NCBI GenBank assembly: GCA_029260295.1
Contig: JAJDDN010000008.1
Span: forward strand, 372,001 to 436,000
Source: Phycisphaerales bacterium
GTDB taxonomy: Bacteria; Planctomycetota; Phycisphaerae; Phycisphaerales; UBA1924
Length of the DNA: 64,000 nt
Direction of reading: 5' to 3'
Position numbers and translations under genes: made by a program. The notes below the pieces were generated by a model. It saw only the letters and a list, made by a program, of their open reading frames with translations, did no database searches and had not been told where the DNA came from. Positions 1-64,000 of the stretch are shown here, one piece after another. Position 1 is the first letter of the stretch. Each line of letters starts with the position of its first letter.

Positions 1-354
1 TTCGCCGATACCGGGCATCCGATTTTGCTCCCTGGGAACCCTCAGGATGGGTCGGCGGTCATGGTTGCCGATGCAGGCGCTGCATTGTCATGCTACAGCG
101 TCAACCACGGTGCCGGGCGTGCGATGTCGCGTACAAAGGCAAAGAATCAGCTTGATCAGATTGAAGTCGATCAATCGTTCAAGGATCGTGATATCCTTTC
201 GAACTGCCGAAACTACCCTATCGACGAAGCCCCGGCTGCCTACAAAGACTTTGAAGAAGTCCTGAAGTCAGTCAAGACTGCAGGCCTTGCAAGCGAGGTT
301 GCTCGATTGGATGCGAAGTTTGTGATTAAAGATGGAGATAAAGCGGATGACTAA
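1..354 (+). CDS. rtcB: RNA-splicing ligase RtcB, C-terminal part (5' end outside window)
   Basis: The reading frame is open from base 1 to a TAA at 352-354, so only the last 117 residues are present. RtcB joins 2',3'-cyclic phosphate or 3'-phosphate RNA ends to 5'-OH ends using GTP and Mn2+. The fragment carries the HGAGR-x-x-SR motif (HGAGRAMSR), whose His is the guanylylated nucleophile in characterised RtcB proteins, and the usual C-terminal region (PIDEAPAAYKDFEEVL). It lies upstream of rtcA on the same strand, separated only by a small cysteine-rich gene that overlaps its stop codon, so the three are probably one transcript. The family call is firm; the missing N-terminus cannot be judged. 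Confidence 0.93.
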   Translation, partial: FADTGHPILLPGNPQDGSAVMVADAGAALSCYSVNHGAGRAMSRTKAKNQLDQIEVDQSFKDRDILSNCRNYPIDEAPAAYKDFEEVLKSVKTAGLASEVARLDAKFVIKDGDKADD

Positions 355-769
355 TTCGGATACAAAGCTCATGAAGGTCATTTGTAGGCATTGCCGTAAA
401 GATTTGTCACATCCACTGAGAGCGTTTACATCTGATGATCCGATTCGATTATTGGATCATGAAGCTCCATTTGATCCGGGGCTGATTTCTAGTGTTCAAG
501 AGTTCAGATGCAGAGCAGGTGGGTTCCTCTACAAGTTTCCAGCAGATTGGATTGTAAACAATGCATCCGTGATTAATTGCACAGCCACTGATTCAACATT
601 TGGGTGCTGTGGGTGTACTCCCAAAAGCGAGCCAAATCTCATGTGCAAGTGCGGCAGCATGGTTGGATTTGAATGGAGTGATTGTCTGGATGTTCGGTTT
701 ACGATTTTCGAAAACATGATGGTTGGCATAGTACCAGTATCTTCTCCATCCGATGAGAGTGAATCTTGA
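347..769 (+). CDS. Small cysteine-rich protein between rtcB and rtcA
   Basis: A 140-residue protein I do not recognise. The ATG at 347 overlaps the rtcB stop and has GGAG at 334-337, nine bases upstream; an in-frame ATG at 332 would place that motif inside the gene. The sequence has an N-terminal CxxC (residues 13 and 16, CRHC) and a second group of cysteines near the middle (CCGC, then CKCG about ten residues later), a pattern suggesting zinc binding. No signal peptide or membrane segment is visible. It ends one base before the rtcA start, so all three genes look translationally coupled. A role in RNA repair or its control is suggested only by position. Confidence 0.75.
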   Translation: MTNSDTKLMKVICRHCRKDLSHPLRAFTSDDPIRLLDHEAPFDPGLISSVQEFRCRAGGFLYKFPADWIVNNASVINCTATDSTFGCCGCTPKSEPNLMCKCGSMVGFEWSDCLDVRFTIFENMMVGIVPVSSPSDESES

Positions 770-770
770 G

Positions 771-1793
771 ATGAAACCAATACAAATAAATGGCTCAACT
801 GGCGAGGGCGGCGGGCAGATCCTTCGGAGTGCATTAGCACTTTCGATGGTGACCGCTCGCCCTTTTTGCATTGAGAATATTCGGGCCAACCGGCCAAAGC
901 CCGGGCTACTGCGCCAGCACCTTACCGCGGTCAACGCTGCGGCTGCTGTGAGTAATGCTCAAGTCATGGGGGCTGAACTCGGGTCATCTACAGTCGAGTT
1001 TGTTCCTGGTGCAGTCAAAGGCGGCGAGTACTCATTTTCGATCGGGTCTGCAGGGAGCACGACGCTTGTGCTTCAGACGATCCTTCCTGCATTGATGATC
1101 GCTTCATCGCCTTCGGTGGTGATGATTGAGGGGGGGACGCACAATACCCATGCACCAAGTGTCGATTTTTTGTGTAAGTCGTTTTTACCGATCATCGAAC
1201 GGATGGGGCCGCGTGTGCGTGTAGAGATTGAGCGACACGGGTTTTATCCGGCTGGAGGCGGCCGGATCCGGGTTGAAATTGATCCAACGAAGAAGCTCAC
1301 GCCAGTTTCAATTATGGAGCGTGGTGATATAGTTGAACAAACGGCAACAGCAACAGTCGCTGGGCTATCCCCGGACATTGCCAAGCGAGAGTTGGAAGTG
1401 GTTGCCAAGAAGCTCGAGTGGGATGAGGATTCGCTCCGCATCGAGCAACTCGCCGATTCAGTCGGGCCAGGGAATGTGCTTAGCATCGGGATACAAAGTG
1501 AGCATGTGACCGAGGTCTTTACCGGTTTCGGCGAGCGTGGCCGATCCGCTGAGCGTGTGGCCAAATCAACAGTGGCGCAAGTCAATCATTATTTGCATAA
1601 GGGTACTCCAGTTTGGAGTCATCTCGCTGATCAACTCATGCTCCCGTTTGCAATGGCAGGAGCGGGGGAGTTCAGTACTTGTGCTCTGACTCCACACTCA
1701 GAGACGAATGCATCAGTGATCGAGCAATTTTTACAGATCAAAATTCAATCGAAAGAACTCGATCGGGGATTGAAAGCAGTCCGGATCATATAG
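771..1793 (+). CDS. rtcA: RNA 3'-terminal phosphate cyclase RtcA
   Basis: A 340-residue protein with the length and motifs of RtcA, which converts RNA 3'-phosphates to 2',3'-cyclic phosphates with ATP through a covalent AMP-histidine intermediate. Visible signatures are the N-terminal GSTGEGGGQILR, the EGGTHN segment, the HGFYPAGGG motif and, near the C-terminus, LTPHSETN, which contains the adenylylated His. The start is taken at 771, directly after the preceding stop; an in-frame ATG at 753 would overlap that gene by 17 bases. Pairing with RtcB is known from E. coli, where rtcBA are under the sigma-54 activator RtcR; no rtcR is visible here. Confidence 0.95.
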   Translation: MKPIQINGSTGEGGGQILRSALALSMVTARPFCIENIRANRPKPGLLRQHLTAVNAAAAVSNAQVMGAELGSSTVEFVPGAVKGGEYSFSIGSAGSTTLVLQTILPALMIASSPSVVMIEGGTHNTHAPSVDFLCKSFLPIIERMGPRVRVEIERHGFYPAGGGRIRVEIDPTKKLTPVSIMERGDIVEQTATATVAGLSPDIAKRELEVVAKKLEWDEDSLRIEQLADSVGPGNVLSIGIQSEHVTEVFTGFGERGRSAERVAKSTVAQVNHYLHKGTPVWSHLADQLMLPFAMAGAGEFSTCALTPHSETNASVIEQFLQIKIQSKELDRGLKAVRII

Positions 1794-1936
1794 GTCATAA
1801 ATGGGAAACATAGATAGCAGTGGCGCCGTATCCTGGAGCCATGCCTATACAATTGACTCTATCTGGTTCCGTATTCCCGGAGAATTATGCAATAGATGCC
1901 ATAGAATAATACCAAAGTTCTATCAGGAGTTATTGC

Positions 1937-2365
1937 TTGTCAATGGTTGTCTCAACGAGAGTGTTAGGTAAACGGAAGCCGCTACTAGCGGATTTCAGTG
2001 TGCCCCCTCCAATTGAGATTGGTGATGGGGGAGAAACAACACTCCGTAAGATCATTGAACACATCGTGCACAGCGAAGTCGCCAAGTTTGATCGTCGGCA
2101 GGAGCAGATGCGATTTGATCGTGTGCTGAGTAAGTCACAAATAGATAGTGAGATAGCATCAGGAAAAGTAGACCCTGCCAAAAAGAATTATACCCAAACT
2201 GCGGATTTTGAAGAGGCAGTTGGGGTGGCCCTGATGGGATTTATTGATGGGCTTTATCTCGTGATAATCGATGAAGTCGAACGGAAATGTCTCGATGAGA
2301 CAATCCGGCTAAGTCCAACGAGTCATATCACATTTATTCGTTTGGTATTCCTGGCTGGGGCATAA
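1937..2365 (+). CDS. Conserved 142-aa protein upstream of the DUF4132 gene, possibly beta-grasp
   Basis: The reading frame starts at TTG 1937, seven bases after AGGAG (1925-1929); an in-frame ATG at 1943 is the alternative. The protein has a charged middle (EVAKFDRRQEQMRF) and a hydrophobic C-terminal half ending FIRLVFLAGA. From memory, actinobacterial and myxobacterial proteins of this size next to DUF4132 genes end in LVPLVGG and share a TLRxLIxxxVxxEV segment like the TLRKIIEHIVHSEV here. The overall look, with a short N-terminal strand pair, one helix, a late FIDGLYLVIID strand and a C-terminal strand, is compatible with a ubiquitin-like beta-grasp fold, but this is a guess. It ends 17 bases before the next gene. 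Confidence 0.7.
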   Translation: MSMVVSTRVLGKRKPLLADFSVPPPIEIGDGGETTLRKIIEHIVHSEVAKFDRRQEQMRFDRVLSKSQIDSEIASGKVDPAKKNYTQTADFEEAVGVALMGFIDGLYLVIIDEVERKCLDETIRLSPTSHITFIRLVFLAGA

Positions 2366-2382
2366 GAAATCCGGAGTAAAGA

Positions 2383-5300
2383 ATGGATCGAGAACAACTA
2401 CAGCAACAAGCCGAAGAAGCACGCGATGTTAAATGGATTGACGCTCAAATAAAGAAGATGATTCGAGTTCCTGGCAAGGCACGCGATGAGTTGCGGTCGA
2501 TAGTTGATCATGAAAGAGTTGGCTACCGTCATATCGAAGATGATGATCGGCAAATACGAACGGTAAAGTATTTCGCGAAGATCGATGAGAAGCAAAGGCT
2601 GAAGCTCTGGGGCTCGTTGTTTCCCAAGATGGCATCGCATATTGAACAGGCGTGGCAAACAGCTGGCGATCGCCCATATCAGCAGGGCTACATACGATTT
2701 CCTTTTCGAGCCCCAGATAGAGCTGAGAGTATTGATACTAATCGGGCTCGTTTCTTCCTCTCAATGTGTGACTCACTCGCCGGCTATCAGGAGGACATTG
2801 AATGGGTCGCGGCTTGGTCGCAGCATCTGAAAATATACTCCAATGAGCCAAGGGCACATATTGGCTGGTTGCTCGCCACTGTCCTCCGGAAAGGTGGTGA
2901 TGATGCTGATCGTGTACGAAGTGTTCTTGTGGATTCGATCAATGGAGATCATGAAGTTGGCGAAATGGGGCACCATGTCATTTCTGCGATGCTCAACTCA
3001 GATCAGCGTGATGATTGGGAAGTAATCGCCAAACTTCTGCTCGCCGCTCAGCGGCAGGAGGGATTGCGCCAGTCAATATTGGAGGCAATCGATGAGGCGA
3101 ATCCAGCAGCATTTCAATATATGCTGGGCGTAATTCGTGAGCATGATTTGGGACGCTTCAGCGCGACTGTTCGAGCATTCGATGCGTGGCTTGGTATGCA
3201 GTGGGCCGGTGGAAGCAGTAAGGTTGTTCACGATGGTGTTGATTCACTCTACTTGTATTTAGATGACGAGAGAGCGAGATTGCAAGCCATTGAATCAGCT
3301 GAGCCTTCGGAGGCATTTCTTGCACTATGGGTTAGCGCGTATCTGGATGCACAAGAGGCGGTGAAGCAAGCTGAACTGATGTTGGATCATCAATGCCCAG
3401 AACGGCGATTTGTTGCCGTGAAGATGCTTGAGCATTTGGCCCTATTCCCAGAGTCAATAGAGAAAATGGTAACACGATTGCTGGCTCAAGAGGAGAATGA
3501 TGAGCGTGTGCTCATGGCCATGGTTTCATTTATTGCTCGTATCCAGTTCACTTCAGTGGCTCCAGAGCTGTTTGAATCAATGGGCGATCTTTTTAACTCG
3601 ATGCCCAAACGCAAGAAGAAACTTGAGCCAATCGTTTGGCCTTGGGCGAAGTACGAGTACGATCGACGAGTGGTTGCATCAGCTCTCAAGGCAATGGCAA
3701 GTGGTTCGCCAGATCAAATGATCCCATATATGCACGCACTTGATTCATGGGATGTTGTCAATCTCATTGAGCACCTTGCTGGGACTGGGCACGATTGGAT
3801 TAATGGGAAGACGGTCAAGCGAAAGCCGAGGAAACTATCTGATCAAGCTCGTTCAGCAGTTGTTCAACTTACCTGTGATTCGCGTCAAGATGTCCAGAAA
3901 GCAGCATTCAAGGCGATCGAAAAGCTCCCTGTCAAACAAGATGAAGTTGAACTGTTGTTGGGCAACCTCCATCGCACGGCTGCGAGTCTTCGTCAAGGGG
4001 CTATCAGTAGATTATCGAAGCTCAATGATCCTGAGGTGATCAAGATAATTGGCACTTTGCTCGAGGATAAGAACGCCAAGAAGCGAGCCGCGGGGCTAGA
4101 ACTTGCATCGCATTTGATTGAATCAAAGCGTTCGTCCAAGAAAGTGAAAGCGGTGGTTCGATCGTACGCAGATGTATTCACTGACAAGGATCAGAAAGAG
4201 TCCGCGGATCGGATTCTCGGCGAGGCTTTAGAGATGGTCACTCTCGGTGACTGTCTCGGGCTTGTCCCAAATGGGTCGCGATGTCCGACGATCAAGCCAA
4301 AGTTTGTAGGTGTTCGAGTTGAAACGCCAGCCGCGAAGAAATGCCTCAAGGAAATCGCGGATCTGTTTATTCTACATGGTGAAACAGAAGTTGAACTTGA
4401 AGAAGGCGAGTTTGGGGATCAGGGAAAAAGTGTAGAGTTGCTATCATCGGCCGGATGGAAGTTTCCGAAGCCAAAGGCAAGTGAGAATCATAGGGCAGAA
4501 GCGAAGGAGCGTCTGCCGCTATACGATGTATGGCTGGATTGGCTTGATACTCGTTCAAAGGAGTCGCGTGATTCAGATGGGCTTGAGCTGGTTCGTGCGA
4601 TGGCGTGGATTCATCGCGGAGAATCATATAGAAAGCACCTCCCTCAACCTTTCAAGAAAGAATACACATGGCAGTTGCGATATGGTTTTGAACGACTTGT
4701 TTCATGGCTCATGGTTATTTCAAAGCCTCAAGGTGCGGGGGCAAAGCTTGTTCAATACCTCGAAGATTCTCTTGCTAGCGACTCAATGAGCGATCAAGAG
4801 AAAGTTGATCTTCGTGAAGATCGTGGTTATCGAGAGCCAGGCTTTGTATCGAAGCGGGCAAGTATCCTGGCTTCATTTCGCACTGATCATAATTATCTGT
4901 TTACCAAGAATGATAACATTCAACTCGGAGCTCTGAAAATGCTGGCGCTCGATCGGGATGAGCCAGATTGCTACGGCCCTACGGTAGAGGAGTTCGTCGC
5001 TGCTTTTGACAGAGGATTGGTCAATGATCGAGATATGGTTTGGCTCATGCTCCATCCGCGCGTACAACCAAAGCCCGAAGGATACGCGTATGGGCCCTCC
5101 GTGGTACTAGGGCCAATTAAAGAGCTGACAGGGTTGAAACCCCATAAGGCGATCGGAGATAGAGAAGGACTTATTCGATCGGTTGACGAAATGCGGGATC
5201 GCATTATCGCACTCGAACTCACGCGAGGCGAAATGCTTATGCCAGCAAGTCATCCAGCGGCATCGCTTCGTTTCTCAGGTGGCGCGAGGGTTTTCTTCGA

Positions 5301-7320
5301 CTTCGCAGTTTCTTTAGGGAAAGACAAGATCGTTCGCCAAGATCAGTGGGGTGATCCTACCCGAGCATATTCTTTCAGCCGGCTTCTATCAGTAACGAAT
5401 CCAAATGAGGGTGATTCGCCAGAGTTGTTTGCTCGGCTCTATCAGTCATCGGGGCTCAAAGAAGCACGGCTGCTCGAACTGGTCATGTTTGCTCCGCAGT
5501 GGGCGTCGCACGCAGAACAAGCACTGGGGCTTAACGGTCTCGAAGAAGCGGTGTGGTGGATCCATGCACATACGAAGAAGAATGATTATTGGCGGAATCA
5601 AGATTTTAGAGAAATCTGGGCCGCTCAGATCAATGAACGGACTGAGCTCGATTCTGAAGATCTAGAAGAGGGGGCAGTAGATGTTCGATGGTTCACACGA
5701 GTGATTGAACTTGTTGGTGATGACGGATGGACAAAGTTACAGAAGCCAGCCAAATATGCCTCAAATAGTGGAGGGCATATGCGAGCACAGCTCTTTGCTG
5801 ATGCAATGCTCAATCGTTTAGATGGGGATGAACTCCTTTCGCGGATCAATGACAAGCGGCATCAAGATGCTGTTCGAGCACTCGGTTTGATCCCTTTATC
5901 GAAGAAGAAATCAGAAGCAAAGAAAGAGATGCTTGTTCGCTACAAACAAATTCAAGAGTTCAAGCGCGAGAGCCGTAAGTTCGGAAGTCAACGGCAAGCG
6001 AGCGAGGGAAAGTCGGTGGCTATCGCAATGCAGAATCTCGCCAGAACAGCAGGATTCCGTGACCCAAGGCGCCTGCAATGGGCCATGGAATCACAAGCGG
6101 TCGCTGATCTTGCCAAAGGTCCAGTTGTAGTCACTGTTGAAGAAACAAGTGTTTCTCTTTCAATCACAGAAGCGGGCGAGCCCGAGTTGGCTGTGATGAA
6201 GAGGGGTAAAAAACTCAAGAGTGTGCCCGCTAAACTCAGGAAGCATGTTGAAATTGCCCCCTTGCGTTCTCGGGTCACCGAACTCCGCAGGCAGCGTTCT
6301 CGGATGCGTATATCGCTTGAGGAATCCATGTGCCGAGGAGATGAGTTCTCCCGATCGGAACTCAAGGAGTTTGCAGCCCATCCGATTCTCAAGCCGATGA
6401 TTGAACGGCTAGTCTTTATTGGTAACGGTAAGCTTATTGGCTATCCTGAAAAATCAGGTCAACTCTTGCGCAATCATGATGGAACACTCGAGCCGATCGG
6501 CAACTCCGACAAGCTACGGCTTGCTCATCCTATTGATTTACTCAAAGCAGGAGATTGGAGTGAGTGGCAACGAGATTGCTTCAAGGCCGAACGCATTCAG
6601 CCATTCAAACAAGTATTTAGAGAGGTGTATCCAAAGATAAAGTCTGAGCTTGATCAGTGTGATATGACCCCTCGATATGCCGGGCATCAAGTGAATCCAC
6701 GACAAGCCTTCTCACTACTCAAGCAGCGTCAGTGGATCCATTCTCCTGAAGAAGGGGTTCGCAGGGTATACCACGATGAAAAACTGATTGCTGAACTCTG
6801 GTTTCAGGAGCATTTTTATACGCCCGCGGAGATAGAAGGTCTAACTCTCGAGGGTGTTGCATTTATCCGCAAGGGTGAAAAAGAGCGACGGATTACAATG
6901 GACGAGATTCCTGACCGAGTATTCAGCGAAGCAATGCGTGATCTTGATCTTGTCGTTAGCGTAGCACACGCCGGAGGAGTAGATCCTGAAGCATCAGCAT
7001 CAACTGTGGAAATGCGAGCGTCGCTTCTGAGAGAAACTTGTATGCTCCTCGGCTTGAATAATGTACAGGTCAAGGATCATCACGCAATCATCGATGGAAC
7101 TCGTGCGACATATTCGGTACATCTCGGCAGCGCTTCCACATCTGTACTTCCGGGCAAGGCGATGTTCATCGTGGCCGTTCATAGTCAGCATCGCGGTCGG
7201 ATATTCCTTCCCTTTGCCGACAACGATCCAAAGTCGGCGGAGGTTCTCTCGAAGGTTTTGTTGCTCGCACGCGATGACGAGATCAAGGATCCGTATATTT
7301 TGGATCAAATCAGGAGATAA
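2383..7320 (+). CDS. Giant DUF4132-family protein with HEAT-like repeats
   Basis: A 1645-residue cytoplasmic protein without signal peptide or membrane segments; ATG with GGAG at 2373-2376. Roughly residues 480-590 are built of HEAT-like helical pairs (KAAFKAIEKL, RQGAISRLSKL, KKRAAGLELASHL). Residues about 1380-1540 resemble the DUF4132 core, and the last 100 residues (HLGSAST, RIFLPFADNDPKSAEVLSKVLLLA, DPYILDQI) match what I recall as the conserved C-terminal module of E. coli YehI/MolR-like proteins. The biochemical role of the family is not established; some members occur in predicted conflict or RNA-repair loci. Here it follows the rtc genes and the 142-residue protein on the same strand, suggesting functional association. 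Confidence 0.85.
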   Translation: MDREQLQQQAEEARDVKWIDAQIKKMIRVPGKARDELRSIVDHERVGYRHIEDDDRQIRTVKYFAKIDEKQRLKLWGSLFPKMASHIEQAWQTAGDRPYQQGYIRFPFRAPDRAESIDTNRARFFLSMCDSLAGYQEDIEWVAAWSQHLKIYSNEPRAHIGWLLATVLRKGGDDADRVRSVLVDSINGDHEVGEMGHHVISAMLNSDQRDDWEVIAKLLLAAQRQEGLRQSILEAIDEANPAAFQYMLGVIREHDLGRFSATVRAFDAWLGMQWAGGSSKVVHDGVDSLYLYLDDERARLQAIESAEPSEAFLALWVSAYLDAQEAVKQAELMLDHQCPERRFVAVKMLEHLALFPESIEKMVTRLLAQEENDERVLMAMVSFIARIQFTSVAPELFESMGDLFNSMPKRKKKLEPIVWPWAKYEYDRRVVASALKAMASGSPDQMIPYMHALDSWDVVNLIEHLAGTGHDWINGKTVKRKPRKLSDQARSAVVQLTCDSRQDVQKAAFKAIEKLPVKQDEVELLLGNLHRTAASLRQGAISRLSKLNDPEVIKIIGTLLEDKNAKKRAAGLELASHLIESKRSSKKVKAVVRSYADVFTDKDQKESADRILGEALEMVTLGDCLGLVPNGSRCPTIKPKFVGVRVETPAAKKCLKEIADLFILHGETEVELEEGEFGDQGKSVELLSSAGWKFPKPKASENHRAEAKERLPLYDVWLDWLDTRSKESRDSDGLELVRAMAWIHRGESYRKHLPQPFKKEYTWQLRYGFERLVSWLMVISKPQGAGAKLVQYLEDSLASDSMSDQEKVDLREDRGYREPGFVSKRASILASFRTDHNYLFTKNDNIQLGALKMLALDRDEPDCYGPTVEEFVAAFDRGLVNDRDMVWLMLHPRVQPKPEGYAYGPSVVLGPIKELTGLKPHKAIGDREGLIRSVDEMRDRIIALELTRGEMLMPASHPAASLRFSGGARVFFDFAVSLGKDKIVRQDQWGDPTRAYSFSRLLSVTNPNEGDSPELFARLYQSSGLKEARLLELVMFAPQWASHAEQALGLNGLEEAVWWIHAHTKKNDYWRNQDFREIWAAQINERTELDSEDLEEGAVDVRWFTRVIELVGDDGWTKLQKPAKYASNSGGHMRAQLFADAMLNRLDGDELLSRINDKRHQDAVRALGLIPLSKKKSEAKKEMLVRYKQIQEFKRESRKFGSQRQASEGKSVAIAMQNLARTAGFRDPRRLQWAMESQAVADLAKGPVVVTVEETSVSLSITEAGEPELAVMKRGKKLKSVPAKLRKHVEIAPLRSRVTELRRQRSRMRISLEESMCRGDEFSRSELKEFAAHPILKPMIERLVFIGNGKLIGYPEKSGQLLRNHDGTLEPIGNSDKLRLAHPIDLLKAGDWSEWQRDCFKAERIQPFKQVFREVYPKIKSELDQCDMTPRYAGHQVNPRQAFSLLKQRQWIHSPEEGVRRVYHDEKLIAELWFQEHFYTPAEIEGLTLEGVAFIRKGEKERRITMDEIPDRVFSEAMRDLDLVVSVAHAGGVDPEASASTVEMRASLLRETCMLLGLNNVQVKDHHAIIDGTRATYSVHLGSASTSVLPGKAMFIVAVHSQHRGRIFLPFADNDPKSAEVLSKVLLLARDDEIKDPYILDQIRR

Positions 7321-7344
7321 GCTTTTCAGAAAGTGGGCGATTTA

Positions 7345-8840
7345 GGGGACCGCGAGTTTGTGTGGTTTGTTTGAGATACTCTACTTGGTCTTCATGCGGC
7401 TCTTTCAATCTCATTGACTGCAATGTCTAATCGAAAGAGCTTCGGGTCACCACAAGTTGATTGCCTGTCGATTCGAATTGTCGGTTCTTTACCTCCTTTT
7501 CGAGTGTATCGAACGGGATCCCGCTCAATCCCTGCCAACTGTTCATCCGGTGTGTGAGCATGATGTGCTCCATGCACGCGGTGCTCATTGTACCAGATTT
7601 GAAACTCATCGAGTCGTTCTTGAATCCACGCTTCAGTTGGAATGAGACAGCTCGGTCGTAACCAACTCTTGAGTGTGCGGAAGAACCGTTCGATCTTCGC
7701 GTTGAGTTGCCAATCTCGCACTTTGCATCGAACATGTTTGATGCCTCGCGCCTCGCATGCATCAGTAAACTGTTCACGAAACTGTGAGCCCCGATCACTG
7801 ATTAAGAACCGAGGTGTCATACCTGATTGCACCGCGGCATCCCGGGTCAGTCCGTTCAGATCATCAGTAGTAACCCGCCGATTAAACGCCTTGATTCCAA
7901 GTAGCTTCCTCGAATACCCGTCGAGCACCGCAGCAATCTCAAACCGTTTCCAAAGCACCCTGACTTCAGTGATATCGGTGTGCCAGACGAAGTGGGGGGA
8001 CTTCGGCTTTAGCAGATGAGTGGCACCCCCTGCATCAGGCACCGGAATATGCCGTTGCCAACGATCGGATTTCGATCGCTCTTCTTCAAGGATTCGTCGT
8101 ATCGAGGTTCTGCTGATCTGGATCCCTGCTCGGATCATGTGCCGAGCAATGGTCCGAGTCCCGAACTCACGCTCAGGGCAAAGCCGACGGATCTCATGAA
8201 CCGTCCACCTTACCGCCTCATGCAGCCGATTCCATGGCGGCTCGCCGAGTAATCGTTCCGCTCTCCCCTTATCGCGCAAGGATCGGCGCCAGTTGCGGAT
8301 TGTATTGGGATGTAATCCAAATCGAAGTGCCGTTTGCTTCGAACTCCACCCTTTCAACTCCGAAAGCTGCAAGATCTCGGCCCGCTGCCCGGGATCGAAC
8401 TGAGGCCTTCTTCTGGGTGCTTTGGCCATCCTTTGAGCCCGGAAGATCGCCACCTCTCGCTCAAGCAAAGCCGTCTCGGAATACAGATAATCCCGTTGTC
8501 CCAACATTCTCTTCATTGGAGCCACATGTGATAATGCACGAGTGCGAGCCAGCCCGTATCCTTGAGCCAATGGCGATCGCAATCGACTCAATCAGGTGCC
8601 ACAAACTCCGCGATTCAGGCGACACACGCCGTGTTTTGCGATGTCCAGGTCTCGGCATTTGGACAGGGTTCATATCGGCTGGAATCGTTGTTCTTGACCC
8701 ATTCATGGCCGATTCTACAGAGAATCATCCCCGATTGTCGCTCAAAAAACTGGACAAAACGGACATCAAAACTGCTGGCCCCCCACGGATAAGGGCAGGG
8801 ATCTGAGTATCTCTTGGCCACCGTATCGTGCCCCCGCTAT
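7345..8840 (-). mobile_element. Insertion sequence with one DDE integrase gene
   Basis: The element comprises the integrase gene at 7392-8591 and flanking non-coding DNA. Boundaries are approximate: they are inferred from similarity to a decayed copy at about 12800-13440 and a short fragment at 37982-38078, which resemble this region outside the coding part as well (for example CACCGTAT near 8820 and near 38058). I could not identify clean terminal inverted repeats or a target-site duplication. It sits between the DUF4132 gene and the propeller trio. Confidence 0.6.
7392..8591 (-). CDS. IS transposase, integrase core (rve) family
   Basis: A 399-residue protein with an N-terminal helix-turn-helix region (GWSSKQTALRFGLHPNTIRNW) and a DDE integrase core. 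The catalytic triad is visible as Asp in WHTDITEV, Asp in ISDRGSQF and Glu in KIERFFRTL. The frame opens at TTG 8591; in-frame ATGs at about 8513 and 8432 are alternatives. An overlapping minus-strand frame from 8706 carries a stretch (RSLWHLIESIAIAI) that is also seen in the decayed copy, where it continues in one frame into the sequence matching this protein's N-terminus. The N-terminal part may therefore have been frameshifted here by one base. Closest to IS481/IS3-like elements; the exact family is uncertain. Confidence 0.85.
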   Translation of the reverse strand: MSRLRSPLAQGYGLARTRALSHVAPMKRMLGQRDYLYSETALLEREVAIFRAQRMAKAPRRRPQFDPGQRAEILQLSELKGWSSKQTALRFGLHPNTIRNWRRSLRDKGRAERLLGEPPWNRLHEAVRWTVHEIRRLCPEREFGTRTIARHMIRAGIQISRTSIRRILEEERSKSDRWQRHIPVPDAGGATHLLKPKSPHFVWHTDITEVRVLWKRFEIAAVLDGYSRKLLGIKAFNRRVTTDDLNGLTRDAAVQSGMTPRFLISDRGSQFREQFTDACEARGIKHVRCKVRDWQLNAKIERFFRTLKSWLRPSCLIPTEAWIQERLDEFQIWYNEHRVHGAHHAHTPDEQLAGIERDPVRYTRKGGKEPTIRIDRQSTCGDPKLFRLDIAVNEIERAA

Positions 8841-9276
8841 TGGAGTAATCGGTTACGGTGGGGAGTTGAAAATGTCTCTGATGACTTTTAGCTCATAACC
8901 GGAGGCGTATGGATGGCGAGTAGTTTGGTTCGATTTGACTCCAAATTCTCTGCTTTAGCTCCGGTTATGAGGGTGTTGTGAGTGCTATAGCACAGGGCTG
9001 TGGCTTGCAATCCGTATACCAGATTTAGAAGTAGATTCAAACAAATGTCTCTGTTTGAGTTTTGATGTGGGTTACACAATCACAAATCAGATTAATATTA
9101 AAAATTCATCGATCAAAATTTATGAAAAATTTATTCTTTGATCTTCAATATATTGCAAAAATACCGTATCCTGTGTATGTCTTGGGCGTTTTCGTTTATT
9201 GAACTTCCGGTGTAGTTATCCTTGGGCCCAAATTTGAGCACCATTACCTGACAGCAACCGTTGCTTCAGATATTTA
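8841..9276. other. Intergenic region before the propeller trio
   Basis: No gene seen. It contains an inverted repeat (8892-8971), then AT-rich DNA from about 9090. A possible promoter is TTGCAA (9153-9158) with a 17-base spacer to TATGTC (9176-9181), about 95 bases before the first propeller gene; the -10 match is weak. Confidence 0.4.
8892..8971. repeat. 13-bp perfect inverted repeat
   Basis: CTCATAACCGGAG at 8892-8904 is the exact reverse complement of CTCCGGTTATGAG at 8959-8971, with 54 bases between the arms. It lies just outside the presumed end of the IS element. It could be a remnant terminal repeat of a small element or a regulatory structure; no T-tract follows. Confidence 0.6.
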
Positions 9277-10434
9277 ATGCAGGTACATACTTTGAATTTT
9301 TCTTTACGAATATTGTGCATGATTCCCGTACTAGTCCTGCAAGCCAATGTTTCGGCCCAGGTGTCACTTGATGACGCAAGTGTTTGGCGGATAGATCTTG
9401 ATGCAAATGATGCTGTGTATGATCGATATCGGAATGTGATTTATGCGAGTGTCAGCCGATACGGGAGTGTTGAGACGCGCAATACACTTGCGGTCCTTGA
9501 TCTTGAGACTGGGACAGTAGTTCACAATGAGCCGATGATGAGTGAGCCCAACATGTTGGCTCTTTCCGCCGATGGGAGCAGGGTTTATATCGGTCTCGAT
9601 GATGACCACGGCTACCAGTACTACGAACCCGAGACAGGCCGCGTTGGAGAGTTTCAAGATCTATTGCCGTATACCCCCTCTACCAATATTGTTGGAGAGT
9701 TCGCGATTGCTCCTCTCGATCCGGGCACCGTAGTGGTCATGCATGGGTACAACTCGGAAAAAGCGTGTGTGTACAACAGTACAGGGTTTCTGAATTGCGC
9801 TTCGACTTCTAATCTAGATTCGGTCGCATTTATTGACCCGAACACGATGATTTCGCGATCTCCAACGAGCTCGACACTGCATAAATACACATTCGATGGA
9901 GAACAACTGCAGAGCGTCGCCTATAGATCCTCGTTCATGTTTGGGGCCGGCACACTTGAGGCGAAAGGCGGGCTCATATATAGCAGTACTGGGCAGGTCG
10001 TCGAAGCATCAACTCTTGCGATGCTCGGCACCTTTACTTCTGCTGAGGGAGTTGTTGAGCCTGTCCCCGAGCTTGGGATTACTTACTACCTCTCTGGGCG
10101 TACATTGCAGGTGTTTGACAACGAGTCCTTTCTAGAGATGGACAGCAAACTGCTCAATGGTTCGGTCGGCGGCGTATCAAGACTGTTCGTTGTTGGAGAG
10201 GGGCAGCTGGGATATACTGGGAATGGCTATGTCGGGATTATCAGCGGGATCCCCGTCGCGGCACTATGCCCTGTTGATTTAACAGGCGATGGTGTTTTAG
10301 ACGATTTCGATGTGTCGGCCTTTCTCCTGTCTCTGGAGTCAGAGAATCCATTTGCGGATCTGAATCATGACAGCCGCTGGGACTTCTTTGACCTTGCTGC
10401 ATTTGAGAGGATGTTTAAAGAGGGGTGCCCCTAA
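9277..10434 (+). CDS. Secreted beta-propeller-like protein with GC-type dockerin, copy 1
   Basis: A 385-residue exported protein. The N-terminus has a signal peptide (hydrophobic run about residues 10-26, cleavage likely near VSAQ before VSLDD). The body resembles a YVTN/YncE-like propeller, with short repeated units of the form NxLAVxDLETG and DGSRVYIGL. The last 55 residues form two EF-hand-like loops (DLTGDGVLDDFD and DLNHDSRWDFFD) and end in GCP, as in the GC-type dockerin domain of Phycisphaerales. It is the first of three tandem paralogues; its stop codon overlaps the next start. Substrate and partner are unknown. No clear ribosome site precedes the ATG. Confidence 0.85.
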   Translation: MQVHTLNFSLRILCMIPVLVLQANVSAQVSLDDASVWRIDLDANDAVYDRYRNVIYASVSRYGSVETRNTLAVLDLETGTVVHNEPMMSEPNMLALSADGSRVYIGLDDDHGYQYYEPETGRVGEFQDLLPYTPSTNIVGEFAIAPLDPGTVVVMHGYNSEKACVYNSTGFLNCASTSNLDSVAFIDPNTMISRSPTSSTLHKYTFDGEQLQSVAYRSSFMFGAGTLEAKGGLIYSSTGQVVEASTLAMLGTFTSAEGVVEPVPELGITYYLSGRTLQVFDNESFLEMDSKLLNGSVGGVSRLFVVGEGQLGYTGNGYVGIISGIPVAALCPVDLTGDGVLDDFDVSAFLLSLESENPFADLNHDSRWDFFDLAAFERMFKEGCP

Positions 10435-11603
10435 TGTTTGATCGAGTTGCAATCTGCTGTGGCGCACTTGTGTGCAGTTTCTTCCCCTCTTTGGCGCAAG
10501 CACAGGTTTCACTGGACGGCGCTTCAACTTGGCAGTTTGAGGATGTTCAGGCGTGGGGTGCTGTTTATAGTCGTCTGGAAAATGTCATCTATGCGAGCAT
10601 TCACAGCGATGTGGGATACCCGACGGGAAACTCGTTGGCCGTTTTTGATATTGACTCACGCACCGCGATTGATTACATCACCATCGGAAGCGAGCCGGGG
10701 TTGCTATCAATTTCCGATGACGGGAGTATGATCCATGTTGCGATTGACGGTGCATTTTCAGTCCGATCCTATAATACTATAACCGGAGATATTGGGCAAC
10801 TTCATCCGCTGCTCGTCGGAAATAATGCTGCGGTCGCCGAGGATATTGTCGTATCAATGGGGAATCCCGGTACTATTTTTGCGGCACTCGATATCCTCAT
10901 TTCAACCAGCGATGGAAATCTTCGCCTCTATGGAAGCGGTGGCGAGATTCCTTCCCCAGGATATTTTACCTGCAACTCGCTTGCATCGGTAGATCCGAAT
11001 ACTCTTGTTACCTACAACAACAGCGACACCGGATATGGGCTCTATAGATTTTCTTTTGATGGAACCGACATTGTTTTCGAAGAGGGGAGAGGGAGTCTTA
11101 TCAGTGGGTTCAATGTTCGAATTGAAGCAAAGGGCGGGCTCATCTACAGTACAAATGGCGTTGTTGTCGATCCTGTAACGCTTACCCGCCTTGGTGTCTT
11201 CCCAGGTGGATATGGTGCTGTAGAGTCCATCCCGGAATTGGGGATTACATATTATTTGTCAGGAGACACCCTCAGGGTCTTTGATAATGAAACCTTCTTG
11301 CTCATGGATGAGATTGATTTTGACATCCCTTTGTCTTCCTCGAGGGAACTCTTTGTTGCGGGGGAAAACAGATTGGGGTACTACACAACAACCGGTGTGC
11401 TCGGGATCATCGAGGGGATCCCGGTGCCGGCGCCGTGTATTGTGGACTTCACAGGTGATGGGGTGGTTGATTTCTTTGATATTTCTAGTTTTATCACGGC
11501 AATAAACCTGCAGAGCTCAGTCGCCGATTTTAACACCGATGGAAACCTCGATTTTACTGATTTGGAAGAGTTTATGGCGGCTTTCGCGGAGGGTTGCCAC
11601 TGA
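10434..11603 (+). CDS. Secreted beta-propeller-like protein with GC-type dockerin, copy 2
   Basis: A 389-residue paralogue of its neighbours. The ATG at 10434 overlaps the upstream TAA (TAATG) and has GAGGGG at 10418-10424, so translation is probably coupled; the in-frame GTG at 10425 is less likely. A signal peptide ends near SLAQAQ before VSLDG. The same propeller-type units follow, including a block shared by all three copies (ELGITYYLSGDTLRVFDNE), then dockerin-like loops DFTGDGVVDFFD and DFNTDGNLDFTD and a GCH tail. The pattern indicates tandem duplication followed by divergence. Confidence 0.85.
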   Translation: MFDRVAICCGALVCSFFPSLAQAQVSLDGASTWQFEDVQAWGAVYSRLENVIYASIHSDVGYPTGNSLAVFDIDSRTAIDYITIGSEPGLLSISDDGSMIHVAIDGAFSVRSYNTITGDIGQLHPLLVGNNAAVAEDIVVSMGNPGTIFAALDILISTSDGNLRLYGSGGEIPSPGYFTCNSLASVDPNTLVTYNNSDTGYGLYRFSFDGTDIVFEEGRGSLISGFNVRIEAKGGLIYSTNGVVVDPVTLTRLGVFPGGYGAVESIPELGITYYLSGDTLRVFDNETFLLMDEIDFDIPLSSSRELFVAGENRLGYYTTTGVLGIIEGIPVPAPCIVDFTGDGVVDFFDISSFITAINLQSSVADFNTDGNLDFTDLEEFMAAFAEGCH

Positions 11604-11625
11604 TGATCAAAGATAGGGAATGTTC

Positions 11626-12777
11626 ATGATCAGCTTTAAATACAATGCGGTTGCCATCTTTATAATGATTTGCTCGTCAGTCGCAAATTGCCAAGTATCT
11701 CTTGACAACGCTGTTGTTACAGAGACTCATATAGAAGGAAGCAGAGATGCGGTTTATGACCGGTCTCGCAATCTCATTTACGCGAGTATTTCCAGCAGCA
11801 TCGGTTTTCCAAATGGAAACTCGCTGGCCTTCATTGATCCAGAGACGATGTCGATATTGAAGTATGTTCACATAGGGAGTGAGCCTTATAAACTAAAGCT
11901 TTCGAGCGACTCGAGCCTAGTTTATGTATCACTGAGTGGAGCGTACTCGTTTCGGAGATACAATCTGATCAGTGGTGAGGTTGGTGATCTGCAAGCGCTC
12001 TTCGAACCAGACCCTTCTCAGGCCGAGGATTTAGCGATCTATCCTAACAACTCTGAGATTGTGATCGTCTCATTGAATTCAGTCAGCTCTAGCGGCAACG
12101 GTCATCTCAATGTCTACGACATAGAAGGGCAAATGCCGATTGACAGTATCAGACAATCCAACTCCCTTGCCTTTGTTGATCAAACCACACTGATCACATA
12201 TAACTCTAATCGGATTAGGCGTCTCATTTTTAATGGAGTCGATCTCATCGAAGAGCAAAGCGCTAGCGGATTGTTTAGTGGTTGGTCGACACGAATTGAA
12301 GCTGCTGCTGGATTGATCTATAGCACCACTGGTGCGGTACTCGAACCATCAACACTTACACTGCTCGGTACATTCGCGGGAGCTAATGGTGCTGTTGAGC
12401 CGGTTCCGAGTTTAGGGATTACCTATTTCATGGACAGTTCAACGCTCAAAGTGTTTGACAACAAATCCTTTGAAGAACTGGATCGTATCGAGTTGACCGA
12501 GCCTAGCAATTCTCCTCGAGAGCTCTTTGCCGCAGGTACGAACAGGCTTGGATATTTCAGATCAAACGGTGTGATTGGAATCATTGAAGGGATTCCGGTG
12601 CCCGCTCCGTGCAGAGTTGACCTGACTGGTGATGGTGATATCGATTACTTCGATGTGTTCGCATTCATCACCGCAATGGTCAATCAGGACTCAGTAGCAG
12701 ATTTCAACTATGATGGCCAGTGGGATTTTCATGATGTTTCCGCCTTTTTACAAAGTTTCGCAGTAGGCTGTCAATAG
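11626..12777 (+). CDS. Secreted beta-propeller-like protein with GC-type dockerin, copy 3
   Basis: A 383-residue paralogue. ATG 11626 is preferred because AGGG (11615-11618) stands seven bases upstream; ATG 11620 is only one base from it. The signal peptide runs to about VANC before QVSLDN; the Cys there is preceded by Asn, so a lipoprotein signal is unlikely. The propeller-like body and the shared LGITYFMDSSTLKVFDN block follow, then loops DLTGDGDIDYFD and DFNYDGQWDFHD and a GCQ tail. It ends the trio; beyond it lies a decayed IS copy. Confidence 0.85.
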   Translation: MISFKYNAVAIFIMICSSVANCQVSLDNAVVTETHIEGSRDAVYDRSRNLIYASISSSIGFPNGNSLAFIDPETMSILKYVHIGSEPYKLKLSSDSSLVYVSLSGAYSFRRYNLISGEVGDLQALFEPDPSQAEDLAIYPNNSEIVIVSLNSVSSSGNGHLNVYDIEGQMPIDSIRQSNSLAFVDQTTLITYNSNRIRRLIFNGVDLIEEQSASGLFSGWSTRIEAAAGLIYSTTGAVLEPSTLTLLGTFAGANGAVEPVPSLGITYFMDSSTLKVFDNKSFEELDRIELTEPSNSPRELFAAGTNRLGYFRSNGVIGIIEGIPVPAPCRVDLTGDGDIDYFDVFAFITAMVNQDSVADFNYDGQWDFHDVSAFLQSFAVGCQ

Positions 12778-12799
12778 GCAGTCATAGGGTAATAGCGGG

Positions 12800-13440
12800 C
12801 CAGTGATTTGTGTGGTATGTTCGAGGCGATCTGTTCGGTTATCTTGCGTAACTCTCTCGCTCGTTCTCTTTGATGATTAGCCAGAAAAGCTTCTGGATCA
12901 GAAATCAACGAATTAGATGTCGGCCACCAAGAGTATTACATTTACTGATTTCCCACTTGATCCCATCGTTGTCTACGAAGCTTTGGGCGCTCTATATGAC
13001 TTTGTCCTGCCATCATAAACCTAGCCCATTCTTTATGTGAGTCATCTCGTAGAATGGACTAGGTTTTGGGGGGCAGGTCAGAGGGAAGCCAACTGTATGA
13101 TCTGGGCCCGCTGCTCGGATGAGAAGTGGGGACGCTCGGTGGTGTCTTCACATATCTGCTCGACCGGAAGATCTCCAGCTTTCTTTCGAGCAATGCAGAT
13201 TCGGTATAGAATTGATCCCGCTAGGCCTTCATTTGGGTCTACTCAAGCCAATTGTTGAATGCACGAGCTAGCGAGATGCCGTTTAATTGGAACATGGTCG
13301 TCGCAACAGAGTCAACTAGGTGCCACACGCTTCGTGTTTGTAGACTGTACAATTTTGATGTTATGCACGATTTAGAATCAGAATCGACAATTTGGGATCC
13401 CCACAAAATGCCGGCCTCCCTCATAGGAGCCTTAATGCAC
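12800..13440 (-). pseudogene. Decayed copy of the IS transposase region with internal deletion
   Basis: Several stretches align in the same orientation with the intact element at 7345-8840. TTTGTGTGGT-TGTT-GAG appears at 12807 and 7357. AGAAAAGCTTCTGGATCA (12882) matches GAAAGAGCTTCGGGTCA (7433). From 13100 to 13440 there is a run matching 8375-8800, including AATGCACGAG, AGGTGCCAC and CAAAATGC-GGCC. Most of the integrase core is missing and the rest has stop codons. A minus-strand stretch encoding RSVWHLVDSVATTM resembles RSLWHLIESIAIAI beside the intact gene. The pairing was made by eye. Confidence 0.7.
13006..13077. repeat. Imperfect inverted repeat inside the IS relic
   Basis: AAACCTAGCCCATTCT (13017-13032) pairs with AGAATGGACTAGGTTT (13051-13066) with one mismatch across an 18-base loop. 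The outer arms CCTGCC (13006-13011) and GGCAGG (13072-13077) extend it. It lies where the relic lost the integrase core, so it may be a separate small inserted element or a structure marking the deletion. Confidence 0.65.
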
Positions 13441-13561
13441 ATAAGAAGCGGATTGGTTTTTGCGACCCGGCTCAAGTTATCCAGCACTCTCAGAAAAATA
13501 TTTCTGTTTGTATATCGAAGAGAGATGCGCGACAGCTATTTTTACTACGCATTTGGTCGAT

Positions 13562-13584
13562 CCGAAACTCGATATGAGTTTCGG
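13562..13584. repeat. Perfect 9-bp hairpin
   Basis: CCGAAACTC (13562-13570) and GAGTTTCGG (13576-13584) form a perfect stem around GATAT. No T-run follows on either side, so a terminator is not supported; an operator or leftover mobile DNA is possible. Confidence 0.55.
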
Positions 13585-13714
13585 CCCAATCGATATAGTG
13601 TTTGGTTTAGTTTAGATCGGTGTTGTCGCAGGCACTGAGAGAGCCCCCCGAAATTCCCCAAACAGTACATCTTTGTTCTGTCGGTGTTGTCTATACAGTG
13701 GGATCTATTCGTGT

Positions 13715-13739
13715 AGGAGGGAGGAGGGAGGAGGGAGGT
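13715..13739 (+). repeat. G-rich heptamer tandem repeat
   Basis: Three successive copies of a GGAGGGA unit give a run of seven G-tracts of two or three bases each. Such a run could form a two-layer G-quadruplex on the plus strand. It lies about 300 bases upstream of the kinase gene. Confidence 0.6.
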
Positions 13740-14041
13740 GGTGGCAATGGAGAGTTCGGCTATTTTGATATGCCAACCATTCAGCGTAGCACTTCATGCA
13801 GTCCGCCAGTTGTAAGGGTAATCAGAACAGCATGTTGAACAAACGCAGCGTGCTTCCCGTTCCCATGGAGCATTTTATATACGGATCAGGTGGGAGTTTG
13901 GTCATTCAGGATAATCATGGGTCCAATTCAAGAGGCACTTTGAGCTCGGCTCATCGGAGTGAGGAATTGAAGTAGACGCCATATATGTAAATTCTGCTAC
14001 CATGGGTTAGATCATAAATACATATTTGCAGATAGGACACG

Positions 14042-15472
14042 GTGACCGGCGACCCCTCGAAAATCAATCCAGACTTCGATCCCGATGCCACGATCGAACA
14101 GGGCAAGACTGAGGTCGATGCCCATCGGGCAATGTCCGCCCCATTGGCACCGCTCCCGGAATCGATCGGCAAGTATCGGATCCTCTCCGAGATTGGCGAG
14201 GGCGGGATGGGGACGGTGCACGAAGCAGAACAGGATTCACCGAGGCGGAAGGTCGCGCTCAAGGTGATCAAGGCGGGGGCGGTGAGCAAAAACCTGTTGC
14301 TCCGTTTTGAGATCGAGGCACAGATTCTTGGGAAGCTCGATCATCCCGGGATCGCGACCATATTTGAAGCGGGGACCTTTGATGAGGGACATGGGCAGCA
14401 GCCATTTTTTGCGATGGAGTTTGTACAGGGCGAGTTGCTGACGGACTACGCGGAAAATCAAAAGCTCGGTACGCGTGATCGGCTTGGGCTGCTCGCCAAG
14501 ATAGCCGATGCCGTGCAACACGCGCATCAAAAGGGTGTGATCCACCGGGACCTCAAGCCGGGCAATATCCTCGTCAACAAGGAAGGGCAGATTAAGATTC
14601 TGGACTTTGGGGTTGCGCGTGCGACGGATGCTGATATCCAGACGGCAACAATGCAGACGGACATCGGACAGTTGATCGGGACGATCCCGTATATGAGTCC
14701 TGAACAAGCGTCCGGCAATCCGGATGATCTTGATACACGCAGCGATGTGTACGCGCTGGGGATCATTGCGTATGAGTTGTTGGCGGGGCAGATGCCGTAC
14801 GATGTGAAGCAGAAGATGATCCACGAGGCGGAGCGGGTTATCCGGGAGGACGAGCCAAAGGCACTCAGCTCGATTAACAAAGCCTTCCGAGGCGATGTCG
14901 AGATCATCATCAGCAAAGCGTTGATCAAGGAGAAGGAGCGGCGGTACCAGAGTGCCAGCGATCTTGCGAGCGATATCCAGCGGTATCTGAGAAATGAGCC
15001 GATTGAGGAGCGTCCGCCGAGTACTTGGTATCACTTGATCAAGTTTTCTCGACGGAACAAGGCTCTCGTTGCGGGTATTGCTGCGGTGCTTGTGGTGTCG
15101 GTGGTGGGGGCGTTGATCTCAATCAGCTTTGCGATGGGTGAGGCGGAGCAGAAACGCATTGCGATCGGCAATGCGGGGCAAGCACGCGAATCCCAGCATG
15201 AAGCCGAGACTGCACGCGCTGAGGTATCCAAGCGGGCCGATGAGCTCCAGCAGGTCGCGAACTTCCAAAGCAAGCAACTCGGCCAGATCGCGATTGAGAT
15301 GATGGGGACACAGCTGCGTGACTCGATTATCGAGGGTGCTCCCGAGGATACCAGGGCTGCCCTGAGTGAATCACTGGCGTCGGTGAACTTCACGAGCATC
15401 GCACTGGGGACACTGGAAGCCAATATCTTCATTCGGACGATCGAGGCTATCGATACGCAGTTTGTTGATTAG
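14042..15472 (+). CDS. Membrane serine/threonine protein kinase, N-terminal half of a split kinase-TPR gene
   Basis: A 476-residue kinase starting at GTG 14042, with AGGA at 14033-14036. The kinase domain spans about residues 43-315: glycine loop GEGGMGTV, lysine in VALKVI, catalytic loop HRDLKPGN, DFG and APE-equivalent SPEQ, all intact. A single membrane segment lies at about residues 339-362, followed by a coiled-coil-like region. The frame ends in TAG at 15470-15472, but the next codon continues in the same frame into PLVQAKML and a TPR array. Related planctomycete kinases, from memory, read through this point as one protein with Gln at the stop position. The kinase itself looks functional; a truncated product, readthrough or a recent nonsense change are all possible. 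Confidence 0.88.
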   Translation: MTGDPSKINPDFDPDATIEQGKTEVDAHRAMSAPLAPLPESIGKYRILSEIGEGGMGTVHEAEQDSPRRKVALKVIKAGAVSKNLLLRFEIEAQILGKLDHPGIATIFEAGTFDEGHGQQPFFAMEFVQGELLTDYAENQKLGTRDRLGLLAKIADAVQHAHQKGVIHRDLKPGNILVNKEGQIKILDFGVARATDADIQTATMQTDIGQLIGTIPYMSPEQASGNPDDLDTRSDVYALGIIAYELLAGQMPYDVKQKMIHEAERVIREDEPKALSSINKAFRGDVEIIISKALIKEKERRYQSASDLASDIQRYLRNEPIEERPPSTWYHLIKFSRRNKALVAGIAAVLVVSVVGALISISFAMGEAEQKRIAIGNAGQARESQHEAETARAEVSKRADELQQVANFQSKQLGQIAIEMMGTQLRDSIIEGAPEDTRAALSESLASVNFTSIALGTLEANIFIRTIEAIDTQFVD

Positions 15473-15478
15473 CCACTT

Positions 15479-16750
15479 GTGCAAGCCAAGATGTTGGAAA
15501 CCACCGCTATTACACTTCGAGAGCTTGGATTGCATGATCTTGCGACCGATCCGCAGTCACGCGCGTTAAAGATCCGGCGCACAATACTCGGCAATGATCA
15601 TCGGGACACACTCGCCTCTATCAACAACATGGGGGCCCTGATTCAGGTCCAAGGCCTAGGCAAACAGGCCGAGGCCGAGCCGTACTTACGAGAAGCCCTT
15701 GATGGGTACCGTCGTATATTGGGCGATGATGATCCGGTCACGCTCCACTCGATCATCAGAATGGGGGGGCTGCTTATGAACCAAGGTAAGCTGGCCGAGG
15801 CTGAGCCGTATTTGCGAGAAGCACTAGAAGGGTCCCGTCGTGTACTGGGCGATGCTAATTCGGACACGCTCCAATCGATCAACAGCATTGGGTTCCTGCT
15901 CTATTCGCAGGGCAAGTTGGCCGAGGCCGAGCCGTACTTGCGAGAAGCACTAGAAGGGTACCGTCGTGCGCTGGGTGATGATGATCCGGCCACGCTCCAG
16001 TCGATCAACATCATGGGTGGCCTGCTTAACGCCCAAGGCAAGCTAGCCGAGGCCGAGCCGTACTTCCGAGAAGCCCTAGAGGGGAACCGTCGAGTGCTTG
16101 GCGATGATCATGTAGCCACGCTCCGCTCGATCAGCTGGATTGGGTTCCTTCTCCAAAATCAGGACAAGTTGACCGAGGCCGAGCCGTTCTTGCGAGAAGC
16201 CCTAGAAGGGTACCGTCGTGTGCTGGGCGATGGTGATCCATTCACGCTCCACTCGTTCAACAGCATGGGGCTCCTACTCGAAAAACAGAATCAATGGTCC
16301 GAATCGGAGGAGATCCGCAGGTTAATCGTGGGTATTGCTCGCCGTGCTGAACCTGACGGGGGGTTGCAACTTGGTTCGGCACTGATCCGACTCGGAATGA
16401 ACCTGATCAAACAGAATCGGCATGCAGATGCTGAGCCGATCTTGAGAGAGTGTTTAGAGATTTGGCAGCGGGTGCTGCTAGAAGGGGATTGGCAGGTCTG
16501 GAACACTCAAAGCTTGGTCGGCGATACAATGACCATGCAATCCAAGTTTGTGGAGGCCGAAAGGTTGCTTGTCGAGGCTGCTGAACAGATCAATCCGCCT
16601 GCCGAGATCGGTGCGATCGGGGTCCAACGAACCAATGAAGCGATCCGGCGCGTTGTCGATCTCTACACCGCGTGGCACGCCGCCGAGCCGGGGAATAGCT
16701 ACGACACCAGGGCCGAGGAGTGGCGAGGGAAGCTAGGGGATACAGATTGA
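15479..16750 (+). CDS. TPR-repeat protein, C-terminal half of the split kinase gene
   Basis: A frame of 423 residues in register with the preceding kinase, opening only two codons after its TAG. It could start at GTG 15479 or ATG 15491, but no ribosome site is visible, so it is probably not an independent gene. It holds about eight repeats of 42 residues of the kinesin-light-chain type, five of them near-identical (AEAEPYLREALEGYRRVLGD). These form the ligand- or partner-binding half of the usual kinase-TPR fusion. No signal peptide. Without readthrough of 15470-15472 the TPR region would be lost or made at low level by re-initiation. Confidence 0.7.
   Translation: MQAKMLETTAITLRELGLHDLATDPQSRALKIRRTILGNDHRDTLASINNMGALIQVQGLGKQAEAEPYLREALDGYRRILGDDDPVTLHSIIRMGGLLMNQGKLAEAEPYLREALEGSRRVLGDANSDTLQSINSIGFLLYSQGKLAEAEPYLREALEGYRRALGDDDPATLQSINIMGGLLNAQGKLAEAEPYFREALEGNRRVLGDDHVATLRSISWIGFLLQNQDKLTEAEPFLREALEGYRRVLGDGDPFTLHSFNSMGLLLEKQNQWSESEEIRRLIVGIARRAEPDGGLQLGSALIRLGMNLIKQNRHADAEPILRECLEIWQRVLLEGDWQVWNTQSLVGDTMTMQSKFVEAERLLVEAAEQINPPAEIGAIGVQRTNEAIRRVVDLYTAWHAAEPGNSYDTRAEEWRGKLGDTD
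15660..16290 (+). repeat. Five 126-bp tandem coding repeats
   Basis: A unit of 126 bases recurs with a marker near GAGGCCGAGCCGTACTT-CGAGAAG at about 15669, 15797, 15923, 16049 and 16175. It encodes the 42-residue TPR unit. The close DNA identity points to recent unit duplication or gene conversion. Confidence 0.85.
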
Positions 16751-16993
16751 TCGGCTTTGAGATCGCTCTCTCTACCTCAGAACGGGGTATCTGATCGCGT
16801 GAGTCAAATCAAATCTAACTCCCGCTATTGACATTTAAATTATCGGTTTAAGGCAGTTCGCAAGCTAGATTTCTAGAATCATCGAAATCATTCGCCATAA
16901 TTTCCAATTAACTGTCCCTTATGCAATCTCTCATTCGCCATTATTGTGTATGAGGGATTTGTAGTCGCTCATTGTCAATCGAAAGGACAAAAA
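16751..16993. other. Intergenic region before the YCII genes
   Basis: No gene seen. A TTGACA hexamer lies at 16828-16833 in AT-rich DNA, without a good -10 at 16-18 bases. The TGTCGA-type motif reported for ECF42 promoters was not found. Confidence 0.4.
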
Positions 16994-17341
16994 ATGGATC
17001 GGTATATGTTTTTACAGCGTGGAGGTTGCGGGGATCGCCCCGAAATGACTCCTGAACAGATGGAGTCCGGAATGAAGGCCTGGATGGATTGGGTGAAGAG
17101 CGGGACTGAAGAAGGATGGTTGGTTGACCCAGGAAGTCCGCTTAATAAATCAGGGGTGGTTGTCAACTCCGATATGTCTGTATTAGATGGCCCGTTTGCT
17201 GAATCAAAGGAGCTTGTGGGTGGATACACCATTGTTCAAGCGTCAAGTTTGACTGAGGCATGTGAACTGGCCAAGCAGACTATCAAGCACGCCGGTGGCG
17301 GCAAGATCGAAGTCCGCAAGTTTGCCAATGCAGGTGAATAA
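16994..17341 (+). CDS. YCII/DGPF-domain protein 1
   Basis: A 115-residue cytoplasmic protein of the YCII-related family, recognisable by the DGPFAESKE motif (residues about 60-68) and the following GGYTIVQA strand. ATG 16994 has AAGGA seven bases upstream; an in-frame start at 16946 lacks one. DGPF proteins form ferredoxin-like dimers of unknown reaction and are commonly encoded next to ECF42 sigma factors, as here. The second DGPF gene follows after 44 bases and is clearly homologous (PFAESKELVGGY in both). Confidence 0.88.
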   Translation: MDRYMFLQRGGCGDRPEMTPEQMESGMKAWMDWVKSGTEEGWLVDPGSPLNKSGVVVNSDMSVLDGPFAESKELVGGYTIVQASSLTEACELAKQTIKHAGGGKIEVRKFANAGE

Positions 17342-17385
17342 ATACATAGGAATGCTCAATGAAGAGTACTGAAAGGATTATTGAA

Positions 17386-17733
17386 ATGCCAAAGTACATG
17401 TTTGTATATCGAGGTTGTGAGAACTGTCATGAACCTGAGGAGATGCAGAAGTTTATGCAGCTCTGGATGGATTGGATCCAAGCTGGAGAAGAGGCGGGAT
17501 GGTTGATTGACAAGGGTGATGGTCTTGAGCCTGGTGGAGCAACCGTGAATTCAGATTTATCGATCACGGATGGTCCATTCGCTGAATCCAAAGAGCTTGT
17601 TGGTGGGTACTCGATGGTCGAGGCTCCAGATATGGATGCAGCCATTGTGCTGGCGAAGGGCTCCCCGATCGCTGTATCAGGCGGTATTGTAGAGGTTCGT
17701 GAACTTGCCAATGTGGGAATGCACGAAGAGTGA
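17386..17733 (+). CDS. YCII/DGPF-domain protein 2
   Basis: A 115-residue paralogue of the preceding gene with DGPFAESKE and a CENCHE stretch near the N-terminus. ATG 17386 (MPKYMF) has AAGGA eight bases upstream and aligns with the start of the first copy; an upstream in-frame ATG at 17359 would add nine residues. Its TGA overlaps the GTG start of the sigma factor gene (GTGA), so the two are translationally coupled. Function unknown; presumably a member of the regulon or circuit of that sigma factor. Confidence 0.87.
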   Translation: MPKYMFVYRGCENCHEPEEMQKFMQLWMDWIQAGEEAGWLIDKGDGLEPGGATVNSDLSITDGPFAESKELVGGYSMVEAPDMDAAIVLAKGSPIAVSGGIVEVRELANVGMHEE

Positions 17734-18977
17734 GCCAATCGGCTAACCAACTGGTTGAACATTTTTTCCGGCACGAGTCGGCAAAGCTTATCGCCGTGCT
17801 GACTCGTGCCTTTGGTATTCGGCGCATTGACTTGATTGATGATATGGTTCAAGTCGCCATGCTCGAGGCGATGAACTCCTGGAAACTCAATGGGATTCCC
17901 CCAAACCCATCCGCATGGATTCATCTTGCTGCCAAGAACCGTATTCTTGATACATTGCGGCGTGAAAAAAATTTTGCCAAAGCAGTTTCACTTTCCGGGC
18001 AAACACTAGCGTCTCAAGAGTTGGTAATAGATCAGTGGCTCGAAGATGAGCACATTGCAGACAGTTTGCTGCGGATGATGTTCGTCTGTTGCCATCCGGT
18101 AAATGATCGGAAGACCCAGATCGCCCTGACATTGAAAGCCCTCTGTGGCTTTGGCCTATCCGAAATCGCACGCGGGCTCTTGCTCCCAACCGAAACGGCC
18201 AAAAAACGCATCCAACGCGCCAAGAAATCATTAGCAGATGCCAATGTGGGTTTGGATCTACCATCCGTAGAGCAACTTGATCAACGGCTCGATGTTGTGC
18301 ATGATGTGCTCTATTTGATGTTCAATGAAGGTTACAGCACCTCGCGTGGAATTGATCCCATACGGTCGGATATATGTGAGGAAGCAGCCCGATTGTGCCA
18401 CCTGCTTTGCCAGAGCTCGTGTTCATCGCCAGCTACTAAAGCCCTGCTCGCTTTGATGTTGTTCCACGCCTCCCGGTTTGAAGCAAGGACCGATGATCAG
18501 GGGGCTGTTATTCAGCTCGAAGATCAGTGTCGGTCCCATTGGGATAGACACCTGATTGAGTCAGCCCAAGGTTGGCTTGCTCAGTCAAGGACTGGTCGGC
18601 CAACGACATACCATCTAGAGGCCACTATAGCTATGCTCCATTGTGGAGCTCCGAGCATTGAAAAAACAGACTGGAATAGTATCACGACTCTCTACAGTCG
18701 GCTCTTGGAGCTACATAACTCACCAATGTACGCGTTTAACCAAGCAATTTCCATTGGTGAAGCAGGGGATACACATGAGGCTTTGTCTCGGCTTAAAGAA
18801 CTGAAAGTCCATCCAAAAATGAAGGGCTATTTTCTGTTGGATTGCGCCATTGCTCGAATCTATGTACTCCAAGGAGACAGGAAGAACGCGGTCGATTCAT
18901 ACTTGCTGGCGCAATCGCAAACAGCCGTTGTCCATGAGCAAGCATTTATTGAAGGAAAAATCAAATCGATGCCATAA
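17730..18977 (+). CDS. ECF sigma factor, ECF42-like, with long C-terminal extension
   Basis: A 415-residue sigma factor. Region 2 is near residues 15-85 (DMVQVAMLEAMNSW, AKNRILDTLRRE) and region 4 near 125-175 (GLSEIARGLLLPTETAKKRI). It then carries a helical extension of about 200 residues (LMFNEGYS, later TPR-like pairs) instead of relying on a separate anti-sigma factor. Length, extension and two adjacent DGPF genes fit ECF group 42, where the extension is needed for activity. Start is GTG 17730, overlapping the upstream stop by four bases. No anti-sigma gene is present. Confidence 0.88.
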   Translation: MSQSANQLVEHFFRHESAKLIAVLTRAFGIRRIDLIDDMVQVAMLEAMNSWKLNGIPPNPSAWIHLAAKNRILDTLRREKNFAKAVSLSGQTLASQELVIDQWLEDEHIADSLLRMMFVCCHPVNDRKTQIALTLKALCGFGLSEIARGLLLPTETAKKRIQRAKKSLADANVGLDLPSVEQLDQRLDVVHDVLYLMFNEGYSTSRGIDPIRSDICEEAARLCHLLCQSSCSSPATKALLALMLFHASRFEARTDDQGAVIQLEDQCRSHWDRHLIESAQGWLAQSRTGRPTTYHLEATIAMLHCGAPSIEKTDWNSITTLYSRLLELHNSPMYAFNQAISIGEAGDTHEALSRLKELKVHPKMKGYFLLDCAIARIYVLQGDRKNAVDSYLLAQSQTAVVHEQAFIEGKIKSMP

Positions 18978-19062
18978 ACATGAAAAACCAGTTTGTAAAA
19001 TCCGAATAATTAAACTCCAACATTTCTGCTTTAGCATCCATCCAAAGATCACTGGAGATCCA

Positions 19063-21444
19063 ATGCTGTCATCACGAATTCCGATTCTAATTTTACTTTC
19101 CACTGCGCTTTCGTCTTTGGGTTTAGCCGGGGTAGAGCCCACGCTTGATCAACGCTTAGAAAAACTCGCCGAAACCCTCGAAGCCGCTCGCATTGAGGCG
19201 CATGTTCCGGGTATGTCTATTGCGATCGTCAAGGATGACCAGGTCATCTGGACGCATAGCTTTGGGGTTGCCGATGTCGAATCACAAACGCCAGTTGATG
19301 AGCACACAATCTTTGGGATCGGCTCGACAACCAAAGCATTCACGGCTACATTGGTTGGGATGTTGGTCGATGAGGAGAAGACGACTTGGGATACGCCGGT
19401 GACTGAGTACCTTCCATACTTTGATCTCAATCTAAAAACAGACAACCAGAACGCCGAGTGTACACTGCGTGATTTGTTGAGTCATCGCCATGGCTTTGCG
19501 CGAATGGGATTACTCTGGTTTAGTGGTGAAGTTTCTCGTGATAAGATCCTTCAAACTGCGGTCAATGCTGAGCCGATCGATGAGTTTCGAGCTGGGTTTC
19601 ATTATTGTAATGTGACTTACCTCGCCGTGGGCGAGGCGGCCGGGGTTGCCAATGGGACCAGCTGGGACGAGATGATGGTAAGCCGTATATTCAAGCCGCT
19701 TGATATGGTATCGACAGTTGTTCATACTCCAGACTCAGAAGCAGATGCTACGGTCGCATCGGGATACAACTGGAATGAGTTTGATGAACAGTTCGACCGC
19801 GCCCCTTCGCTCGATATGAACAGCATAGCCCCAGCCGGCGGGGTGTATTCGAATGTGCTTGACATGGCTCAGTGGATTAGACTGCAACTTGGCGAAGGCG
19901 AAATCGATGAGAAGCGTTTGATTTCTTCCGAGCTCATCCAAGAAACATGGACGCCTCAAATCGAGATCGGAAACGGGGTTTCATATGGGCTCGGATGGAT
20001 GCTCAGGGAAGTTAACGGGCGCAAGGTTATCGAGCATGGAGGAATGATCCCTGGATTCAGTGCTCAGGTGAGTCTGATGCCTGAAGAAAATCTTGGCTAT
20101 GTACTGTTGATGAACCAAGGTATATCGCCGCTCGGTGCAGCGTCGGTGGAGTGGATCTTTAACTCAATACTTGAGCAATGGCCTGATGAATTGGAGCCTG
20201 ATGTTGATCAAGGCATCGACTTCGAGGAATTTACAGGCATTTACATCGCAAATTTTGCTAAGTTTCAAGATGAAAACTTTGAGATCCGCATCGTAGATGA
20301 TGGGCTGGAGCTCAATGTGCCAAGTCAGAGATCATTTGCTCTTAAAAACCCTGGAAGTGACGGGTTGTGGGTCTTTGAGTTGACTGATCAGATCGCTCTT
20401 TCTTTCAAGCGCGATCCTCAAGATACAGTTGTCGGTCTGGTCATGCATCAGAGCGGGTTCAGTTTCCAGGTCCCTCGCAAGGGGTATGAAGAGGCGGCCG
20501 TTGTTCCCGTTGATGAACTTGATCAATATCTGGGTGGTTATATCCGAGAGCAGGGCGGAAAAAAGGTGCAGATTGTCATCAATCGTGGTCGGCTTGCGAT
20601 GAATGACAAGGGAACACTTTTGGATTTTGAGACTCCTGATAAGCATGGGCACGCACCGCTGAGGGATCGCCCAGACTGGGGCGCGACATTTATGCACGAT
20701 GCGGAGGGCACGGTGGAGTCATTCGTGTTTCATGGTCGCGCTGGCGATAAGCTCTTTGTGCGTGAAGTTGAGGGATTGACTGCCAAGCTTCCAACCATTG
20801 AAGAAATCTATGAGCTTCGCAATACGAGCGGCAGAGTCGAATCCGCACAGAGAACTGGTGGAAAGAAAGCTACCGGCAAGATTTGGGTTGCGCAGTCAGG
20901 ATTGTCGGGCACTTTTGTCTCATACGCCCAAGGCCAGTTTCAGTACGCAAATCATATGGACTTTCATGAGCATGGCCATGTTGATATTGTCACCAGCGGC
21001 AAAGGGGCGTGGTACTTCGATTCAATGCGTGGCTTTAAAGCCCTCAAGGGTGATGAGCAAAAACAAGCGTTGCTCAAAGCGCCTGGCGCGATAGAGGGTG
21101 ATTGGGGTGAATACTTCGATTCGATTCAGGTCATCGGCACTGACATGGTTGATGATCGCCCTACATATGTTATCCGACTCAAGAAGGGCGAACTGCCCAG
21201 CCGAACATACAGAGTCGATGCTGAGTTTGGCGATGTAGTGCAAATCAATATGATTGAGACAGTCGGACAATCATCTGTTCCAGTCACGATCAGTTATTCG
21301 GAGTTTGAAGTCATCGACGGCTTCCGTACTCCCATGCGTGTCGTATCAGAAATTCCAGGGTCGGGTTTCACGATCATTACCATCGATGAGGTGGTGTCTG
21401 GGTTAGAACTCTCCGATGATGTATTCATGCTTGTTGATCAGTAA
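19063..21444 (+). CDS. Secreted serine hydrolase of the beta-lactamase/PBP4* family
   Basis: A 793-residue exported protein; ATG 19063 has GGAG at 19054-19057 and opens a clear signal peptide (residues 1-22). The catalytic domain (about 30-370) is class C beta-lactamase-like: SxxK as STTK at residues 88-91, the Tyr motif as YCN near 184 and HGG near 325 in place of KTG. The C-terminal half has a DUF3471-like lipocalin-type region and a further beta-rich domain of unknown role. Such proteins are esterases or D-aminopeptidases more often than antibiotic-resistance enzymes. A longer in-frame opening from 18850 overlaps the sigma gene and is not used. It stands 85 bases after that gene. Confidence 0.85.
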   Translation: MLSSRIPILILLSTALSSLGLAGVEPTLDQRLEKLAETLEAARIEAHVPGMSIAIVKDDQVIWTHSFGVADVESQTPVDEHTIFGIGSTTKAFTATLVGMLVDEEKTTWDTPVTEYLPYFDLNLKTDNQNAECTLRDLLSHRHGFARMGLLWFSGEVSRDKILQTAVNAEPIDEFRAGFHYCNVTYLAVGEAAGVANGTSWDEMMVSRIFKPLDMVSTVVHTPDSEADATVASGYNWNEFDEQFDRAPSLDMNSIAPAGGVYSNVLDMAQWIRLQLGEGEIDEKRLISSELIQETWTPQIEIGNGVSYGLGWMLREVNGRKVIEHGGMIPGFSAQVSLMPEENLGYVLLMNQGISPLGAASVEWIFNSILEQWPDELEPDVDQGIDFEEFTGIYIANFAKFQDENFEIRIVDDGLELNVPSQRSFALKNPGSDGLWVFELTDQIALSFKRDPQDTVVGLVMHQSGFSFQVPRKGYEEAAVVPVDELDQYLGGYIREQGGKKVQIVINRGRLAMNDKGTLLDFETPDKHGHAPLRDRPDWGATFMHDAEGTVESFVFHGRAGDKLFVREVEGLTAKLPTIEEIYELRNTSGRVESAQRTGGKKATGKIWVAQSGLSGTFVSYAQGQFQYANHMDFHEHGHVDIVTSGKGAWYFDSMRGFKALKGDEQKQALLKAPGAIEGDWGEYFDSIQVIGTDMVDDRPTYVIRLKKGELPSRTYRVDAEFGDVVQINMIETVGQSSVPVTISYSEFEVIDGFRTPMRVVSEIPGSGFTIITIDEVVSGLELSDDVFMLVDQ

Positions 21445-21570
21445 GGGCATTTCTCTGCTTGAAAGGGTATAAAGGGTCAGAGATCAGCCAGGGATCAGCG
21501 TTTACAAAGCCAGGGCATCTAGCTTCCCATTATTTGTAGTGGGAATTTGTTAATTATTTGCCTTCCCGGG

Positions 21571-21599
21571 TTGCATGGATATGCATGGCTGTGTATAAT
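21571..21599 (+). promoter_or_regulatory. argR operon promoter
   Basis: TTGCAT (21571-21576), a 17-base spacer and a perfect TATAAT (21594-21599). The -10 ends five bases before the argR ATG, so transcription should begin at or next to the start codon, giving a leaderless or nearly leaderless mRNA. No ribosome site precedes the ATG, which agrees. Confidence 0.7.
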
Positions 21600-21605
21600 T
21601 ATGCA
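21572..21605 (+). promoter_or_regulatory. Two ARG boxes (ArgR operators)
   Basis: TGCAT-GGAT-ATGCA (21572-21585) and TGTAT-AATT-ATGCA (21592-21605) match the TGnAT-N4-ATnCA core of ARG boxes. Their centres are 20 bases apart, the spacing typical of paired boxes bound by one ArgR hexamer. One box covers the -35 and the other the -10 and start codon, predicting strong autorepression of the whole operon by arginine. Confidence 0.75.
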
Positions 21606-22075
21606 TGTCGCTCAACAGCCGTCGTGAAATACTAAGAAAGATACTGAGTCAGAATACGATTTCATCACAAGATGAAATCGCAGAGGCCTTGCTGGTGGCG
21701 GGTGTGTCCGTAACCCAGACAACGGTATCGCGTGATCTTGCTGCAATTGGAGCGGTACGAGGGCAGGACGGGTACAGGCTCGGCGGATCGTTCACAGAAA
21801 ATGGGCATGCTCTTCCAATCGCCGGTAATGATGAGTTGTCAGGTCTCATTTATCGGCATGTTCTCTCTGTAGCCAAGGCGCAAGCGATTGTTGTTGTAAA
21901 GACGGCGCCGGGACATGCTCAAATGTTGGCTAGCGCATTTGACCGTTGGCCACCTTATGGGGTGGTGGGCACGGTTGCTGGAGACGACACTATATTTCTT
22001 GCAACTACGAGTTCAAAGGCAATTGGTGTGTTGATGAAAACACTGCGTGCAGCGATGGAAGGCGGACGGCTATGA
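21605..22075 (+). CDS. argR: Arginine repressor ArgR
   Basis: A 156-residue transcription factor heading the arginine operon. The N-terminal winged helix has the ArgR signature (VSVTQTTVSRDLAAIG, about residues 37-53). The C-terminal hexamerisation and arginine-binding domain carries TAPGHAQMLASAFD and VVGTVAGDDTIFLAT. It represses arginine biosynthesis when arginine is abundant. ATG 21605 aligns with the family N-terminus; there is no upstream ribosome site, in keeping with a start at the transcript end. The stop overlaps the next start (ATGA). Confidence 0.94.
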   Translation: MSLNSRREILRKILSQNTISSQDEIAEALLVAGVSVTQTTVSRDLAAIGAVRGQDGYRLGGSFTENGHALPIAGNDELSGLIYRHVLSVAKAQAIVVVKTAPGHAQMLASAFDRWPPYGVVGTVAGDDTIFLATTSSKAIGVLMKTLRAAMEGGRL

Positions 22076-23097
22076 AGCACTTTATAACAACACAGGAATG
22101 GGACAAGGAGGAGCTCGATTGTCTGCTCAGACATGCCAGTGAATTGAAGGCCAATCCGTTGCAGCCACTGCTGGAGGGAAAAACGATCGCCTTATTGTTC
22201 TTTAATCCGTCACTCCGCACCCGCAGTTCGTTCGAGATAGGCGCCTGGCAAATGGGCGGGCATGCAGTGGTGCTTGAGCCAGGCCAAGGCACTTGGGCGA
22301 TGGCATTTGGTGATGGCGAGATTATGGATGGTGGGGCAGAAGAGCACATGAGTGAGGCGGCAAGGGTGCTGAGCAGATATTGCGACCTGATCGCGGTGCG
22401 GGCGTTTCCAGCGTTTGTAGACTGGTCAATCGATCGTCAGGATCATGTGATCAGAGCGTTCGCCAAGCATGCAACAGTACCCGTGATAAATATGGAAACG
22501 ATAACGCATCCGTGTCAGGAACTTGCCCACATAATGGGGTTGCAAGAGCGGTTTGAGACTTCGGATCTACGCGGGAAAAAATATGTGTTGACTTGGACCT
22601 ATCACCCCAAGCCTTTAAATACCGCTGTGGCAAATTCGGCAGCGATGATCGCGACGAAGTTTGGGATGGATGTGACGCTGTTATGTCCGGATGAACGATT
22701 TCTACTTGATGAGCGGTATATGTCGTTTGCAGCAGAGAATGCAGAAGATTCCGGCGGATCTTTCTCGGTTTCTCACGATATCGAGGCGTCGTATTCAGGG
22801 GCGGATGTGATTTATGCCAAGAGTTGGGGGGCGCTGCCATTCTTTGGGAGTTGGGAAAAAGAAAAACCAATTCGTGATGCAAATAAGCATTTTATTGTTG
22901 ACGACGCAAAGATGGAGTTGACAAATGGCGCTGTATTTAGCCATTGCTTGCCCGCAAGGCGCAATGTGAAGGCAACCGATAGCGTGATGGATTCACCAAA
23001 CTCGATGATCATCGAAGAAGCTGAGAATCGTTTGCACATACAGAAGGCGTTGATGGCGGCATTGGTTGGATCGCCGGTGACGCCGCAAGCCAAATGA
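22072..23097 (+). CDS. argF': N-acetylornithine carbamoyltransferase
   Basis: A 341-residue transcarbamylase making N-acetylcitrulline from N-acetylornithine and carbamoyl phosphate. It is the acetylated type, not ordinary OTCase: the phosphate-binding motif is FFNPSLRTR (residues 43-51) instead of STRTR, and it has THPCQELAH, WTYHPKPLNTAVANS and HCLPARRNVK (H291 to K300) as in the Xanthomonas enzyme, where this Lys is carboxylated. The succinylornithine type of Bacteroides differs at these sites. ATG 22072 overlaps the argR stop. This enzyme fixes the route: ornithine is not a free intermediate. Confidence 0.92.
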   Translation: MKHFITTQEWDKEELDCLLRHASELKANPLQPLLEGKTIALLFFNPSLRTRSSFEIGAWQMGGHAVVLEPGQGTWAMAFGDGEIMDGGAEEHMSEAARVLSRYCDLIAVRAFPAFVDWSIDRQDHVIRAFAKHATVPVINMETITHPCQELAHIMGLQERFETSDLRGKKYVLTWTYHPKPLNTAVANSAAMIATKFGMDVTLLCPDERFLLDERYMSFAAENAEDSGGSFSVSHDIEASYSGADVIYAKSWGALPFFGSWEKEKPIRDANKHFIVDDAKMELTNGAVFSHCLPARRNVKATDSVMDSPNSMIIEEAENRLHIQKALMAALVGSPVTPQAK

Positions 23098-23104
23098 AAG
23101 ATTC

Positions 23105-24355
23105 ATGATGAATACAACAAATGTAAAATCAGTCGTGCTTGCGTTCTCAGGTGGATTGGATACCAGTTTTTGCGTGCCATTTCTAATAGAGAAGGGGTAC
23201 AGCGTCATCACGCTCTTTGTCGATACCGGAGGCGTGGGTGAGTTCCAAGCTGAACTCATTGCTCAGCGCGCAAAAGAGGTGGGGGCATGCGAACATATAA
23301 CCGTTGATGCTGGCCAAGCATTGTGGGACACCATAGTGACGCCGATGGTCATGGGCGGTGTGAAGTATGAGGATCGGTATCCGTTGTTGTGCTCGGATAG
23401 GTATGTAATCGCTGCTGAAATGGTAAAACTCGCGGTTGAACGCGGTGCCGATGCGATAGCGCATGGTTGTACTGCGATGGGCAATGACCAAGTCCGGTTC
23501 GATCAATCGATTCGGTCATTGACTGACCTTCCCATATTGGCGCCGATCCGTGACATTATGGCCGTGACAAATACGCCTAGGGCATATGAGATTGAAGATC
23601 TCCGGGAGCGCGGGATTAAGGTGTCTGATGAGGCGAAGCGGTACACGATCAATGAAAACTTACTGGGTGTTACTGTGTCTGGATCAGAAATCGATGAGAT
23701 GAGGGCGCCTGGTCCTGATACGCGTAAACTGACCAAACCTAGTAACGAATGGCCAAAGAAATCATTGAAAGTAACGATTGGATTTGAAAAAGGGCGAGCG
23801 GTTACACTCGATGGCGTGTTTATTGATGGGTTGACGATGCTGAGCACGCTCAATGAGTTGTTTGGAGCGTATGGCGTGGGGCGGGGAATCTACACCGGCG
23901 ACACCATCGTTGGTCTCAAGGGACGAATTGTTTTCGAATCCCCAGGGCTCGAAGCATTGCTGGTGGCCCACAAGGCACTCGAAGAGTTGGTGCTGACCAA
24001 AGCGCAGAACGAGTTTAAACCAGCAGTTGCCCGGCGGTGGACAGAACTGGTATTCGGCGGGATGTACTTTGAGCCTTTGCGACATGATATTGAATCGTTC
24101 ATTCGATCAACCCAGTCGTCAGTTACGGGCGATGTAGTTCTCGAAACATGCGGAGGGGTATGCGATCCAATTGAAATCTTCACTGAGAACGCACTGATTC
24201 GAAAGGGTGCGTGTTATGCACAACATACGGACTGGTCGGCTAATGAGGCTGAAGGGTTTATTAAGATCTACGGCCAATCGTCGACGATGGGGTCAGCAGT
24301 GCGGTCCAAACTCGGGGTTGGTTCGGAGGCCTCGGCGTGCTCGATCGTATCCTGA
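23105..24355 (+). CDS. argG: Argininosuccinate synthase
   Basis: A 416-residue enzyme joining citrulline and aspartate with ATP. The PP-loop AFSGGLDTSF is at the N-terminus; GCTAMGNDQVRFD and TINENLLGVTVSG are further family motifs. The sequence follows the Xanthomonas-type subclass as I remember it (YGVGRGIYTGDT, LKGRIVFESPGL). Two ATGs stand together at 23105 and 23108; the ribosome site is weak (GAAAG at 23096-23100). Its 3' end overlaps argE by 19 bases. Confidence 0.94.
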   Translation: MMNTTNVKSVVLAFSGGLDTSFCVPFLIEKGYSVITLFVDTGGVGEFQAELIAQRAKEVGACEHITVDAGQALWDTIVTPMVMGGVKYEDRYPLLCSDRYVIAAEMVKLAVERGADAIAHGCTAMGNDQVRFDQSIRSLTDLPILAPIRDIMAVTNTPRAYEIEDLRERGIKVSDEAKRYTINENLLGVTVSGSEIDEMRAPGPDTRKLTKPSNEWPKKSLKVTIGFEKGRAVTLDGVFIDGLTMLSTLNELFGAYGVGRGIYTGDTIVGLKGRIVFESPGLEALLVAHKALEELVLTKAQNEFKPAVARRWTELVFGGMYFEPLRHDIESFIRSTQSSVTGDVVLETCGGVCDPIEIFTENALIRKGACYAQHTDWSANEAEGFIKIYGQSSTMGSAVRSKLGVGSEASACSIVS

Positions 24356-25446
24356 CACATCTTGAATATTTGGTTCAATGTGATACACAGAACCCGCCTC
24401 GCACGGTCACACCTGAGCATCAGGTGATTGAGTACTGTGCCAAAGTACTCAGTGCATGCGGGTGCATTATTGAAATTTGCGACCTCGGCGATGGATGCGT
24501 GAACATGCTAGCGACGCGTGGGCAGGCGAGAACGATTGCCAACTGTCATCTCGACACAGTGCCTGCGGACCAGTCTTGGACAAGGGATCCCTTTACACTC
24601 GGAGTAGAAAATGGGCTTGCTTTTGGGCTTGGCGCATGTGATATCAAAGGGGCAGCGGCTTGCATGCTCACATCCGCGCAAGAGTCTGATGGTGCAATGG
24701 CATTGCTTTTTACGACCGATGAAGAAGCCGGGCAGAGCACTTGTGTGAGATCATTCTTGAATGGGTCTCCTGTGTACGATCGAGCCATAGTTGCTGAGCC
24801 GACCAGCGGTAGGGCTGTGTGCGCACATCGTGGATTGGCGACCTTTGAACTTCTGTTCAACGGTCATGCTGCTCATTCATCCATTACTGATGCAAATGAG
24901 CACAATGCGATTCATCTTGCAACACAGTGGTGTGCCGAAGCGATTAAGCTCGCAAAAGAATCGCCACTTGACAACATCCGTTTAAATATTGGTGTGATCC
25001 AAGGTGGGTCAAAAGCCAATGTCGCTGCATCGTCAGCAAAAGTAATCTTTGGTATGCGACCGCCGGCGGGGATGAATCCTGAGCAACCGATCAGTGCACT
25101 CAGGATGCTAATCAAGGATCAAGAAACTTGTATATGGAAATCACGGTTTAATGCGCCAAGTCTGAGTGAATCTTCTGGTACATCAAGCCTCGTCGCAGAC
25201 TATGGGTTTAAATTAGGGTCGCCTGTTGATTTTTGGACCGAAGCAGCATTGTTTCATGAGGCAGGGCTTTCGACAGTTGTGCTTGGTCCAGGGAGCATAA
25301 GTCAGGCGCACGCCGCCAATGAGTTTGTTGCCATCGACGATCTAATTTCCGTTTACAAATCATATAAACAGGTATTTTCAGACCCGCTCGAAGTAACCCA
25401 CAACATCACGGGTGCATTGGGTTCTCAAGGAGTGATTTCACCATGA
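24337..25446 (+). CDS. argE: N-acetylcitrulline/N-acetylornithine deacetylase (M20 family)
   Basis: A 369-residue di-metal amidohydrolase. Metal ligands are visible as His and Asp in NCHLDT, Asp in GACDIKG, the Glu pair in TTDEEAGQ, Glu in AEPTS and a late His in SQAHAANEF. With an acetylornithine transcarbamylase in the operon the physiological substrate should be N-acetylcitrulline, as in Xanthomonas; ornithine-type activity may remain. GTG 24337 with CGGAGG at 24325-24330 gives the start inside argG. The stop overlaps argAB by four bases. Confidence 0.9.
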   Translation: MLDRILTHLEYLVQCDTQNPPRTVTPEHQVIEYCAKVLSACGCIIEICDLGDGCVNMLATRGQARTIANCHLDTVPADQSWTRDPFTLGVENGLAFGLGACDIKGAAACMLTSAQESDGAMALLFTTDEEAGQSTCVRSFLNGSPVYDRAIVAEPTSGRAVCAHRGLATFELLFNGHAAHSSITDANEHNAIHLATQWCAEAIKLAKESPLDNIRLNIGVIQGGSKANVAASSAKVIFGMRPPAGMNPEQPISALRMLIKDQETCIWKSRFNAPSLSESSGTSSLVADYGFKLGSPVDFWTEAALFHEAGLSTVVLGPGSISQAHAANEFVAIDDLISVYKSYKQVFSDPLEVTHNITGALGSQGVISP

Positions 25447-26774
25447 TGCGCGATGTTATTTTCAACTTGCTCTACAACCTGGGTGGTAAACGCGAGGTTG
25501 AACGGTATCTCTCACAATATACTCAAGACTCAGCACCGAAATCTACTGTGGTAAAGGTGGGGGGCGCGTTGATTGAGAATGATCTTGATGACCTCGCGTC
25601 GTCGCTGGCGTTTCTGCGGCATGTTGGAATGTCGCCTGTGGTTGTGCATGGCGGCGGCCCTCAACTCTCGCGAGAGCTTGAAAATCAAGGGGTTGAAAGC
25701 AAATGGGTTGATGGGCTTCGTGTCACGACCCCCGAAGTGCTCGGGGCCGCGCACCGTATGTTCCTTCGAGAGGGAGCTCGGTTGGCGCAGGCGATTGACG
25801 GGCACAGTGTGCGTGCTCGTGTGATCCCGTCAGGCGTGTTCGAAGTTGTGCCCGATTGTCATGAACAACTAGGGCTTGTCGGGCAAGTTGTCGGCGTTGA
25901 TCTCGCCCCGGTTCGGGCGGCGTTTGAGGCTGGATATATACCTGTGCTCTCGCCATTGGGAGTGACCAAAGGCGGGCAACTGCTCAATGTCAATGCGGAT
26001 ACTGCTGCACGGGCATTAGCTGAGGCACTGTGTCCTGGAAAGGTAATCTTTCTGACTGAAACCGGTGGTATCTTGGGAACCGATGGGAATGTGATCTCTG
26101 CCGTCAACTTAGAAGATGATCAAGAACGGTTGATCGAAACTGGCGAAGTATCTGGCGGGATGGCACGCAAACTTGTTGAAATCGGCGAGCTGCTTGAATC
26201 GTTACCTGCTCACGCATCTGTATCGATCACAAAGCCGTCCAATCTAGCCAGCGAGTTATTTACACACAAGGGCAATGGGACATTGATTCGCAGCGGCGCC
26301 TCTATCAAGGTTGTCGATCAGCTTGATTCGTTGGATCTTCATAAACTCAAGTCGCTTTTGGAGTGCAGCTTTGGTCGAGAACTTTGTGATGGGTACTTTG
26401 ATTCGAGGCTACATACGAAGGCTCTGATTGCGCCATACACTGCCGTTGCGATTGTTGATGAATCAGATTCGGTATCATATCTTGACAAGTTTGCAGTTAC
26501 CGCTGAAGCACAAGGGGCGGGCATCGGTGCATCGCTTTGGAACAAACTCATTGAAGAGCATCCTCAACTATTTTGGCGTTCGCGGGCTGATAATCCTGTG
26601 AACGGTTGGTATATGCACCGTGCAGACGGAATGAAGCGGTTGGAAAACTGGGTGGTTTTCTGGCGAGGTTTGCGCACCAGCGAAGAAATCGAATGTGTAA
26701 TAGAACGGGCTTTGTCCTATGAATTATGCTTCGGCGATGTTATTCAAAGCAAGGAGGCTGCAGTTGGCGTATAG
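25443..26774 (+). CDS. argAB: Bifunctional N-acetylglutamate kinase/synthase
   Basis: A 443-residue fusion: amino acid kinase domain (about residues 35-285; VVKVGGALI, VVHGGGPQL, LNVNADTAARALAE) and a C-terminal GNAT domain (about 300-440) of the vertebrate/Xanthomonas NAGS type. It would acetylate glutamate and phosphorylate the product, the first two steps of the pathway. No separate argA or argB is in the operon. ATG 25443 overlaps the argE stop (ATGA). Feedback control by arginine is expected for the family but cannot be read from sequence. Confidence 0.92.
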   Translation: MMRDVIFNLLYNLGGKREVERYLSQYTQDSAPKSTVVKVGGALIENDLDDLASSLAFLRHVGMSPVVVHGGGPQLSRELENQGVESKWVDGLRVTTPEVLGAAHRMFLREGARLAQAIDGHSVRARVIPSGVFEVVPDCHEQLGLVGQVVGVDLAPVRAAFEAGYIPVLSPLGVTKGGQLLNVNADTAARALAEALCPGKVIFLTETGGILGTDGNVISAVNLEDDQERLIETGEVSGGMARKLVEIGELLESLPAHASVSITKPSNLASELFTHKGNGTLIRSGASIKVVDQLDSLDLHKLKSLLECSFGRELCDGYFDSRLHTKALIAPYTAVAIVDESDSVSYLDKFAVTAEAQGAGIGASLWNKLIEEHPQLFWRSRADNPVNGWYMHRADGMKRLENWVVFWRGLRTSEEIECVIERALSYELCFGDVIQSKEAAVGV

Positions 26775-27741
26775 AGGTATTAAGTCTGTTGGAGTTGTTG
26801 GCGCCCGCGGATATGTCGGGTCGGAGTTGATAAAGCTCATTAATCAGCACCCATGCTTGTGGTTATCATTCGCAGCAGCTCGGTCACAAATAGGCATGCC
26901 AGTGCCGAGCATGGAGGATGTCGGTATGGCATATGTTGACGCTGAGCCGAGCGCGGTTGCGTCACATGATGTTGACGCGGTGGTTTTGGCTGTCCCTGAT
27001 GGGGCAACAGGAGGCTATGTTGATGCACTCAGTGACTCGCCTGGTGGCTCGTTTAGTAAGAAAGTGATTCTTGATTTGTCGAGCGATCATCGGTTCGATG
27101 ATCAGTGGGTATACGGACTTTCAGAGCGCAATGTAATTGCATTGAGAGGAGCGACCAGGATCAGCAATCCTGGTTGTTATGCGACGGCTGTTCAGCTCGC
27201 ACTCGGTCCGGTGATCGATTTGATTGATAGCGTTCCACATGCCTTTGGTGTCTCTGGATATTCAGGTGCAGGGACGACACCATCACCCCGTAATGACCCA
27301 AAGGTGCTCGATGGTGGAATTACACCGTACAAACTGGTGGGGCATACACACGAGCGAGAGATCACGCGGCATCTTGGTCAATCGATTCGGTTCTCGCCTC
27401 ATGTCGCGCCGTTCTTTCGAGGGATTACGGTTACCGTGCAGGCGCAAGTCAAAGAGCCAACCAATGTTGATTCTATAATTGAATTCTTTAAAGCTTCATA
27501 CAAAGATTCAAACCTAATCCGTGTGATCGGTGAAGAGATTCCATGCGTCCAAAGTATTTCCTGCGATCCAGGCGCAGAAATTGGTGGGATAACGGTCGAT
27601 GATAAAGGGCGTGATATTGCGATGGTTTGCACGATTGACAATCTTCTCAAGGGGGCAGCATCGCAGGCAATCCAGAATCTTAATCTCGCATTCGGTTATG
27701 AAAATGAACTCGGACTCATTGAGCAAGAGGTGTCAGCATGA
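26764..27741 (+). CDS. argC: N-acetyl-gamma-glutamyl-phosphate reductase
   Basis: A 325-residue NADPH-dependent reductase. The dinucleotide-binding loop GVVGARGYVGSEL is at the N-terminus and the catalytic Cys lies in SNPGCYATA. A TTG at 26764, six bases after a perfect AAGGAGG (26751-26757), is chosen over ATG 26719, which would precede that site and add 15 residues not expected in the family. The start overlaps the end of argAB by 11 bases. Confidence 0.93.
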   Translation: MAYRGIKSVGVVGARGYVGSELIKLINQHPCLWLSFAAARSQIGMPVPSMEDVGMAYVDAEPSAVASHDVDAVVLAVPDGATGGYVDALSDSPGGSFSKKVILDLSSDHRFDDQWVYGLSERNVIALRGATRISNPGCYATAVQLALGPVIDLIDSVPHAFGVSGYSGAGTTPSPRNDPKVLDGGITPYKLVGHTHEREITRHLGQSIRFSPHVAPFFRGITVTVQAQVKEPTNVDSIIEFFKASYKDSNLIRVIGEEIPCVQSISCDPGAEIGGITVDDKGRDIAMVCTIDNLLKGAASQAIQNLNLAFGYENELGLIEQEVSA

Positions 27742-29048
27742 GTACTTTGCTATGGAACAAGTCTGGGGTGAAGACAGATTCGTCCGTGATGAAATTCCTT
27801 GCGGGCGAAGACATAGTTCTCGATCGGGTGTTGTTCAGTTACGACATCCAGGCAACAGCTGCCCATGCTCATGGGCTCTGTGTTTCAGGGTTGCTGTCAG
27901 AAGCTGATGTAAACACAATTGTAGATTCGCTCAAAGACCTCAATGATCTGTGGGCAAAGGATGAGTTTGTTCTCGATGATCAGTACGAGGATGGCCATTC
28001 CGCGATTGAAGCCTTTCTAACTAAACGATTAGGAGAAGTCGGCGGACGAGTCCACCTTGGGCGGAGCCGGAATGACCAAGTTCTTGTTGCCACGCGGTTA
28101 TACATGATCGATTCACTCGACGCGATCACAAGATTATTGTTAGATTGCGCCAATGCATCGCTCGAGCGTGCATATGAACATGAGATGGATCCGATACCGG
28201 GGTATACTCATCTTCAACGGGCGGTGCCTTCGAGTGTGGGGTTGTGGATGGGGTCGTTTGCAGAGTCATTAGCCGATTCAGCTGAACTGGTTTCTATGAC
28301 CCGCAAGTGGATCGATGCATGCCCGCTTGGGACCGCAGCCGGATACGGAGTCAATCTCCCCTTGGCACGCGATAAGGTTTCTCAAGAACTCGGCTTTGCT
28401 CGGATACTAATCAACCCGATGGCTGCGCAGGCAAGCCGGGGGAAACATGAACATCAGGTTGTCGCTGCAATGTGGCAAGGAATGCAAGATGTGCGTCGGT
28501 TGGCATGGGATCTGAGTTTGTTCTCAACCTCGGAGTTTGGGTTTGTTCAAATGCCCCCTGAGACGATCACCGGGTCGTCAATTATGCCCAATAAAAAAAA
28601 TCCTGATCTTGCTGAGCTACTGCGTGCTTCATGCGCAACCGTTGGGGCATGCATGAGTGAACTTCAACAGCTCATGAGTTTGCCAAGCGGGTATCACCGT
28701 GATCTTCAGCTCACCAAACCTGTGTTAATCCGTGCAACTCGCGTCACACTCGATGCAATTACTTTAGTCCCTGATGTGATTCGGCGGACAGTGTTCAATA
28801 CAACCGCCATGCGTAATGCAATAGACAATCCGATGATGGCGACTGATCAAGCGGTTAAACTCGCATCATCGGGAATGTCGTTCCGGGATGCATATCGAAC
28901 CGTCGGAGAATCGCTTGATGATCTTTTAGAAGTAGATCCTATCGAGAGTCTCAAAGACCGGGTTTCGCCTGGCGCATGCGCAGATTTGCAGCTTGGCGAG
29001 ATCGCAAAGCGAGTTGAATGTATTTCATCGAAATACAATTTAGCTTGA
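27738..29048 (+). CDS. argH: Argininosuccinate lyase
   Basis: A 436-residue member of the fumarase/aspartase superfamily releasing arginine and fumarate. The family signature appears as GSSIMPNKKNPD; HLGRSRNDQV and GYTHLQRAVP are further active-site blocks. ATGA overlap with argC shows coupling. It closes the operon; no terminator hairpin is obvious in the 43 bases before the convergent kinase gene. ArgD (acetylornithine aminotransferase) is not in the window. Confidence 0.95.
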   Translation: MSTLLWNKSGVKTDSSVMKFLAGEDIVLDRVLFSYDIQATAAHAHGLCVSGLLSEADVNTIVDSLKDLNDLWAKDEFVLDDQYEDGHSAIEAFLTKRLGEVGGRVHLGRSRNDQVLVATRLYMIDSLDAITRLLLDCANASLERAYEHEMDPIPGYTHLQRAVPSSVGLWMGSFAESLADSAELVSMTRKWIDACPLGTAAGYGVNLPLARDKVSQELGFARILINPMAAQASRGKHEHQVVAAMWQGMQDVRRLAWDLSLFSTSEFGFVQMPPETITGSSIMPNKKNPDLAELLRASCATVGACMSELQQLMSLPSGYHRDLQLTKPVLIRATRVTLDAITLVPDVIRRTVFNTTAMRNAIDNPMMATDQAVKLASSGMSFRDAYRTVGESLDDLLEVDPIESLKDRVSPGACADLQLGEIAKRVECISSKYNLA

Positions 29049-29091
29049 ACCAACAATTTATCTATCGTTCAGATGGATTGTGTGCTTCAGT

Positions 29092-31344
29092 TTATGGATC
29101 TTGTGGGATGTATTTAGAGTAGATTAGATTTTCAGACTCTTTGAGAGATCTGATTATTGGGTGTTCGCGGCCGAGGAGGCTATTGAGGGTGTCGATCGAT
29201 TTGGTGAATGCTTTAGCATAAAAAGAATAGTCCGATGCAAGGGCGATGTTTGCGAGCTGGCAATATGCGCGGCAAACAATTGTTTCGTGGTGATCTTGGC
29301 CAAGTAGTGAGGTTAATGATGTCTCGGCGTTTGTGTAGAATCCAAGTGCGCTTTGAGGATCTCCTAACGCAAGATAGATATTCCCGAGTTGGCGAGATGC
29401 CCAGCTGGCGTGGAACTGGTCGTCTATTGCTTCGAAAGTCAGAACAGCATTGAGTATGAATTTCTTTGCGACACCAAAAGTTTCCGGGGAAGATGAGTCG
29501 AATAGAACATTGGCAATGGCAACTTCTGCGAGTGCTTGTGAGGCGTTTGGTTTGAAGAATGAATTTTCAGCGAGATGTTTGGCGTCATAGAGCAGGGTTA
29601 ATGATGCATCGGATTGGCCTGCTTCAGAGAGGAGCTCGCCGAGGGAAATCATTCGTTCGATTCGATCTTGAATGCTTTCCGGTGGGAGCATTGCCAAGAA
29701 TGACATGGTGTATTCGATCTGTCTTCTTGCTTTGACTCTTTCATTGAGCGAGATGTGTACTTTGGTTTCTGCAATACCAAGATCAAGGAGAAAGAGCGGG
29801 TCAAGCTTTTCGACTCTATCAATTTTCGCGAGTGACTCTTCGGCTTGGCGAGTTCTCCCAAGGAAGATTTGCATGTCTGCGAGACTTAGGAGAGTCCAGT
29901 TGCGGTCGGGTGTATCGCTTGGGCTAGAGAGTAGTGAGATTGTTTTCCGGTATTGGCTGATGGCTTCTTTGTATCGGCCTGCGATCTGATGTGTTCCGGC
30001 TAGCGTAGAGTGGAGCTTGATAGCGTCAGTGGGATTGATACTGTTATTATGATCGAGTGATGAAGATATTTCGTCGATGATGCGGTCTTGGGCTAGTGAG
30101 TGACTTGTGTTACGAGGGTTTTCAGATGACAGATCGATCGCGAGTTCAGGAGAAAGCGCGATGGCGTTTGGTGTGTTTGTAAGAGTGCGGGTATCCCGGG
30201 TGTTGTTTCTAGAAGAGAAGATCAATCCGGCGAATATGAGGACCGCTGCAACCAATGTTGCTGTGATCAAGTTCGGGATGCGTGATTTAGAACTGGGGAG
30301 TGGTTCGCGGAGTTGTTCGAGCACGCCGTCGACAGACGCGTAACGGTCGTCGGGATCAACGCGGATCATGTTGTCAATAATAATCCGGTACTGCTCGGGG
30401 AGATTGTCAAGTTCTGTGAGGAGTTCGCGGGCCTTGCCCATCGCGATGAGGTGGCGGGTTTGCTCGTCGGTTTGTCCCACGAAGGCTTGAAGTTGGTGGC
30501 CCGTGAGTATCTCAATAAACATGAGTCCTAGAGCGTAAATGTCGGTTCGTTGGTCAAATGGGGTTGAACTGTACAGGGTTTGTTCTGGCGCCATCGAGGT
30601 GCGGGTGCCTATGGATGCAAGATTCTTTGGTCGTGTGGAGTAGATCAGACCAGCGAGACCGAAGTCGATGATCTTTGGGTAGCCGTGGCTGTCGATGAGG
30701 ATGTTCGAGGCGTTAAGATCGAGATGGAGAACATCGGATTGATGCGCGGCTTGGATGGCTTCACAGACCTGAGTGAACAGGCGGACGCGTTGGGTTTCGT
30801 CTAGATTGTTCTTGGTGATATGGTTCATGATGGTGCATGAGCCATGGATGAGTTCCATTGCGATCCAGGGGATTCGTGCGTCGTCGTCGGTGTAGACGCC
30901 GGTCTGGTAGATGTGCGCGATGTGGGGGTGGGTCAGTGTGGCGAGTGCTTTGGATTCTTGATCGAAGCGGTCGCGTGCGTGCTGTGAGGAGAGGCCGAAC
31001 CGGAGCATTTTGATGGCGACATCACGGTCGGGGCTGGTTGCTTTCGCTCGGAATACGGTACTTGAGCCGCCCAGTCCGATGCATTCAATGATGGTGTACC
31101 GGTCTGCGAGAATTACTGTGCCGTCGACGGGGATCTGGACGGGGATGGGGATGCGTTCTTCTATTGCCGAGGGGTCTAGAAAGTCTGGATCGCGGGTGAT
31201 CAATGCGAACATTGATTGGAGTTTGGTTGATTTGTCTGAGTCGGATTTAGAGAGCTCTTCGAGCCGGGCTGTGCGATCGGTGGGCGAGAGATTGTTGAGT
31301 TCGTGGAAGAGGGCTTCGAGTTGTTTGAATGAATCTTGGTTCAT
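29092..31344 (-). CDS. Serine/threonine kinase-like membrane protein with TPR region and altered catalytic loop
   Basis: A 750-residue protein: kinase domain about residues 82-345, one membrane segment about 357-376, then a TPR-rich outer region to the end. The glycine loop (GLGGSSTVF), ATP lysine (VAIKML) and DFG are present. The catalytic loop reads HLDLNASN (about 207-214) where HRDLKxxN is usual: Arg and Lys are replaced, while the base Asp and metal Asn remain. Activity may be reduced or specialised. The ATG overlaps the stop of the sigma gene upstream (TAATG), the common planctomycete ECF-kinase pairing. Confidence 0.87.
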   Translation of the reverse strand: MNQDSFKQLEALFHELNNLSPTDRTARLEELSKSDSDKSTKLQSMFALITRDPDFLDPSAIEERIPIPVQIPVDGTVILADRYTIIECIGLGGSSTVFRAKATSPDRDVAIKMLRFGLSSQHARDRFDQESKALATLTHPHIAHIYQTGVYTDDDARIPWIAMELIHGSCTIMNHITKNNLDETQRVRLFTQVCEAIQAAHQSDVLHLDLNASNILIDSHGYPKIIDFGLAGLIYSTRPKNLASIGTRTSMAPEQTLYSSTPFDQRTDIYALGLMFIEILTGHQLQAFVGQTDEQTRHLIAMGKARELLTELDNLPEQYRIIIDNMIRVDPDDRYASVDGVLEQLREPLPSSKSRIPNLITATLVAAVLIFAGLIFSSRNNTRDTRTLTNTPNAIALSPELAIDLSSENPRNTSHSLAQDRIIDEISSSLDHNNSINPTDAIKLHSTLAGTHQIAGRYKEAISQYRKTISLLSSPSDTPDRNWTLLSLADMQIFLGRTRQAEESLAKIDRVEKLDPLFLLDLGIAETKVHISLNERVKARRQIEYTMSFLAMLPPESIQDRIERMISLGELLSEAGQSDASLTLLYDAKHLAENSFFKPNASQALAEVAIANVLFDSSSPETFGVAKKFILNAVLTFEAIDDQFHASWASRQLGNIYLALGDPQSALGFYTNAETSLTSLLGQDHHETIVCRAYCQLANIALASDYSFYAKAFTKSIDTLNSLLGREHPIIRSLKESENLIYSKYIPQDP

Positions 31345-31955
31345 TACTCGTCGTCCTGCTCGGAGTTATGTGGGGTGGGGGTGTTGATTCGTTCGCAGAG
31401 CCATGCGCGGGCGAATGACCAGTCGCGTTCGACTGTTCTGAGCGGGCAGTTGATCATGGCTGCGATTTTAGTCATAGGCATGGCGCCGAAGAATCGGAGT
31501 TCGACGATGCGGGCCTTTCTTGGATCGATTGTTTCGAGTTCATTGAGAGATTCTTCGAGCGTAATGAGATCAATCGCAAGTCCCGAGACTTGCTTGCAGG
31601 TCATATCGAGGCATTGTGAGTACACATCGTTGGCCCGCATCCGAGTCTGGCGTTTACGGGCGTGGTCTACGAGCACGCGGCGCATGACCACGGCGGTCAG
31701 TGAGCGGAGGTCGGTGTGAGTCATGGATTCAATTTGGTGTGAGCGTTGGTAGGTTGAGAGGAGCCGAGCGTAGGCCTCGTGCATGAGGCCGTGGGTTCCC
31801 AGGGTGTGACCTGGGCGTTCGTGCTTCATGAGTCCATGGGCGAGATGTTCGAGATCGCTGTACACCATCGAGAAGAGCATACCAAATCCCGCTGCCGAAT
31901 TGTTATCGGGCGCGTTGATTTGGGTGAAATGCGTGATGTGTGATGGCGTGTCCAT
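31344..31955 (-). CDS. ECF sigma factor of the planctomycete kinase-linked type
   Basis: A 203-residue sigma-70 family protein resembling the TIGR02999 group (from memory) abundant in planctomycetes. Region 2 is around residues 25-100 (LEHLAHGLMKHERPGHTL, HEAYARLL) and region 4 around 135-190 (ELRFFGAMPMTKIAAMI, RTVERDWSFARAWL). No anti-sigma gene adjoins; instead the kinase-like gene follows with overlapping codons, suggesting control by phosphorylation or direct contact. It is divergent from the large secreted protein gene, with a 135-base gap. Confidence 0.9.
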   Translation of the reverse strand: MDTPSHITHFTQINAPDNNSAAGFGMLFSMVYSDLEHLAHGLMKHERPGHTLGTHGLMHEAYARLLSTYQRSHQIESMTHTDLRSLTAVVMRRVLVDHARKRQTRMRANDVYSQCLDMTCKQVSGLAIDLITLEESLNELETIDPRKARIVELRFFGAMPMTKIAAMINCPLRTVERDWSFARAWLCERINTPTPHNSEQDDE

Positions 31956-32090
31956 CCGTCGTGTGATTCCCCTTTTGGGATGCGATTGAAATTCACAGAA
32001 TATTTTCAGAGGCGGTGGCGGGCGGGAGTGTTGCCATTCGCTCTTGTCTGTGGGCCATGAGAGTCAGTCTATGTTTCGGGAGGACAGCAA

Positions 32091-35000
32091 GTGTTCGGAT
32101 GTATCAATCAGCGGTTCCTTTGTTTTGCTGCTGCGGGCTTTCAAGCCGCGGTTTTCCAGCCGGCGCTCTTGGCGCAGGTGCAGGTGAGTGGTTCGGCAAC
32201 TCATTATCGGTCACTGGGTGCTGATCTCAACATTGGGGATGAGTACCTTAACATTCTCGGGATGGGGACGGATCCGACCGATGGGGTGACCTTTATTGTG
32301 TGCAGTACCGGCACAGATTTGGATTGCCCGTCGTCGGATCAGATCCACATTTATCGGCACAATACGACTTCGAACCAATGGGTTTTCGAGAGTTCAATTG
32401 ATCATATAGGGTTTGTCAGCCAAGAGTTAGTGGCGGTTGATGGCGGGACCGTGGTGATTGGCAGATCCTTCGGTCAGGCGTTCGGGAACGATGGGACGGA
32501 CATTTACCGGCGCAGCCCTGGCGGGGTATGGATTCACGAGGCGGCGCTGCTCCCGGCGGACAACTTTCCAGGGAATCAGTTTGGGAAGAGTGTTTCGATT
32601 GATGGCGACCGTGTCGCAATTGGTGCTCCGAAGGATGATCCTGATGACGCAACGCATGCATGGGAGGGGAAGGGGTCGGTGTATATCTATGACCGAGTCG
32701 GGAGCACATGGTCTCTGACGGAGAAAGTGACTGCGGGCGACGGGTTGCAAGGCGATGAGTTTGGAGAATCGATCGCTGTCCACAACACGGTAAGTGGCTG
32801 GAAGTTGCTCGTTGGATCACCGGATCACAGCACCGATACTGGCGGGATCAACGAAGCTGGCGCGTTGTACGCGTTTATGAATACGGGCTCCCAGTGGGTG
32901 CAGACGGACAAGGTGGTTGTGACAACTGATCAGAACGCGATCGGGAGCTTCGGAGATCAAGGCATCGGATTCGATGGCGAGATCATCGCGGCGATCGATT
33001 TCTCGGATATGTATCTCTATGAAATGAATGCTCTTGGGCAACTCGGGAGTCTTGGGTCGCAGCTCGGGACAGGCATTGTGAAGAATCCGGTTTGTGTGAA
33101 TCGAGAAATCATAGTCGGCGATCCGAACGGAGATCTTGTGTCCTCGTCCGGTCAGCCCAATGTCTCGTATATCAGAGAGAATCCAGCTGGATTCTGGGTG
33201 ATCGCACAGTTTCCACGCCCCGCGGTGTTTGTCGATGGCGATTCGTATGGGAGTTCGGTCGCGTTTAATGGCGGGGTGTTTCTTGCCGGTGCGCCACTCT
33301 ATGACGGGGCGGGGTCCAACTCTGGGGGGATCTGGTCGGAGTCGATTGCTGGGTTCACATATCCAACAGGGATCCTTCTAGAAGGGCAAGCCAGTCCATT
33401 TAGTGGGTTTGGGGGCGCGATTGATGCGAACGATGAGTGGGTCATCATTGGTGCTGCAGGCTCAACAGATACTTGTCAACCAGGAACAATGGGATCTGTT
33501 CGAGTGATGAGGTATTTCAACAATCAATGGACGGTGTTTGATACGATCAACCCACCCATGAGCAACGCCGGCCAGGGATTCGGATCGGCAGTCGCTCTCG
33601 ACGGTGACCGGATGATCATTGGCATGTCCGGATACACCCTTCCTGGGCAAGCAGATATTCTCGGGGCCGTGTTCATCTATGACTTTGTTGGATTCCAATG
33701 GACACTTACACAAACGATTGAAGGCGGAGCTGTCAACGATGGGTTTGGGGGCGTTGTCGATCTGGAAGGTGACCACCTTGCCATAGGAATGCCTGATTCT
33801 CCAGCGAGCGGGGCTGTCAAGCTTTATCACAGGGATTCAAGTGGAATCTATCAATCGATTCTCACTACTGGTGCTGGGAACGCGACGCAGGATGCACGAT
33901 TTGGTCATGCTGTTTCACTCTTTGGCGATAATCTTCTGGTGAGTGCCCCCACGAATCAGTCGTACACAGGCCGCGTGTTGGCATTCCATTATGACCATGC
34001 TTCGAGCACATGGGCATTTGACCCAGAGTTGACTCTTGCCAATATTGCTGAAGACTTTGTATTTGGTATATCCATTGCACAAACGGAGGATCATGCGCTT
34101 ATTGGCTATTTTGGAAGTGTCGGTGAACCCGGGCATATCGCTGTATTCCCAAGAACGGCTCAGGGCTACGGGCAGCCAACAATCATTGACGCTCCAGCCG
34201 GGGCAATCGATAATCGATTCGGAGCCAGTCTCGCTGTCAAGGGCAACAAGCTGCTCGTTGGTCATGCCGATCCATTTGCAACCCAAGCACACTTCATGGC
34301 TTTCAACGGCAATACATACCAACTTATCCAAACCATGACGGTTCCATCTGGCGACAATAATGCCCGGTTCGGCTCGTCGCTCGCCATCGGATCTGAAACC
34401 CTCTTTGTAGGAGCTTCGGGTGAATCGACTTCACAAGTTCATCTCGCGGGTGCTGTGCATCTGTACGAATCCGAGATTCGCTACACCGTCCCCGAATGCG
34501 ATATGGCCATGGAGAGCGATCGGATTCAGTGGATCCAGGATGATGTCCCGAATCAGAGCGAGTTGTTCGCGTACTCCATTGAGGTTGATAATGGATACGC
34601 GATTGCCGGTGAGCCATATGAAGATCATTCTTTCATCCATCAGGGCACCACAATCAATGGGGACAATGCGGGCAAGGCAACGATCTATGAACGCACTGGC
34701 CTGCGTGAATGGTCTGAAGTTGCAATCTTCCGTGGCGGTAACTTCGATGATCCAATTGGGATCTCACACCAAGACTGGCTTGGTTGGTCGGTTGATATCG
34801 AAGGGGACACCGCCGTCGCAGGTGGTATACAAGGGCGGTTTGAGAACAATCCGTTGCCATCAGGATCAGTCCGTGTGTATGAGCGGGGGCCTGGTGGCTG
34901 GTATGAGACTCCTGAACTGTTCCCGCCTGAGCTTGCTATACCTGGTTCGGCACAAATCCGGGAGTTTGGGGAGTCGGTTGATCTTGATTCGACGGCCAAC

Positions 35001-35981
35001 TTCCTCGCAGTTGGCGCGACCAATGCATCTGTCGGAGCGACCGGGACCGGGGCGGGGTATGTATTTGAGCGGAGCACGGGCGGATGGACATCTTCGGGAG
35101 CGTTGTTGCCGCCAACGGTGTTGTTTGCAGATCATATCGGGACGAGTTGCTCGGTAGAAGAGGGATGGGCGGCCTTCGGGGCGACGGATGTTGACACCTT
35201 TGGTTCAAATAGTGGAGCCGTACATTTCTTCAAGAGGGCCGGGACGGGTGCTTGGATTTTCCATTCGACGATAGATTCTCCAGCTGGTGTTTCTGGGAGC
35301 AACTTCGGGAAGTCCCTGGAGATCAGCCGGTCTGATCTTGGTCTTACGCTCGTGGTTGGCGCATTTAATGAACGGGAGGGATTTGTGAGTAGTGCAGGTG
35401 CAGGATATGTGTTTGTGCTGGATGAAACTGCCGATCAGTGGAATCAGATTCAGCGGCTGCTACCTGAGTTTGTTGTAACGAGTGCTCAGTATGGTACGGA
35501 TATTTCCATCGATCACAACACCATTGCGGTCGGCGGGCCCTCCATGCGAGATTCCGATACCTTTCCATCGGTTTGGACCGGTGGTGCAGAGGTGTACAAC
35601 CTTGATATACAAACTGGGCAGTTTGTTCGCAGGACCACAATCCGGCCTGATGTTGGCCAATGGAATACAAATAATCATTGGGGGTCCTCCATTGGGCTTT
35701 CCGGTGGGACTGTGTTCATTGGTTCGAGCACTGCAGATGGAGAGATGTACGACCCTGCGAACATGAATCTTAACTACGGCGCGATGATCGCCTATGACAT
35801 CATCTGCTTGCCCGATTGTTCTGCGGACATCAACGGCGATGGGGTGCTAGATTTCTTTGATATTTCAGGGTTCTTGATCGCGTTTAGTTTGATGGATCCA
35901 GCCGCGGATTTCAATGGGGATGGCAGCTGGGACTTCTTTGATATATCGCTTTTCCTTACGACATTTTCGTCTGGTTGTTAG
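32091..35981 (+). CDS. Large secreted FG-GAP repeat protein with GC-type dockerin
   Basis: A 1296-residue exported protein. GTG 32091 has GGAGG at 32079-32083, and a signal peptide ends about ALLAQVQ. Many repeats of about 50-60 residues carry the FG-GAP pattern (NQFGKSVSIDGDRVAIGAP, DEFGESIAVH, RFGASLAVKGNKLLVG), forming one or more integrin-alpha-like propellers. The last 55 residues hold two calcium-loop motifs (DINGDGVLDFFD, DFNGDGSWDFFD) and a final GC. It may be a surface adhesin or scaffold; no catalytic residues were recognised. The next secreted gene follows 65 bases later. Confidence 0.88.
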   Translation: MFGCINQRFLCFAAAGFQAAVFQPALLAQVQVSGSATHYRSLGADLNIGDEYLNILGMGTDPTDGVTFIVCSTGTDLDCPSSDQIHIYRHNTTSNQWVFESSIDHIGFVSQELVAVDGGTVVIGRSFGQAFGNDGTDIYRRSPGGVWIHEAALLPADNFPGNQFGKSVSIDGDRVAIGAPKDDPDDATHAWEGKGSVYIYDRVGSTWSLTEKVTAGDGLQGDEFGESIAVHNTVSGWKLLVGSPDHSTDTGGINEAGALYAFMNTGSQWVQTDKVVVTTDQNAIGSFGDQGIGFDGEIIAAIDFSDMYLYEMNALGQLGSLGSQLGTGIVKNPVCVNREIIVGDPNGDLVSSSGQPNVSYIRENPAGFWVIAQFPRPAVFVDGDSYGSSVAFNGGVFLAGAPLYDGAGSNSGGIWSESIAGFTYPTGILLEGQASPFSGFGGAIDANDEWVIIGAAGSTDTCQPGTMGSVRVMRYFNNQWTVFDTINPPMSNAGQGFGSAVALDGDRMIIGMSGYTLPGQADILGAVFIYDFVGFQWTLTQTIEGGAVNDGFGGVVDLEGDHLAIGMPDSPASGAVKLYHRDSSGIYQSILTTGAGNATQDARFGHAVSLFGDNLLVSAPTNQSYTGRVLAFHYDHASSTWAFDPELTLANIAEDFVFGISIAQTEDHALIGYFGSVGEPGHIAVFPRTAQGYGQPTIIDAPAGAIDNRFGASLAVKGNKLLVGHADPFATQAHFMAFNGNTYQLIQTMTVPSGDNNARFGSSLAIGSETLFVGASGESTSQVHLAGAVHLYESEIRYTVPECDMAMESDRIQWIQDDVPNQSELFAYSIEVDNGYAIAGEPYEDHSFIHQGTTINGDNAGKATIYERTGLREWSEVAIFRGGNFDDPIGISHQDWLGWSVDIEGDTAVAGGIQGRFENNPLPSGSVRVYERGPGGWYETPELFPPELAIPGSAQIREFGESVDLDSTANFLAVGATNASVGATGTGAGYVFERSTGGWTSSGALLPPTVLFADHIGTSCSVEEGWAAFGATDVDTFGSNSGAVHFFKRAGTGAWIFHSTIDSPAGVSGSNFGKSLEISRSDLGLTLVVGAFNEREGFVSSAGAGYVFVLDETADQWNQIQRLLPEFVVTSAQYGTDISIDHNTIAVGGPSMRDSDTFPSVWTGGAEVYNLDIQTGQFVRRTTIRPDVGQWNTNNHWGSSIGLSGGTVFIGSSTADGEMYDPANMNLNYGAMIAYDIICLPDCSADINGDGVLDFFDISGFLIAFSLMDPAADFNGDGSWDFFDISLFLTTFSSGC

Positions 35982-36046
35982 ACGATGTAGAGTTTGCTCC
36001 CGATTTCAACCATCCACTCGCCAAGTTGACCATTAGGAGGTCCAAT

Positions 36047-37729
36047 ATGCGTAAGTTCAGTTCTATTCTCATCGCCCTTGCTGCACTGAGTGCTCATGGG
36101 CAAACCGCTCCGGACGCTTGTGCTCCGTCGGGGATTAATCTTTCCGGCCTCTCGAGTTGGACCACAAGCTGGCCGTTCGTAGACAGCTTTAAGGTTCGTC
36201 GGCCATGGATTTCAGCTCCGAATGATGGATCTGCTTGGGATGATGGGCGTCCGATTTCGATGGATGCTGATGGGTGGGTGTCTTCGCTGCTTCCCGGTCA
36301 GCGGGCGCACACATTGATTCATGATAATGCGGGTGGGCATTATCCTGGGGGACGGTATGTTCTTTTGTACGAGGGTCAAGGGCAAATCAACATTCGAGGC
36401 GATGCTCAAATTGTCTCGCACACTCCAGGGCGAATCGAAGTCGATGTCATCCCAACCAACACCGGGATGTACCTTGAATTAAACGGTACTGATCCACAAG
36501 ACTACATCCGAAACATTCGGCTCATCATGCCTGGGTTTGAGGCGACCTATCAGATTCAGCAGTTTCATCCTGCGTTTCTTGACTCGCTTCGCGGGTTCGA
36601 TGTGATCCGGTTTATGGATTGGCAGAACACGAATGGAACATGGAATCACAACTGGTCGATGCGTCCCAAGCCGACTGGTTCGGGCAATGCTCTTGGGCTC
36701 GGCGTACCGATTGAGGTGATGATTGATCTGTGTAATGAACTCGATGCCGATCCGTGGTTCTGTATGTCGCATCGATTTGACGACAACTATGTTGATCAGT
36801 TCGCTGGGCTTGTGTATACATTGCTCGAACCAGAGCGGACGGTCTATGTTGAGCATTCCAACGAGGTTTGGAACTCAATCTTTACTCAGCATCACTATGC
36901 TGTCCAGCGTGCTGCTGAGCTAGGAATTCCGGGTGATCCGTTCCAAGCAGCGATGCGGTATCATTCGCAGCGGAGTGTGGAAATTTTTGATATTTGGGAC
37001 AACTACTCGCCTCCAGAGCGGCTGGTCCGGGTGATGGGTGGATGGCACGCGAACACCTGGGTCACCGGGCAGCTTCTTGATTGGAATAACGCGGCAGCCC
37101 ATACCGACGCGCTTGCAACGGCGCCGTACTTCGGGGGTTTCCTAGGTGCTGGTACAAATCCGAATCAGACGCTCCAGATGACGCCCGATGAGATTATTGA
37201 TGCGTGTATTGCGGACATTGCTCAGGGTCGGGTGCAGACCACTGCTCAGTCCGATGCGGTTGGGAAGTACAGCAATATTGATTTAATTGCGTATGAAAGC
37301 GGGCAGCATCTGGTTGGTGTTGGGAGCTGGACAAACAATACCGAGTTAACCGCATTGTTTCATGCCGCCAATCGGCATCCACGGATGTACGACGCTTATG
37401 CGGGTGATATTTCTGGTTGGCGATCTTCCGGCGGCGGGTTGATGGTGGCGTTTGCTTCTTGCAACACCCCATCGCGGTATGGCTCATGGGGTTTGCTTGA
37501 GTATCAAGACCAGTCTTTGAGCGAGGCTCACAAAATGCGTGCTTGGAATGATTCAATGAGCAACCCAGCAGATTTCACAGATGATGGAGTGCTTGATTTC
37601 TTTGATATCACCGCCTTCCTTGTGGCATTTGCTATTCAAGATTCAGCAGCAGATTTTACAAACGATGGCGAGCTAGATTTCTTTGATATCAGTTCATTTC
37701 TACAGGCATTCAGTTCGGGCTGCCCATAG
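36047..37729 (+). CDS. Secreted glycoside-hydrolase-like protein with GC-type dockerin
   Basis: A 560-residue exported protein; AGGAGG at 36035-36040 fixes ATG 36047 and a signal peptide ending near SAHGQ. The central part (about residues 150-480) looks like a TIM barrel: LDADPWFCMSHRFDD, then VYVEHSNEVWN with a likely acid/base Glu, later DLIAYESGQH with a second acidic residue. Proteins with this block are often named cellulose-binding or GH-like; I cannot assign a GH family or substrate. Loops DFTDDGVLDFFD and DFTNDGELDFFD and a GCP end form the dockerin. Probably co-transcribed with the upstream FG-GAP gene. Confidence 0.82.
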   Translation: MRKFSSILIALAALSAHGQTAPDACAPSGINLSGLSSWTTSWPFVDSFKVRRPWISAPNDGSAWDDGRPISMDADGWVSSLLPGQRAHTLIHDNAGGHYPGGRYVLLYEGQGQINIRGDAQIVSHTPGRIEVDVIPTNTGMYLELNGTDPQDYIRNIRLIMPGFEATYQIQQFHPAFLDSLRGFDVIRFMDWQNTNGTWNHNWSMRPKPTGSGNALGLGVPIEVMIDLCNELDADPWFCMSHRFDDNYVDQFAGLVYTLLEPERTVYVEHSNEVWNSIFTQHHYAVQRAAELGIPGDPFQAAMRYHSQRSVEIFDIWDNYSPPERLVRVMGGWHANTWVTGQLLDWNNAAAHTDALATAPYFGGFLGAGTNPNQTLQMTPDEIIDACIADIAQGRVQTTAQSDAVGKYSNIDLIAYESGQHLVGVGSWTNNTELTALFHAANRHPRMYDAYAGDISGWRSSGGGLMVAFASCNTPSRYGSWGLLEYQDQSLSEAHKMRAWNDSMSNPADFTDDGVLDFFDITAFLVAFAIQDSAADFTNDGELDFFDISSFLQAFSSGCP

Positions 37730-37821
37730 GGGCAGTTATGTGATTCCAACCGTTCCGTAGTCACAGTTTCGACTCACTGAAGCGATCCAATGTGTTTTCG
37801 ATCGCTACATCGCCTTCCCTT

Positions 37822-37859
37822 TCCTCGTCCGGTTACTAGCCACGAAACCGAGACGAGGA
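37822..37859. terminator. Hairpin between convergent genes, possible terminator
   Basis: TCCTCGTC (37822-37829) pairs with GACGAGGA (37852-37859), and GGTT (37831-37834) with AACC (37846-37849). The stem is strong but no T-run follows, so rho-independent termination is only possible. Confidence 0.4.
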
Positions 37860-37981
37860 GTGGTGGGGGGGCTCGCGGATCATGATTTATCAGCCTAAAG
37901 ATCATGCTCTGTAACACATGTGCGGGAATCAAAACGCGTGAGCCAAATCGGTTAGATTTTCCGGAGATCTTGTATGCCTAG

Positions 37982-38078
37982 AGATTGAGGGCTCAAATAT
38001 TGATTAAACAGCAGGCCCATACACGGTTATGTGCAGGGGCCTGAGTATTTTGGGCCACCGTATGATGCCCTCTGTATC
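37982..38078 (-). repeat. Fragment related to the IS end at 8730-8835
   Basis: GATTG-x-GGCTCAAA, then AGCAGGCCC, ACGG, GCAGGG, CTGAGTAT and GGCCACCGTAT occur in the same order and orientation as at 8733-8826, with one single-base gap and one deletion of about 15 bases. Identity over the last 60 bases is roughly three quarters by eye. No transposase sequence accompanies it. Confidence 0.6.
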
Positions 38079-38100
38079 GAACTCGCAATCTCGTAGTGCT

Positions 38101-39828
38101 CTACGAGTTCACACCAAAGATGATCAGTACGAGCAATGTAAGCCCAACCAGCAGGAGCGAGAGCGCGACAAGCCGAACGAGCATGACCTTCCAGCGCGGG
38201 AGCGTCTTGACAATCCGCTCTTCGAGGCGTCCTTCATCCTTGAGGCGTTGGTATTCCGCTGGGCGTTCCTCTGCGAATCGCTCGAGCGTCATCTGGCCCG
38301 TGAACATGACATCGTCAAGTGGGAAAACATCGGGCCGCAGGTTGGCATTCACAAAGTGAACAACAAATATAAACGCGGTCGCCAGCAGGGCCTCCTCTGA
38401 ATGCACGATCAATGCAAAGTTCAGCATCCATCCCGGCACAATCTGAGTAACTACAAGCGGCAGCATAAGGGCAAGCCCGGACAATCCGATGATCGCCATA
38501 CCCCAGAAGACCGCGAAGTAATCAAACTTCTCCCAGTAGGTCCAGCGATCAAACCGCGGCGGGGTCTTCCTCAAGAACAGGAAGTACGCAATATTCTGAA
38601 AGAACTGAATGGCATCAATATGGTTTGGCACAAGACTGTCCGGACCCCAGAAGAAGCCCTTCTTCTTTTGCATGACAACCTGATACAAGACATGAAAGAC
38701 ATGGACCACAAAGAGCACCAGCAGTGTCATACCCGCGATGCGGTGTATCAGCGCTGCGGTGCTAAAGCCGACAAGATTCTGCGCGATCCACTGTGAGAAT
38801 CCCGCCTCAGAAAACTTCACCGGTAGACCGGTCGCGGCCAGCGTCATGAAACAGATAATGAGGATGAAGTGCATCGTGCGTGCCACAGGATTAAATCGAG
38901 TCACGGTCACCTGGGGATCACCATCGATCTCTGGTTTATGGCTTTCACGACCAGACAGACGCATGGTCATCGTGGAGTGCAGGAACCAAAGAATTGAGTG
39001 CGCACCGAATATGATCATCACACTCCAGATCAGGATTTCCATAAAGTAAAATGTGCCATCGAGTATTTTGCTTTCCCCGTCACCCGGAGTCCAGTGCGTC
39101 AGATAGCCAGCGAAGCTCTCGTTTGCGTCGCTGTGACACTCTTTGCATGTTTCGACGATATTGACAGCAGCGATCGTCGACTGCGGATTATCCTTGCCGA
39201 GAATCGCATGATTGCTATGACAAGACACGCAAGTAGCGTAATCATCGCCATCAAACCCCAACCCGTACATCTGCCCGTGATACGAAGTCGAGAACCCCTC
39301 GAGCACGGTTGACTTCAGCTTGAACTTACTGGTGAGCGACTCATCAGCATGACACTGCGAACACATGTCAACCGCCGCCTGCCCGCTCAGTTGCTCGTGC
39401 GGCGACTGAATGTCATGAAACCCATGACAATCAGTGCAAGACGGGGCATCAAGATCACCCCGCGCCCGTGCCTCAGCGTGGACCGAGATTTTATACTCCG
39501 CATGCTGGTCCTCATGGCAATCCGAACAGTTCGAGCGGTGCGCAATCTTATTGTGCGGGTAGTCGTCAAACCCATCGTAGTGACAGTCCACGCAAGCAAA
39601 GCTCTTGTGCACAGTCGAATCGATTGCCTCAGACCCAATCTCGATGTTTGGATACCGATGCGTGTACTTGCTGTCCTCATGACAGACCGCGCAGGTATCA
39701 TTGCCACGCCAATCAACAGCGTTGCCCGACCCTCCGCCTGTCCCCTCGGGCGTCACTTGCCCCGAGGCTGTTATGGCCACTGCCGCGATGGCGAGCAGGG
39801 CGTGAAATGCATATTGCTTGAAGCTCAT
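38101..39828 (-). CDS. Heptaheme cytochrome c fused to a cytochrome b-type membrane domain
   Basis: A 575-residue protein with a signal peptide ending near ITASGQ. Residues about 40-245 contain seven CxxCH heme sites (CAVCH, CVDCH, CSDCH, CTDCH, CSQCH, CVSCH, CKECH). About six membrane segments follow from residue 265 (IWSVMIIFGAHSILWFLH, IAGMTLLVLFVVHVFHVLY and others) with histidines placed as in cytochrome b561/hydrogenase-b domains. Such a fusion can take electrons from quinol and pass them to periplasmic hemes. GGAGG before the ATG; nine bases after the octaheme gene, hence one operon. Confidence 0.85.
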   Translation of the reverse strand: MSFKQYAFHALLAIAAVAITASGQVTPEGTGGGSGNAVDWRGNDTCAVCHEDSKYTHRYPNIEIGSEAIDSTVHKSFACVDCHYDGFDDYPHNKIAHRSNCSDCHEDQHAEYKISVHAEARARGDLDAPSCTDCHGFHDIQSPHEQLSGQAAVDMCSQCHADESLTSKFKLKSTVLEGFSTSYHGQMYGLGFDGDDYATCVSCHSNHAILGKDNPQSTIAAVNIVETCKECHSDANESFAGYLTHWTPGDGESKILDGTFYFMEILIWSVMIIFGAHSILWFLHSTMTMRLSGRESHKPEIDGDPQVTVTRFNPVARTMHFILIICFMTLAATGLPVKFSEAGFSQWIAQNLVGFSTAALIHRIAGMTLLVLFVVHVFHVLYQVVMQKKKGFFWGPDSLVPNHIDAIQFFQNIAYFLFLRKTPPRFDRWTYWEKFDYFAVFWGMAIIGLSGLALMLPLVVTQIVPGWMLNFALIVHSEEALLATAFIFVVHFVNANLRPDVFPLDDVMFTGQMTLERFAEERPAEYQRLKDEGRLEERIVKTLPRWKVMLVRLVALSLLLVGLTLLVLIIFGVNS

Positions 39829-39837
39829 GATGCCCTC

Positions 39838-41316
39838 CTATTTATCAAGAATGCCATCAGAAAGACGCGAACGGCCGGTTTTGACAGGGTCACCGGGATA
39901 GCCGAATTTTTCCCAGTCCAAGAATCCAGATTCGCCATTCTTGGTGTGACAGTCAACACACTTGGGAGCCCGATCAGCCGGTGCCACCATGTGGTACACA
40001 GGCCAGTACATCTCCGTCTCAACCGCCTCATACTCACCGGAGAATGGCAATCCCACCGCCGCCATCCCATCGGTAAACGCCTTGCCCCAGTCGGCGGTCT
40101 TCCAGTACCCGCCAGGCCCGAACAAGTGCGGCACAAGCATCATCTTGGTCTCTGTGTCATAGAACTGCCGGCCCCGCATCACCTTGAACGCCGAGATCCG
40201 CGCATCCGGGTCGTCGTATCCGCCGATAAGCGGATTGAAAGTAAACAACCCGTCCTCATCGGTTTCGATCTCTTCGCCGAGCATGTACATGCCGGTGATA
40301 CCGGTACTCCAAAAGAGCTCAGGCTCAAGGTTCGCTTCCCAACCAAAGTCGCCCTTCTTCCAGTTGTAGTCAGGCATCCCGTTGGTGTCTTTTTTGACTT
40401 CTCGTTTCTTGTCGCCCGCGGTGCCCCAATCCCACCAGGTCTTGGTTGGGTATTTATTGGCAACCGACGGGATATGACATGTCTCGCAGCTGATTGTCTC
40501 AGCGTGCATGTTGAGCATGTTCCGCATTTTCTTGGTGTGGATACCTGTCTCTTCATGGCAATCGATGCAACTGAACTTATTCTGCCCAGCTGCTGACGAT
40601 GCATGCGCTGAACCACGGATATCGTGCATGTTGTCCCCCGCCGAGTGGCAATCCGCGCACGACAGCCGCTTCTCTGGATCTGGGTTCCCCATGTGCACAT
40701 CGGTTTCAAATGACGCATCAACGAGCGCCATGGTCAGATCGCCGTGCTTCACATTGTGCCCGCCGCCGCCATAGAAATGGCAGGTGCCGCAGTTCCGGTT
40801 CGTTGGCATGGCCACACTCTGAGCGATCGCAGCCAGGTCTACCTTCTTGAAGATTTTGTTCTTGGTTTTGAACAGCTTCTCTTCCTGGTCATACACCGGG
40901 TAACCAGCATCGGTCGGGAACTTCTTGTATGTCCCCGTCTGCTCATGGCACACCAAGCAGTCCATATTCTCTTTGTCTGTAAAATCGAAACTGTCATCCT
41001 TCCAGCCATACCCAACATGGCAACTCGTGCACCGAGGCTGGTTGGAGCTGATGTTGATGCAGTAGTTGTTGAGCATGTTTTTTTTGCCAAGCCGAACAAC
41101 CTCTCCGTCCTTTACGAACTCTTCGCCGAGCCAGTTCCAGTGACGAGAATGAGACAAATCCTCGGCCTGATCCTCGTGACATTCGATGCAGGCCCGTGTA
41201 ACCGCCTGCGGCGTCTCGTACGGCCCCGCCATATCTATGTGTTCTTGAATCACCGGCTCTTGGGCCATTCCCAAAGATGCCGGCAATAAGAGGCAAGTGC
41301 AAATCCAGAGTCTCAT
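39838..41316 (-). CDS. Octaheme c-type cytochrome, tetrathionate reductase (OTR) family
   Basis: A 492-residue periplasmic protein with signal peptide (residues 1-18). Eight CxxCH sites are present (CIECH, CTSCH, CLVCH, CGTCH, CADCH, CIDCH, CETCH, CVDCH), and the stretch from KKNMLNNYC to PRCTSCHVGYGWKDD is typical of the OTR family as I recall it. Shewanella OTR reduces tetrathionate, nitrite and hydroxylamine in vitro; the physiological substrate is unsettled. The downstream heptaheme/cytochrome b gene is the probable electron donor and the upstream porin the entry route. AAGGA stands nine bases before the ATG. Confidence 0.87.
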   Translation of the reverse strand: MRLWICTCLLLPASLGMAQEPVIQEHIDMAGPYETPQAVTRACIECHEDQAEDLSHSRHWNWLGEEFVKDGEVVRLGKKNMLNNYCINISSNQPRCTSCHVGYGWKDDSFDFTDKENMDCLVCHEQTGTYKKFPTDAGYPVYDQEEKLFKTKNKIFKKVDLAAIAQSVAMPTNRNCGTCHFYGGGGHNVKHGDLTMALVDASFETDVHMGNPDPEKRLSCADCHSAGDNMHDIRGSAHASSAAGQNKFSCIDCHEETGIHTKKMRNMLNMHAETISCETCHIPSVANKYPTKTWWDWGTAGDKKREVKKDTNGMPDYNWKKGDFGWEANLEPELFWSTGITGMYMLGEEIETDEDGLFTFNPLIGGYDDPDARISAFKVMRGRQFYDTETKMMLVPHLFGPGGYWKTADWGKAFTDGMAAVGLPFSGEYEAVETEMYWPVYHMVAPADRAPKCVDCHTKNGESGFLDWEKFGYPGDPVKTGRSRLSDGILDK

Positions 41317-41394
41317 GTGACATGTCCTTCCTAGTTGAGTAGTACCGTTTGCATCGCCCCGGCCAATCCCGGGGTCCTTGCAGCATCATGCGTA

Positions 41395-42879
41395 TCAGAA
41401 AGTAAACTGCAGCTGGGTGTAAATGCGGCTGACATCGCCCTGTCCACCAGTAGTATCATCGATAAACTCGTCAGCCCAAAGATGGCTGAACCCCGCTAAG
41501 AGTACCATGTGGTGATTAATCTTGTACTTGGCCACCAGATCCAACTCAAAGCCGATGTATTCGCCAGCGGTTGCGCTGCCCGCACGCCGCCTTGAAGAGT
41601 TATTGCTTGGGGCATAAATGCCGTCGGCCGCTTCATCGACCCAGAACCAGTGAGCTTCGACGCTGGTGGTGAGCTTCTTCATCGGTTTGGCGCCAACACG
41701 CAACCAAGGGCTAACGATATTCTGGCGTCCGATCTGATCAGCATACCCAAAGTAGAAGTGGCCGAATCCAGAGACTGGCTCAAATGTCTTGATGGTGCTA
41801 TCAGTAGGATCATCGTCTCCAGACGCCCAGTCAAATCCAGCCGTGAACCATGGCTTCAACGAAGAACCCTGCATCCTGTAGGTCAGCTCAGCAGAGAACA
41901 TGGCCGCTTGAACTTCGGTCCCCGAGTAATCAAACTGATACGCACCCTCGATATCATAGCTCAAGTTGGTGTCAGGGATCGTATTGAATATACGGCCACC
42001 AACCGTGATGCGATGCTCATCCTTCGTCCCTGTTTCGTTGTCCTTCCCAATGAGATACCCTTCAAAATTAAAGGGCATAGGGTTCGCCGATGCATTCAAG
42101 TGCCCGTACACACCCCAGATCATCTGATCAGAATCAGTGTCGTTGAATGTGTCATACAACGCGGTTTCGACCCAGTTGGCGTAGAACCCTTCCACCCAAC
42201 CAGACTTGTTACTGAGCTTCAACGCAGCGCCGTCAAACGGACGCCGGATCTGCGACCAGTTCCGACAACCGATGATCCGACCCGCTCCGTACTCCATTTC
42301 AAAGCGACCCGCGCGGATACGAGCATCAAGATCATCCGAAAGATCAAAGTTGTAATCGAAGAAGATGCTCTGAACATCGAACTCATCGAACTGGCTCGTT
42401 GGACGCGAACCCATCGGGTTGGAAATGTCCCAATCATTCACCAGACTGCTACGGAACTCGATGAAGACCCGTAGGTTCTCGCCGAGATGGAAATCGCCAT
42501 GCAAGAAGTAGCGTTGCAGTATGTAACTGTCGTCATTGACAGCAGGCGACCCAAAGTTGAAGTTCTGGTAGTCTTCAAACCTCACCCGGACCTGCCCGCC
42601 GATGTTCAAATACCAGTCCGGGTCGTCGCCCAGCGGGATGTGCTTGAGACTATCAAATATATCGCGATGTTTGGCGTCGCCAATCTTACTGTAATCCTCC
42701 GTAAACCGCATCTTGTTGAACTTTGGCCACTTTGGCTTGACACTGCTCTCAACTGGGCTGGGCGTGGGATTGGTGACCCCTTCTACGCTAGAACCGTTGT
42801 CTATGTGCTGCTGTGAATGAGCATTCATCGAACATAGTCCAGTGGCGATCGTGGTAACGGCAAGTGCTTTCAACATCAT
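41395..42879 (-). CDS. Outer-membrane porin, alginate-export-like beta barrel
   Basis: A 494-residue protein. The start is placed at ATG 42879, opening a signal peptide that ends near NAHSQ; a longer frame to 43098 lacks a plausible start region. The mature part is rich in alternating strands with aromatic girdles (YLNIGGQVRVRFEDYQNF, VSRIYTQLQFTF at the C-terminus with terminal Phe), and the fold resembles the alginate-export/OprB-like porins. With the two cytochrome genes downstream (79-base gap) it may admit the oxyanion substrate of the octaheme enzyme rather than a polysaccharide. Confidence 0.82.
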   Translation of the reverse strand: MMLKALAVTTIATGLCSMNAHSQQHIDNGSSVEGVTNPTPSPVESSVKPKWPKFNKMRFTEDYSKIGDAKHRDIFDSLKHIPLGDDPDWYLNIGGQVRVRFEDYQNFNFGSPAVNDDSYILQRYFLHGDFHLGENLRVFIEFRSSLVNDWDISNPMGSRPTSQFDEFDVQSIFFDYNFDLSDDLDARIRAGRFEMEYGAGRIIGCRNWSQIRRPFDGAALKLSNKSGWVEGFYANWVETALYDTFNDTDSDQMIWGVYGHLNASANPMPFNFEGYLIGKDNETGTKDEHRITVGGRIFNTIPDTNLSYDIEGAYQFDYSGTEVQAAMFSAELTYRMQGSSLKPWFTAGFDWASGDDDPTDSTIKTFEPVSGFGHFYFGYADQIGRQNIVSPWLRVGAKPMKKLTTSVEAHWFWVDEAADGIYAPSNNSSRRRAGSATAGEYIGFELDLVAKYKINHHMVLLAGFSHLWADEFIDDTTGGQGDVSRIYTQLQFTF

Positions 42880-42938
42880 TTGAAACTTTCCGATTTGGTC
42901 AGCCAACCACAATGCTTTCCTCGGCAATGCTCGTGCTG

Positions 42939-42954
42939 ACCTATGCCTATAGGT
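42939..42954 (-). promoter_or_regulatory. Short palindrome upstream of the porin gene
   Basis: ACCTAT-GCCT-ATAGGT is a perfect inverted repeat 60-75 bases before the porin ATG. Position fits an operator or a 5' leader hairpin; the cognate regulator is unknown. Confidence 0.4.
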
Positions 42955-43294
42955 GATTATCGAGCAAATCAACAGATTGTAGCCTTCAAAGGCGACAAAT
43001 AGATAGACTTGTCTGTATTGCGAGCTATTTAAAACAAACTTAGGGCAAATGTGTAAAATAGTGCGCTTAGTTCCTGGGGTGCTGTCAAGAGGAGCCATGG
43101 ATGGAACAGGATATTGCAGATTGTCATCACTGAAAACTTCATGATCAGTGGCTCTGAAGTTGTGGCGTTGGGGTCATTAACTTAGTAGCGGGTGATTCAG
43201 AACACAACGGATTGTGATCAATAAGGACAAGCAGGCGTGCCAAGCACAACACAGCAAATGGTCAAGTTTAAATCGATTGTCTCTGGGGTACACT

Positions 43295-43313
43295 TCAAGG
43301 GCCTAGCCCTTGA
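43295..43313. repeat. 8-bp hairpin downstream of the ABC-F gene
   Basis: TCAAGGGC-CTA-GCCCTTGA, about 70 bases beyond the stop codon of the ABC-F gene on the minus strand. It could help end that transcript, but no T-run follows. Confidence 0.4.
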
Positions 43314-43380
43314 CACTCTGTGGCTCAGAATGGTGTATTTGATTGGGTAAGTCAGATCGAATCGTTTATCAAAAAATGAT

Positions 43381-45198
43381 TCATTTGCCTTCCCGCATCT
43401 CCTCAAGTTCAGACCATCGAGCGTAGAGATTTGCCACACTCACTTGGCCATCCTTGAGTTTAGAGTAGACCATTGCGGCCCGCTTATGATCGGAGGTGAG
43501 CATTGGATCTGCTGCATCAGTTTCAAGGAGCTCAACTTGGGCTTCAGCATCAAGGATGGCCTCTTCCATGCCGTCATATTCAAGTTGGAACTTGTATGAA
43601 AGCTTTCCGGGTTTGGGCGGGGCTTGGGGCCTCGGTGCAGATTTGCCGGCTTTGGACTTTACAACTGTCGCGGGGTTTGCTTTTTTCCTAGCAGAGTTCC
43701 ATTGCTCGATCGAAGCGAACCGCTTAGCTTCGCCTCGATCATCGAGGGCTAAGTATTCCGTTGAGATTCGTTCGAGAAGAAAGCGGTCGTGGGTAACTAG
43801 CACAATCGCCCCCGAGAACTCGAGCAGTGCCTGCTCGAGGACTTCCAGCGAGGGAATGTCGAGATCATTTGTTGGCTCGTCGAGAAGCAGTACATCTGCT
43901 GGTAAGAGTGTTAGGTTTGCGATCAAAACTCTCGCTTGCTCGCCTCCTGATAGATTGCTAATGCGGGTCGTAAGTTGATCAGGATCGAAAAGGAAACGAC
44001 GAGCCCACCCCGATACATGGATCGACTGCCCATGGTAGTTGACGGTTTCTCCGTAGGGGCATAAGGCTTCTTGTAATGTCAGGCTCTGATCGAGTGAATC
44101 ACGGTGCTGGCTAAATGTCACGATCTGCAGGTTGTCCGCATACTTGATATTCCCAGAATCCGGTTGGAGATTGCCAGACATCAATCTCATGAGCGTTGTT
44201 TTGCCTGAGCCATTGACACCTAGGAGCCCGATTCGCTGCCCGGGGGTTAGCGTGATGCCCAGTGATTCGAACAGCCGCTTGTCGCCCATTGATTTGGATA
44301 CGCCATCGAGTGTCAGGAGTTTCTTCGTCTTTCGCTCGGTTGATTGGAAAGCGAACGAAGAGGTCTGAGATGGAGCTTTATTTCGGCTGGTGGTTGCCTT
44401 TAGTTCTTCACGGCGATCGGCAGCCGCTTTAACTTGGGTCTTATTCCGAGTCTGTCGTCCCTGGATTCCTTGGTTTAGCCAGGCGGTATCACGCCGTACT
44501 TTGGTTGCGATACTTGTCTGTGCAGCACGCTGGGCGTCAAGGAATGCGTCTTTCCGCTTGACAAACTCTGTGTAGTTTCCTGACGCTTCGAAGACGCCCC
44601 CTGGATAGGCCTTCGAGAGTTCGACAATGCGTGTTGCGGTGTTTTCGAGAAATCGCCTATCATGAGTTACGAAAACAATCGCGATCGAAACTTGTTTAAC
44701 GAATCGTTCAAGCCACAGAACCCCATCAAGATCAAGATGGTTTGTGGGCTCATCGAGCATGAGGACTTCCGGTTCCTGTGCCAAAGCCTTGGCTAGGGAA
44801 AGGCGTTTCCGCCAGCCGCCAGAAAGTGATGAAACAGATCGGTCAATGTCAGAGAAACCCAGCTTTGACAGCGTGATCGAGGCACGCGTCATAGGATCCA
44901 TGCCGGAATCATCGTGGTCATCTAGGTTGGCTTGGACCACCGACATCGGGGTGGCATCATCGGCAAACCGATCATCCTGATCGACATACACAACGCGAAG
45001 GTTACGCTGCCGAACAATCTCCCCGTGATCGGGCTTCTCAGACCCAGCAAGAATCTTCAGTAGTGTCGTCTTTCCACTCCCGTTTGGACCAATTAGCCCG
45101 ATACGCTCGCCATCCTCGATATTGACTGATACACCCTCAAACAGGATGTTCGATGGATAGGCTTTATCCAGGTTGCGAGCAGTTAGAAGAGTGGGCAT
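43381..45198 (-). CDS. uup: ABC-F ATPase, Uup-like
   Basis: A 605-residue soluble protein with two ABC cassettes: Walker A GPNGSGKTT and GVNGSGKTT, signatures SLSGGWRKRL and NLSGGEQARV, Walker B MLDEPTNHLD and LLDEPTNDLD. The linker between cassettes and a C-terminal coiled-coil tail (about residues 530-605, EEAILDAEAQVELLET) are as in Uup, which acts on ribosomes and, in E. coli, affects transposon excision. No membrane segments. Monocistronic. Confidence 0.9.
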   Translation of the reverse strand: MPTLLTARNLDKAYPSNILFEGVSVNIEDGERIGLIGPNGSGKTTLLKILAGSEKPDHGEIVRQRNLRVVYVDQDDRFADDATPMSVVQANLDDHDDSGMDPMTRASITLSKLGFSDIDRSVSSLSGGWRKRLSLAKALAQEPEVLMLDEPTNHLDLDGVLWLERFVKQVSIAIVFVTHDRRFLENTATRIVELSKAYPGGVFEASGNYTEFVKRKDAFLDAQRAAQTSIATKVRRDTAWLNQGIQGRQTRNKTQVKAAADRREELKATTSRNKAPSQTSSFAFQSTERKTKKLLTLDGVSKSMGDKRLFESLGITLTPGQRIGLLGVNGSGKTTLMRLMSGNLQPDSGNIKYADNLQIVTFSQHRDSLDQSLTLQEALCPYGETVNYHGQSIHVSGWARRFLFDPDQLTTRISNLSGGEQARVLIANLTLLPADVLLLDEPTNDLDIPSLEVLEQALLEFSGAIVLVTHDRFLLERISTEYLALDDRGEAKRFASIEQWNSARKKANPATVVKSKAGKSAPRPQAPPKPGKLSYKFQLEYDGMEEAILDAEAQVELLETDAADPMLTSDHKRAAMVYSKLKDGQVSVANLYARWSELEEMREGK

Positions 45199-45588
45199 AT
45201 GGTTTCGTAGCGGTGGGTGATCAATAGGCGGGAAATATGGAATATGAGAGGGTCAACGGCGAGTTCCTACTCAGTCAGAGTGAAGAGGATAGCACTGGAT
45301 TAAGACCAGCACCCGAATCTGAGAATGGAAGTGGGGCAGGCCATATTTGGCTCGCCAATGCATTTGTTGCCTTTGTTCTGGGTGCAAGCCCATTGCGGGC
45401 CGGCATTGAATCTTTACTGTTCAATCAGCAATTAGCGGGTCTCATGCTTATTATCAGTTTGAGTTAATTTATCAACTAATTGCTTCGGTCCGTTACAGCA
45501 ATCTCCAAGGTTCATCGGGATGAACGATCTAAGTTGTCAATATGTGGTTTCAAAGCTCGTAGATTTGGTAGGGGATTGGTGTATCCCA
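45199..45588. other. Region upstream of modA
   Basis: Divergent from the ABC-F gene. Apart from a doubtful 76-codon frame (45237-45467) no gene is seen, and no molybdenum-cofactor riboswitch fold could be recognised by eye. Confidence 0.4.
45237..45467 (+). CDS. Doubtful small ORF, possible membrane peptide
   Basis: A 76-residue frame with an acidic first half and a hydrophobic second half (LANAFVAFVLGASPL, LAGLMLIISLS). It is preceded only by a poor ribosome site (GGCGGG). I recognise no family. It could be a chance frame in the modA upstream region; it is listed because the composition is protein-like. Confidence 0.25.
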   Translation: MEYERVNGEFLLSQSEEDSTGLRPAPESENGSGAGHIWLANAFVAFVLGASPLRAGIESLLFNQQLAGLMLIISLS

Positions 45589-46341
45589 ATGCGGTTCTGT
45601 ATTGTTGTAATAATGGTCGCTTCAGTTGGGCTTCAGAGTTGCTCTCGTGGCAGTTCAGATTCAGTGACTTTATTTGTCGCTTCATCTGTGGTTGAATCTA
45701 TGCAAGAAATTAAAGAATCCTATGAGAATAGCCACCCGGAGATCCGCGTCGAGCTGGTCTCTGCTGGATCACAAGTTCTGGCCATGCAAATTATTGAAGG
45801 CGCTCCAGCCGACATCTTTATCTCAGCGGATATCAGGCAAATGAATCGGATTCAAGGTTTCGATGAGCCTTCAGTTCTTGTTGAGAATGGCATGGTTGCT
45901 ATTGTTGGATTAGGGTCGATAGCCAACTCTGTTGAGGAAGCGATTGCTCAGGCTTCTAGGATTGTGCTTGCTCACGAGGCTGTGCCAGCCGGGCAATACA
46001 CTCTACAGGCACTCACTATGATGGGGCTCTGGGAAGACACCGAATCAAAGGTGTATTCATACGAACAATCTGTCAACGGTGTAGTGGCCAAGGTTGTGAT
46101 GGGCCAAGCAGATCTAGGATTTGTATACAAGACTGACGCATTGAATGAAACAGATTCGGTCAGAATAATCGAGTTCCCCGATACAGTTCCTGTGACTACC
46201 CAAATATGGATTGCTCAGATAACCGAATCGAATGGAACAACATCTCCAGAATCTTCGGTCTATCAGTACATCATGGAGTCTCATGATTCAAATCGAATAT
46301 TCTCGCGTCATGGATTTCAATTGATGGATGCATCGCCATGA
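45589..46341 (+). CDS. modA: Molybdate ABC transporter substrate-binding lipoprotein
   Basis: A 250-residue protein with a lipoprotein signal (LQSC lipobox) when started at ATG 45589; the longer frame to 45520 would bury it. ModA features: VTLFVASSVVESMQEI, the strand-turn AGSQVLAMQIIEGAPADIFISAD (split here by domain) and PAGQYTLQAL. It captures molybdate or tungstate and hands it to ModB. It overlaps modB by four bases (ATGA). It begins the molybdenum gene region. Confidence 0.88.
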   Translation: MRFCIVVIMVASVGLQSCSRGSSDSVTLFVASSVVESMQEIKESYENSHPEIRVELVSAGSQVLAMQIIEGAPADIFISADIRQMNRIQGFDEPSVLVENGMVAIVGLGSIANSVEEAIAQASRIVLAHEAVPAGQYTLQALTMMGLWEDTESKVYSYEQSVNGVVAKVVMGQADLGFVYKTDALNETDSVRIIEFPDTVPVTTQIWIAQITESNGTTSPESSVYQYIMESHDSNRIFSRHGFQLMDASP

Positions 46342-47129
46342 AACACTCGAGCGAGCGATGGACGAACTCAATCATCCTATCCCTTGCGGGGATCGGCTTA
46401 CTGTTTTTCATGCTGCCTGTGATTTCGTTGCTCTTCCGGATGCCATGGGGAGATGCTGGTGAAATAATAACAAATCCAGAAATCTGGGGTGCATTAAGAG
46501 TTTCGCTGATTGTTTCAGTGAGCGCGGTCTTGCTTTCTTTGGTCTTTGGATTCCCGATTGCATGGGTCATTACGCGATACCCATCCCGCTGGACACGCAT
46601 CGCCCGTGTGGTCGTGCTGGTTCCAATGGTGCTCCCCCCTATTGTCGGCGGGGTTGCTCTGCTCTCTGTCTTTGGTGCCAACTCGCCGATCGGTCACATG
46701 CTTATTTCACTTGGTTTCCGGCTTCCATTTACAACGCTCGGGGCGGTTCTGGCGGTGACCTTTGTGAGTGGTCCATTTATGATTATTATGCTCGAATCAG
46801 GAATGCACAGTCTTGACGACAGGCTTGAGCATGCCGCCGAGGTGCTGGGCGCCTCACGATGGATGACCATCCGCACAATCATTCTCCCGGGTCTTCGCCC
46901 CGCGATCATCGGCGGAATGGCGTTGACTTGGGCCCGGGCTCTGGGCGAGTTCGGTGCCACCATTGCCTTTGCTGGGAATCGTCCGGGGCACACCCAGACA
47001 CTCCCGCTCGCTATATATCAGGCCCTTCAAAGCGATATGGACCGGGCATTGCTGATCTCGGCGGAGTTGATTTTAATTACAGTGTGTCTGATGATCTTTG
47101 TCCGATCCCGAGGCATCGGGCACCAATAG
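46338..47129 (+). CDS. modB: Molybdate ABC transporter permease
   Basis: A 263-residue inner-membrane protein with about six segments and the permease EAA-like loop (EHAAEVLGASRWMTIRTIILPGL), which contacts the ATPase, followed by GALTW-type residues (TWARALGEFGATIAFAG), typical of ModB/CysT. No modC ATPase gene is found in the window, so the ATPase must be supplied elsewhere. moaC follows after 15 bases. Confidence 0.93.
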   Translation: MKHSSERWTNSIILSLAGIGLLFFMLPVISLLFRMPWGDAGEIITNPEIWGALRVSLIVSVSAVLLSLVFGFPIAWVITRYPSRWTRIARVVVLVPMVLPPIVGGVALLSVFGANSPIGHMLISLGFRLPFTTLGAVLAVTFVSGPFMIIMLESGMHSLDDRLEHAAEVLGASRWMTIRTIILPGLRPAIIGGMALTWARALGEFGATIAFAGNRPGHTQTLPLAIYQALQSDMDRALLISAELILITVCLMIFVRSRGIGHQ

Positions 47130-47144
47130 AGGTAGGATACTGCT

Positions 47145-47648
47145 ATGAAAAACCAGCAGCAGAACGATCAAAGCAGACTGACCCACATCAACGATCAGGG
47201 TCAGGCATCGATGGTTGATGTTTCAGATAAACCGATAACCCAGCGTGGAGCGGTTGCCCAGGGCCGGGTGCAGATCAGCCAGGATCTTGCCGACCGGATC
47301 CGTGCAAACGAAATATCAAAGGGGAATCTGATCGATGTTGCGAGGCTTGCGGGGATCATGGGAGCCAAAAAAACGGGCGAACTCATTCCTCTCTGTCATC
47401 CGCTCGGGCTTGATCTCGTTTCCGTGGAAATCGAGCTCATAGAAACAACAGTGCATATCCGGGCGACCGCAAAGTGCTGCGGCCGGACCGGGATCGAAAT
47501 GGAAGCACTGACAGCGGTAAGTGTCGCGGCACTGACCATCATCGATATGGGCAAAGCGGTCGATAAAAAGATGGTCATCGAAGGAATCAGGCTTGTTGAA
47601 AAATGGGGCGGACGATCCGGGCACTTTAAGGCGGATGATCATGAGTGA
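47145..47648 (+). CDS. moaC: Cyclic pyranopterin monophosphate synthase MoaC
   Basis: A 167-residue enzyme acting after MoaA in molybdopterin synthesis. Signatures: KKTGELIPLCHPL and GIEMEALTAVSVAALTI, then DMGKAVDKKMVI. The hexameric active site residues His and Lys of these motifs are present. It is tightly linked to modAB and overlaps the next gene by eight bases. Confidence 0.96.
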   Translation: MKNQQQNDQSRLTHINDQGQASMVDVSDKPITQRGAVAQGRVQISQDLADRIRANEISKGNLIDVARLAGIMGAKKTGELIPLCHPLGLDLVSVEIELIETTVHIRATAKCCGRTGIEMEALTAVSVAALTIIDMGKAVDKKMVIEGIRLVEKWGGRSGHFKADDHE

Positions 47649-48141
47649 GCCATTATTTCGATGTGCAGTTTTAACGGTCTCTGACCGCGCTTCGCGTGGT
47701 GAGTACGAGGACAAGTCAGGGCCTGCATTGGTCGCATATGTCAGCAATAATCTCGGCGGTGTGGTTGTCGAATCCGCCTGTATAGCAGATGAAGAAGATC
47801 AAATCGTAAATCAGTTCAATGACTGGATCGATCAATCACCAACTATTGATCTGATCCTTTCGACTGGCGGAACGGGGCTATCGCCAAGGGATCGGACGCC
47901 GGAGGCGGCGATGCGAGTGATTGACCGTCCGCATGCAGGATTAATGGAGATGGCAAGGCACCGGACATCAGAGATTACCGATCTGGCGTACCTGTCCCGT
48001 GGGGTTGCGGGGGCAGCGGGGGGCTCATTAATCATTACCCTGCCTGGATCACCAAAGGGGGCTGTCGAGCAAGTTGAAGCGATCGGTAGCGTGCTTGTCC
48101 ATGCACTCAAAACACTGCGCGGCGACCGAGATTTACACTAG
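47641..48141 (+). CDS. mog: Molybdopterin adenylyltransferase, MogA/MoaB type
   Basis: A 166-residue protein that would adenylate molybdopterin before metal insertion by MoeA. Signatures: VSDRASRGEYEDKSGP and STGGTGLSPRDRTPEA. ATG 47641 is supported by AAGGCGG (47628-47634), six bases upstream; the longer frame from 47593 is not. The 3' end overlaps the convergent mobA gene by four bases. Confidence 0.9.
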   Translation: MSEPLFRCAVLTVSDRASRGEYEDKSGPALVAYVSNNLGGVVVESACIADEEDQIVNQFNDWIDQSPTIDLILSTGGTGLSPRDRTPEAAMRVIDRPHAGLMEMARHRTSEITDLAYLSRGVAGAAGGSLIITLPGSPKGAVEQVEAIGSVLVHALKTLRGDRDLH

Positions 48142-48713
48142 AGATCTTCCGGACGATTGATGTTGCGTGTTGCTCTGGGATTAACCGGGACCCGGCAGAT
48201 TGAATCTCTATCAAGCACCATCCCAAGTTTAAGTTTCTGGTCATTGATTGCCGATTTGAAATATTCTTCGCTATCCGCTCGATAGACCCCGATGGTTGGA
48301 TGAAGGTGTTCGGTTTGGGCGAGAAACGCGAGGGACTCGTGAGATTTTACAGAAGAGTCGAGGATCGTGTTGATCGTCACTTGGTCGATTGAGATCAGAT
48401 CGCCGGCACACACGAAGATGTCGGACTTGGCGTGTTGGAGTGCAGCACAGATGCCTCCGACCGGTCCCAGATCGGGGTAGGGATCCTCGATAACAGTGTC
48501 GGCCAGGCCGGCGATGTGAGGGTCGCATTGGCCGACGATTGCAACGCGGGGTCCAAATACGCTGCGGAGCGCATTAATTGGAACGGTGACCATCGGCGAG
48601 CCGTCAACGAGTTCGATAAGTTTGTCTCGCCCAAATCGAGAGGATCGCCCGCCGACCAGCACAACGGGCTGGATCTGATCTAGAATCAGTTGATCGATCT
48701 GAGGCATGATCAA
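48138..48713 (-). CDS. mobA: Molybdenum cofactor guanylyltransferase MobA
   Basis: A 191-residue nucleotidyltransferase adding GMP to Moco to give the bis-MGD needed by NapA. Motifs: VGGRSSRFGRDK, LGPVGGICAAL and CAGDLISI, and a C-terminal NINRPEDL. TTG 48713 has GGAGG six bases upstream; ATG 48707 is the alternative. Divergent from the ferredoxin gene, whose start lies 31 bases away. Confidence 0.92.
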   Translation of the reverse strand: MIMPQIDQLILDQIQPVVLVGGRSSRFGRDKLIELVDGSPMVTVPINALRSVFGPRVAIVGQCDPHIAGLADTVIEDPYPDLGPVGGICAALQHAKSDIFVCAGDLISIDQVTINTILDSSVKSHESLAFLAQTEHLHPTIGVYRADSEEYFKSAINDQKLKLGMVLDRDSICRVPVNPRATRNINRPEDL

Positions 48714-48744
48714 TCATTGCCTCCAATCCGCATGCGGAGTGTGT

Positions 48745-49458
48745 ATGGACGAAAAGAAACCAATCTCTCGGAGGCAACTGCTCCGGTCCAAGCTCGGGCT
48801 GGGGTTGGCTCAATCCATCGGATACGCCATGGGGCAGGCACATGGTGTGACCAAGCACATTGAGAAATCGATCCGAGAGCCGGTGCCGCCGTCACCGCCC
48901 GTACCGGAGTTCGCAGTATTCTTACGGCCCCCCGGGGCAGTTGATGAAATTTCATTCGCTGCACAATGCACCAAATGCAATGCTTGTATTGATGCATGCT
49001 CGCCCAAGACGTTGGTGAAGTTGACCGGAGAGTTTGGTGTGTTTGGGAAGGCCCAGGGGACACCGGCGATTGACCCGAATCTTGGTGGGTGCACAATGTG
49101 TGAAGACCGCCCATGCGCCACGGCGTGTGTCGATGAGGGGGTAGATATTCTTGATGGACTACTGCCGATGAAGATGGGGCATGCGTTTATTCATCGGAGC
49201 GCATGCCGATCAAGTATCGGGCAGGAGTGTTCGATGTGTCTGGATGTGTGTCCAATTGAGGGTGTAATTGGACACGATTGGCGGAAGATTCCTGTTGTAA
49301 ACAATGATCTTTGCACCGGCTGTGGATTGTGCGTACACAGTTGCCCGGTTGATCCGATTGCGATTTCAATCATTCCGACAAAGGACCGCCCACCTAAGCC
49401 GCCTAAGTCTGTTCAGCCGAGCCAAGACCAGAATGGCCAAGGGCCTTCGCCGGATTGA
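48745..49458 (+). CDS. Tat-exported four-cluster ferredoxin, NapG-like
   Basis: A 237-residue protein. The N-terminus has a twin-arginine motif (SRRQLL) and hydrophobic stretch, so it is exported folded. Four 4Fe-4S sites are visible: CTKCNACIDAC, CTMCEDRPC (with ATAC), CSMCLDVC and CTGCGLCVHSC. This matches the NapG/MauM family, which feeds electrons toward the periplasmic nitrate reductase. NapH is not present. GGAG (48736-48739) precedes the ATG. The 3' end overlaps moeA antisense by 46 bases. Confidence 0.85.
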   Translation: MDEKKPISRRQLLRSKLGLGLAQSIGYAMGQAHGVTKHIEKSIREPVPPSPPVPEFAVFLRPPGAVDEISFAAQCTKCNACIDACSPKTLVKLTGEFGVFGKAQGTPAIDPNLGGCTMCEDRPCATACVDEGVDILDGLLPMKMGHAFIHRSACRSSIGQECSMCLDVCPIEGVIGHDWRKIPVVNNDLCTGCGLCVHSCPVDPIAISIIPTKDRPPKPPKSVQPSQDQNGQGPSPD

Positions 49459-50636
49459 CCGGGAGCGAGTTCGACAAAGCCATCGGAGAGAGCGGAAGAT
49501 GGGATATCGCCAGAGCCTTTGGTTTTGATAAGTTCGACAGAGTCATCAGAAACAATCTTTGCCAAGCGGCTCCAGTAGAGCCAGAGCGATTTGTCGTCGC
49601 TGTTGATGACACGCATCATGCGTGGCGTGCTGGGTTGCCCTTGCAATCCGGCACGAACCGCGAGTGATGGGATTAATAGGCGGTGGGCGGTGACCATGAC
49701 GGAGACAGGGTTGCCGGGGAGCCCGAGGATGGGTTTGCCGTCGATGGCGGCCCCGAGTGCGGGCTTGCCCGGGCGTTGGGGGAGTTTGTGAAAGATGGTT
49801 TGGGCGCCGAGTGCTTTGATGATTGCGGGGACATGGTCGTGGTCACCCATGGAGACGCCGCCGGTGAAGGCAAGGGAATCGCAAGTTTGGAGGAGTTCTT
49901 CAGCGGTGGATTTGATTTCATCGAAGGTGTCGCGGGCGTGGATGTGGGATTCGAGTTTGATCCAGCGGTGTTGATCGCAGAGGGTGATGATGGAGGAGGC
50001 GTTGGAATCTCGGAGTTGCCACTGGGTTGGGGTTGCTTCTGGGGGGAGGACTTCATTTCCGGTGGTGATAATACCGAGCTTGACTTGGTTGTGGACGGTT
50101 GGACTGGCTATGCCGAAGCCGGTGAGCATACCCATCACGGGGGCGGTGATGATCCGGCCGGCACCGCTGATGGTTGTTCCTTTGGGCATATTCTCGCCGA
50201 GACGGCGGATGTTTGCTCCGGGCTTGATGGAGTCGACGAGTTCACTTGAGAGTTCAATACAACCGGGGAGTTCGGTGACATCTTCTCGTTTGATGATGGC
50301 GTGGACACCCTCAGGGACAGGGGCACCGGTGACGATTTGCAGGGCTTTGCCGTGGGGCATCGGTTGGGGTTTTTGACCGATGTGGATTTCGCCATCAACT
50401 TCGATGGTGCCCGGTACGCAGTCTTCGACGCAGAGCGCGTAGCCATCCATCGCGCTGATATCGCAGCTTGGGCTTGGACGGTCGCTGGCGGCATCTGACG
50501 CGAGGACTCGACCCATCGCTTGATTCCAAGGGATGGATTCAGAATCTACAGTGGTGATCTTTGCGCAGAGCGCATCGAGTGCTGCGGCTGGGGAATCGAA
50601 GGCAAATCTGGTATTTGTGCCGCTGCAACAGGTCAT
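49413..50636 (-). CDS. moeA: Molybdopterin molybdenumtransferase MoeA
   Basis: A 407-residue enzyme inserting molybdate into adenylated molybdopterin. Motifs: DISAMDGYAL, IVTGAPVPEGVHAII, TTGNEVLPP, TGGVSMGDHDHVP and LGLPGNPVSV. It is the last gene of a minus-strand group moaA-AhpD-like-moeA; the gap to the AhpD-like gene is three bases. Confidence 0.95.
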   Translation of the reverse strand: MTCCSGTNTRFAFDSPAAALDALCAKITTVDSESIPWNQAMGRVLASDAASDRPSPSCDISAMDGYALCVEDCVPGTIEVDGEIHIGQKPQPMPHGKALQIVTGAPVPEGVHAIIKREDVTELPGCIELSSELVDSIKPGANIRRLGENMPKGTTISGAGRIITAPVMGMLTGFGIASPTVHNQVKLGIITTGNEVLPPEATPTQWQLRDSNASSIITLCDQHRWIKLESHIHARDTFDEIKSTAEELLQTCDSLAFTGGVSMGDHDHVPAIIKALGAQTIFHKLPQRPGKPALGAAIDGKPILGLPGNPVSVMVTAHRLLIPSLAVRAGLQGQPSTPRMMRVINSDDKSLWLYWSRLAKIVSDDSVELIKTKGSGDIPSSALSDGFVELAPGQSGEGPWPFWSWLG

Positions 50637-50639
50637 GGA

Positions 50640-50954
50640 TTAGTCTTGTTTCTGAGTGACATCGCGGACCCATGATAGGTTGCGCATCATAGAGGGGAAG
50701 CCGATGGTTGGGGTGCCGAGCATGGCGACATGTTCGAGCTCTGACGGGGTGCAGCCGGCTTTGAGTGCTTTGCGGGTGTGGGAATGGGCCGCGCCTTCGA
50801 GCCCTGCGGCCATGGAGGTGGCGAGCTTGATCATCGAGACAGTTTTATCATCGAGCGGGCCGGCAACTTTGCAGGCCTCGCCGAGCGCTTCGTAGGACCC
50901 GACGAGGTTTGGGTAGCTTTCTTTCATGTCTGTGTAGGGTTTGGGGATGGACAT
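50640..50954 (-). CDS. Carboxymuconolactone decarboxylase/AhpD-like protein
   Basis: A 104-residue helical protein of the AhpD-like superfamily, recognised by EGAAHSHTRKALKAGCTPSELEHVAML, of which the His and Glu positions match the family and the usual CxxC pair is missing (only one Cys in that block). Reaction unknown. It is enclosed between moaA (15 bases upstream) and moeA (3 bases downstream), so it is very probably co-expressed with cofactor synthesis. Confidence 0.82.
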   Translation of the reverse strand: MSIPKPYTDMKESYPNLVGSYEALGEACKVAGPLDDKTVSMIKLATSMAAGLEGAAHSHTRKALKAGCTPSELEHVAMLGTPTIGFPSMMRNLSWVRDVTQKQD

Positions 50955-50969
50955 GTGTTTCTTTCTGCG

Positions 50970-52061
50970 TTAGCCGCCGATGGCGGACATTGGGCGGTCG
51001 GGTTGCTGGTAGTCTTCGTCGTGGATTTTATGGCCGGCCTGCTTGCGAAGCGTAATAGCGATGAGGGCTTTGGCGATCATGCGATCGTCGGCGTTGCTCC
51101 GGAGGAGGGAGCGGATATCCCATTCGGTAGTCGAGAACAAGCACGACATCACACGCCCCTCGGCGGTGACTCGTAATCGCGAGCACGCGTTACAGAAAGG
51201 ACGGGTAACAGTGGCGATGACGCCGATCTTCCCTTCGGATCCATCGGCAAAACGGTAGCCGGTTGACGGGGCGTGGGGACGGGGACGGCCGATGGGGACG
51301 AGTTTGTGGCGTGCGTTGATCGATTCGATCATCTCGTCGGCGGTGACGACCTTATCCATCTCCCACCTTCGGCCCGAATCTAGCGGCATGTATTCAATGA
51401 GACGGACATCGACGCCCATTGTGCGGGCGAGGTCGGCGAGTTCTGGGAGTTCGTCTTCGTTGAAGCCTCGGATGACTACGGCGTTGATCTTAACCGGATT
51501 GAGCCCAACTTCCTTGGCCCACCGGACGGTCTGCAGGACGCGGGCGACCGAAGATTCGGATCGTGTGATGTGCGTGAAGCGGTCCTCGCGGACAGAGTCG
51601 AGCGAGACAGTGATCCGGTCGAGTCCGGCGTCTTTGAGTTCTTGGAGGTCAGCTTTGGTGGACAGTGAGCCGTTGGTTGTCAGGGCGATGTCTTCGATGT
51701 CAAGTGCTTTGAGATCGCGGATCAGCGCGGATAGTGTTGGGTGAACCATGGGCTCGCCGCCGGTGAGGCGGATTCGTTTGACACCCATCTTGGAGGCGAC
51801 GCGAACGAGGCGGACGATTTCAGAATCGGTCAAGAGCTCGACCTTGCGCTTGAAACGGATATTGGGGTCCATGCAATACCGGCAGCGGAAGTTGCAGCGG
51901 TCGGTGACGCAAATACGGAGGTCGCGGATGACACGGTTGTAGGAATCGCGGAGTTCGGTCCCGAGATCATCGCCAACCGAGTTGAGCAACGCAGAGTTGA
52001 GCTCGCGGGCATTGGATCCGGCGGCAGGCGCGTTGTTGAGGACTGGGAGTGTTGTGGTCAT
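50970..52061 (-). CDS. moaA: GTP 3',8-cyclase MoaA
   Basis: A 363-residue radical SAM enzyme opening molybdopterin synthesis. The N-terminal cluster motif is CNFRCRYC (preceded by CVTDR), the SAM motif TGGEP, and the second cluster CNACSRLR with a later Cys (VMSCLF). The sequence ends in GG, as required in known MoaA proteins. About 40 extra N-terminal residues precede the core. AGGAT eight bases before the ATG. Confidence 0.95.
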   Translation of the reverse strand: MTTTLPVLNNAPAAGSNARELNSALLNSVGDDLGTELRDSYNRVIRDLRICVTDRCNFRCRYCMDPNIRFKRKVELLTDSEIVRLVRVASKMGVKRIRLTGGEPMVHPTLSALIRDLKALDIEDIALTTNGSLSTKADLQELKDAGLDRITVSLDSVREDRFTHITRSESSVARVLQTVRWAKEVGLNPVKINAVVIRGFNEDELPELADLARTMGVDVRLIEYMPLDSGRRWEMDKVVTADEMIESINARHKLVPIGRPRPHAPSTGYRFADGSEGKIGVIATVTRPFCNACSRLRVTAEGRVMSCLFSTTEWDIRSLLRSNADDRMIAKALIAITLRKQAGHKIHDEDYQQPDRPMSAIGG

Positions 52062-52161
52062 CGGGTTATCCTAGTTGGTACACTCTGGATAATCGATGAA
52101 AAATAGCCCTGAACGAGCTATCCGATTGAGGTACCTGTAGCACTGCGATAATTCCAACAGA

Positions 52162-52821
52162 TTAATCAATGAAAGGTTCATCCCAAGATTCATCCCATGG
52201 CGAAGTTGTGTGGCTTCGTGGCTGGACATGGCAGGTCCGGCACTTTGCTTTGAGAACGATTTTGGGCAATCCCTCGTGCTTGATAATCGGCGCGTTTCGG
52301 GTTCCGTCTTCGTGACATAAGAGGCAGTTCTTCTTTCCCCATGCCCGTTCGTGTTTCTGATTGTTGGGCATCATCGGCGGAAAGGCCCATGATGCGAACT
52401 CTGAATCTTCGGTCTTTTGGGTATAGCTTGTATCACCCGGCATTAAGACATGGCACGAGCGGCATTTGGACTGGTAGGTGATGTCCGGAAGCCCTTTGTG
52501 ACGGATCTGCGGGGCATTTTGAACGCCGGTCTCGTGACAGTCGAGGCAGTCGTTTACGAACCAAGCATTTTGGTGCCACTCGCGATCTGGGATCGTGGGT
52601 GGGAATGCAGCGAGGGCAAATCCGGTTTCTGGATCAACTTCGATTTCAGATTCTCCGATTACGACCGATGGGGTTTGATCTACAAGCCCCTCGTTGGGAA
52701 TGATCTGAATCACCTCTGGATCAGATTCTGTGAACCCCGGCTCTAGAGTCACCCAGCCCGCCAGCGCGACCGCTGAACCGAGCGATAGCGGGATGAAAAA
52801 CTGTTTCAAATGCACTTTCAT
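52162..52821 (-). CDS. Tetraheme cytochrome c, NapB-like with internal duplication
   Basis: A 219-residue exported protein. ATG 52821 is supported by GGAG six bases upstream; it lies 16 bases after napA. After a membrane anchor or signal (FFIPLSLGSAVALAGW) two copies of a block of about 65 residues follow, each with two CxxCH sites: CLDCH/CRSCH and CLLCH/CRTCH, with the shared pattern NAPxIxHKGLP. NapB normally has two hemes; here the unit looks doubled. Most likely the electron partner of NapA. Confidence 0.8.
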   Translation of the reverse strand: MKVHLKQFFIPLSLGSAVALAGWVTLEPGFTESDPEVIQIIPNEGLVDQTPSVVIGESEIEVDPETGFALAAFPPTIPDREWHQNAWFVNDCLDCHETGVQNAPQIRHKGLPDITYQSKCRSCHVLMPGDTSYTQKTEDSEFASWAFPPMMPNNQKHERAWGKKNCLLCHEDGTRNAPIIKHEGLPKIVLKAKCRTCHVQPRSHTTSPWDESWDEPFID

Positions 52822-52837
52822 TGCACGCTCCATTGGA

Positions 52838-55168
52838 TTAGATCTTTTCGAGTTTGACGGCACACATTTTGAACTCAGGCTGCTTGGATCCCGGATCAAA
52901 TGCATCAATACAGACGAAGTTGATCAGAGAATCTTTGTCCTCCCAGCACCAAGGCACAAAGACCATCCCGGGCTGCGGCATATCCACCACGCGGGCACGG
53001 ATCTTGGCAACCCCGCGACGCGAGGTAATCTTGATCATGTCCCCCGAACGGATACCCATCTCGCGGGCATCCTTCGGATTTATTTCCATGAAGCTGTGTG
53101 GATATGCCCTGCGAAGTTCCTCGGCTCGCATCGTCATTGTCCCGCTGTGCCAGTGCTCCATCACACGCCCGGTCGAGAGAATAAACGGGTACTCTTCGTC
53201 GGCCGGCTCGGCGGGACCAAGAGCTGGACGCAGCCAAACAACCGCCCGTTGATCGGGTGCGGCGAAAAACTTTGATTCACCCTGGGCCAGAGTGTGGTCG
53301 GCGTATTTGCCGGCGTCGAGGTTTGGATCATCACCCTTCACAAATCGTCGTGCAGTACCTGGGTGATCTTCTGTGGGGCATGGCCAGCGGAGCCCCCGCT
53401 CTTTTTTAAGTCGCTCGCGGGTTATCCCCATGAAATCGTACGGGGTTCCTTTGGATGCGAGACGGATTTCATCCCACATGTCGTCTGTGTTCTTGAACTT
53501 GCCTTTGGTATAACCCTTTTTAACGACGCCTTTGTCTTCGAGGCGTCCAGCGAAGTCAAGCATAATGTCGAAGTCTGAGCGGGCTTGTCCGGGGGGTTGC
53601 TTGATTTGTGGGTGGAGTTGGTAGCGGCGTTCGGACATCCCGAAGACTCCGGTTTTTTCAGACCACATTGCGGCTGGAAGGACCAAGTCAGCGATTTCGG
53701 TCGTCCGCGTTGGGTAAATGTCGAGGCAGACAACGAATGGTTTGTCCTTGCGTTCTTTGCCGATTGCATCACGAACGGGATGAAGGTTTGGCATTGACTG
53801 ACCTGGGTTGGTAGTCAGGATCACCATTGCTTTGATTTTGTTCTCGCCTAGTGCGCGGAACATTTCGACCGTGTGGAGTCCGGGCTTTGATTGAATCGTT
53901 CCGGGTTTGGAGCCCCAGATTTTTTCCATATTCTGACGATCTTCCTTTTTCTTGAGTGATCGCCCGTATGGAAGAATGTGACACAGGGTGCCTGTATCTC
54001 TGACCCCGCCGCAGGCGTTGGGTTGCCCGGTCATCGAGAACGGGGTTGCTCCCGGCTTGCCAATATTTCCGGTTATCAGATGCAGATTGTGCATGAGGTT
54101 GTTTGCCCATACGCCCCGGGTGCGCTGGTTGAGCCCCATAGTCCAGATCGACATGGTCGGGCCATATGAGAATAGCTTGGCGGCTTCTTCGATTTGCTCG
54201 GCGGGGACCCCTGATTGCATCTCGGCTCGTTCTGGGGTGAAGTCTTCGAGGAACTTGACATAGCCTTCGAAGCCAACATTGATGGGCTCACCGTCCTGCA
54301 TGATCTTGAACTGGCAGTTTTTATCAATGAACTCTGGATCGTGGTGCCTATCACGGATGAGGCAATGTGCCATGGAATGGAACACGGCGAGGTCATATCC
54401 GGGCGTGGGGGCGAGATGCAAGCGTGCGATGGAAGCGGCGGGGCTCTTGCGAGGATCGAGCACGATTACATTAAGACGGCGGTTTTGTTGTTTGGCGGCC
54501 AGGATCTGGTCAAAGATGACCGGGTGGCATTCAGCGGTATTCGAGCCGACCAAAAAGATGGTGTTGGCGTGCCAGATATCTTCGTAGCAGCCCATTGGTT
54601 CATCTTTTCCAAAGGTCGTGACATACCCGCCGGCTGCTGATGCCATGCAAAGACGGGGGTTCCCTTCGACATTGTTGGTGCCGATTCCGCCCTTGAAGAG
54701 GCGGTTGCAGAGATAGCTTTCCTCTGTCATTGCTTGGCCCGAGCCGTAGTAGGCGACGGAGTCGGGGCCGTGCTTCTTGATTGCTTTGGCGAACTTGTCA
54801 GCCATCAGTTCCATCGCTTCTTCCCACTCGATGGGAACAAACTTGCCGTCCTTGCGGAGCATTGGAGTTGTTAGGCGGTCTTTGGAATGGACAATTTTGG
54901 GGAGGAAGAGTGATTTGGCGCAGACGAGGCCTTTGGTTGTTGGATGCTCAGGATCACCACGCATCGCGATGATCTGATCACCCTTGTGGCCAATCATGAC
55001 GCCGCAGCCGGTGCCACAAAAGCGGCAGACTGATTTAGTCCACTGGACCGCGGAATCTTGGATTGATTCATTGAGTTCTTCTGCGACGGCTGGGGATCCA
55101 CCCGCGGCGACTGCCGCAACACTTGCCATTGCGGATGTTTTTATGAAGTCTCGTCTGTCGTTATCCAT
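52838..55168 (-). CDS. napA: Periplasmic nitrate reductase catalytic subunit NapA
   Basis: A 776-residue molybdoenzyme of the DMSO reductase family. A Tat signal is present (RRDFIK). The 4Fe-4S motif CRFCGTGC plus a Cys in GLVCAKS is followed by the Mo-ligand Cys in NPRLCMASA, as in Desulfovibrio-type NapA. Further marks are GSNTAECHP, GQPNACGG and the C-terminal cofactor-binding STGRVMEHWHSGTMT. It reduces nitrate to nitrite in the periplasm. napD lies upstream, the tetraheme gene downstream. Confidence 0.95.
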   Translation of the reverse strand: MDNDRRDFIKTSAMASVAAVAAGGSPAVAEELNESIQDSAVQWTKSVCRFCGTGCGVMIGHKGDQIIAMRGDPEHPTTKGLVCAKSLFLPKIVHSKDRLTTPMLRKDGKFVPIEWEEAMELMADKFAKAIKKHGPDSVAYYGSGQAMTEESYLCNRLFKGGIGTNNVEGNPRLCMASAAGGYVTTFGKDEPMGCYEDIWHANTIFLVGSNTAECHPVIFDQILAAKQQNRRLNVIVLDPRKSPAASIARLHLAPTPGYDLAVFHSMAHCLIRDRHHDPEFIDKNCQFKIMQDGEPINVGFEGYVKFLEDFTPERAEMQSGVPAEQIEEAAKLFSYGPTMSIWTMGLNQRTRGVWANNLMHNLHLITGNIGKPGATPFSMTGQPNACGGVRDTGTLCHILPYGRSLKKKEDRQNMEKIWGSKPGTIQSKPGLHTVEMFRALGENKIKAMVILTTNPGQSMPNLHPVRDAIGKERKDKPFVVCLDIYPTRTTEIADLVLPAAMWSEKTGVFGMSERRYQLHPQIKQPPGQARSDFDIMLDFAGRLEDKGVVKKGYTKGKFKNTDDMWDEIRLASKGTPYDFMGITRERLKKERGLRWPCPTEDHPGTARRFVKGDDPNLDAGKYADHTLAQGESKFFAAPDQRAVVWLRPALGPAEPADEEYPFILSTGRVMEHWHSGTMTMRAEELRRAYPHSFMEINPKDAREMGIRSGDMIKITSRRGVAKIRARVVDMPQPGMVFVPWCWEDKDSLINFVCIDAFDPGSKQPEFKMCAVKLEKI

Positions 55169-55227
55169 TTCTTACTCCCTTAACGGATGATTCGGGGACG
55201 CATTCTGAGCCCGGATCACCCCTGTAA

Positions 55228-55476
55228 TCAGTTGTGAACCTGTTCATCTTCTGTATTGACATACACCGGCCACACGCCCAGCACGCCGGGGGTGGTTCGG
55301 ATGGTTGTTGTGATTGTGGAATGAGCTTCGTTGAGCGAATCTGCTTCTACGAGTACTCCAAGCTTGTCGGGGTCTTCAATATCAAAAATACTGACCCCTG
55401 CAATCTCTTCAAGTGCCGATTGGCATGAGGAGATGAGGTCGGATTCGATTCGAGCAAATGCTCCAACAATGGCCAT
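55228..55476 (-). CDS. napD: NapD-like chaperone
   Basis: An 82-residue cytoplasmic protein of NapD size and fold: GAFARIESD, then ALEEIAGVSIFDIEDPDKLGVLVE as strand-helix pattern, and a VWPVYV strand. NapD binds the Tat signal of NapA and delays its export until the cofactor is in place. It stands 59 bases upstream of napA on the same strand. Confidence 0.85.
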   Translation of the reverse strand: MAIVGAFARIESDLISSCQSALEEIAGVSIFDIEDPDKLGVLVEADSLNEAHSTITTTIRTTPGVLGVWPVYVNTEDEQVHN

Positions 55477-55644
55477 AGAGAATCTCCATTTGAGGGACGA
55501 TCAATAATCCGGACATGCTAGTCCTTAAATTCTTGGGACACAATAGGAAACCATTCAAATACGGAGAAATGCCTCTGTTTTTATGCTTTCGCAAGAACAG
55601 GAGATTGAAGCGTGGCTGGCAAGTTACTGGTCAAATATCGTTAA

Positions 55645-56022
55645 CTACTTAGCTGACTTCCAGATCGGAACATCTTGCTTGAGGCGGTCTATGAACTCGT
55701 CCATTGCCAACAGTCCCTCTCTTCGATGCTTGGAATCAATCACAAGTCGAAATGAGCATTCGAAGTTAGGAACGAAGCCGACCGAGTGTTCAATATCCAT
55801 TGCAATCAGACCGTGTCTTTCATGCAGTTCAAGTCCGATAATTTCAAGTTGCTGCTCGGCCATGGGGCGATATGCTTCATAGTGCAGCCCCTGGATATCT
55901 GCCCCGCCTTCGGTTGGGCGAACGACTCCATCAAAGATGGCACGGGCGCCTGAGCCTTGGATGTAAGGAGTTCGGGCCAATGCGGTCAGTGGGCCTTGGG
56001 TTAACCGAGTGTGCACATTCAT
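55645..56022 (-). CDS. moaE: Molybdopterin synthase catalytic subunit MoaE
   Basis: A 125-residue protein: GARAIFDGVVRPTEGG, LHYEAYRPMAEQQL and a C-terminal VPIWKSAK with the active-site lysines. It converts cyclic pyranopterin to molybdopterin using sulfur from MoaD. Its ATG is two bases after the moaD stop. The H-x-G-x-L-x(n) segment corresponds to SVGFVPNFECSF. Confidence 0.9.
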   Translation of the reverse strand: MNVHTRLTQGPLTALARTPYIQGSGARAIFDGVVRPTEGGADIQGLHYEAYRPMAEQQLEIIGLELHERHGLIAMDIEHSVGFVPNFECSFRLVIDSKHRREGLLAMDEFIDRLKQDVPIWKSAK

Positions 56023-56024
56023 AA

Positions 56025-56273
56025 TTAGCCTCCCGAGACCATTGTGATGAGTGCAGTTTCGTGTTCGGCGTTGACCTTCGTGTCAACAGCCACAAAGCTT
56101 TGGTTGACAGCCAGTCTTCCCGCTTGGAGAAACACATCAAGGGTGGGAAACTGCAGAGACATCAGATCTTTGAGTTGGCCAGCTGAGCATAACTCTTTAG
56201 ATTCGATCACCACCCGGTCCGCTTTGACAGCCGCCGCCGCCGGTCCGAAGAGGAGTATTGTGTATTGCACCAT
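56025..56273 (-). CDS. moaD: Molybdopterin synthase sulfur-carrier subunit MoaD
   Basis: An 82-residue ubiquitin-like protein with the essential C-terminal Gly-Gly (TMVSGG), which is thiocarboxylated by MoeB. Strand LFGPAAAAVKADRV and segment LAVNQSFVAVDTKV match the family. Forms the synthase with MoaE, encoded next to it. No moeB is in the window. Confidence 0.9.
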   Translation of the reverse strand: MVQYTILLFGPAAAAVKADRVVIESKELCSAGQLKDLMSLQFPTLDVFLQAGRLAVNQSFVAVDTKVNAEHETALITMVSGG

Positions 56274-56321
56274 ATTAGATGATTCGCAGCATTCAATAGA
56301 AAGGCCAGCAGCGTAGAAAGT

Positions 56322-57173
56322 TTAGAGAGTGCGATTTTCTCGTGGGCTGTAGTTCAGGAAGGTGCCGGTCGTTTGCCAGAGTTCTTCAAGACGATCGATC
56401 CGTTTGTGAGCTTCCTTGCCAAGCTGCGTAACCACCTGAGCGACCAAGAGCTCGGCTGTCATCACCGCAGGAATGGAGCTATCAAACGGCCCTACAGCTG
56501 GAATATTAATTTCACACCAAGTCTTGGTAAGTGAGGCCAGTGGGGAGAGGGGGCCATCAGTAATCGCGACAATTTTCACGCCGAGCTCAGATAATGCACG
56601 GGCAGCTGTAATTGAGTTACGCCGGTACCGGGCAAAATCAAAGACAACCGCTGCATCCCCCATTGAAGCACTGCTCAGATCTCGCCCTGTGGAATGCTCT
56701 TCTACAAGTATCACATTGGGCCGGATCATGGACAAGCCACTCTGCAAAGTGATCGCTCCAGCCATCGAGGTTTCACCAGAGAGTATCCAGACATTCTTTG
56801 CCTGGGCGATCGGGGTAGCCAGAGCCTTCAGTCGGCGTTCATCAAGAGCGGCAAAGGTTTCATGGATCGAGCTGTCAATTGCAGCGCGGATGGGTCCGAG
56901 TGATCCGTCCTGATGTCGAACCCGATGGCTGGGGCTAGATAGTTGGTGTGATAACTCATCGCGGATCCAGCTTTGCAGATCCGTGTAGCCCTCGAACCCA
57001 AGCTTGGTCGCGAATCTGACGATAGAAGGCCTACTGGTGTCGGCTCGATTGGCGAGGTCCGATACAGTACCAAATGCGAGGAGCGTCGGATCCTCAAGAA
57101 CAAGGGCGGCGATTCGCCGTTCAGTTGGAGTCAGCCGATCGCTACTTTCAGCAATCAGATCTTGTATCGACAT
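56322..57173 (-). CDS. MurR/RpiR-family transcriptional regulator
   Basis: A 283-residue regulator: N-terminal RpiR-type helix-turn-helix (residues about 15-75; LTPTERRIAALVLEDP, TSRPSIVRFATKLGFEGY) and a C-terminal SIS domain (about 120-260; NVWILSGETSMAGA, VKIVAITDGPLSPLASL) that usually binds a sugar phosphate or similar ligand. ATG 57173 has GGAG eight bases upstream. It is divergent from the aminomutase operon, with the operon's -35 box in its leader, and 48 bases upstream of moaD. Control of the aminomutase operon is the natural guess; control of the nap/moa genes is possible too. Confidence 0.87.
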   Translation of the reverse strand: MSIQDLIAESSDRLTPTERRIAALVLEDPTLLAFGTVSDLANRADTSRPSIVRFATKLGFEGYTDLQSWIRDELSHQLSSPSHRVRHQDGSLGPIRAAIDSSIHETFAALDERRLKALATPIAQAKNVWILSGETSMAGAITLQSGLSMIRPNVILVEEHSTGRDLSSASMGDAAVVFDFARYRRNSITAARALSELGVKIVAITDGPLSPLASLTKTWCEINIPAVGPFDSSIPAVMTAELLVAQVVTQLGKEAHKRIDRLEELWQTTGTFLNYSPRENRTL

Positions 57174-57176
57174 CGC

Positions 57177-57205
57177 TTGCACTCCGGTGGGCAGTGTGTT
57201 ACAAT
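57177..57205 (+). promoter_or_regulatory. Promoter of the aminomutase operon
   Basis: TTGCAC (57177-57182), 17-base spacer, TACAAT (57200-57205). It resembles the argR promoter in both hexamers and spacing. The leader is about 65 bases; GGAG at 57266-57269 serves the first gene. The -35 lies four bases before the divergent regulator's start codon, so binding there could control both. Confidence 0.6.
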
Positions 57206-57277
57206 CGCGTAAGTCTAGTGTTCATATCATTACGAGGCCAGTCTAGTCATTAGTCGTCACTTTTTGGAGCTTAGTTC

Positions 57278-58696
57278 ATGCCAGTTTCGCAAGAATACAC
57301 CCGTACAGCTAAAGAACAGGCCTTTCTCGAGACCGTCACAGATATCCCGCACAAGCGTGAGATTATCAATGGGCTCGCGCCGTTCCTCAAAGGGACCGCG
57401 CCCGAGGATCTTCAATCCCTCTACAGCTCTGACGAACTCGTCCAACTCGGCGGGCTCAAAGATAGCAATCGTGATGTCGAAAAACGGATGCCTGTCAAGG
57501 TCACCCGGCACTTTGCAGAGCTTGCGAAGAACAGCCCCGCGATCCAGAAGCTCGTCAAGGCCAGCCCCGACGAAACACTTGACCTCGCCGGCTCAGAAGA
57601 TCCAGGCAACCAGATGGACTACTCCCCTGTCGAAGGGCTCCTCCACAAATACGAAATGGGACTGATGTATGTCGTCTCCACATGCTCGGCCCACTGCCGC
57701 TTCTGCTACCGCGAAGAACTGATCGCCCGCAAAGAAATCGAACGGGCAGACGGGACCGTCGCCAAGAAGGGGATGGCCAAGATTCCCGAGATCGTTGCGT
57801 ACATCAACTCGTTCAACGATGCCGTTGAATCAAATGGCGGGCGTCACCCAGACTGCGGCCGAGAAAAACTCCGCGAGATCCTGCTTTCGGGCGGTGATCC
57901 AATGGTCCTCAACAACGCCAAACTCGCCGCGTGGTTCTCCGCTTTGGCAGAGGCCGGCATCGAGTCCATTCGCGTTGGCACCAAGGAAATGGCGTTCTAT
58001 CCACAGCGGTTCGACGATACATTCTTCGCAATGCTCGACGGCTTCCATGCTGCGTACCCGGAAGTTGGTATGCACTTCATGGTCCACTTCGAGCATCCCG
58101 ACGAATTCCTTGCCAAATCCGACGATGGCGAGTACATCAAGGATGATAAAGGTTTCCTCGCATGGGTTCCCGAGACCGGAAGAGCAATGCGTGGGCTTCT
58201 CGATCGCGGGTGGATCACCGTTGAAAACCAGACGCCGATTATCAAAGACATCAATGACGATCCCGACGCCCTCCGCATCATGCAGCGCGAGATGAAACGC
58301 GTCGGTGCTGACAACCACTACTTCTTCTGCGGGCGGGACATCGTCGCCTACAAAGCGTTCAACATCCCCATCGAAGAATCCTGGCGGATCCTTAACGAGT
58401 CCCAGAAAGGACTCTCGGGGGTTGAGAACCACGCCAAGCTCTCGATCACACACTACAAAGGCAAAACCGAGGTTGTGGCGGTCACCAACGAACCCATCCC
58501 CGGACTCGCGGGCAGCGAAAACGGCGTGGTGATCCTCAAACTCCTCCGGAATCCTGCGGACGCGTCTGAGCGGGGCAAAATCTGTATCGTTGGGCGAAAC
58601 CCTGAAGCGGCATGGTTTGATGATTACGAGGACAGTGTTCTGTTTGATGAAGCGGGCTTGTTCAGTTACAATCGTCTGGTTAAAGAAGAATCATAA
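57278..58696 (+). CDS. Radical SAM 2,3-aminomutase (KamA family), substrate uncertain
   Basis: A 472-residue PLP-dependent radical SAM protein. The cluster motif is CSAHCRFC (Cys 136, 140, 143), the SAM motif SGGDP about 205, and the PLP lysine in THYKGKTEV (K394 or K396). It is related to lysine 2,3-aminomutase but longer. By eye, the lysine-binding Asp293 of the clostridial enzyme falls on D354, now preceded by Arg (GRD), while Asp330 falls on His/Thr 391-392. Lysine is therefore unlikely; a substrate with a distal carboxylate such as glutamate or 2-aminoadipate fits better. EF-P-modifying EpmB is shorter. It begins a three-to-four gene operon (TAATG overlap with the next). Confidence 0.87.
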   Translation: MPVSQEYTRTAKEQAFLETVTDIPHKREIINGLAPFLKGTAPEDLQSLYSSDELVQLGGLKDSNRDVEKRMPVKVTRHFAELAKNSPAIQKLVKASPDETLDLAGSEDPGNQMDYSPVEGLLHKYEMGLMYVVSTCSAHCRFCYREELIARKEIERADGTVAKKGMAKIPEIVAYINSFNDAVESNGGRHPDCGREKLREILLSGGDPMVLNNAKLAAWFSALAEAGIESIRVGTKEMAFYPQRFDDTFFAMLDGFHAAYPEVGMHFMVHFEHPDEFLAKSDDGEYIKDDKGFLAWVPETGRAMRGLLDRGWITVENQTPIIKDINDDPDALRIMQREMKRVGADNHYFFCGRDIVAYKAFNIPIEESWRILNESQKGLSGVENHAKLSITHYKGKTEVVAVTNEPIPGLAGSENGVVILKLLRNPADASERGKICIVGRNPEAAWFDDYEDSVLFDEAGLFSYNRLVKEES

Positions 58697-59406
58697 TGAT
58701 CAACAAGCAAATCAAGAGTGCTGCCGATGCCGTCGCTGATGTGTTTGACGGTGCGGTGGTAATGATCGGCGGATTCGGTGAAGCCGGCAGCCCGATCGAA
58801 CTGATCCATGCTCTTATTGATCAGGGCGCAAAAGATCTGACGGTTGTGAGTAACAACACCGGGAGCGGATTGGTCGGGCTGGCTGCGTTGCTCAAGGCCG
58901 AGCGCGTGTCCAAGATCATCTGTTCCTTCCCACGCACGGCCAACTCGACGGTGTTCCCTGATCTCTACCGGAGCGGGAAGACCGAGCTTGAGCTTGTGCC
59001 TCAGGGAACCCTCGCCGAACGCATCCGCGCCGGAGGAGCGGGGATTCCTGGGTTCTACACGCCGGCGGCGGTGGGGACGCCACTGAGTGAGGGGAAAGAG
59101 AGCCGAGAGTTTGATGGTCAGGAGTATCTTCTTGAACGCGGACTCAAGGCGGATTTCGCTCTGATTAAAGGGCGGGTTGCTGATACCTTCGGCAATGTGG
59201 TCTACAACAAAACCGCTCGCAACTTTGGTCCTCCTATGGCGATGGCGGCCAAGGTCGCCATTGTTCAGGTCGATGAGGTTGTGGAACCGGGGCAAATCGA
59301 TCCCGAAAGTATCGTCACCCCAGGCATCTTTGTGAGCCGGGTCGTTGGTGTATCCAATCCAGTGTTTGAGTCAGAACTCGTCGCAGCCGGAGTGTCTTAT
59401 CCATGA
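58696..59406 (+). CDS. 3-oxoacid CoA-transferase subunit A, PcaI-like
   Basis: A 236-residue alpha subunit of a family I CoA transferase. VVMIGGFGEAGSP, LKAERVSKIICSFPR and ADFALIKGRVADTFGN match 3-oxoadipate CoA-transferase PcaI more closely, by memory, than acetoacetate-type ScoA. It would move CoA from succinyl-CoA to a 3-oxo acid. The ATG overlaps the preceding stop by one base and the next gene begins inside its stop (ATGA). Confidence 0.9.
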   Translation: MINKQIKSAADAVADVFDGAVVMIGGFGEAGSPIELIHALIDQGAKDLTVVSNNTGSGLVGLAALLKAERVSKIICSFPRTANSTVFPDLYRSGKTELELVPQGTLAERIRAGGAGIPGFYTPAAVGTPLSEGKESREFDGQEYLLERGLKADFALIKGRVADTFGNVVYNKTARNFGPPMAMAAKVAIVQVDEVVEPGQIDPESIVTPGIFVSRVVGVSNPVFESELVAAGVSYP

Positions 59407-60065
59407 GCGAGCAAAGCACAGTAGTCGGACGCACCCGAGACGAGATGGCCAAACGCCTGGCGCAGGACATCCCGAGCGGTTCGTATGTCAACCTCGGTAT
59501 CGGGATTCCAGAACTGGTCACCAAGTTTGTTCCCGATGGACGAACACTGATTTACCATACAGAGAACGGATTGCTTGGCATGGGGCCTTCGCCCGAGCCG
59601 GGCAAGGGTGATCCGGAACTAATTAATGCGGGCAAGCGTCATGTAACGGCTATCCCCGGGGCAGCATTTTTTCACCATGCCGATAGCTTTGCAATGATCA
59701 GAGGCGGGCATATCGACCTGTGTGTGCTTGGTGCGATGCAGGTTTCAAAGGACGGAGATCTGGCCAACTGGTCAACCGGCGCACCCGATGCTATCCCAGC
59801 GGTTGGCGGCGCGATGGATCTTGTTGCAGGTGTCAAATCTGTGTATGTGATTACCCAGCATTGCACCAAGCACGGCGATCCCAAACTCGTTGATTCATGT
59901 ACATTCCCACTCACAGGGAAACAAGTTATCAATCGCATTTACACCGATCTTGCGGTTGTCGATGTCACGCCCGATGGGTTCAGGGTTGTAGAACTGAGCC
60001 CGGGTGTGGATTTCGAGTATGTCCAGCAACGCACCGGTGCGCCGCTTTTGCCAATCAAAGATTAA
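59403..60065 (+). CDS. 3-oxoacid CoA-transferase subunit B, PcaJ-like
   Basis: A 220-residue beta subunit. The catalytic Glu is E54 in TENGLLGMGP; other marks are YVNLGIGIPELV, FHHADSFAMIRGGH and IPAVGGAMDLVAGV. Sequence order and wording match PcaJ. Together with subunit A it forms the transferase. No other protocatechuate-pathway genes (pcaGH, pcaB, pcaC, pcaD) are nearby, so aromatic degradation is not the obvious role. Confidence 0.9.
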   Translation: MSEQSTVVGRTRDEMAKRLAQDIPSGSYVNLGIGIPELVTKFVPDGRTLIYHTENGLLGMGPSPEPGKGDPELINAGKRHVTAIPGAAFFHHADSFAMIRGGHIDLCVLGAMQVSKDGDLANWSTGAPDAIPAVGGAMDLVAGVKSVYVITQHCTKHGDPKLVDSCTFPLTGKQVINRIYTDLAVVDVTPDGFRVVELSPGVDFEYVQQRTGAPLLPIKD

Positions 60066-60081
60066 CCATGAGATCCATGAC

Positions 60082-61404
60082 ATGAGTATCCCAACCGAAA
60101 CCTCGCGAAGTGCAGATCTTTACGCCCGAGCAACCAAAGTTCTTCCAGGCGGGGTGAGCAGGAATACCGTTCTGCGTGATCCGCATCCCGCGTATGCAGA
60201 TTTCGGATCGGGCTGCCGGATCACAGATATCGAAGGAGTTACGCGGCTCGACTTCTCCAATAACATGGCATCATTGATCCATGGACACGCGTGCCCCGAG
60301 ATCGTCCAGAGCGTATCTCAACAACTCGCCAAAGGATCGGCATTCACGATGGCGACGGAAATGGAAGTCCGTTACGCGGAGCTTTTGTGTGATCGAAATC
60401 CCGGATTCGAAAAACTAAGATTTGTCAACTCTGGCACCGAGGCATTGATGGTCGCACTCAAGGCATCTCGTGCCTTCACAGGCCGTCCAAAGATCGCCAA
60501 GGTCGAGGGCGCGTACCACGGCGGGTACGACTATGCAGAAGTCAGCCAATCACCAAATCCCGAGAACTGGGGGGACATTGATCAACCCAAAAGCGTGCCC
60601 CTAGCCCATGGGACTCCGGATTCAGCGCTCGACGATGTGGTCATTATCCCATTCAACGATCCGGAGCGTGCGATCGCGATCCTCAACGAGAACGCAGCGG
60701 ATCTGGCATGTGTGCTTCTTGATCTGATGCCGCACCGGGTCGGGCTCAGGCCCGCCGAGGCCGAGTTTGTGACGGCGATCCGGGAATGGACATCCAATAA
60801 CGGCTCGCTGCTTGTACTCGACGAGGTCATCACTTTCCGCACAGAATATAGCGGGTTGCAGACCCGGTACGGCATCACTGCTGATCTAACCGCGCTCGGG
60901 AAGATGATTGGTGGCGGCTTTCCCATTGGTGCAGTCACCGGTCGATCCGATGTCATGGATGTCCTCAACCCACGATCAAAGAAACTCTTATTCCCACATT
61001 CGGGTACCTTCTCAGCAAATCCGATTAGTACCACCGCGGGCTTTGTAGCACTGGAGAAGTTCGATAAGCAGTCGGTTGAGCGCCTCAATGCTCTCGCCCA
61101 GCGTGCGATCATTGGTGTTACCAATGCCATTTCAGAGTCCGGGATAACAGCATGTGTGACAGGTGGCGGCTCAATGTTCCGTGTTCATATGAAAGAACGA
61201 GAACCACACAACTTTCGTGAGGCGTATCTCACCCCAAAGCAAGATGGCCAAATCAAACTGCTACTCAATCACATGTTCGATGAGGGCTTTGTGCTGATCA
61301 ACACCTGCACAGCGACGCTATCAACTCCGATGACCGAAGTCGAGATTGATGCCCTTGTAGATGCCTTCAAAGGCGGGTTCGAGCGGATTGTTTCTGAGGG
61401 TTGA
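60082..61404 (+). CDS. Class III aminotransferase, GSA-aminomutase-like
   Basis: A 440-residue PLP enzyme of the glutamate-1-semialdehyde aminomutase/beta-amino acid aminotransferase branch. PLP lysine K274 (ALGKMIGGGFP), Asp247 in LDEVI, NSGTEALMVALK and GAYHGGYD are visible. The start at 60082 agrees with the family N-terminus (ADLYARATKVLPGGVSR); a longer frame from 60004 overlaps the CoA-transferase. Unlike hemL it sits in a CoA-transferase operon, which suggests transamination of a beta-amino acid. 16 bases after subunit B. True hemL cannot be ruled out by sequence alone. Confidence 0.82.
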   Translation: MSIPTETSRSADLYARATKVLPGGVSRNTVLRDPHPAYADFGSGCRITDIEGVTRLDFSNNMASLIHGHACPEIVQSVSQQLAKGSAFTMATEMEVRYAELLCDRNPGFEKLRFVNSGTEALMVALKASRAFTGRPKIAKVEGAYHGGYDYAEVSQSPNPENWGDIDQPKSVPLAHGTPDSALDDVVIIPFNDPERAIAILNENAADLACVLLDLMPHRVGLRPAEAEFVTAIREWTSNNGSLLVLDEVITFRTEYSGLQTRYGITADLTALGKMIGGGFPIGAVTGRSDVMDVLNPRSKKLLFPHSGTFSANPISTTAGFVALEKFDKQSVERLNALAQRAIIGVTNAISESGITACVTGGGSMFRVHMKEREPHNFREAYLTPKQDGQIKLLLNHMFDEGFVLINTCTATLSTPMTEVEIDALVDAFKGGFERIVSEG

Positions 61405-61410
61405 TCTAAA

Positions 61411-62616
61411 CTAGGCTCGCTCGAAGACGGTTGCGAGGCCCTGGCCGACCCCTACGCACAACGAAGCAAGCCCACGCTCCGCATCAGTGCGGATCATCTC
61501 ATGAATCAAGGTCGTTGCAATCCGTGCGCCGCTGCAACCCAGCGGGTGCCCGATGGCGATCGCACCGCCATTGACATTGAGTTTCTCATCCGGGATATTG
61601 AGATCTCTAGCACACGCGATGGACTGGGCGGCAAACGCCTCGTTAAGTTCGATAAGATCGATGTTATCGAGTCCAAGCTTTGCACGCTCGAGTGCCTTGC
61701 GGATCGCAAAGACGGGACCGATCCCCATGAACGCAGGATCAACACCGGCCGCGGCGCTGGCCCCAACAAATGCGAGCGGTTTGAGGCCTAGTTCTTTGGC
61801 TCGCTGTTCTTCGACGATCAAGAGCGCCGCCGAACCATCGTTCACGCCCGATGAGTTACCCGCAGTCACAGTGCCTTGGTCATCACTGGCAAATGCTGGG
61901 CGGAGTTTGGCGAGTTTGTCAAGTGTAGTGCTTGGGCGTGGATGTTCATCTGTGTCAAAGAGGATCGGATCCTCTTTACGCTGTGGAATCTCAATGGGCA
62001 CGATCTCGTCATTGAAAAATCCGCGTTCCTTGGCGGCTGCCCATTTCTGTTGGCTTTGCATCGCGAACTGGTCCTGATCGTCCCGGCTAATCTGGTACTT
62101 TCGCGCGACATTCTCTGCGGTTTCACCCATGGGATACGGGGAATGGAGTTCAGAGAGGCGGGGGTTGATGAATCGCCAGCCGATGGATGTGTCGTAAAGT
62201 TGTTGATTCCGAGCGTACGCGACATCAGGTTTGCTGAGGACATATGGGGCTCTGCTCATCGACTCAACGCCGCCAGCAATAAACACATCGCCGTGGTCGG
62301 CTTCGATCATCCGTGCAGCGATATTAATTGCATCAAGACCGGATGCACAAAGTCGGTTGACGGTCGAACCCGGAACGCTCGCCGGGAGTCCCGCCAGCAG
62401 AGAAGCCATCCTCGCAACATTCCGGTTGTCTTCCCCGGCCTGGTTGGCGGCACCGAAATACACATCATCAATGAGCCTGGCGTCAATACCTGAGCGATCC
62501 ACCACGGCTCGGATAGCATGTGCAGCCAGATCGTCGGGTCGGATTGATGACAATGAGCCGCCAAAGCGGCCAACAGGAGTTCGTAGTGCGCAAATTATTG
62601 CTGCTCTTCGTTGCAT
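61411..62616 (-). CDS. Thiolase, 3-oxoadipyl-CoA thiolase (PcaF)-like
   Basis: A 401-residue thiolase with Cys90 (NRLCASGL), His357 (GHPLG) and Cys387 (LCVGVGQG). The segment ANQAGEDNRNVARMASLLAGLP and GVDPAFMGIGP are typical of PcaF-type enzymes as I remember them. It would split a 3-oxoacyl-CoA to acetyl-CoA and a shorter acyl-CoA. It converges on the aminotransferase gene with six bases between the stops, so it is not in the same transcript, though its placement suggests a shared pathway. Confidence 0.92.
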   Translation of the reverse strand: MQRRAAIICALRTPVGRFGGSLSSIRPDDLAAHAIRAVVDRSGIDARLIDDVYFGAANQAGEDNRNVARMASLLAGLPASVPGSTVNRLCASGLDAINIAARMIEADHGDVFIAGGVESMSRAPYVLSKPDVAYARNQQLYDTSIGWRFINPRLSELHSPYPMGETAENVARKYQISRDDQDQFAMQSQQKWAAAKERGFFNDEIVPIEIPQRKEDPILFDTDEHPRPSTTLDKLAKLRPAFASDDQGTVTAGNSSGVNDGSAALLIVEEQRAKELGLKPLAFVGASAAAGVDPAFMGIGPVFAIRKALERAKLGLDNIDLIELNEAFAAQSIACARDLNIPDEKLNVNGGAIAIGHPLGCSGARIATTLIHEMIRTDAERGLASLCVGVGQGLATVFERA

Positions 62617-63091
62617 TCTAGATTATAGCGCAAGGGGCTTTCAAAGAGAGCTGGACCGAGCATGTCTTGTACGATGAACTATCCAATTAATGAGGCCAAG
62701 TACAAGCGGCCTACATGAAAGTTTAAGAAGTTTCTGCGGTAACCTGTAGTAAAATGCATGGGATGCCCCCGCAACCTCTCACGCGAGTTGTATTCAACTG
62801 TCATTTACTAAAATCGACTTCAAAATCGAGCATTCAGATTGTGAAAAAGGAGCAGGTTTGGTTAAATCAGTGCCATTCTCTATGAGAGAAAAATAAACAG
62901 GATATGGTTGTCTATTTAAACGAGGGGGTTGAAATATGCCTTTATAGTAGTGAAAAATTGGATGATCCTTCATGCTTAATCGCGTGGATTACTGTAGACT
63001 AGAGCACGAAAACGGATACAGTATAAAGCGTATCCGATTCGATTACCTCTCGATTGATGGCGCACAGGGCGTTGAAGCAAAAGGAATTACT
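62617..63091. other. Divergent intergenic region before the FHA gene
   Basis: No gene supported; an in-frame extension of the FHA gene to 62972 lacks a ribosome site. AT-rich, and presumably holds promoters for the thiolase and the FHA gene. No clear hexamer pair stands out. Confidence 0.45.
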
Positions 63092-63460
63092 ATGGCAAAT
63101 ATCACTATCATGACAGGCGATCAGGCTGGGGCAAGCTTTGAAATCGCTAGCCGTCCTTTGTCACTTGGCCGCGATCCATCTCGTGACATCCAAATTATGG
63201 ACATGAAGGTCAGCCGGAAGCACGCAGTAATTCGATTCTCAGACCCAAATCATGTGGTTGCCCCCATGAAATCAATGAATGCTTTGTTGGTCAATGGGGA
63301 GGAAGTCACGACCGAAACGCTACTCAATGAGGGTGACGAAATCATGCTCGGTGATACGGTTCTCCGTTACAGCTTGCAGTCATCGCCAGACTACACCAAT
63401 GCATTAAATCATGCCAAAGTCACCAGCCGAAAGGCCCGTGACGCAAACACTATGATGTGA
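63092..63460 (+). CDS. Small FHA-domain protein
   Basis: A 122-residue protein that is almost only a forkhead-associated domain: LSLGRDPSRDIQI (Gly-Arg core), then VSRKHAVI (Ser-x-x-His core) and NGEEV (Asn). FHA domains bind phosphothreonine, so it could read the output of Hanks-type kinases. AAGGA (63081-63085) fixes ATG 63092. No membrane segment or second domain. Stand-alone gene. Confidence 0.88.
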   Translation: MANITIMTGDQAGASFEIASRPLSLGRDPSRDIQIMDMKVSRKHAVIRFSDPNHVVAPMKSMNALLVNGEEVTTETLLNEGDEIMLGDTVLRYSLQSSPDYTNALNHAKVTSRKARDANTMM

Positions 63461-63491
63461 TTGGCACAATGGCAAATGATCAAAAACACAA

Positions 63492-63528
63492 CCGTCAGCA
63501 CAAAGCATTGTGCTGACGGCTTTAGTTT
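63492..63528. terminator. Bidirectional rho-independent terminator
   Basis: A perfect 12-bp stem (CCGTCAGCACAA at 63492-63503 and TTGTGCTGACGG at 63508-63519) with AGCA loop. CTTTAGTTTT follows on the plus strand and TTGTGTTTTTG on the minus strand, so it can stop both the FHA gene and the converging gene at 63549. Confidence 0.85.
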
Positions 63529-63548
63529 TCGATTTAAGGCGAAGAGTT

Positions 63549-64000
63549 TTATTCTCCGGTTTCGTAGAACTCACGGATGACCGGTTGCAGGTCGTCCCAG
63601 CGAGGCTTGGTTTTCTCGATGCCATAGTTGTCATCGTAGTTGAACTTGAGACGCAGCTTTGGGGTGGGTTTTCGGATCGACCACTTTGCGTAGTCTTTGG
63701 CGTACGACTTGTCTTCAGGGTACAAACTCTTGAACTTGTTCCACAGGTGGTTCATCTCACTGCGGTGCCAGGTCATGCGTTGGTTGTTTGCAAGTGACCA
63801 TTCGATATCATCAGCGAAAGCCTTCGAGTCGTCTACGAGTCGCATGGCTTTTTCTTTAGTCTTGTCGTCAACTTCATCAGAAGCATACAGCATTTCAGCA
63901 TGTTCTTCGGCACGGTATGAGAGTGCGTTGGCCTCGTTGAGGGTGAGGATAAGCTTCTTGTAAGCAACCCCCCGCATAGCGGTATGTGGGCGACGCTTGG
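63549..64000 (-). CDS. Protein of unknown function, may continue beyond the window
   Basis: The first ATG in view is at 63977, giving 142 residues, but the frame stays open to the window edge (codons for KRRPHTA precede it), so the true start may be outside. The protein is helical in the first 75 residues (EANALSYRAEEHAEML, KAMRLVDDSKAFADDIEW) and more strand-like later (KLRLKFNYDDNYGIEKTK). No motif, signal or membrane segment recognised. Confidence 0.7.
   Translation of the reverse strand, partial: KRRPHTAMRGVAYKKLILTLNEANALSYRAEEHAEMLYASDEVDDKTKEKAMRLVDDSKAFADDIEWSLANNQRMTWHRSEMNHLWNKFKSLYPEDKSYAKDYAKWSIRKPTPKLRLKFNYDDNYGIEKTKPRWDDLQPVIREFYETGE

What the first reader, a model, noticed from the sequence alone, without database searches (positions are those of the whole stretch)
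57278..62616. Candidate new amino acid degradation pathway: 2,3-aminomutase, aminotransferase, PcaIJ-like CoA transferase and PcaF-like thiolase
Seen: a KamA-family aminomutase, both CoA-transferase subunits and a class III aminotransferase in a tight operon, with a thiolase converging on it. Known: KamA enzymes move an amino group from C2 to C3; class III aminotransferases can act on beta-amino acids; PcaIJ activates and PcaF cleaves 3-oxo dicarboxylic acids. Inference: alpha-amino acid to beta-amino acid to 3-oxo acid to 3-oxoacyl-CoA to acetyl-CoA plus acyl-CoA. With L-2-aminoadipate the end products would be succinyl-CoA and acetyl-CoA, giving a novel tail for lysine breakdown; with glutamate, malonyl-CoA and acetyl-CoA. 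I know of no described pathway with this set.
Basis: partly seen in the sequence, partly recalled or inferred. Interest (0 to 1): 0.85.

Follow-up and report, generated by a model that had tools for sequence, protein, structure and literature searches.

The report
Probable new lysine (2-aminoadipate) breakdown operon
A five-gene cluster, kept together in many uncultured planctomycetes, probably breaks down the lysine product 2-aminoadipate by an undescribed route that first shifts its amino group with a radical enzyme and ends in succinyl-CoA and acetyl-CoA.

Summary
The window (Phycisphaerales-type planctomycete) carries a divergent KamA-type radical SAM aminomutase (KAM), both subunits of a PcaIJ/ScoAB-type CoA-transferase and a class III aminotransferase (AT) in one operon, a PcaF-like thiolase convergent and an RpiR regulator divergent. 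Linkage is not chance: KAM-CTA-CTB-AT recurs in 9 of 9 other phylum genomes holding this KAM and in 65 of 65 named loci with room; a Mesorhizobium plasmid keeps KAM and AT with a glutaconate-type CoA-transferase. AT is not HemL but a separate clade, nearest a beta-amino-acid transaminase. KAM is its own clade, below every NCBIfam cut-off; an invariant Arg replaces the Asp that holds lysine's amine. All 10 KAM-bearing phylum genomes encode a 2-aminoadipate-forming dehydrogenase, against 104 of 284 others, though their KAM-free family members do too; in one genome it adjoins the operon. Most likely route: 2-aminoadipate, 3-aminoadipate, 3-oxoadipate, 3-oxoadipyl-CoA, succinyl-CoA plus acetyl-CoA. 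The scheme is well supported, the substrate inferred. Related logic is known (Kat-type lysine fermentation): new variant of a known kind.

The parts
57278..58696 (+). KAM: divergent KamA-family radical SAM/PLP 2,3-aminomutase; proposed L-2-aminoadipate 2,3-aminomutase
   Evidence: CxxxCxxC at 136, SGGDP, R145, R353, S389, K396 invariant in 48 members; best PDB sequence and fold match 2a5h lysine 2,3-aminomutase
58696..59406 (+). CTA: 3-oxoacid CoA-transferase subunit A (PcaI/ScoA type)
   Evidence: TIGR02429 340 bits vs cut-off 128.5
59403..60065 (+). CTB: 3-oxoacid CoA-transferase subunit B (PcaJ/ScoB type), ENG motif at residue 54 (catalytic role recalled)
   Evidence: TIGR02428 296 bits vs cut-off 243.6
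60082..61404 (+). AT: class III aminotransferase, proposed beta-amino acid (3-aminoadipate) transaminase; R27 and K274 invariant in 44 members
   Evidence: best match 6k8h beta-amino acid transaminase (44% identity, TM 0.92)
61411..62616 (-). THL: 3-oxoadipyl-CoA thiolase-like (just below the PcaF cut-off), convergent; Cys/His/Cys motifs (roles recalled)
56322..57182 (-). RpiR-family regulator with SIS domain, divergent from the operon; probable local regulator
   Evidence: PF01418, PF01380; same place in 41 of 66 named loci with room and in 4 of 9 phylum genomes
57183..57277 (.). 95-base divergent intergenic region, probable promoter/operator region
   Evidence: between the RpiR and KAM ORFs; inferred, not scanned for promoters

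Best explanation
The locus is a catabolic operon for L-2-aminoadipate, the oxidised form of lysine. (1) KAM, a radical SAM/PLP enzyme, moves the 2-amino group to C3, giving 3-aminoadipate. (2) AT moves that amino group to an oxo acid, giving 3-oxoadipate. (3) CTA/CTB take CoA from succinyl-CoA, giving 3-oxoadipyl-CoA. (4) THL cleaves it to succinyl-CoA, which regenerates the CoA donor, and acetyl-CoA. Upstream, a lysine 6-dehydrogenase-like enzyme and a piperideine-6-carboxylate dehydrogenase elsewhere in the genome would make 2-aminoadipate from lysine. RpiR probably regulates the operon. Shown: genes, families, linkage, co-occurrence. Inferred: substrate, order of steps, direction.
For: Conserved gene order: 9 of 9 other phylum genomes with this KAM; among 80 named loci, of those with room, CTA 77/77, CTB 71/71, AT 65/65, convergent thiolase 54/62 (in L122 the adjacent hit is only a 36-residue remnant). 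KAM: PLP and carboxylate residues kept (K396, R145), lysine-binding Asp replaced by invariant R353. AT: clade separate from HemL; nearest structure is a beta-amino acid transaminase whose proposed carboxylate-binding R36 (PMC10589169) is R27 here. THL just under the PcaF cut-off. A 2-aminoadipate-forming dehydrogenase (NF050084, at least 700 bits) is in 10 of 10 KAM+ vs 104 of 284 KAM- genomes and next to the operon in G092 (L040). The own genome has it (C3:93625, 710 bits, cut-off 730) and a gene whose best PDB match is 3abi (C8:553946; recalled as lysine 6-dehydrogenase). Mesorhizobium swaps in a glutaconate-type CoA-transferase, i.e. of a dicarboxylate-using kind. The one PF02771 acyl-CoA dehydrogenase found in the own genome is ACAD9/VLCAD-like, so a glutaryl-CoA dehydrogenase is not evident.
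Against: No biochemistry. Arg at the Asp293 place also occurs in other divergent KamA groups of unknown substrate; that loop is poorly modelled (pLDDT under 50 at 352-360) and its HMMER alignment to lysine aminomutase scores only 3.9 bits. The dehydrogenase is a family-level trait: all 20 KAM- members of the six families with KAM also have it, so the evidence is about six lineages, and it adjoins the operon only in G092 among the 90 loci examined. There BoxB lies about 10 kb off, and in G196 the dehydrogenase lies near BoxB/BoxC-like genes: another 3-oxoadipyl-CoA route. PF16653 is in only 5 of 10 KAM+ genomes, one of them carboxynorspermidine-synthase-like. 7 of 10 KAM+ phylum genomes lack a PcaF-like thiolase. 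G095 has both KAM and HglS.
Confidence: 0.6

Rival explanations
1. Same scheme with L-glutamate: KAM makes beta-glutamate, AT makes 3-oxoglutarate, CoA transfer and thiolysis give malonyl-CoA plus acetyl-CoA.
For: Glutamate 2,3-aminomutase is known (NCBIfam TIGR04368; recalled: it too has a basic residue at the Asp293 place); R353 fits any distal carboxylate.
Against: KAM scores 72 bits against a 650 cut-off for glutamate 2,3-aminomutase. The thiolase is PcaF-like. Does not explain the 2-aminoadipate-forming dehydrogenase in 10 of 10 KAM+ genomes and its place in G092.
Confidence: 0.13
2. Same substrate, other order: 3-aminoadipate is first activated to its CoA ester and AT transaminates 3-aminoadipyl-CoA, as Kat does with 3-aminobutyryl-CoA.
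For: Kat, a HemL-like beta-transaminase in lysine fermentation, acts on CoA esters (and their N-acetylcysteamine mimics) but not on the free beta-amino acids tried (PMC3149608); free 3-oxo acids are unstable (PMC10589169, passage).
Against: CTA/CTB belong to a 3-oxoacid CoA-transferase family. AT is closest to enzymes of free beta-amino acids and keeps the Arg proposed to bind the free carboxylate. Kat itself was not compared, as no sequence was at hand.
Confidence: 0.15
3. Catabolism of another amino acid by the same logic (leucine via beta-leucine to isobutyryl-CoA plus acetyl-CoA, or lysine via beta-lysine).
For: Leucine 2,3-aminomutation and a beta-lysine transaminase/CoA route were proposed decades ago (recalled: Poston; Bozler and Barker); StoTA, nearest to AT, was assayed on beta-leucine among others (PMC10589169, passages).
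Against: Lysine-binding Asp293 is Arg and Asp330 is Ser; PcaF-like thiolase; Mesorhizobium CoA-transferase of glutaconate type. No match to lysine 5,6-aminomutase PF09043 in 10 KAM+ genomes, but that search had no positive control, so it counts for little.
Confidence: 0.1
4. AT is the organism's HemL and the cluster is a chance neighbourhood.
For: AT is the best HemL-like gene in the own genome; the other two class III genes score 130 and 47 bits on hemL.
Against: 6 of 10 KAM+ genomes hold a separate, better HemL-like gene (486-577 bits; 2 of the 6 pass the 527 cut-off, and one of those two, in G092, has an in-frame TAG) besides the operon AT (307-340 in 10 of 10); five same-family genomes without the operon have no hemL match over 185 bits. 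Separate clades, 100/100 and 95/92. AT in place in 65 of 65 loci with room.
Confidence: 0.02

Closest known systems
Lysine 2,3-aminomutase / KamA (PDB 2a5h) and glutamate 2,3-aminomutase
   Same: CxxxCxxC, SGGDP, PLP-Lys and carboxylate-Arg positions; 2a5h is the best sequence and fold match in PDB (Foldseek E 2.9e-11, TM 0.52)
   Different: 472 aa, own 100/100 clade, no GGGGK motif, Arg for Asp293, all NCBIfam models below cut-off
Kat pathway of lysine fermentation (Cloacamonas; PMC3149608)
   Same: KamA, HemL-like beta-transaminase, CoA-transferase and thiolase in one pathway
   Different: There 5,6-aminomutase, dehydrogenase and cleavage enzyme stand between, and Kat acts on a CoA ester. 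Here four genes form one operon; a search without positive control found no 5,6-aminomutase
beta-ketoadipate pathway tail PcaIJF (and CatIJ, recalled)
   Same: CoA-transferase and thiolase families, likely same intermediates 3-oxoadipate and 3-oxoadipyl-CoA
   Different: Fed from an amino acid instead of an aromatic ring; thiolase a little under the PcaF cut-off
StoTA beta-amino acid transaminase (PDB 6k8h), ForI (6ssd), MesAT (2ykx) and VpAT (4ao9)
   Same: 44% identity and TM 0.92 to 6k8h; proposed carboxylate Arg (R36) and PLP Lys conserved
   Different: Substrate presumably 3-aminoadipate; embedded in a catabolic operon
HglS route and glutaryl-CoA route of 2-aminoadipate degradation
   Same: Same upstream metabolite; the P. 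putida D-lysine route is recalled to use the same piperideine-6-carboxylate dehydrogenase family
   Different: Those go through 2-oxoadipate with loss of CO2; the route proposed here keeps all six carbons

Membership tests
KamA-family radical SAM/PLP aminomutase | CxxxCxxC cluster motif, SGGDP, PLP lysine, carboxylate-binding arginine | tested here: met
   C136/C140/C143, SGGDP at 204-208, K396, R145 invariant in 48 sequences and aligned with canonical KamA-type relatives; residue roles are recalled
KamA-family radical SAM/PLP aminomutase | score over the NCBIfam TIGR00238 cut-off | tested here: not met
   88.5 vs 199.2 bits
Lysine 2,3-aminomutase | Asp293 and Asp330 binding the lysine amine (recalled) | tested here: not met
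   aligned residues R353 and S389, both invariant; the S389 place depends on one gap
Lysine 2,3-aminomutase | NCBIfam equivalog cut-off | tested here: not met
   67.7 vs 525.4 bits
Glutamate 2,3-aminomutase | NCBIfam equivalog cut-off | tested here: not met
   72.1 vs 650 bits
HemL (GSAM) | TIGR00713 cut-off and phylogenetic placement | tested here: not met
   307.7 vs 527.3 bits; clade separate from 7 HemL-like sequences
beta-amino acid transaminase (StoTA/MesAT type) | arginine proposed to bind the substrate carboxylate in the P-pocket | tested here: met
   R27 aligns with R36 of 6k8h, invariant in 44 sequences
beta-amino acid transaminase (StoTA/MesAT type) | activity on beta-amino acids | not testable with these tools
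   needs assay
3-oxoacid CoA-transferase (PcaIJ/ScoAB) | both subunits over the subfamily cut-offs | tested here: met
   340 vs 128.5 and 296 vs 243.6 bits
3-oxoadipyl-CoA thiolase PcaF | equivalog cut-off | tested here: not met
   572.7 vs 597 bits, so filed only as PcaF-like; 453 bits to solved beta-ketoadipyl-CoA thiolase 6pca, third-best match in PDB
Kat-type lysine fermentation | kamDE, kdd and kce present | tested here: inconclusive
   PF09043 matched in none of 10 KAM+ genomes, but the control rang nowhere; kdd and kce not tested

The most novel reading that the evidence does not exclude
The KAM family is an L-2-aminoadipate 2,3-aminomutase, a reaction for which my searches turned up no report, heading a carbon-conserving lysine pathway (lysine, 2-aminoadipate, 3-aminoadipate, 3-oxoadipate, succinyl-CoA plus acetyl-CoA) common in uncultured Phycisphaerales and shared with a Mesorhizobium plasmid.
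Probability: 0.6. Interest if true: 0.82.

Novelty: new variant of a known kind. Interest (0 to 1): 0.74.

Why it matters
If true it adds a new radical aminomutase specificity, a new beta-amino acid intermediate (3-aminoadipate) in primary metabolism and a lysine route that keeps all carbons and ends in succinyl-CoA. It would give a function to a gene family found in about a quarter of the sampled genomes of this planctomycete order (KAM in 112 of 400), whose nearest family models (KamA, HemL) would mislead annotation. The enzymes could also interest those who want to turn lysine into adipate-type chemicals: PMC7241714 names the lack of enzymes that deaminate lysine, beta-lysine or 2-aminoadipate as the hurdle (passages read).

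Tried and rejected
HemL reading: rejected. HglS/KAM mutual exclusion: in 17 hand-picked genomes it looked striking (KAM+ 1 of 10, KAM- 6 of 7; Fisher 0.004), but over the 294-genome phylum sample HglS is rare (20 of 294), so the pattern holds only around the own order and is not used as main evidence. Lysine 5,6-aminomutase search: no match, but no positive control, so no conclusion. VIA structural alignment was unavailable, so residue equivalences rest on sequence alignments. Searching relatives of the Mesorhizobium plasmid for further swaps was not possible. Both trees carry warnings: long branches among the nine 'other' rows, long branches meeting beside the KAM clade (its stem is 3.0 changes per column), so its nearest relatives are not settled.

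Literature, listings only unless said: aminomutase/aminoadipate/3-oxoadipate, at least 2 of 3 terms, 14 papers, no title about such an enzyme; one search gave 0 but its terms were ill-formed; 3-aminoadipate 0 papers; 3-aminoadipic, beta-aminoadipic, beta-aminoadipate, 3-aminohexanedioic, 3-aminohexanedioate 2 papers, not opened; aminomutase/Phycisphaer/lysine/radical SAM 57, 12 seen; further searches (47 papers, 25 seen; 15; 4,162, 30 seen; 55, 15 seen; 5). Opened: PMC3149608 (abstract, two of three parts of Results), passages of PMC5653290, PMC7286885, PMC10589169, PMC7241714 and PMC6150868 (the last gave only references). The library lacks most subscription journals, so absence in print is not proven.
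Full report
OBSERVATION. An RpiR/SIS regulator stands divergently upstream (56322-57182-). The genome is a 2.9 Mb, 8-contig assembly, 92% complete; the nearest named match is a Phycisphaerales MAG at 92% KAM identity (L044).

LINKAGE. In 294 phylum genomes, 10 (own included) hold a KAM at 67-100% identity; the other matches listed are weaker (best E 3.4e-32, at most 43% identity over parts of the protein). All 9 others keep KAM-CTA-CTB-AT in order; the thiolase is adjacent in 1 of 9, RpiR in 4 of 9. Counting only loci whose contig leaves room, CTA follows in 77 of 77, CTB in 71 of 71, AT in 65 of 65, the convergent thiolase in 54 of 62 and the divergent RpiR in 41 of 66. In one of the 54 (L122) the adjacent hit is a 36-residue thiolase remnant with a full copy about 5 kb on; in L093 CTB and AT match in several pieces and may be broken. 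In the own order KAM occurs in 112 of 400 genomes; of 21 own-genus genomes seen in the list, 19 have it, the two misses being about 61% complete. Among plasmids, 1 of 129 matching records exceeds 60% identity: a Mesorhizobium plasmid with KAM (65%), ferredoxin FdxA, AT (56%) and a CoA-transferase pair that is not PcaIJ-like but nearest glutaconate CoA-transferase 1poi (74 and 116 bits); its first subunit is not in the record's gene table and was read from a TTG ORF, so it may be incomplete. So KAM + AT + some CoA-transferase is the conserved unit; the thiolase is a frequent addition.

AMINOMUTASE. In 48 family members the cluster cysteines, R145, R353, S389 and K396 never vary. Aligned with KamA relatives, R145 takes the place of lysine aminomutase R134 (substrate carboxylate), K396 of the PLP lysine in GGGGK, R353 of D293 and S389 of D330, the two Asp that hold the lysine amine (roles and numbers recalled). 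The profile alignment to 2a5h places R353 on that Asp too, but in a segment of only 3.9 bits. The model (pLDDT 73, pTM 0.78) matches 2a5h best (E 2.9e-11, TM 0.52), but residues 352-360 are below pLDDT 50. Other divergent KamA groups also carry Arg there, so it speaks against lysine better than it proves an acidic substrate. KAM forms its own 100/100 clade (16 operon members, 20 relatives).

AMINOTRANSFERASE. The model (pLDDT 85) matches 6k8h (44% identity, TM 0.92), ForI 6ssd, then Mesorhizobium beta-transaminase 2ykx, D-phenylglycine aminotransferase and GSAMs. 6k8h is StoTA, a transaminase of several beta-amino acids, whose R36 was suggested to bind the substrate carboxyl group (PMC10589169, passages read); it aligns with invariant R27. 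HemL is excluded: the operon AT scores 307-340 bits on hemL in 10 of 10 KAM+ genomes; 6 of these have another gene at 486-577 (2 of the 6 over the 527 cut-off, one of those two with an in-frame TAG); five same-family genomes without the operon have none above 185. In a 31-row tree the operon AT (15 rows) and HemL (7 rows) are separate clades, 100/100 and 95/92.

SUBSTRATE. For 2-aminoadipate: (a) the thiolase is nearly PcaF, with solved beta-ketoadipyl-CoA thiolase 6pca third-best in PDB; in the own family it is present with the operon (G000 and G095, 572 and 567 bits) and absent in the five sampled genomes without it (best 347). (b) A piperideine-6-carboxylate dehydrogenase (NF050084) at 700 bits or more is in 10 of 10 KAM+ and 104 of 284 KAM- genomes (Fisher one-sided 6e-5). 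I set the 700 line after seeing the scores: 109 of the 114 pass the 730 cut-off, the own genome with 710 does not; five hits of 445-641 bits, several partial, were counted as absent. The ten KAM+ genomes fall in six families, and all 20 KAM- members of those families also have the dehydrogenase, so the test compares lineages, not genomes. (c) In G092 that gene lies directly beside the operon (L040:4282-5907, 735 bits vs 730); in none of the other 89 loci does a close relative. (d) The own genome has a gene whose best PDB match is 3abi, PH1688 (185 bits; recalled to be an L-lysine 6-dehydrogenase), and in G231, a KAM- genome of the order, a weaker relative (87 bits to 3abi) directly precedes the dehydrogenase gene. 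(e) Mesorhizobium uses a CoA-transferase of the glutaconate type. (f) The one PF02771 acyl-CoA dehydrogenase found in the own genome is ACAD9/VLCAD-like, so the glutaryl-CoA route is not evident; this rests on one Pfam domain in a 92% complete genome, and the single hit in G095 was not classified.

AGAINST. PF16653 is in 5 of 10 KAM+ genomes and one of these is carboxynorspermidine-synthase-like. Seven KAM+ genomes have no PcaF-like thiolase (best 357-377; G058 has one at 548, not adjacent), so cleavage there must use a general thiolase. In G092 BoxB (749 bits) is about 10 kb from the NF050084 gene, and in G196 that gene lies near an enoyl-CoA-hydratase-family, BoxC-like gene and a BoxB-like one (the latter by eye; no Pfam hit), so part of the signal could come from another 3-oxoadipyl-CoA pathway. 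G095 has both KAM and HglS.

KNOWN. Kat in Cloacamonas is a HemL-like transaminase of 3-aminobutyryl-CoA working with KamA, AtoAD and thiolase in lysine fermentation (PMC3149608, abstract and two of three parts of Results read). HglS handles 2-oxoadipate in Pseudomonas and plants (PMC7286885, passages). Phaeobacter sends lysine partly through 2-aminoadipate (PMC5653290, passages). Leucine/beta-leucine and beta-lysine precedents are recalled only. No listed title names a 2-aminoadipate aminomutase.

VERDICT. Observation confirmed; pathway logic about 0.85 likely; 2-aminoadipate as substrate about 0.6. New variant of a known kind.

Noticed in passing
L040:15750-17267 and L162:1083-4202: BoxB (749 bits, G092) and, in G196, a BoxC-like hydratase-family gene with a BoxB-like gene (by eye) lie near the piperideine-6-carboxylate dehydrogenase gene in two genomes of one planctomycete family; another route to 3-oxoadipyl-CoA, link unexplained.
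   Followed up: partly
L034:13468-13791: In Mesorhizobium a ferredoxin FdxA gene sits between KAM and AT, a possible electron donor for the radical SAM enzyme; BREX defence genes lie upstream of the locus.
   Followed up: no
L122:14180-14287 and 19454-20656: A 36-residue thiolase remnant stands at the usual place and a full thiolase gene about 5 kb further on, as if the gene had been displaced by an insertion or duplication.
   Followed up: no
L093:12171-14176: CTB and AT match in several pieces, as if frameshifted; sequencing errors or decay.
   Followed up: no
L100, L101: Records titled Chitinophaga pinensis and Alphaproteobacteria bacterium carry Phycisphaerales-like versions of the operon (74 and 76% KAM identity); probably mislabelled or mis-binned MAGs.
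   Followed up: no
L014-L033: Several other divergent KamA groups (YYLFQCR, YYVFQGR, YYMFVER) also have Arg at the lysine-binding Asp position; their substrates are unknown.
   Followed up: partly
own family f1, seven genomes: Apart from the operon AT, the seven sampled genomes of this family, also nearly complete ones, have no hemL match above 185 bits; how or whether they make haem precursors is open.
   Followed up: no
window 50970-56273, minus strand: By eye: a periplasmic-nitrate-reductase-like molybdoprotein, a c-type-cytochrome-like protein and molybdenum cofactor genes lie upstream; ordinary, no link to the operon seen.
   Followed up: no
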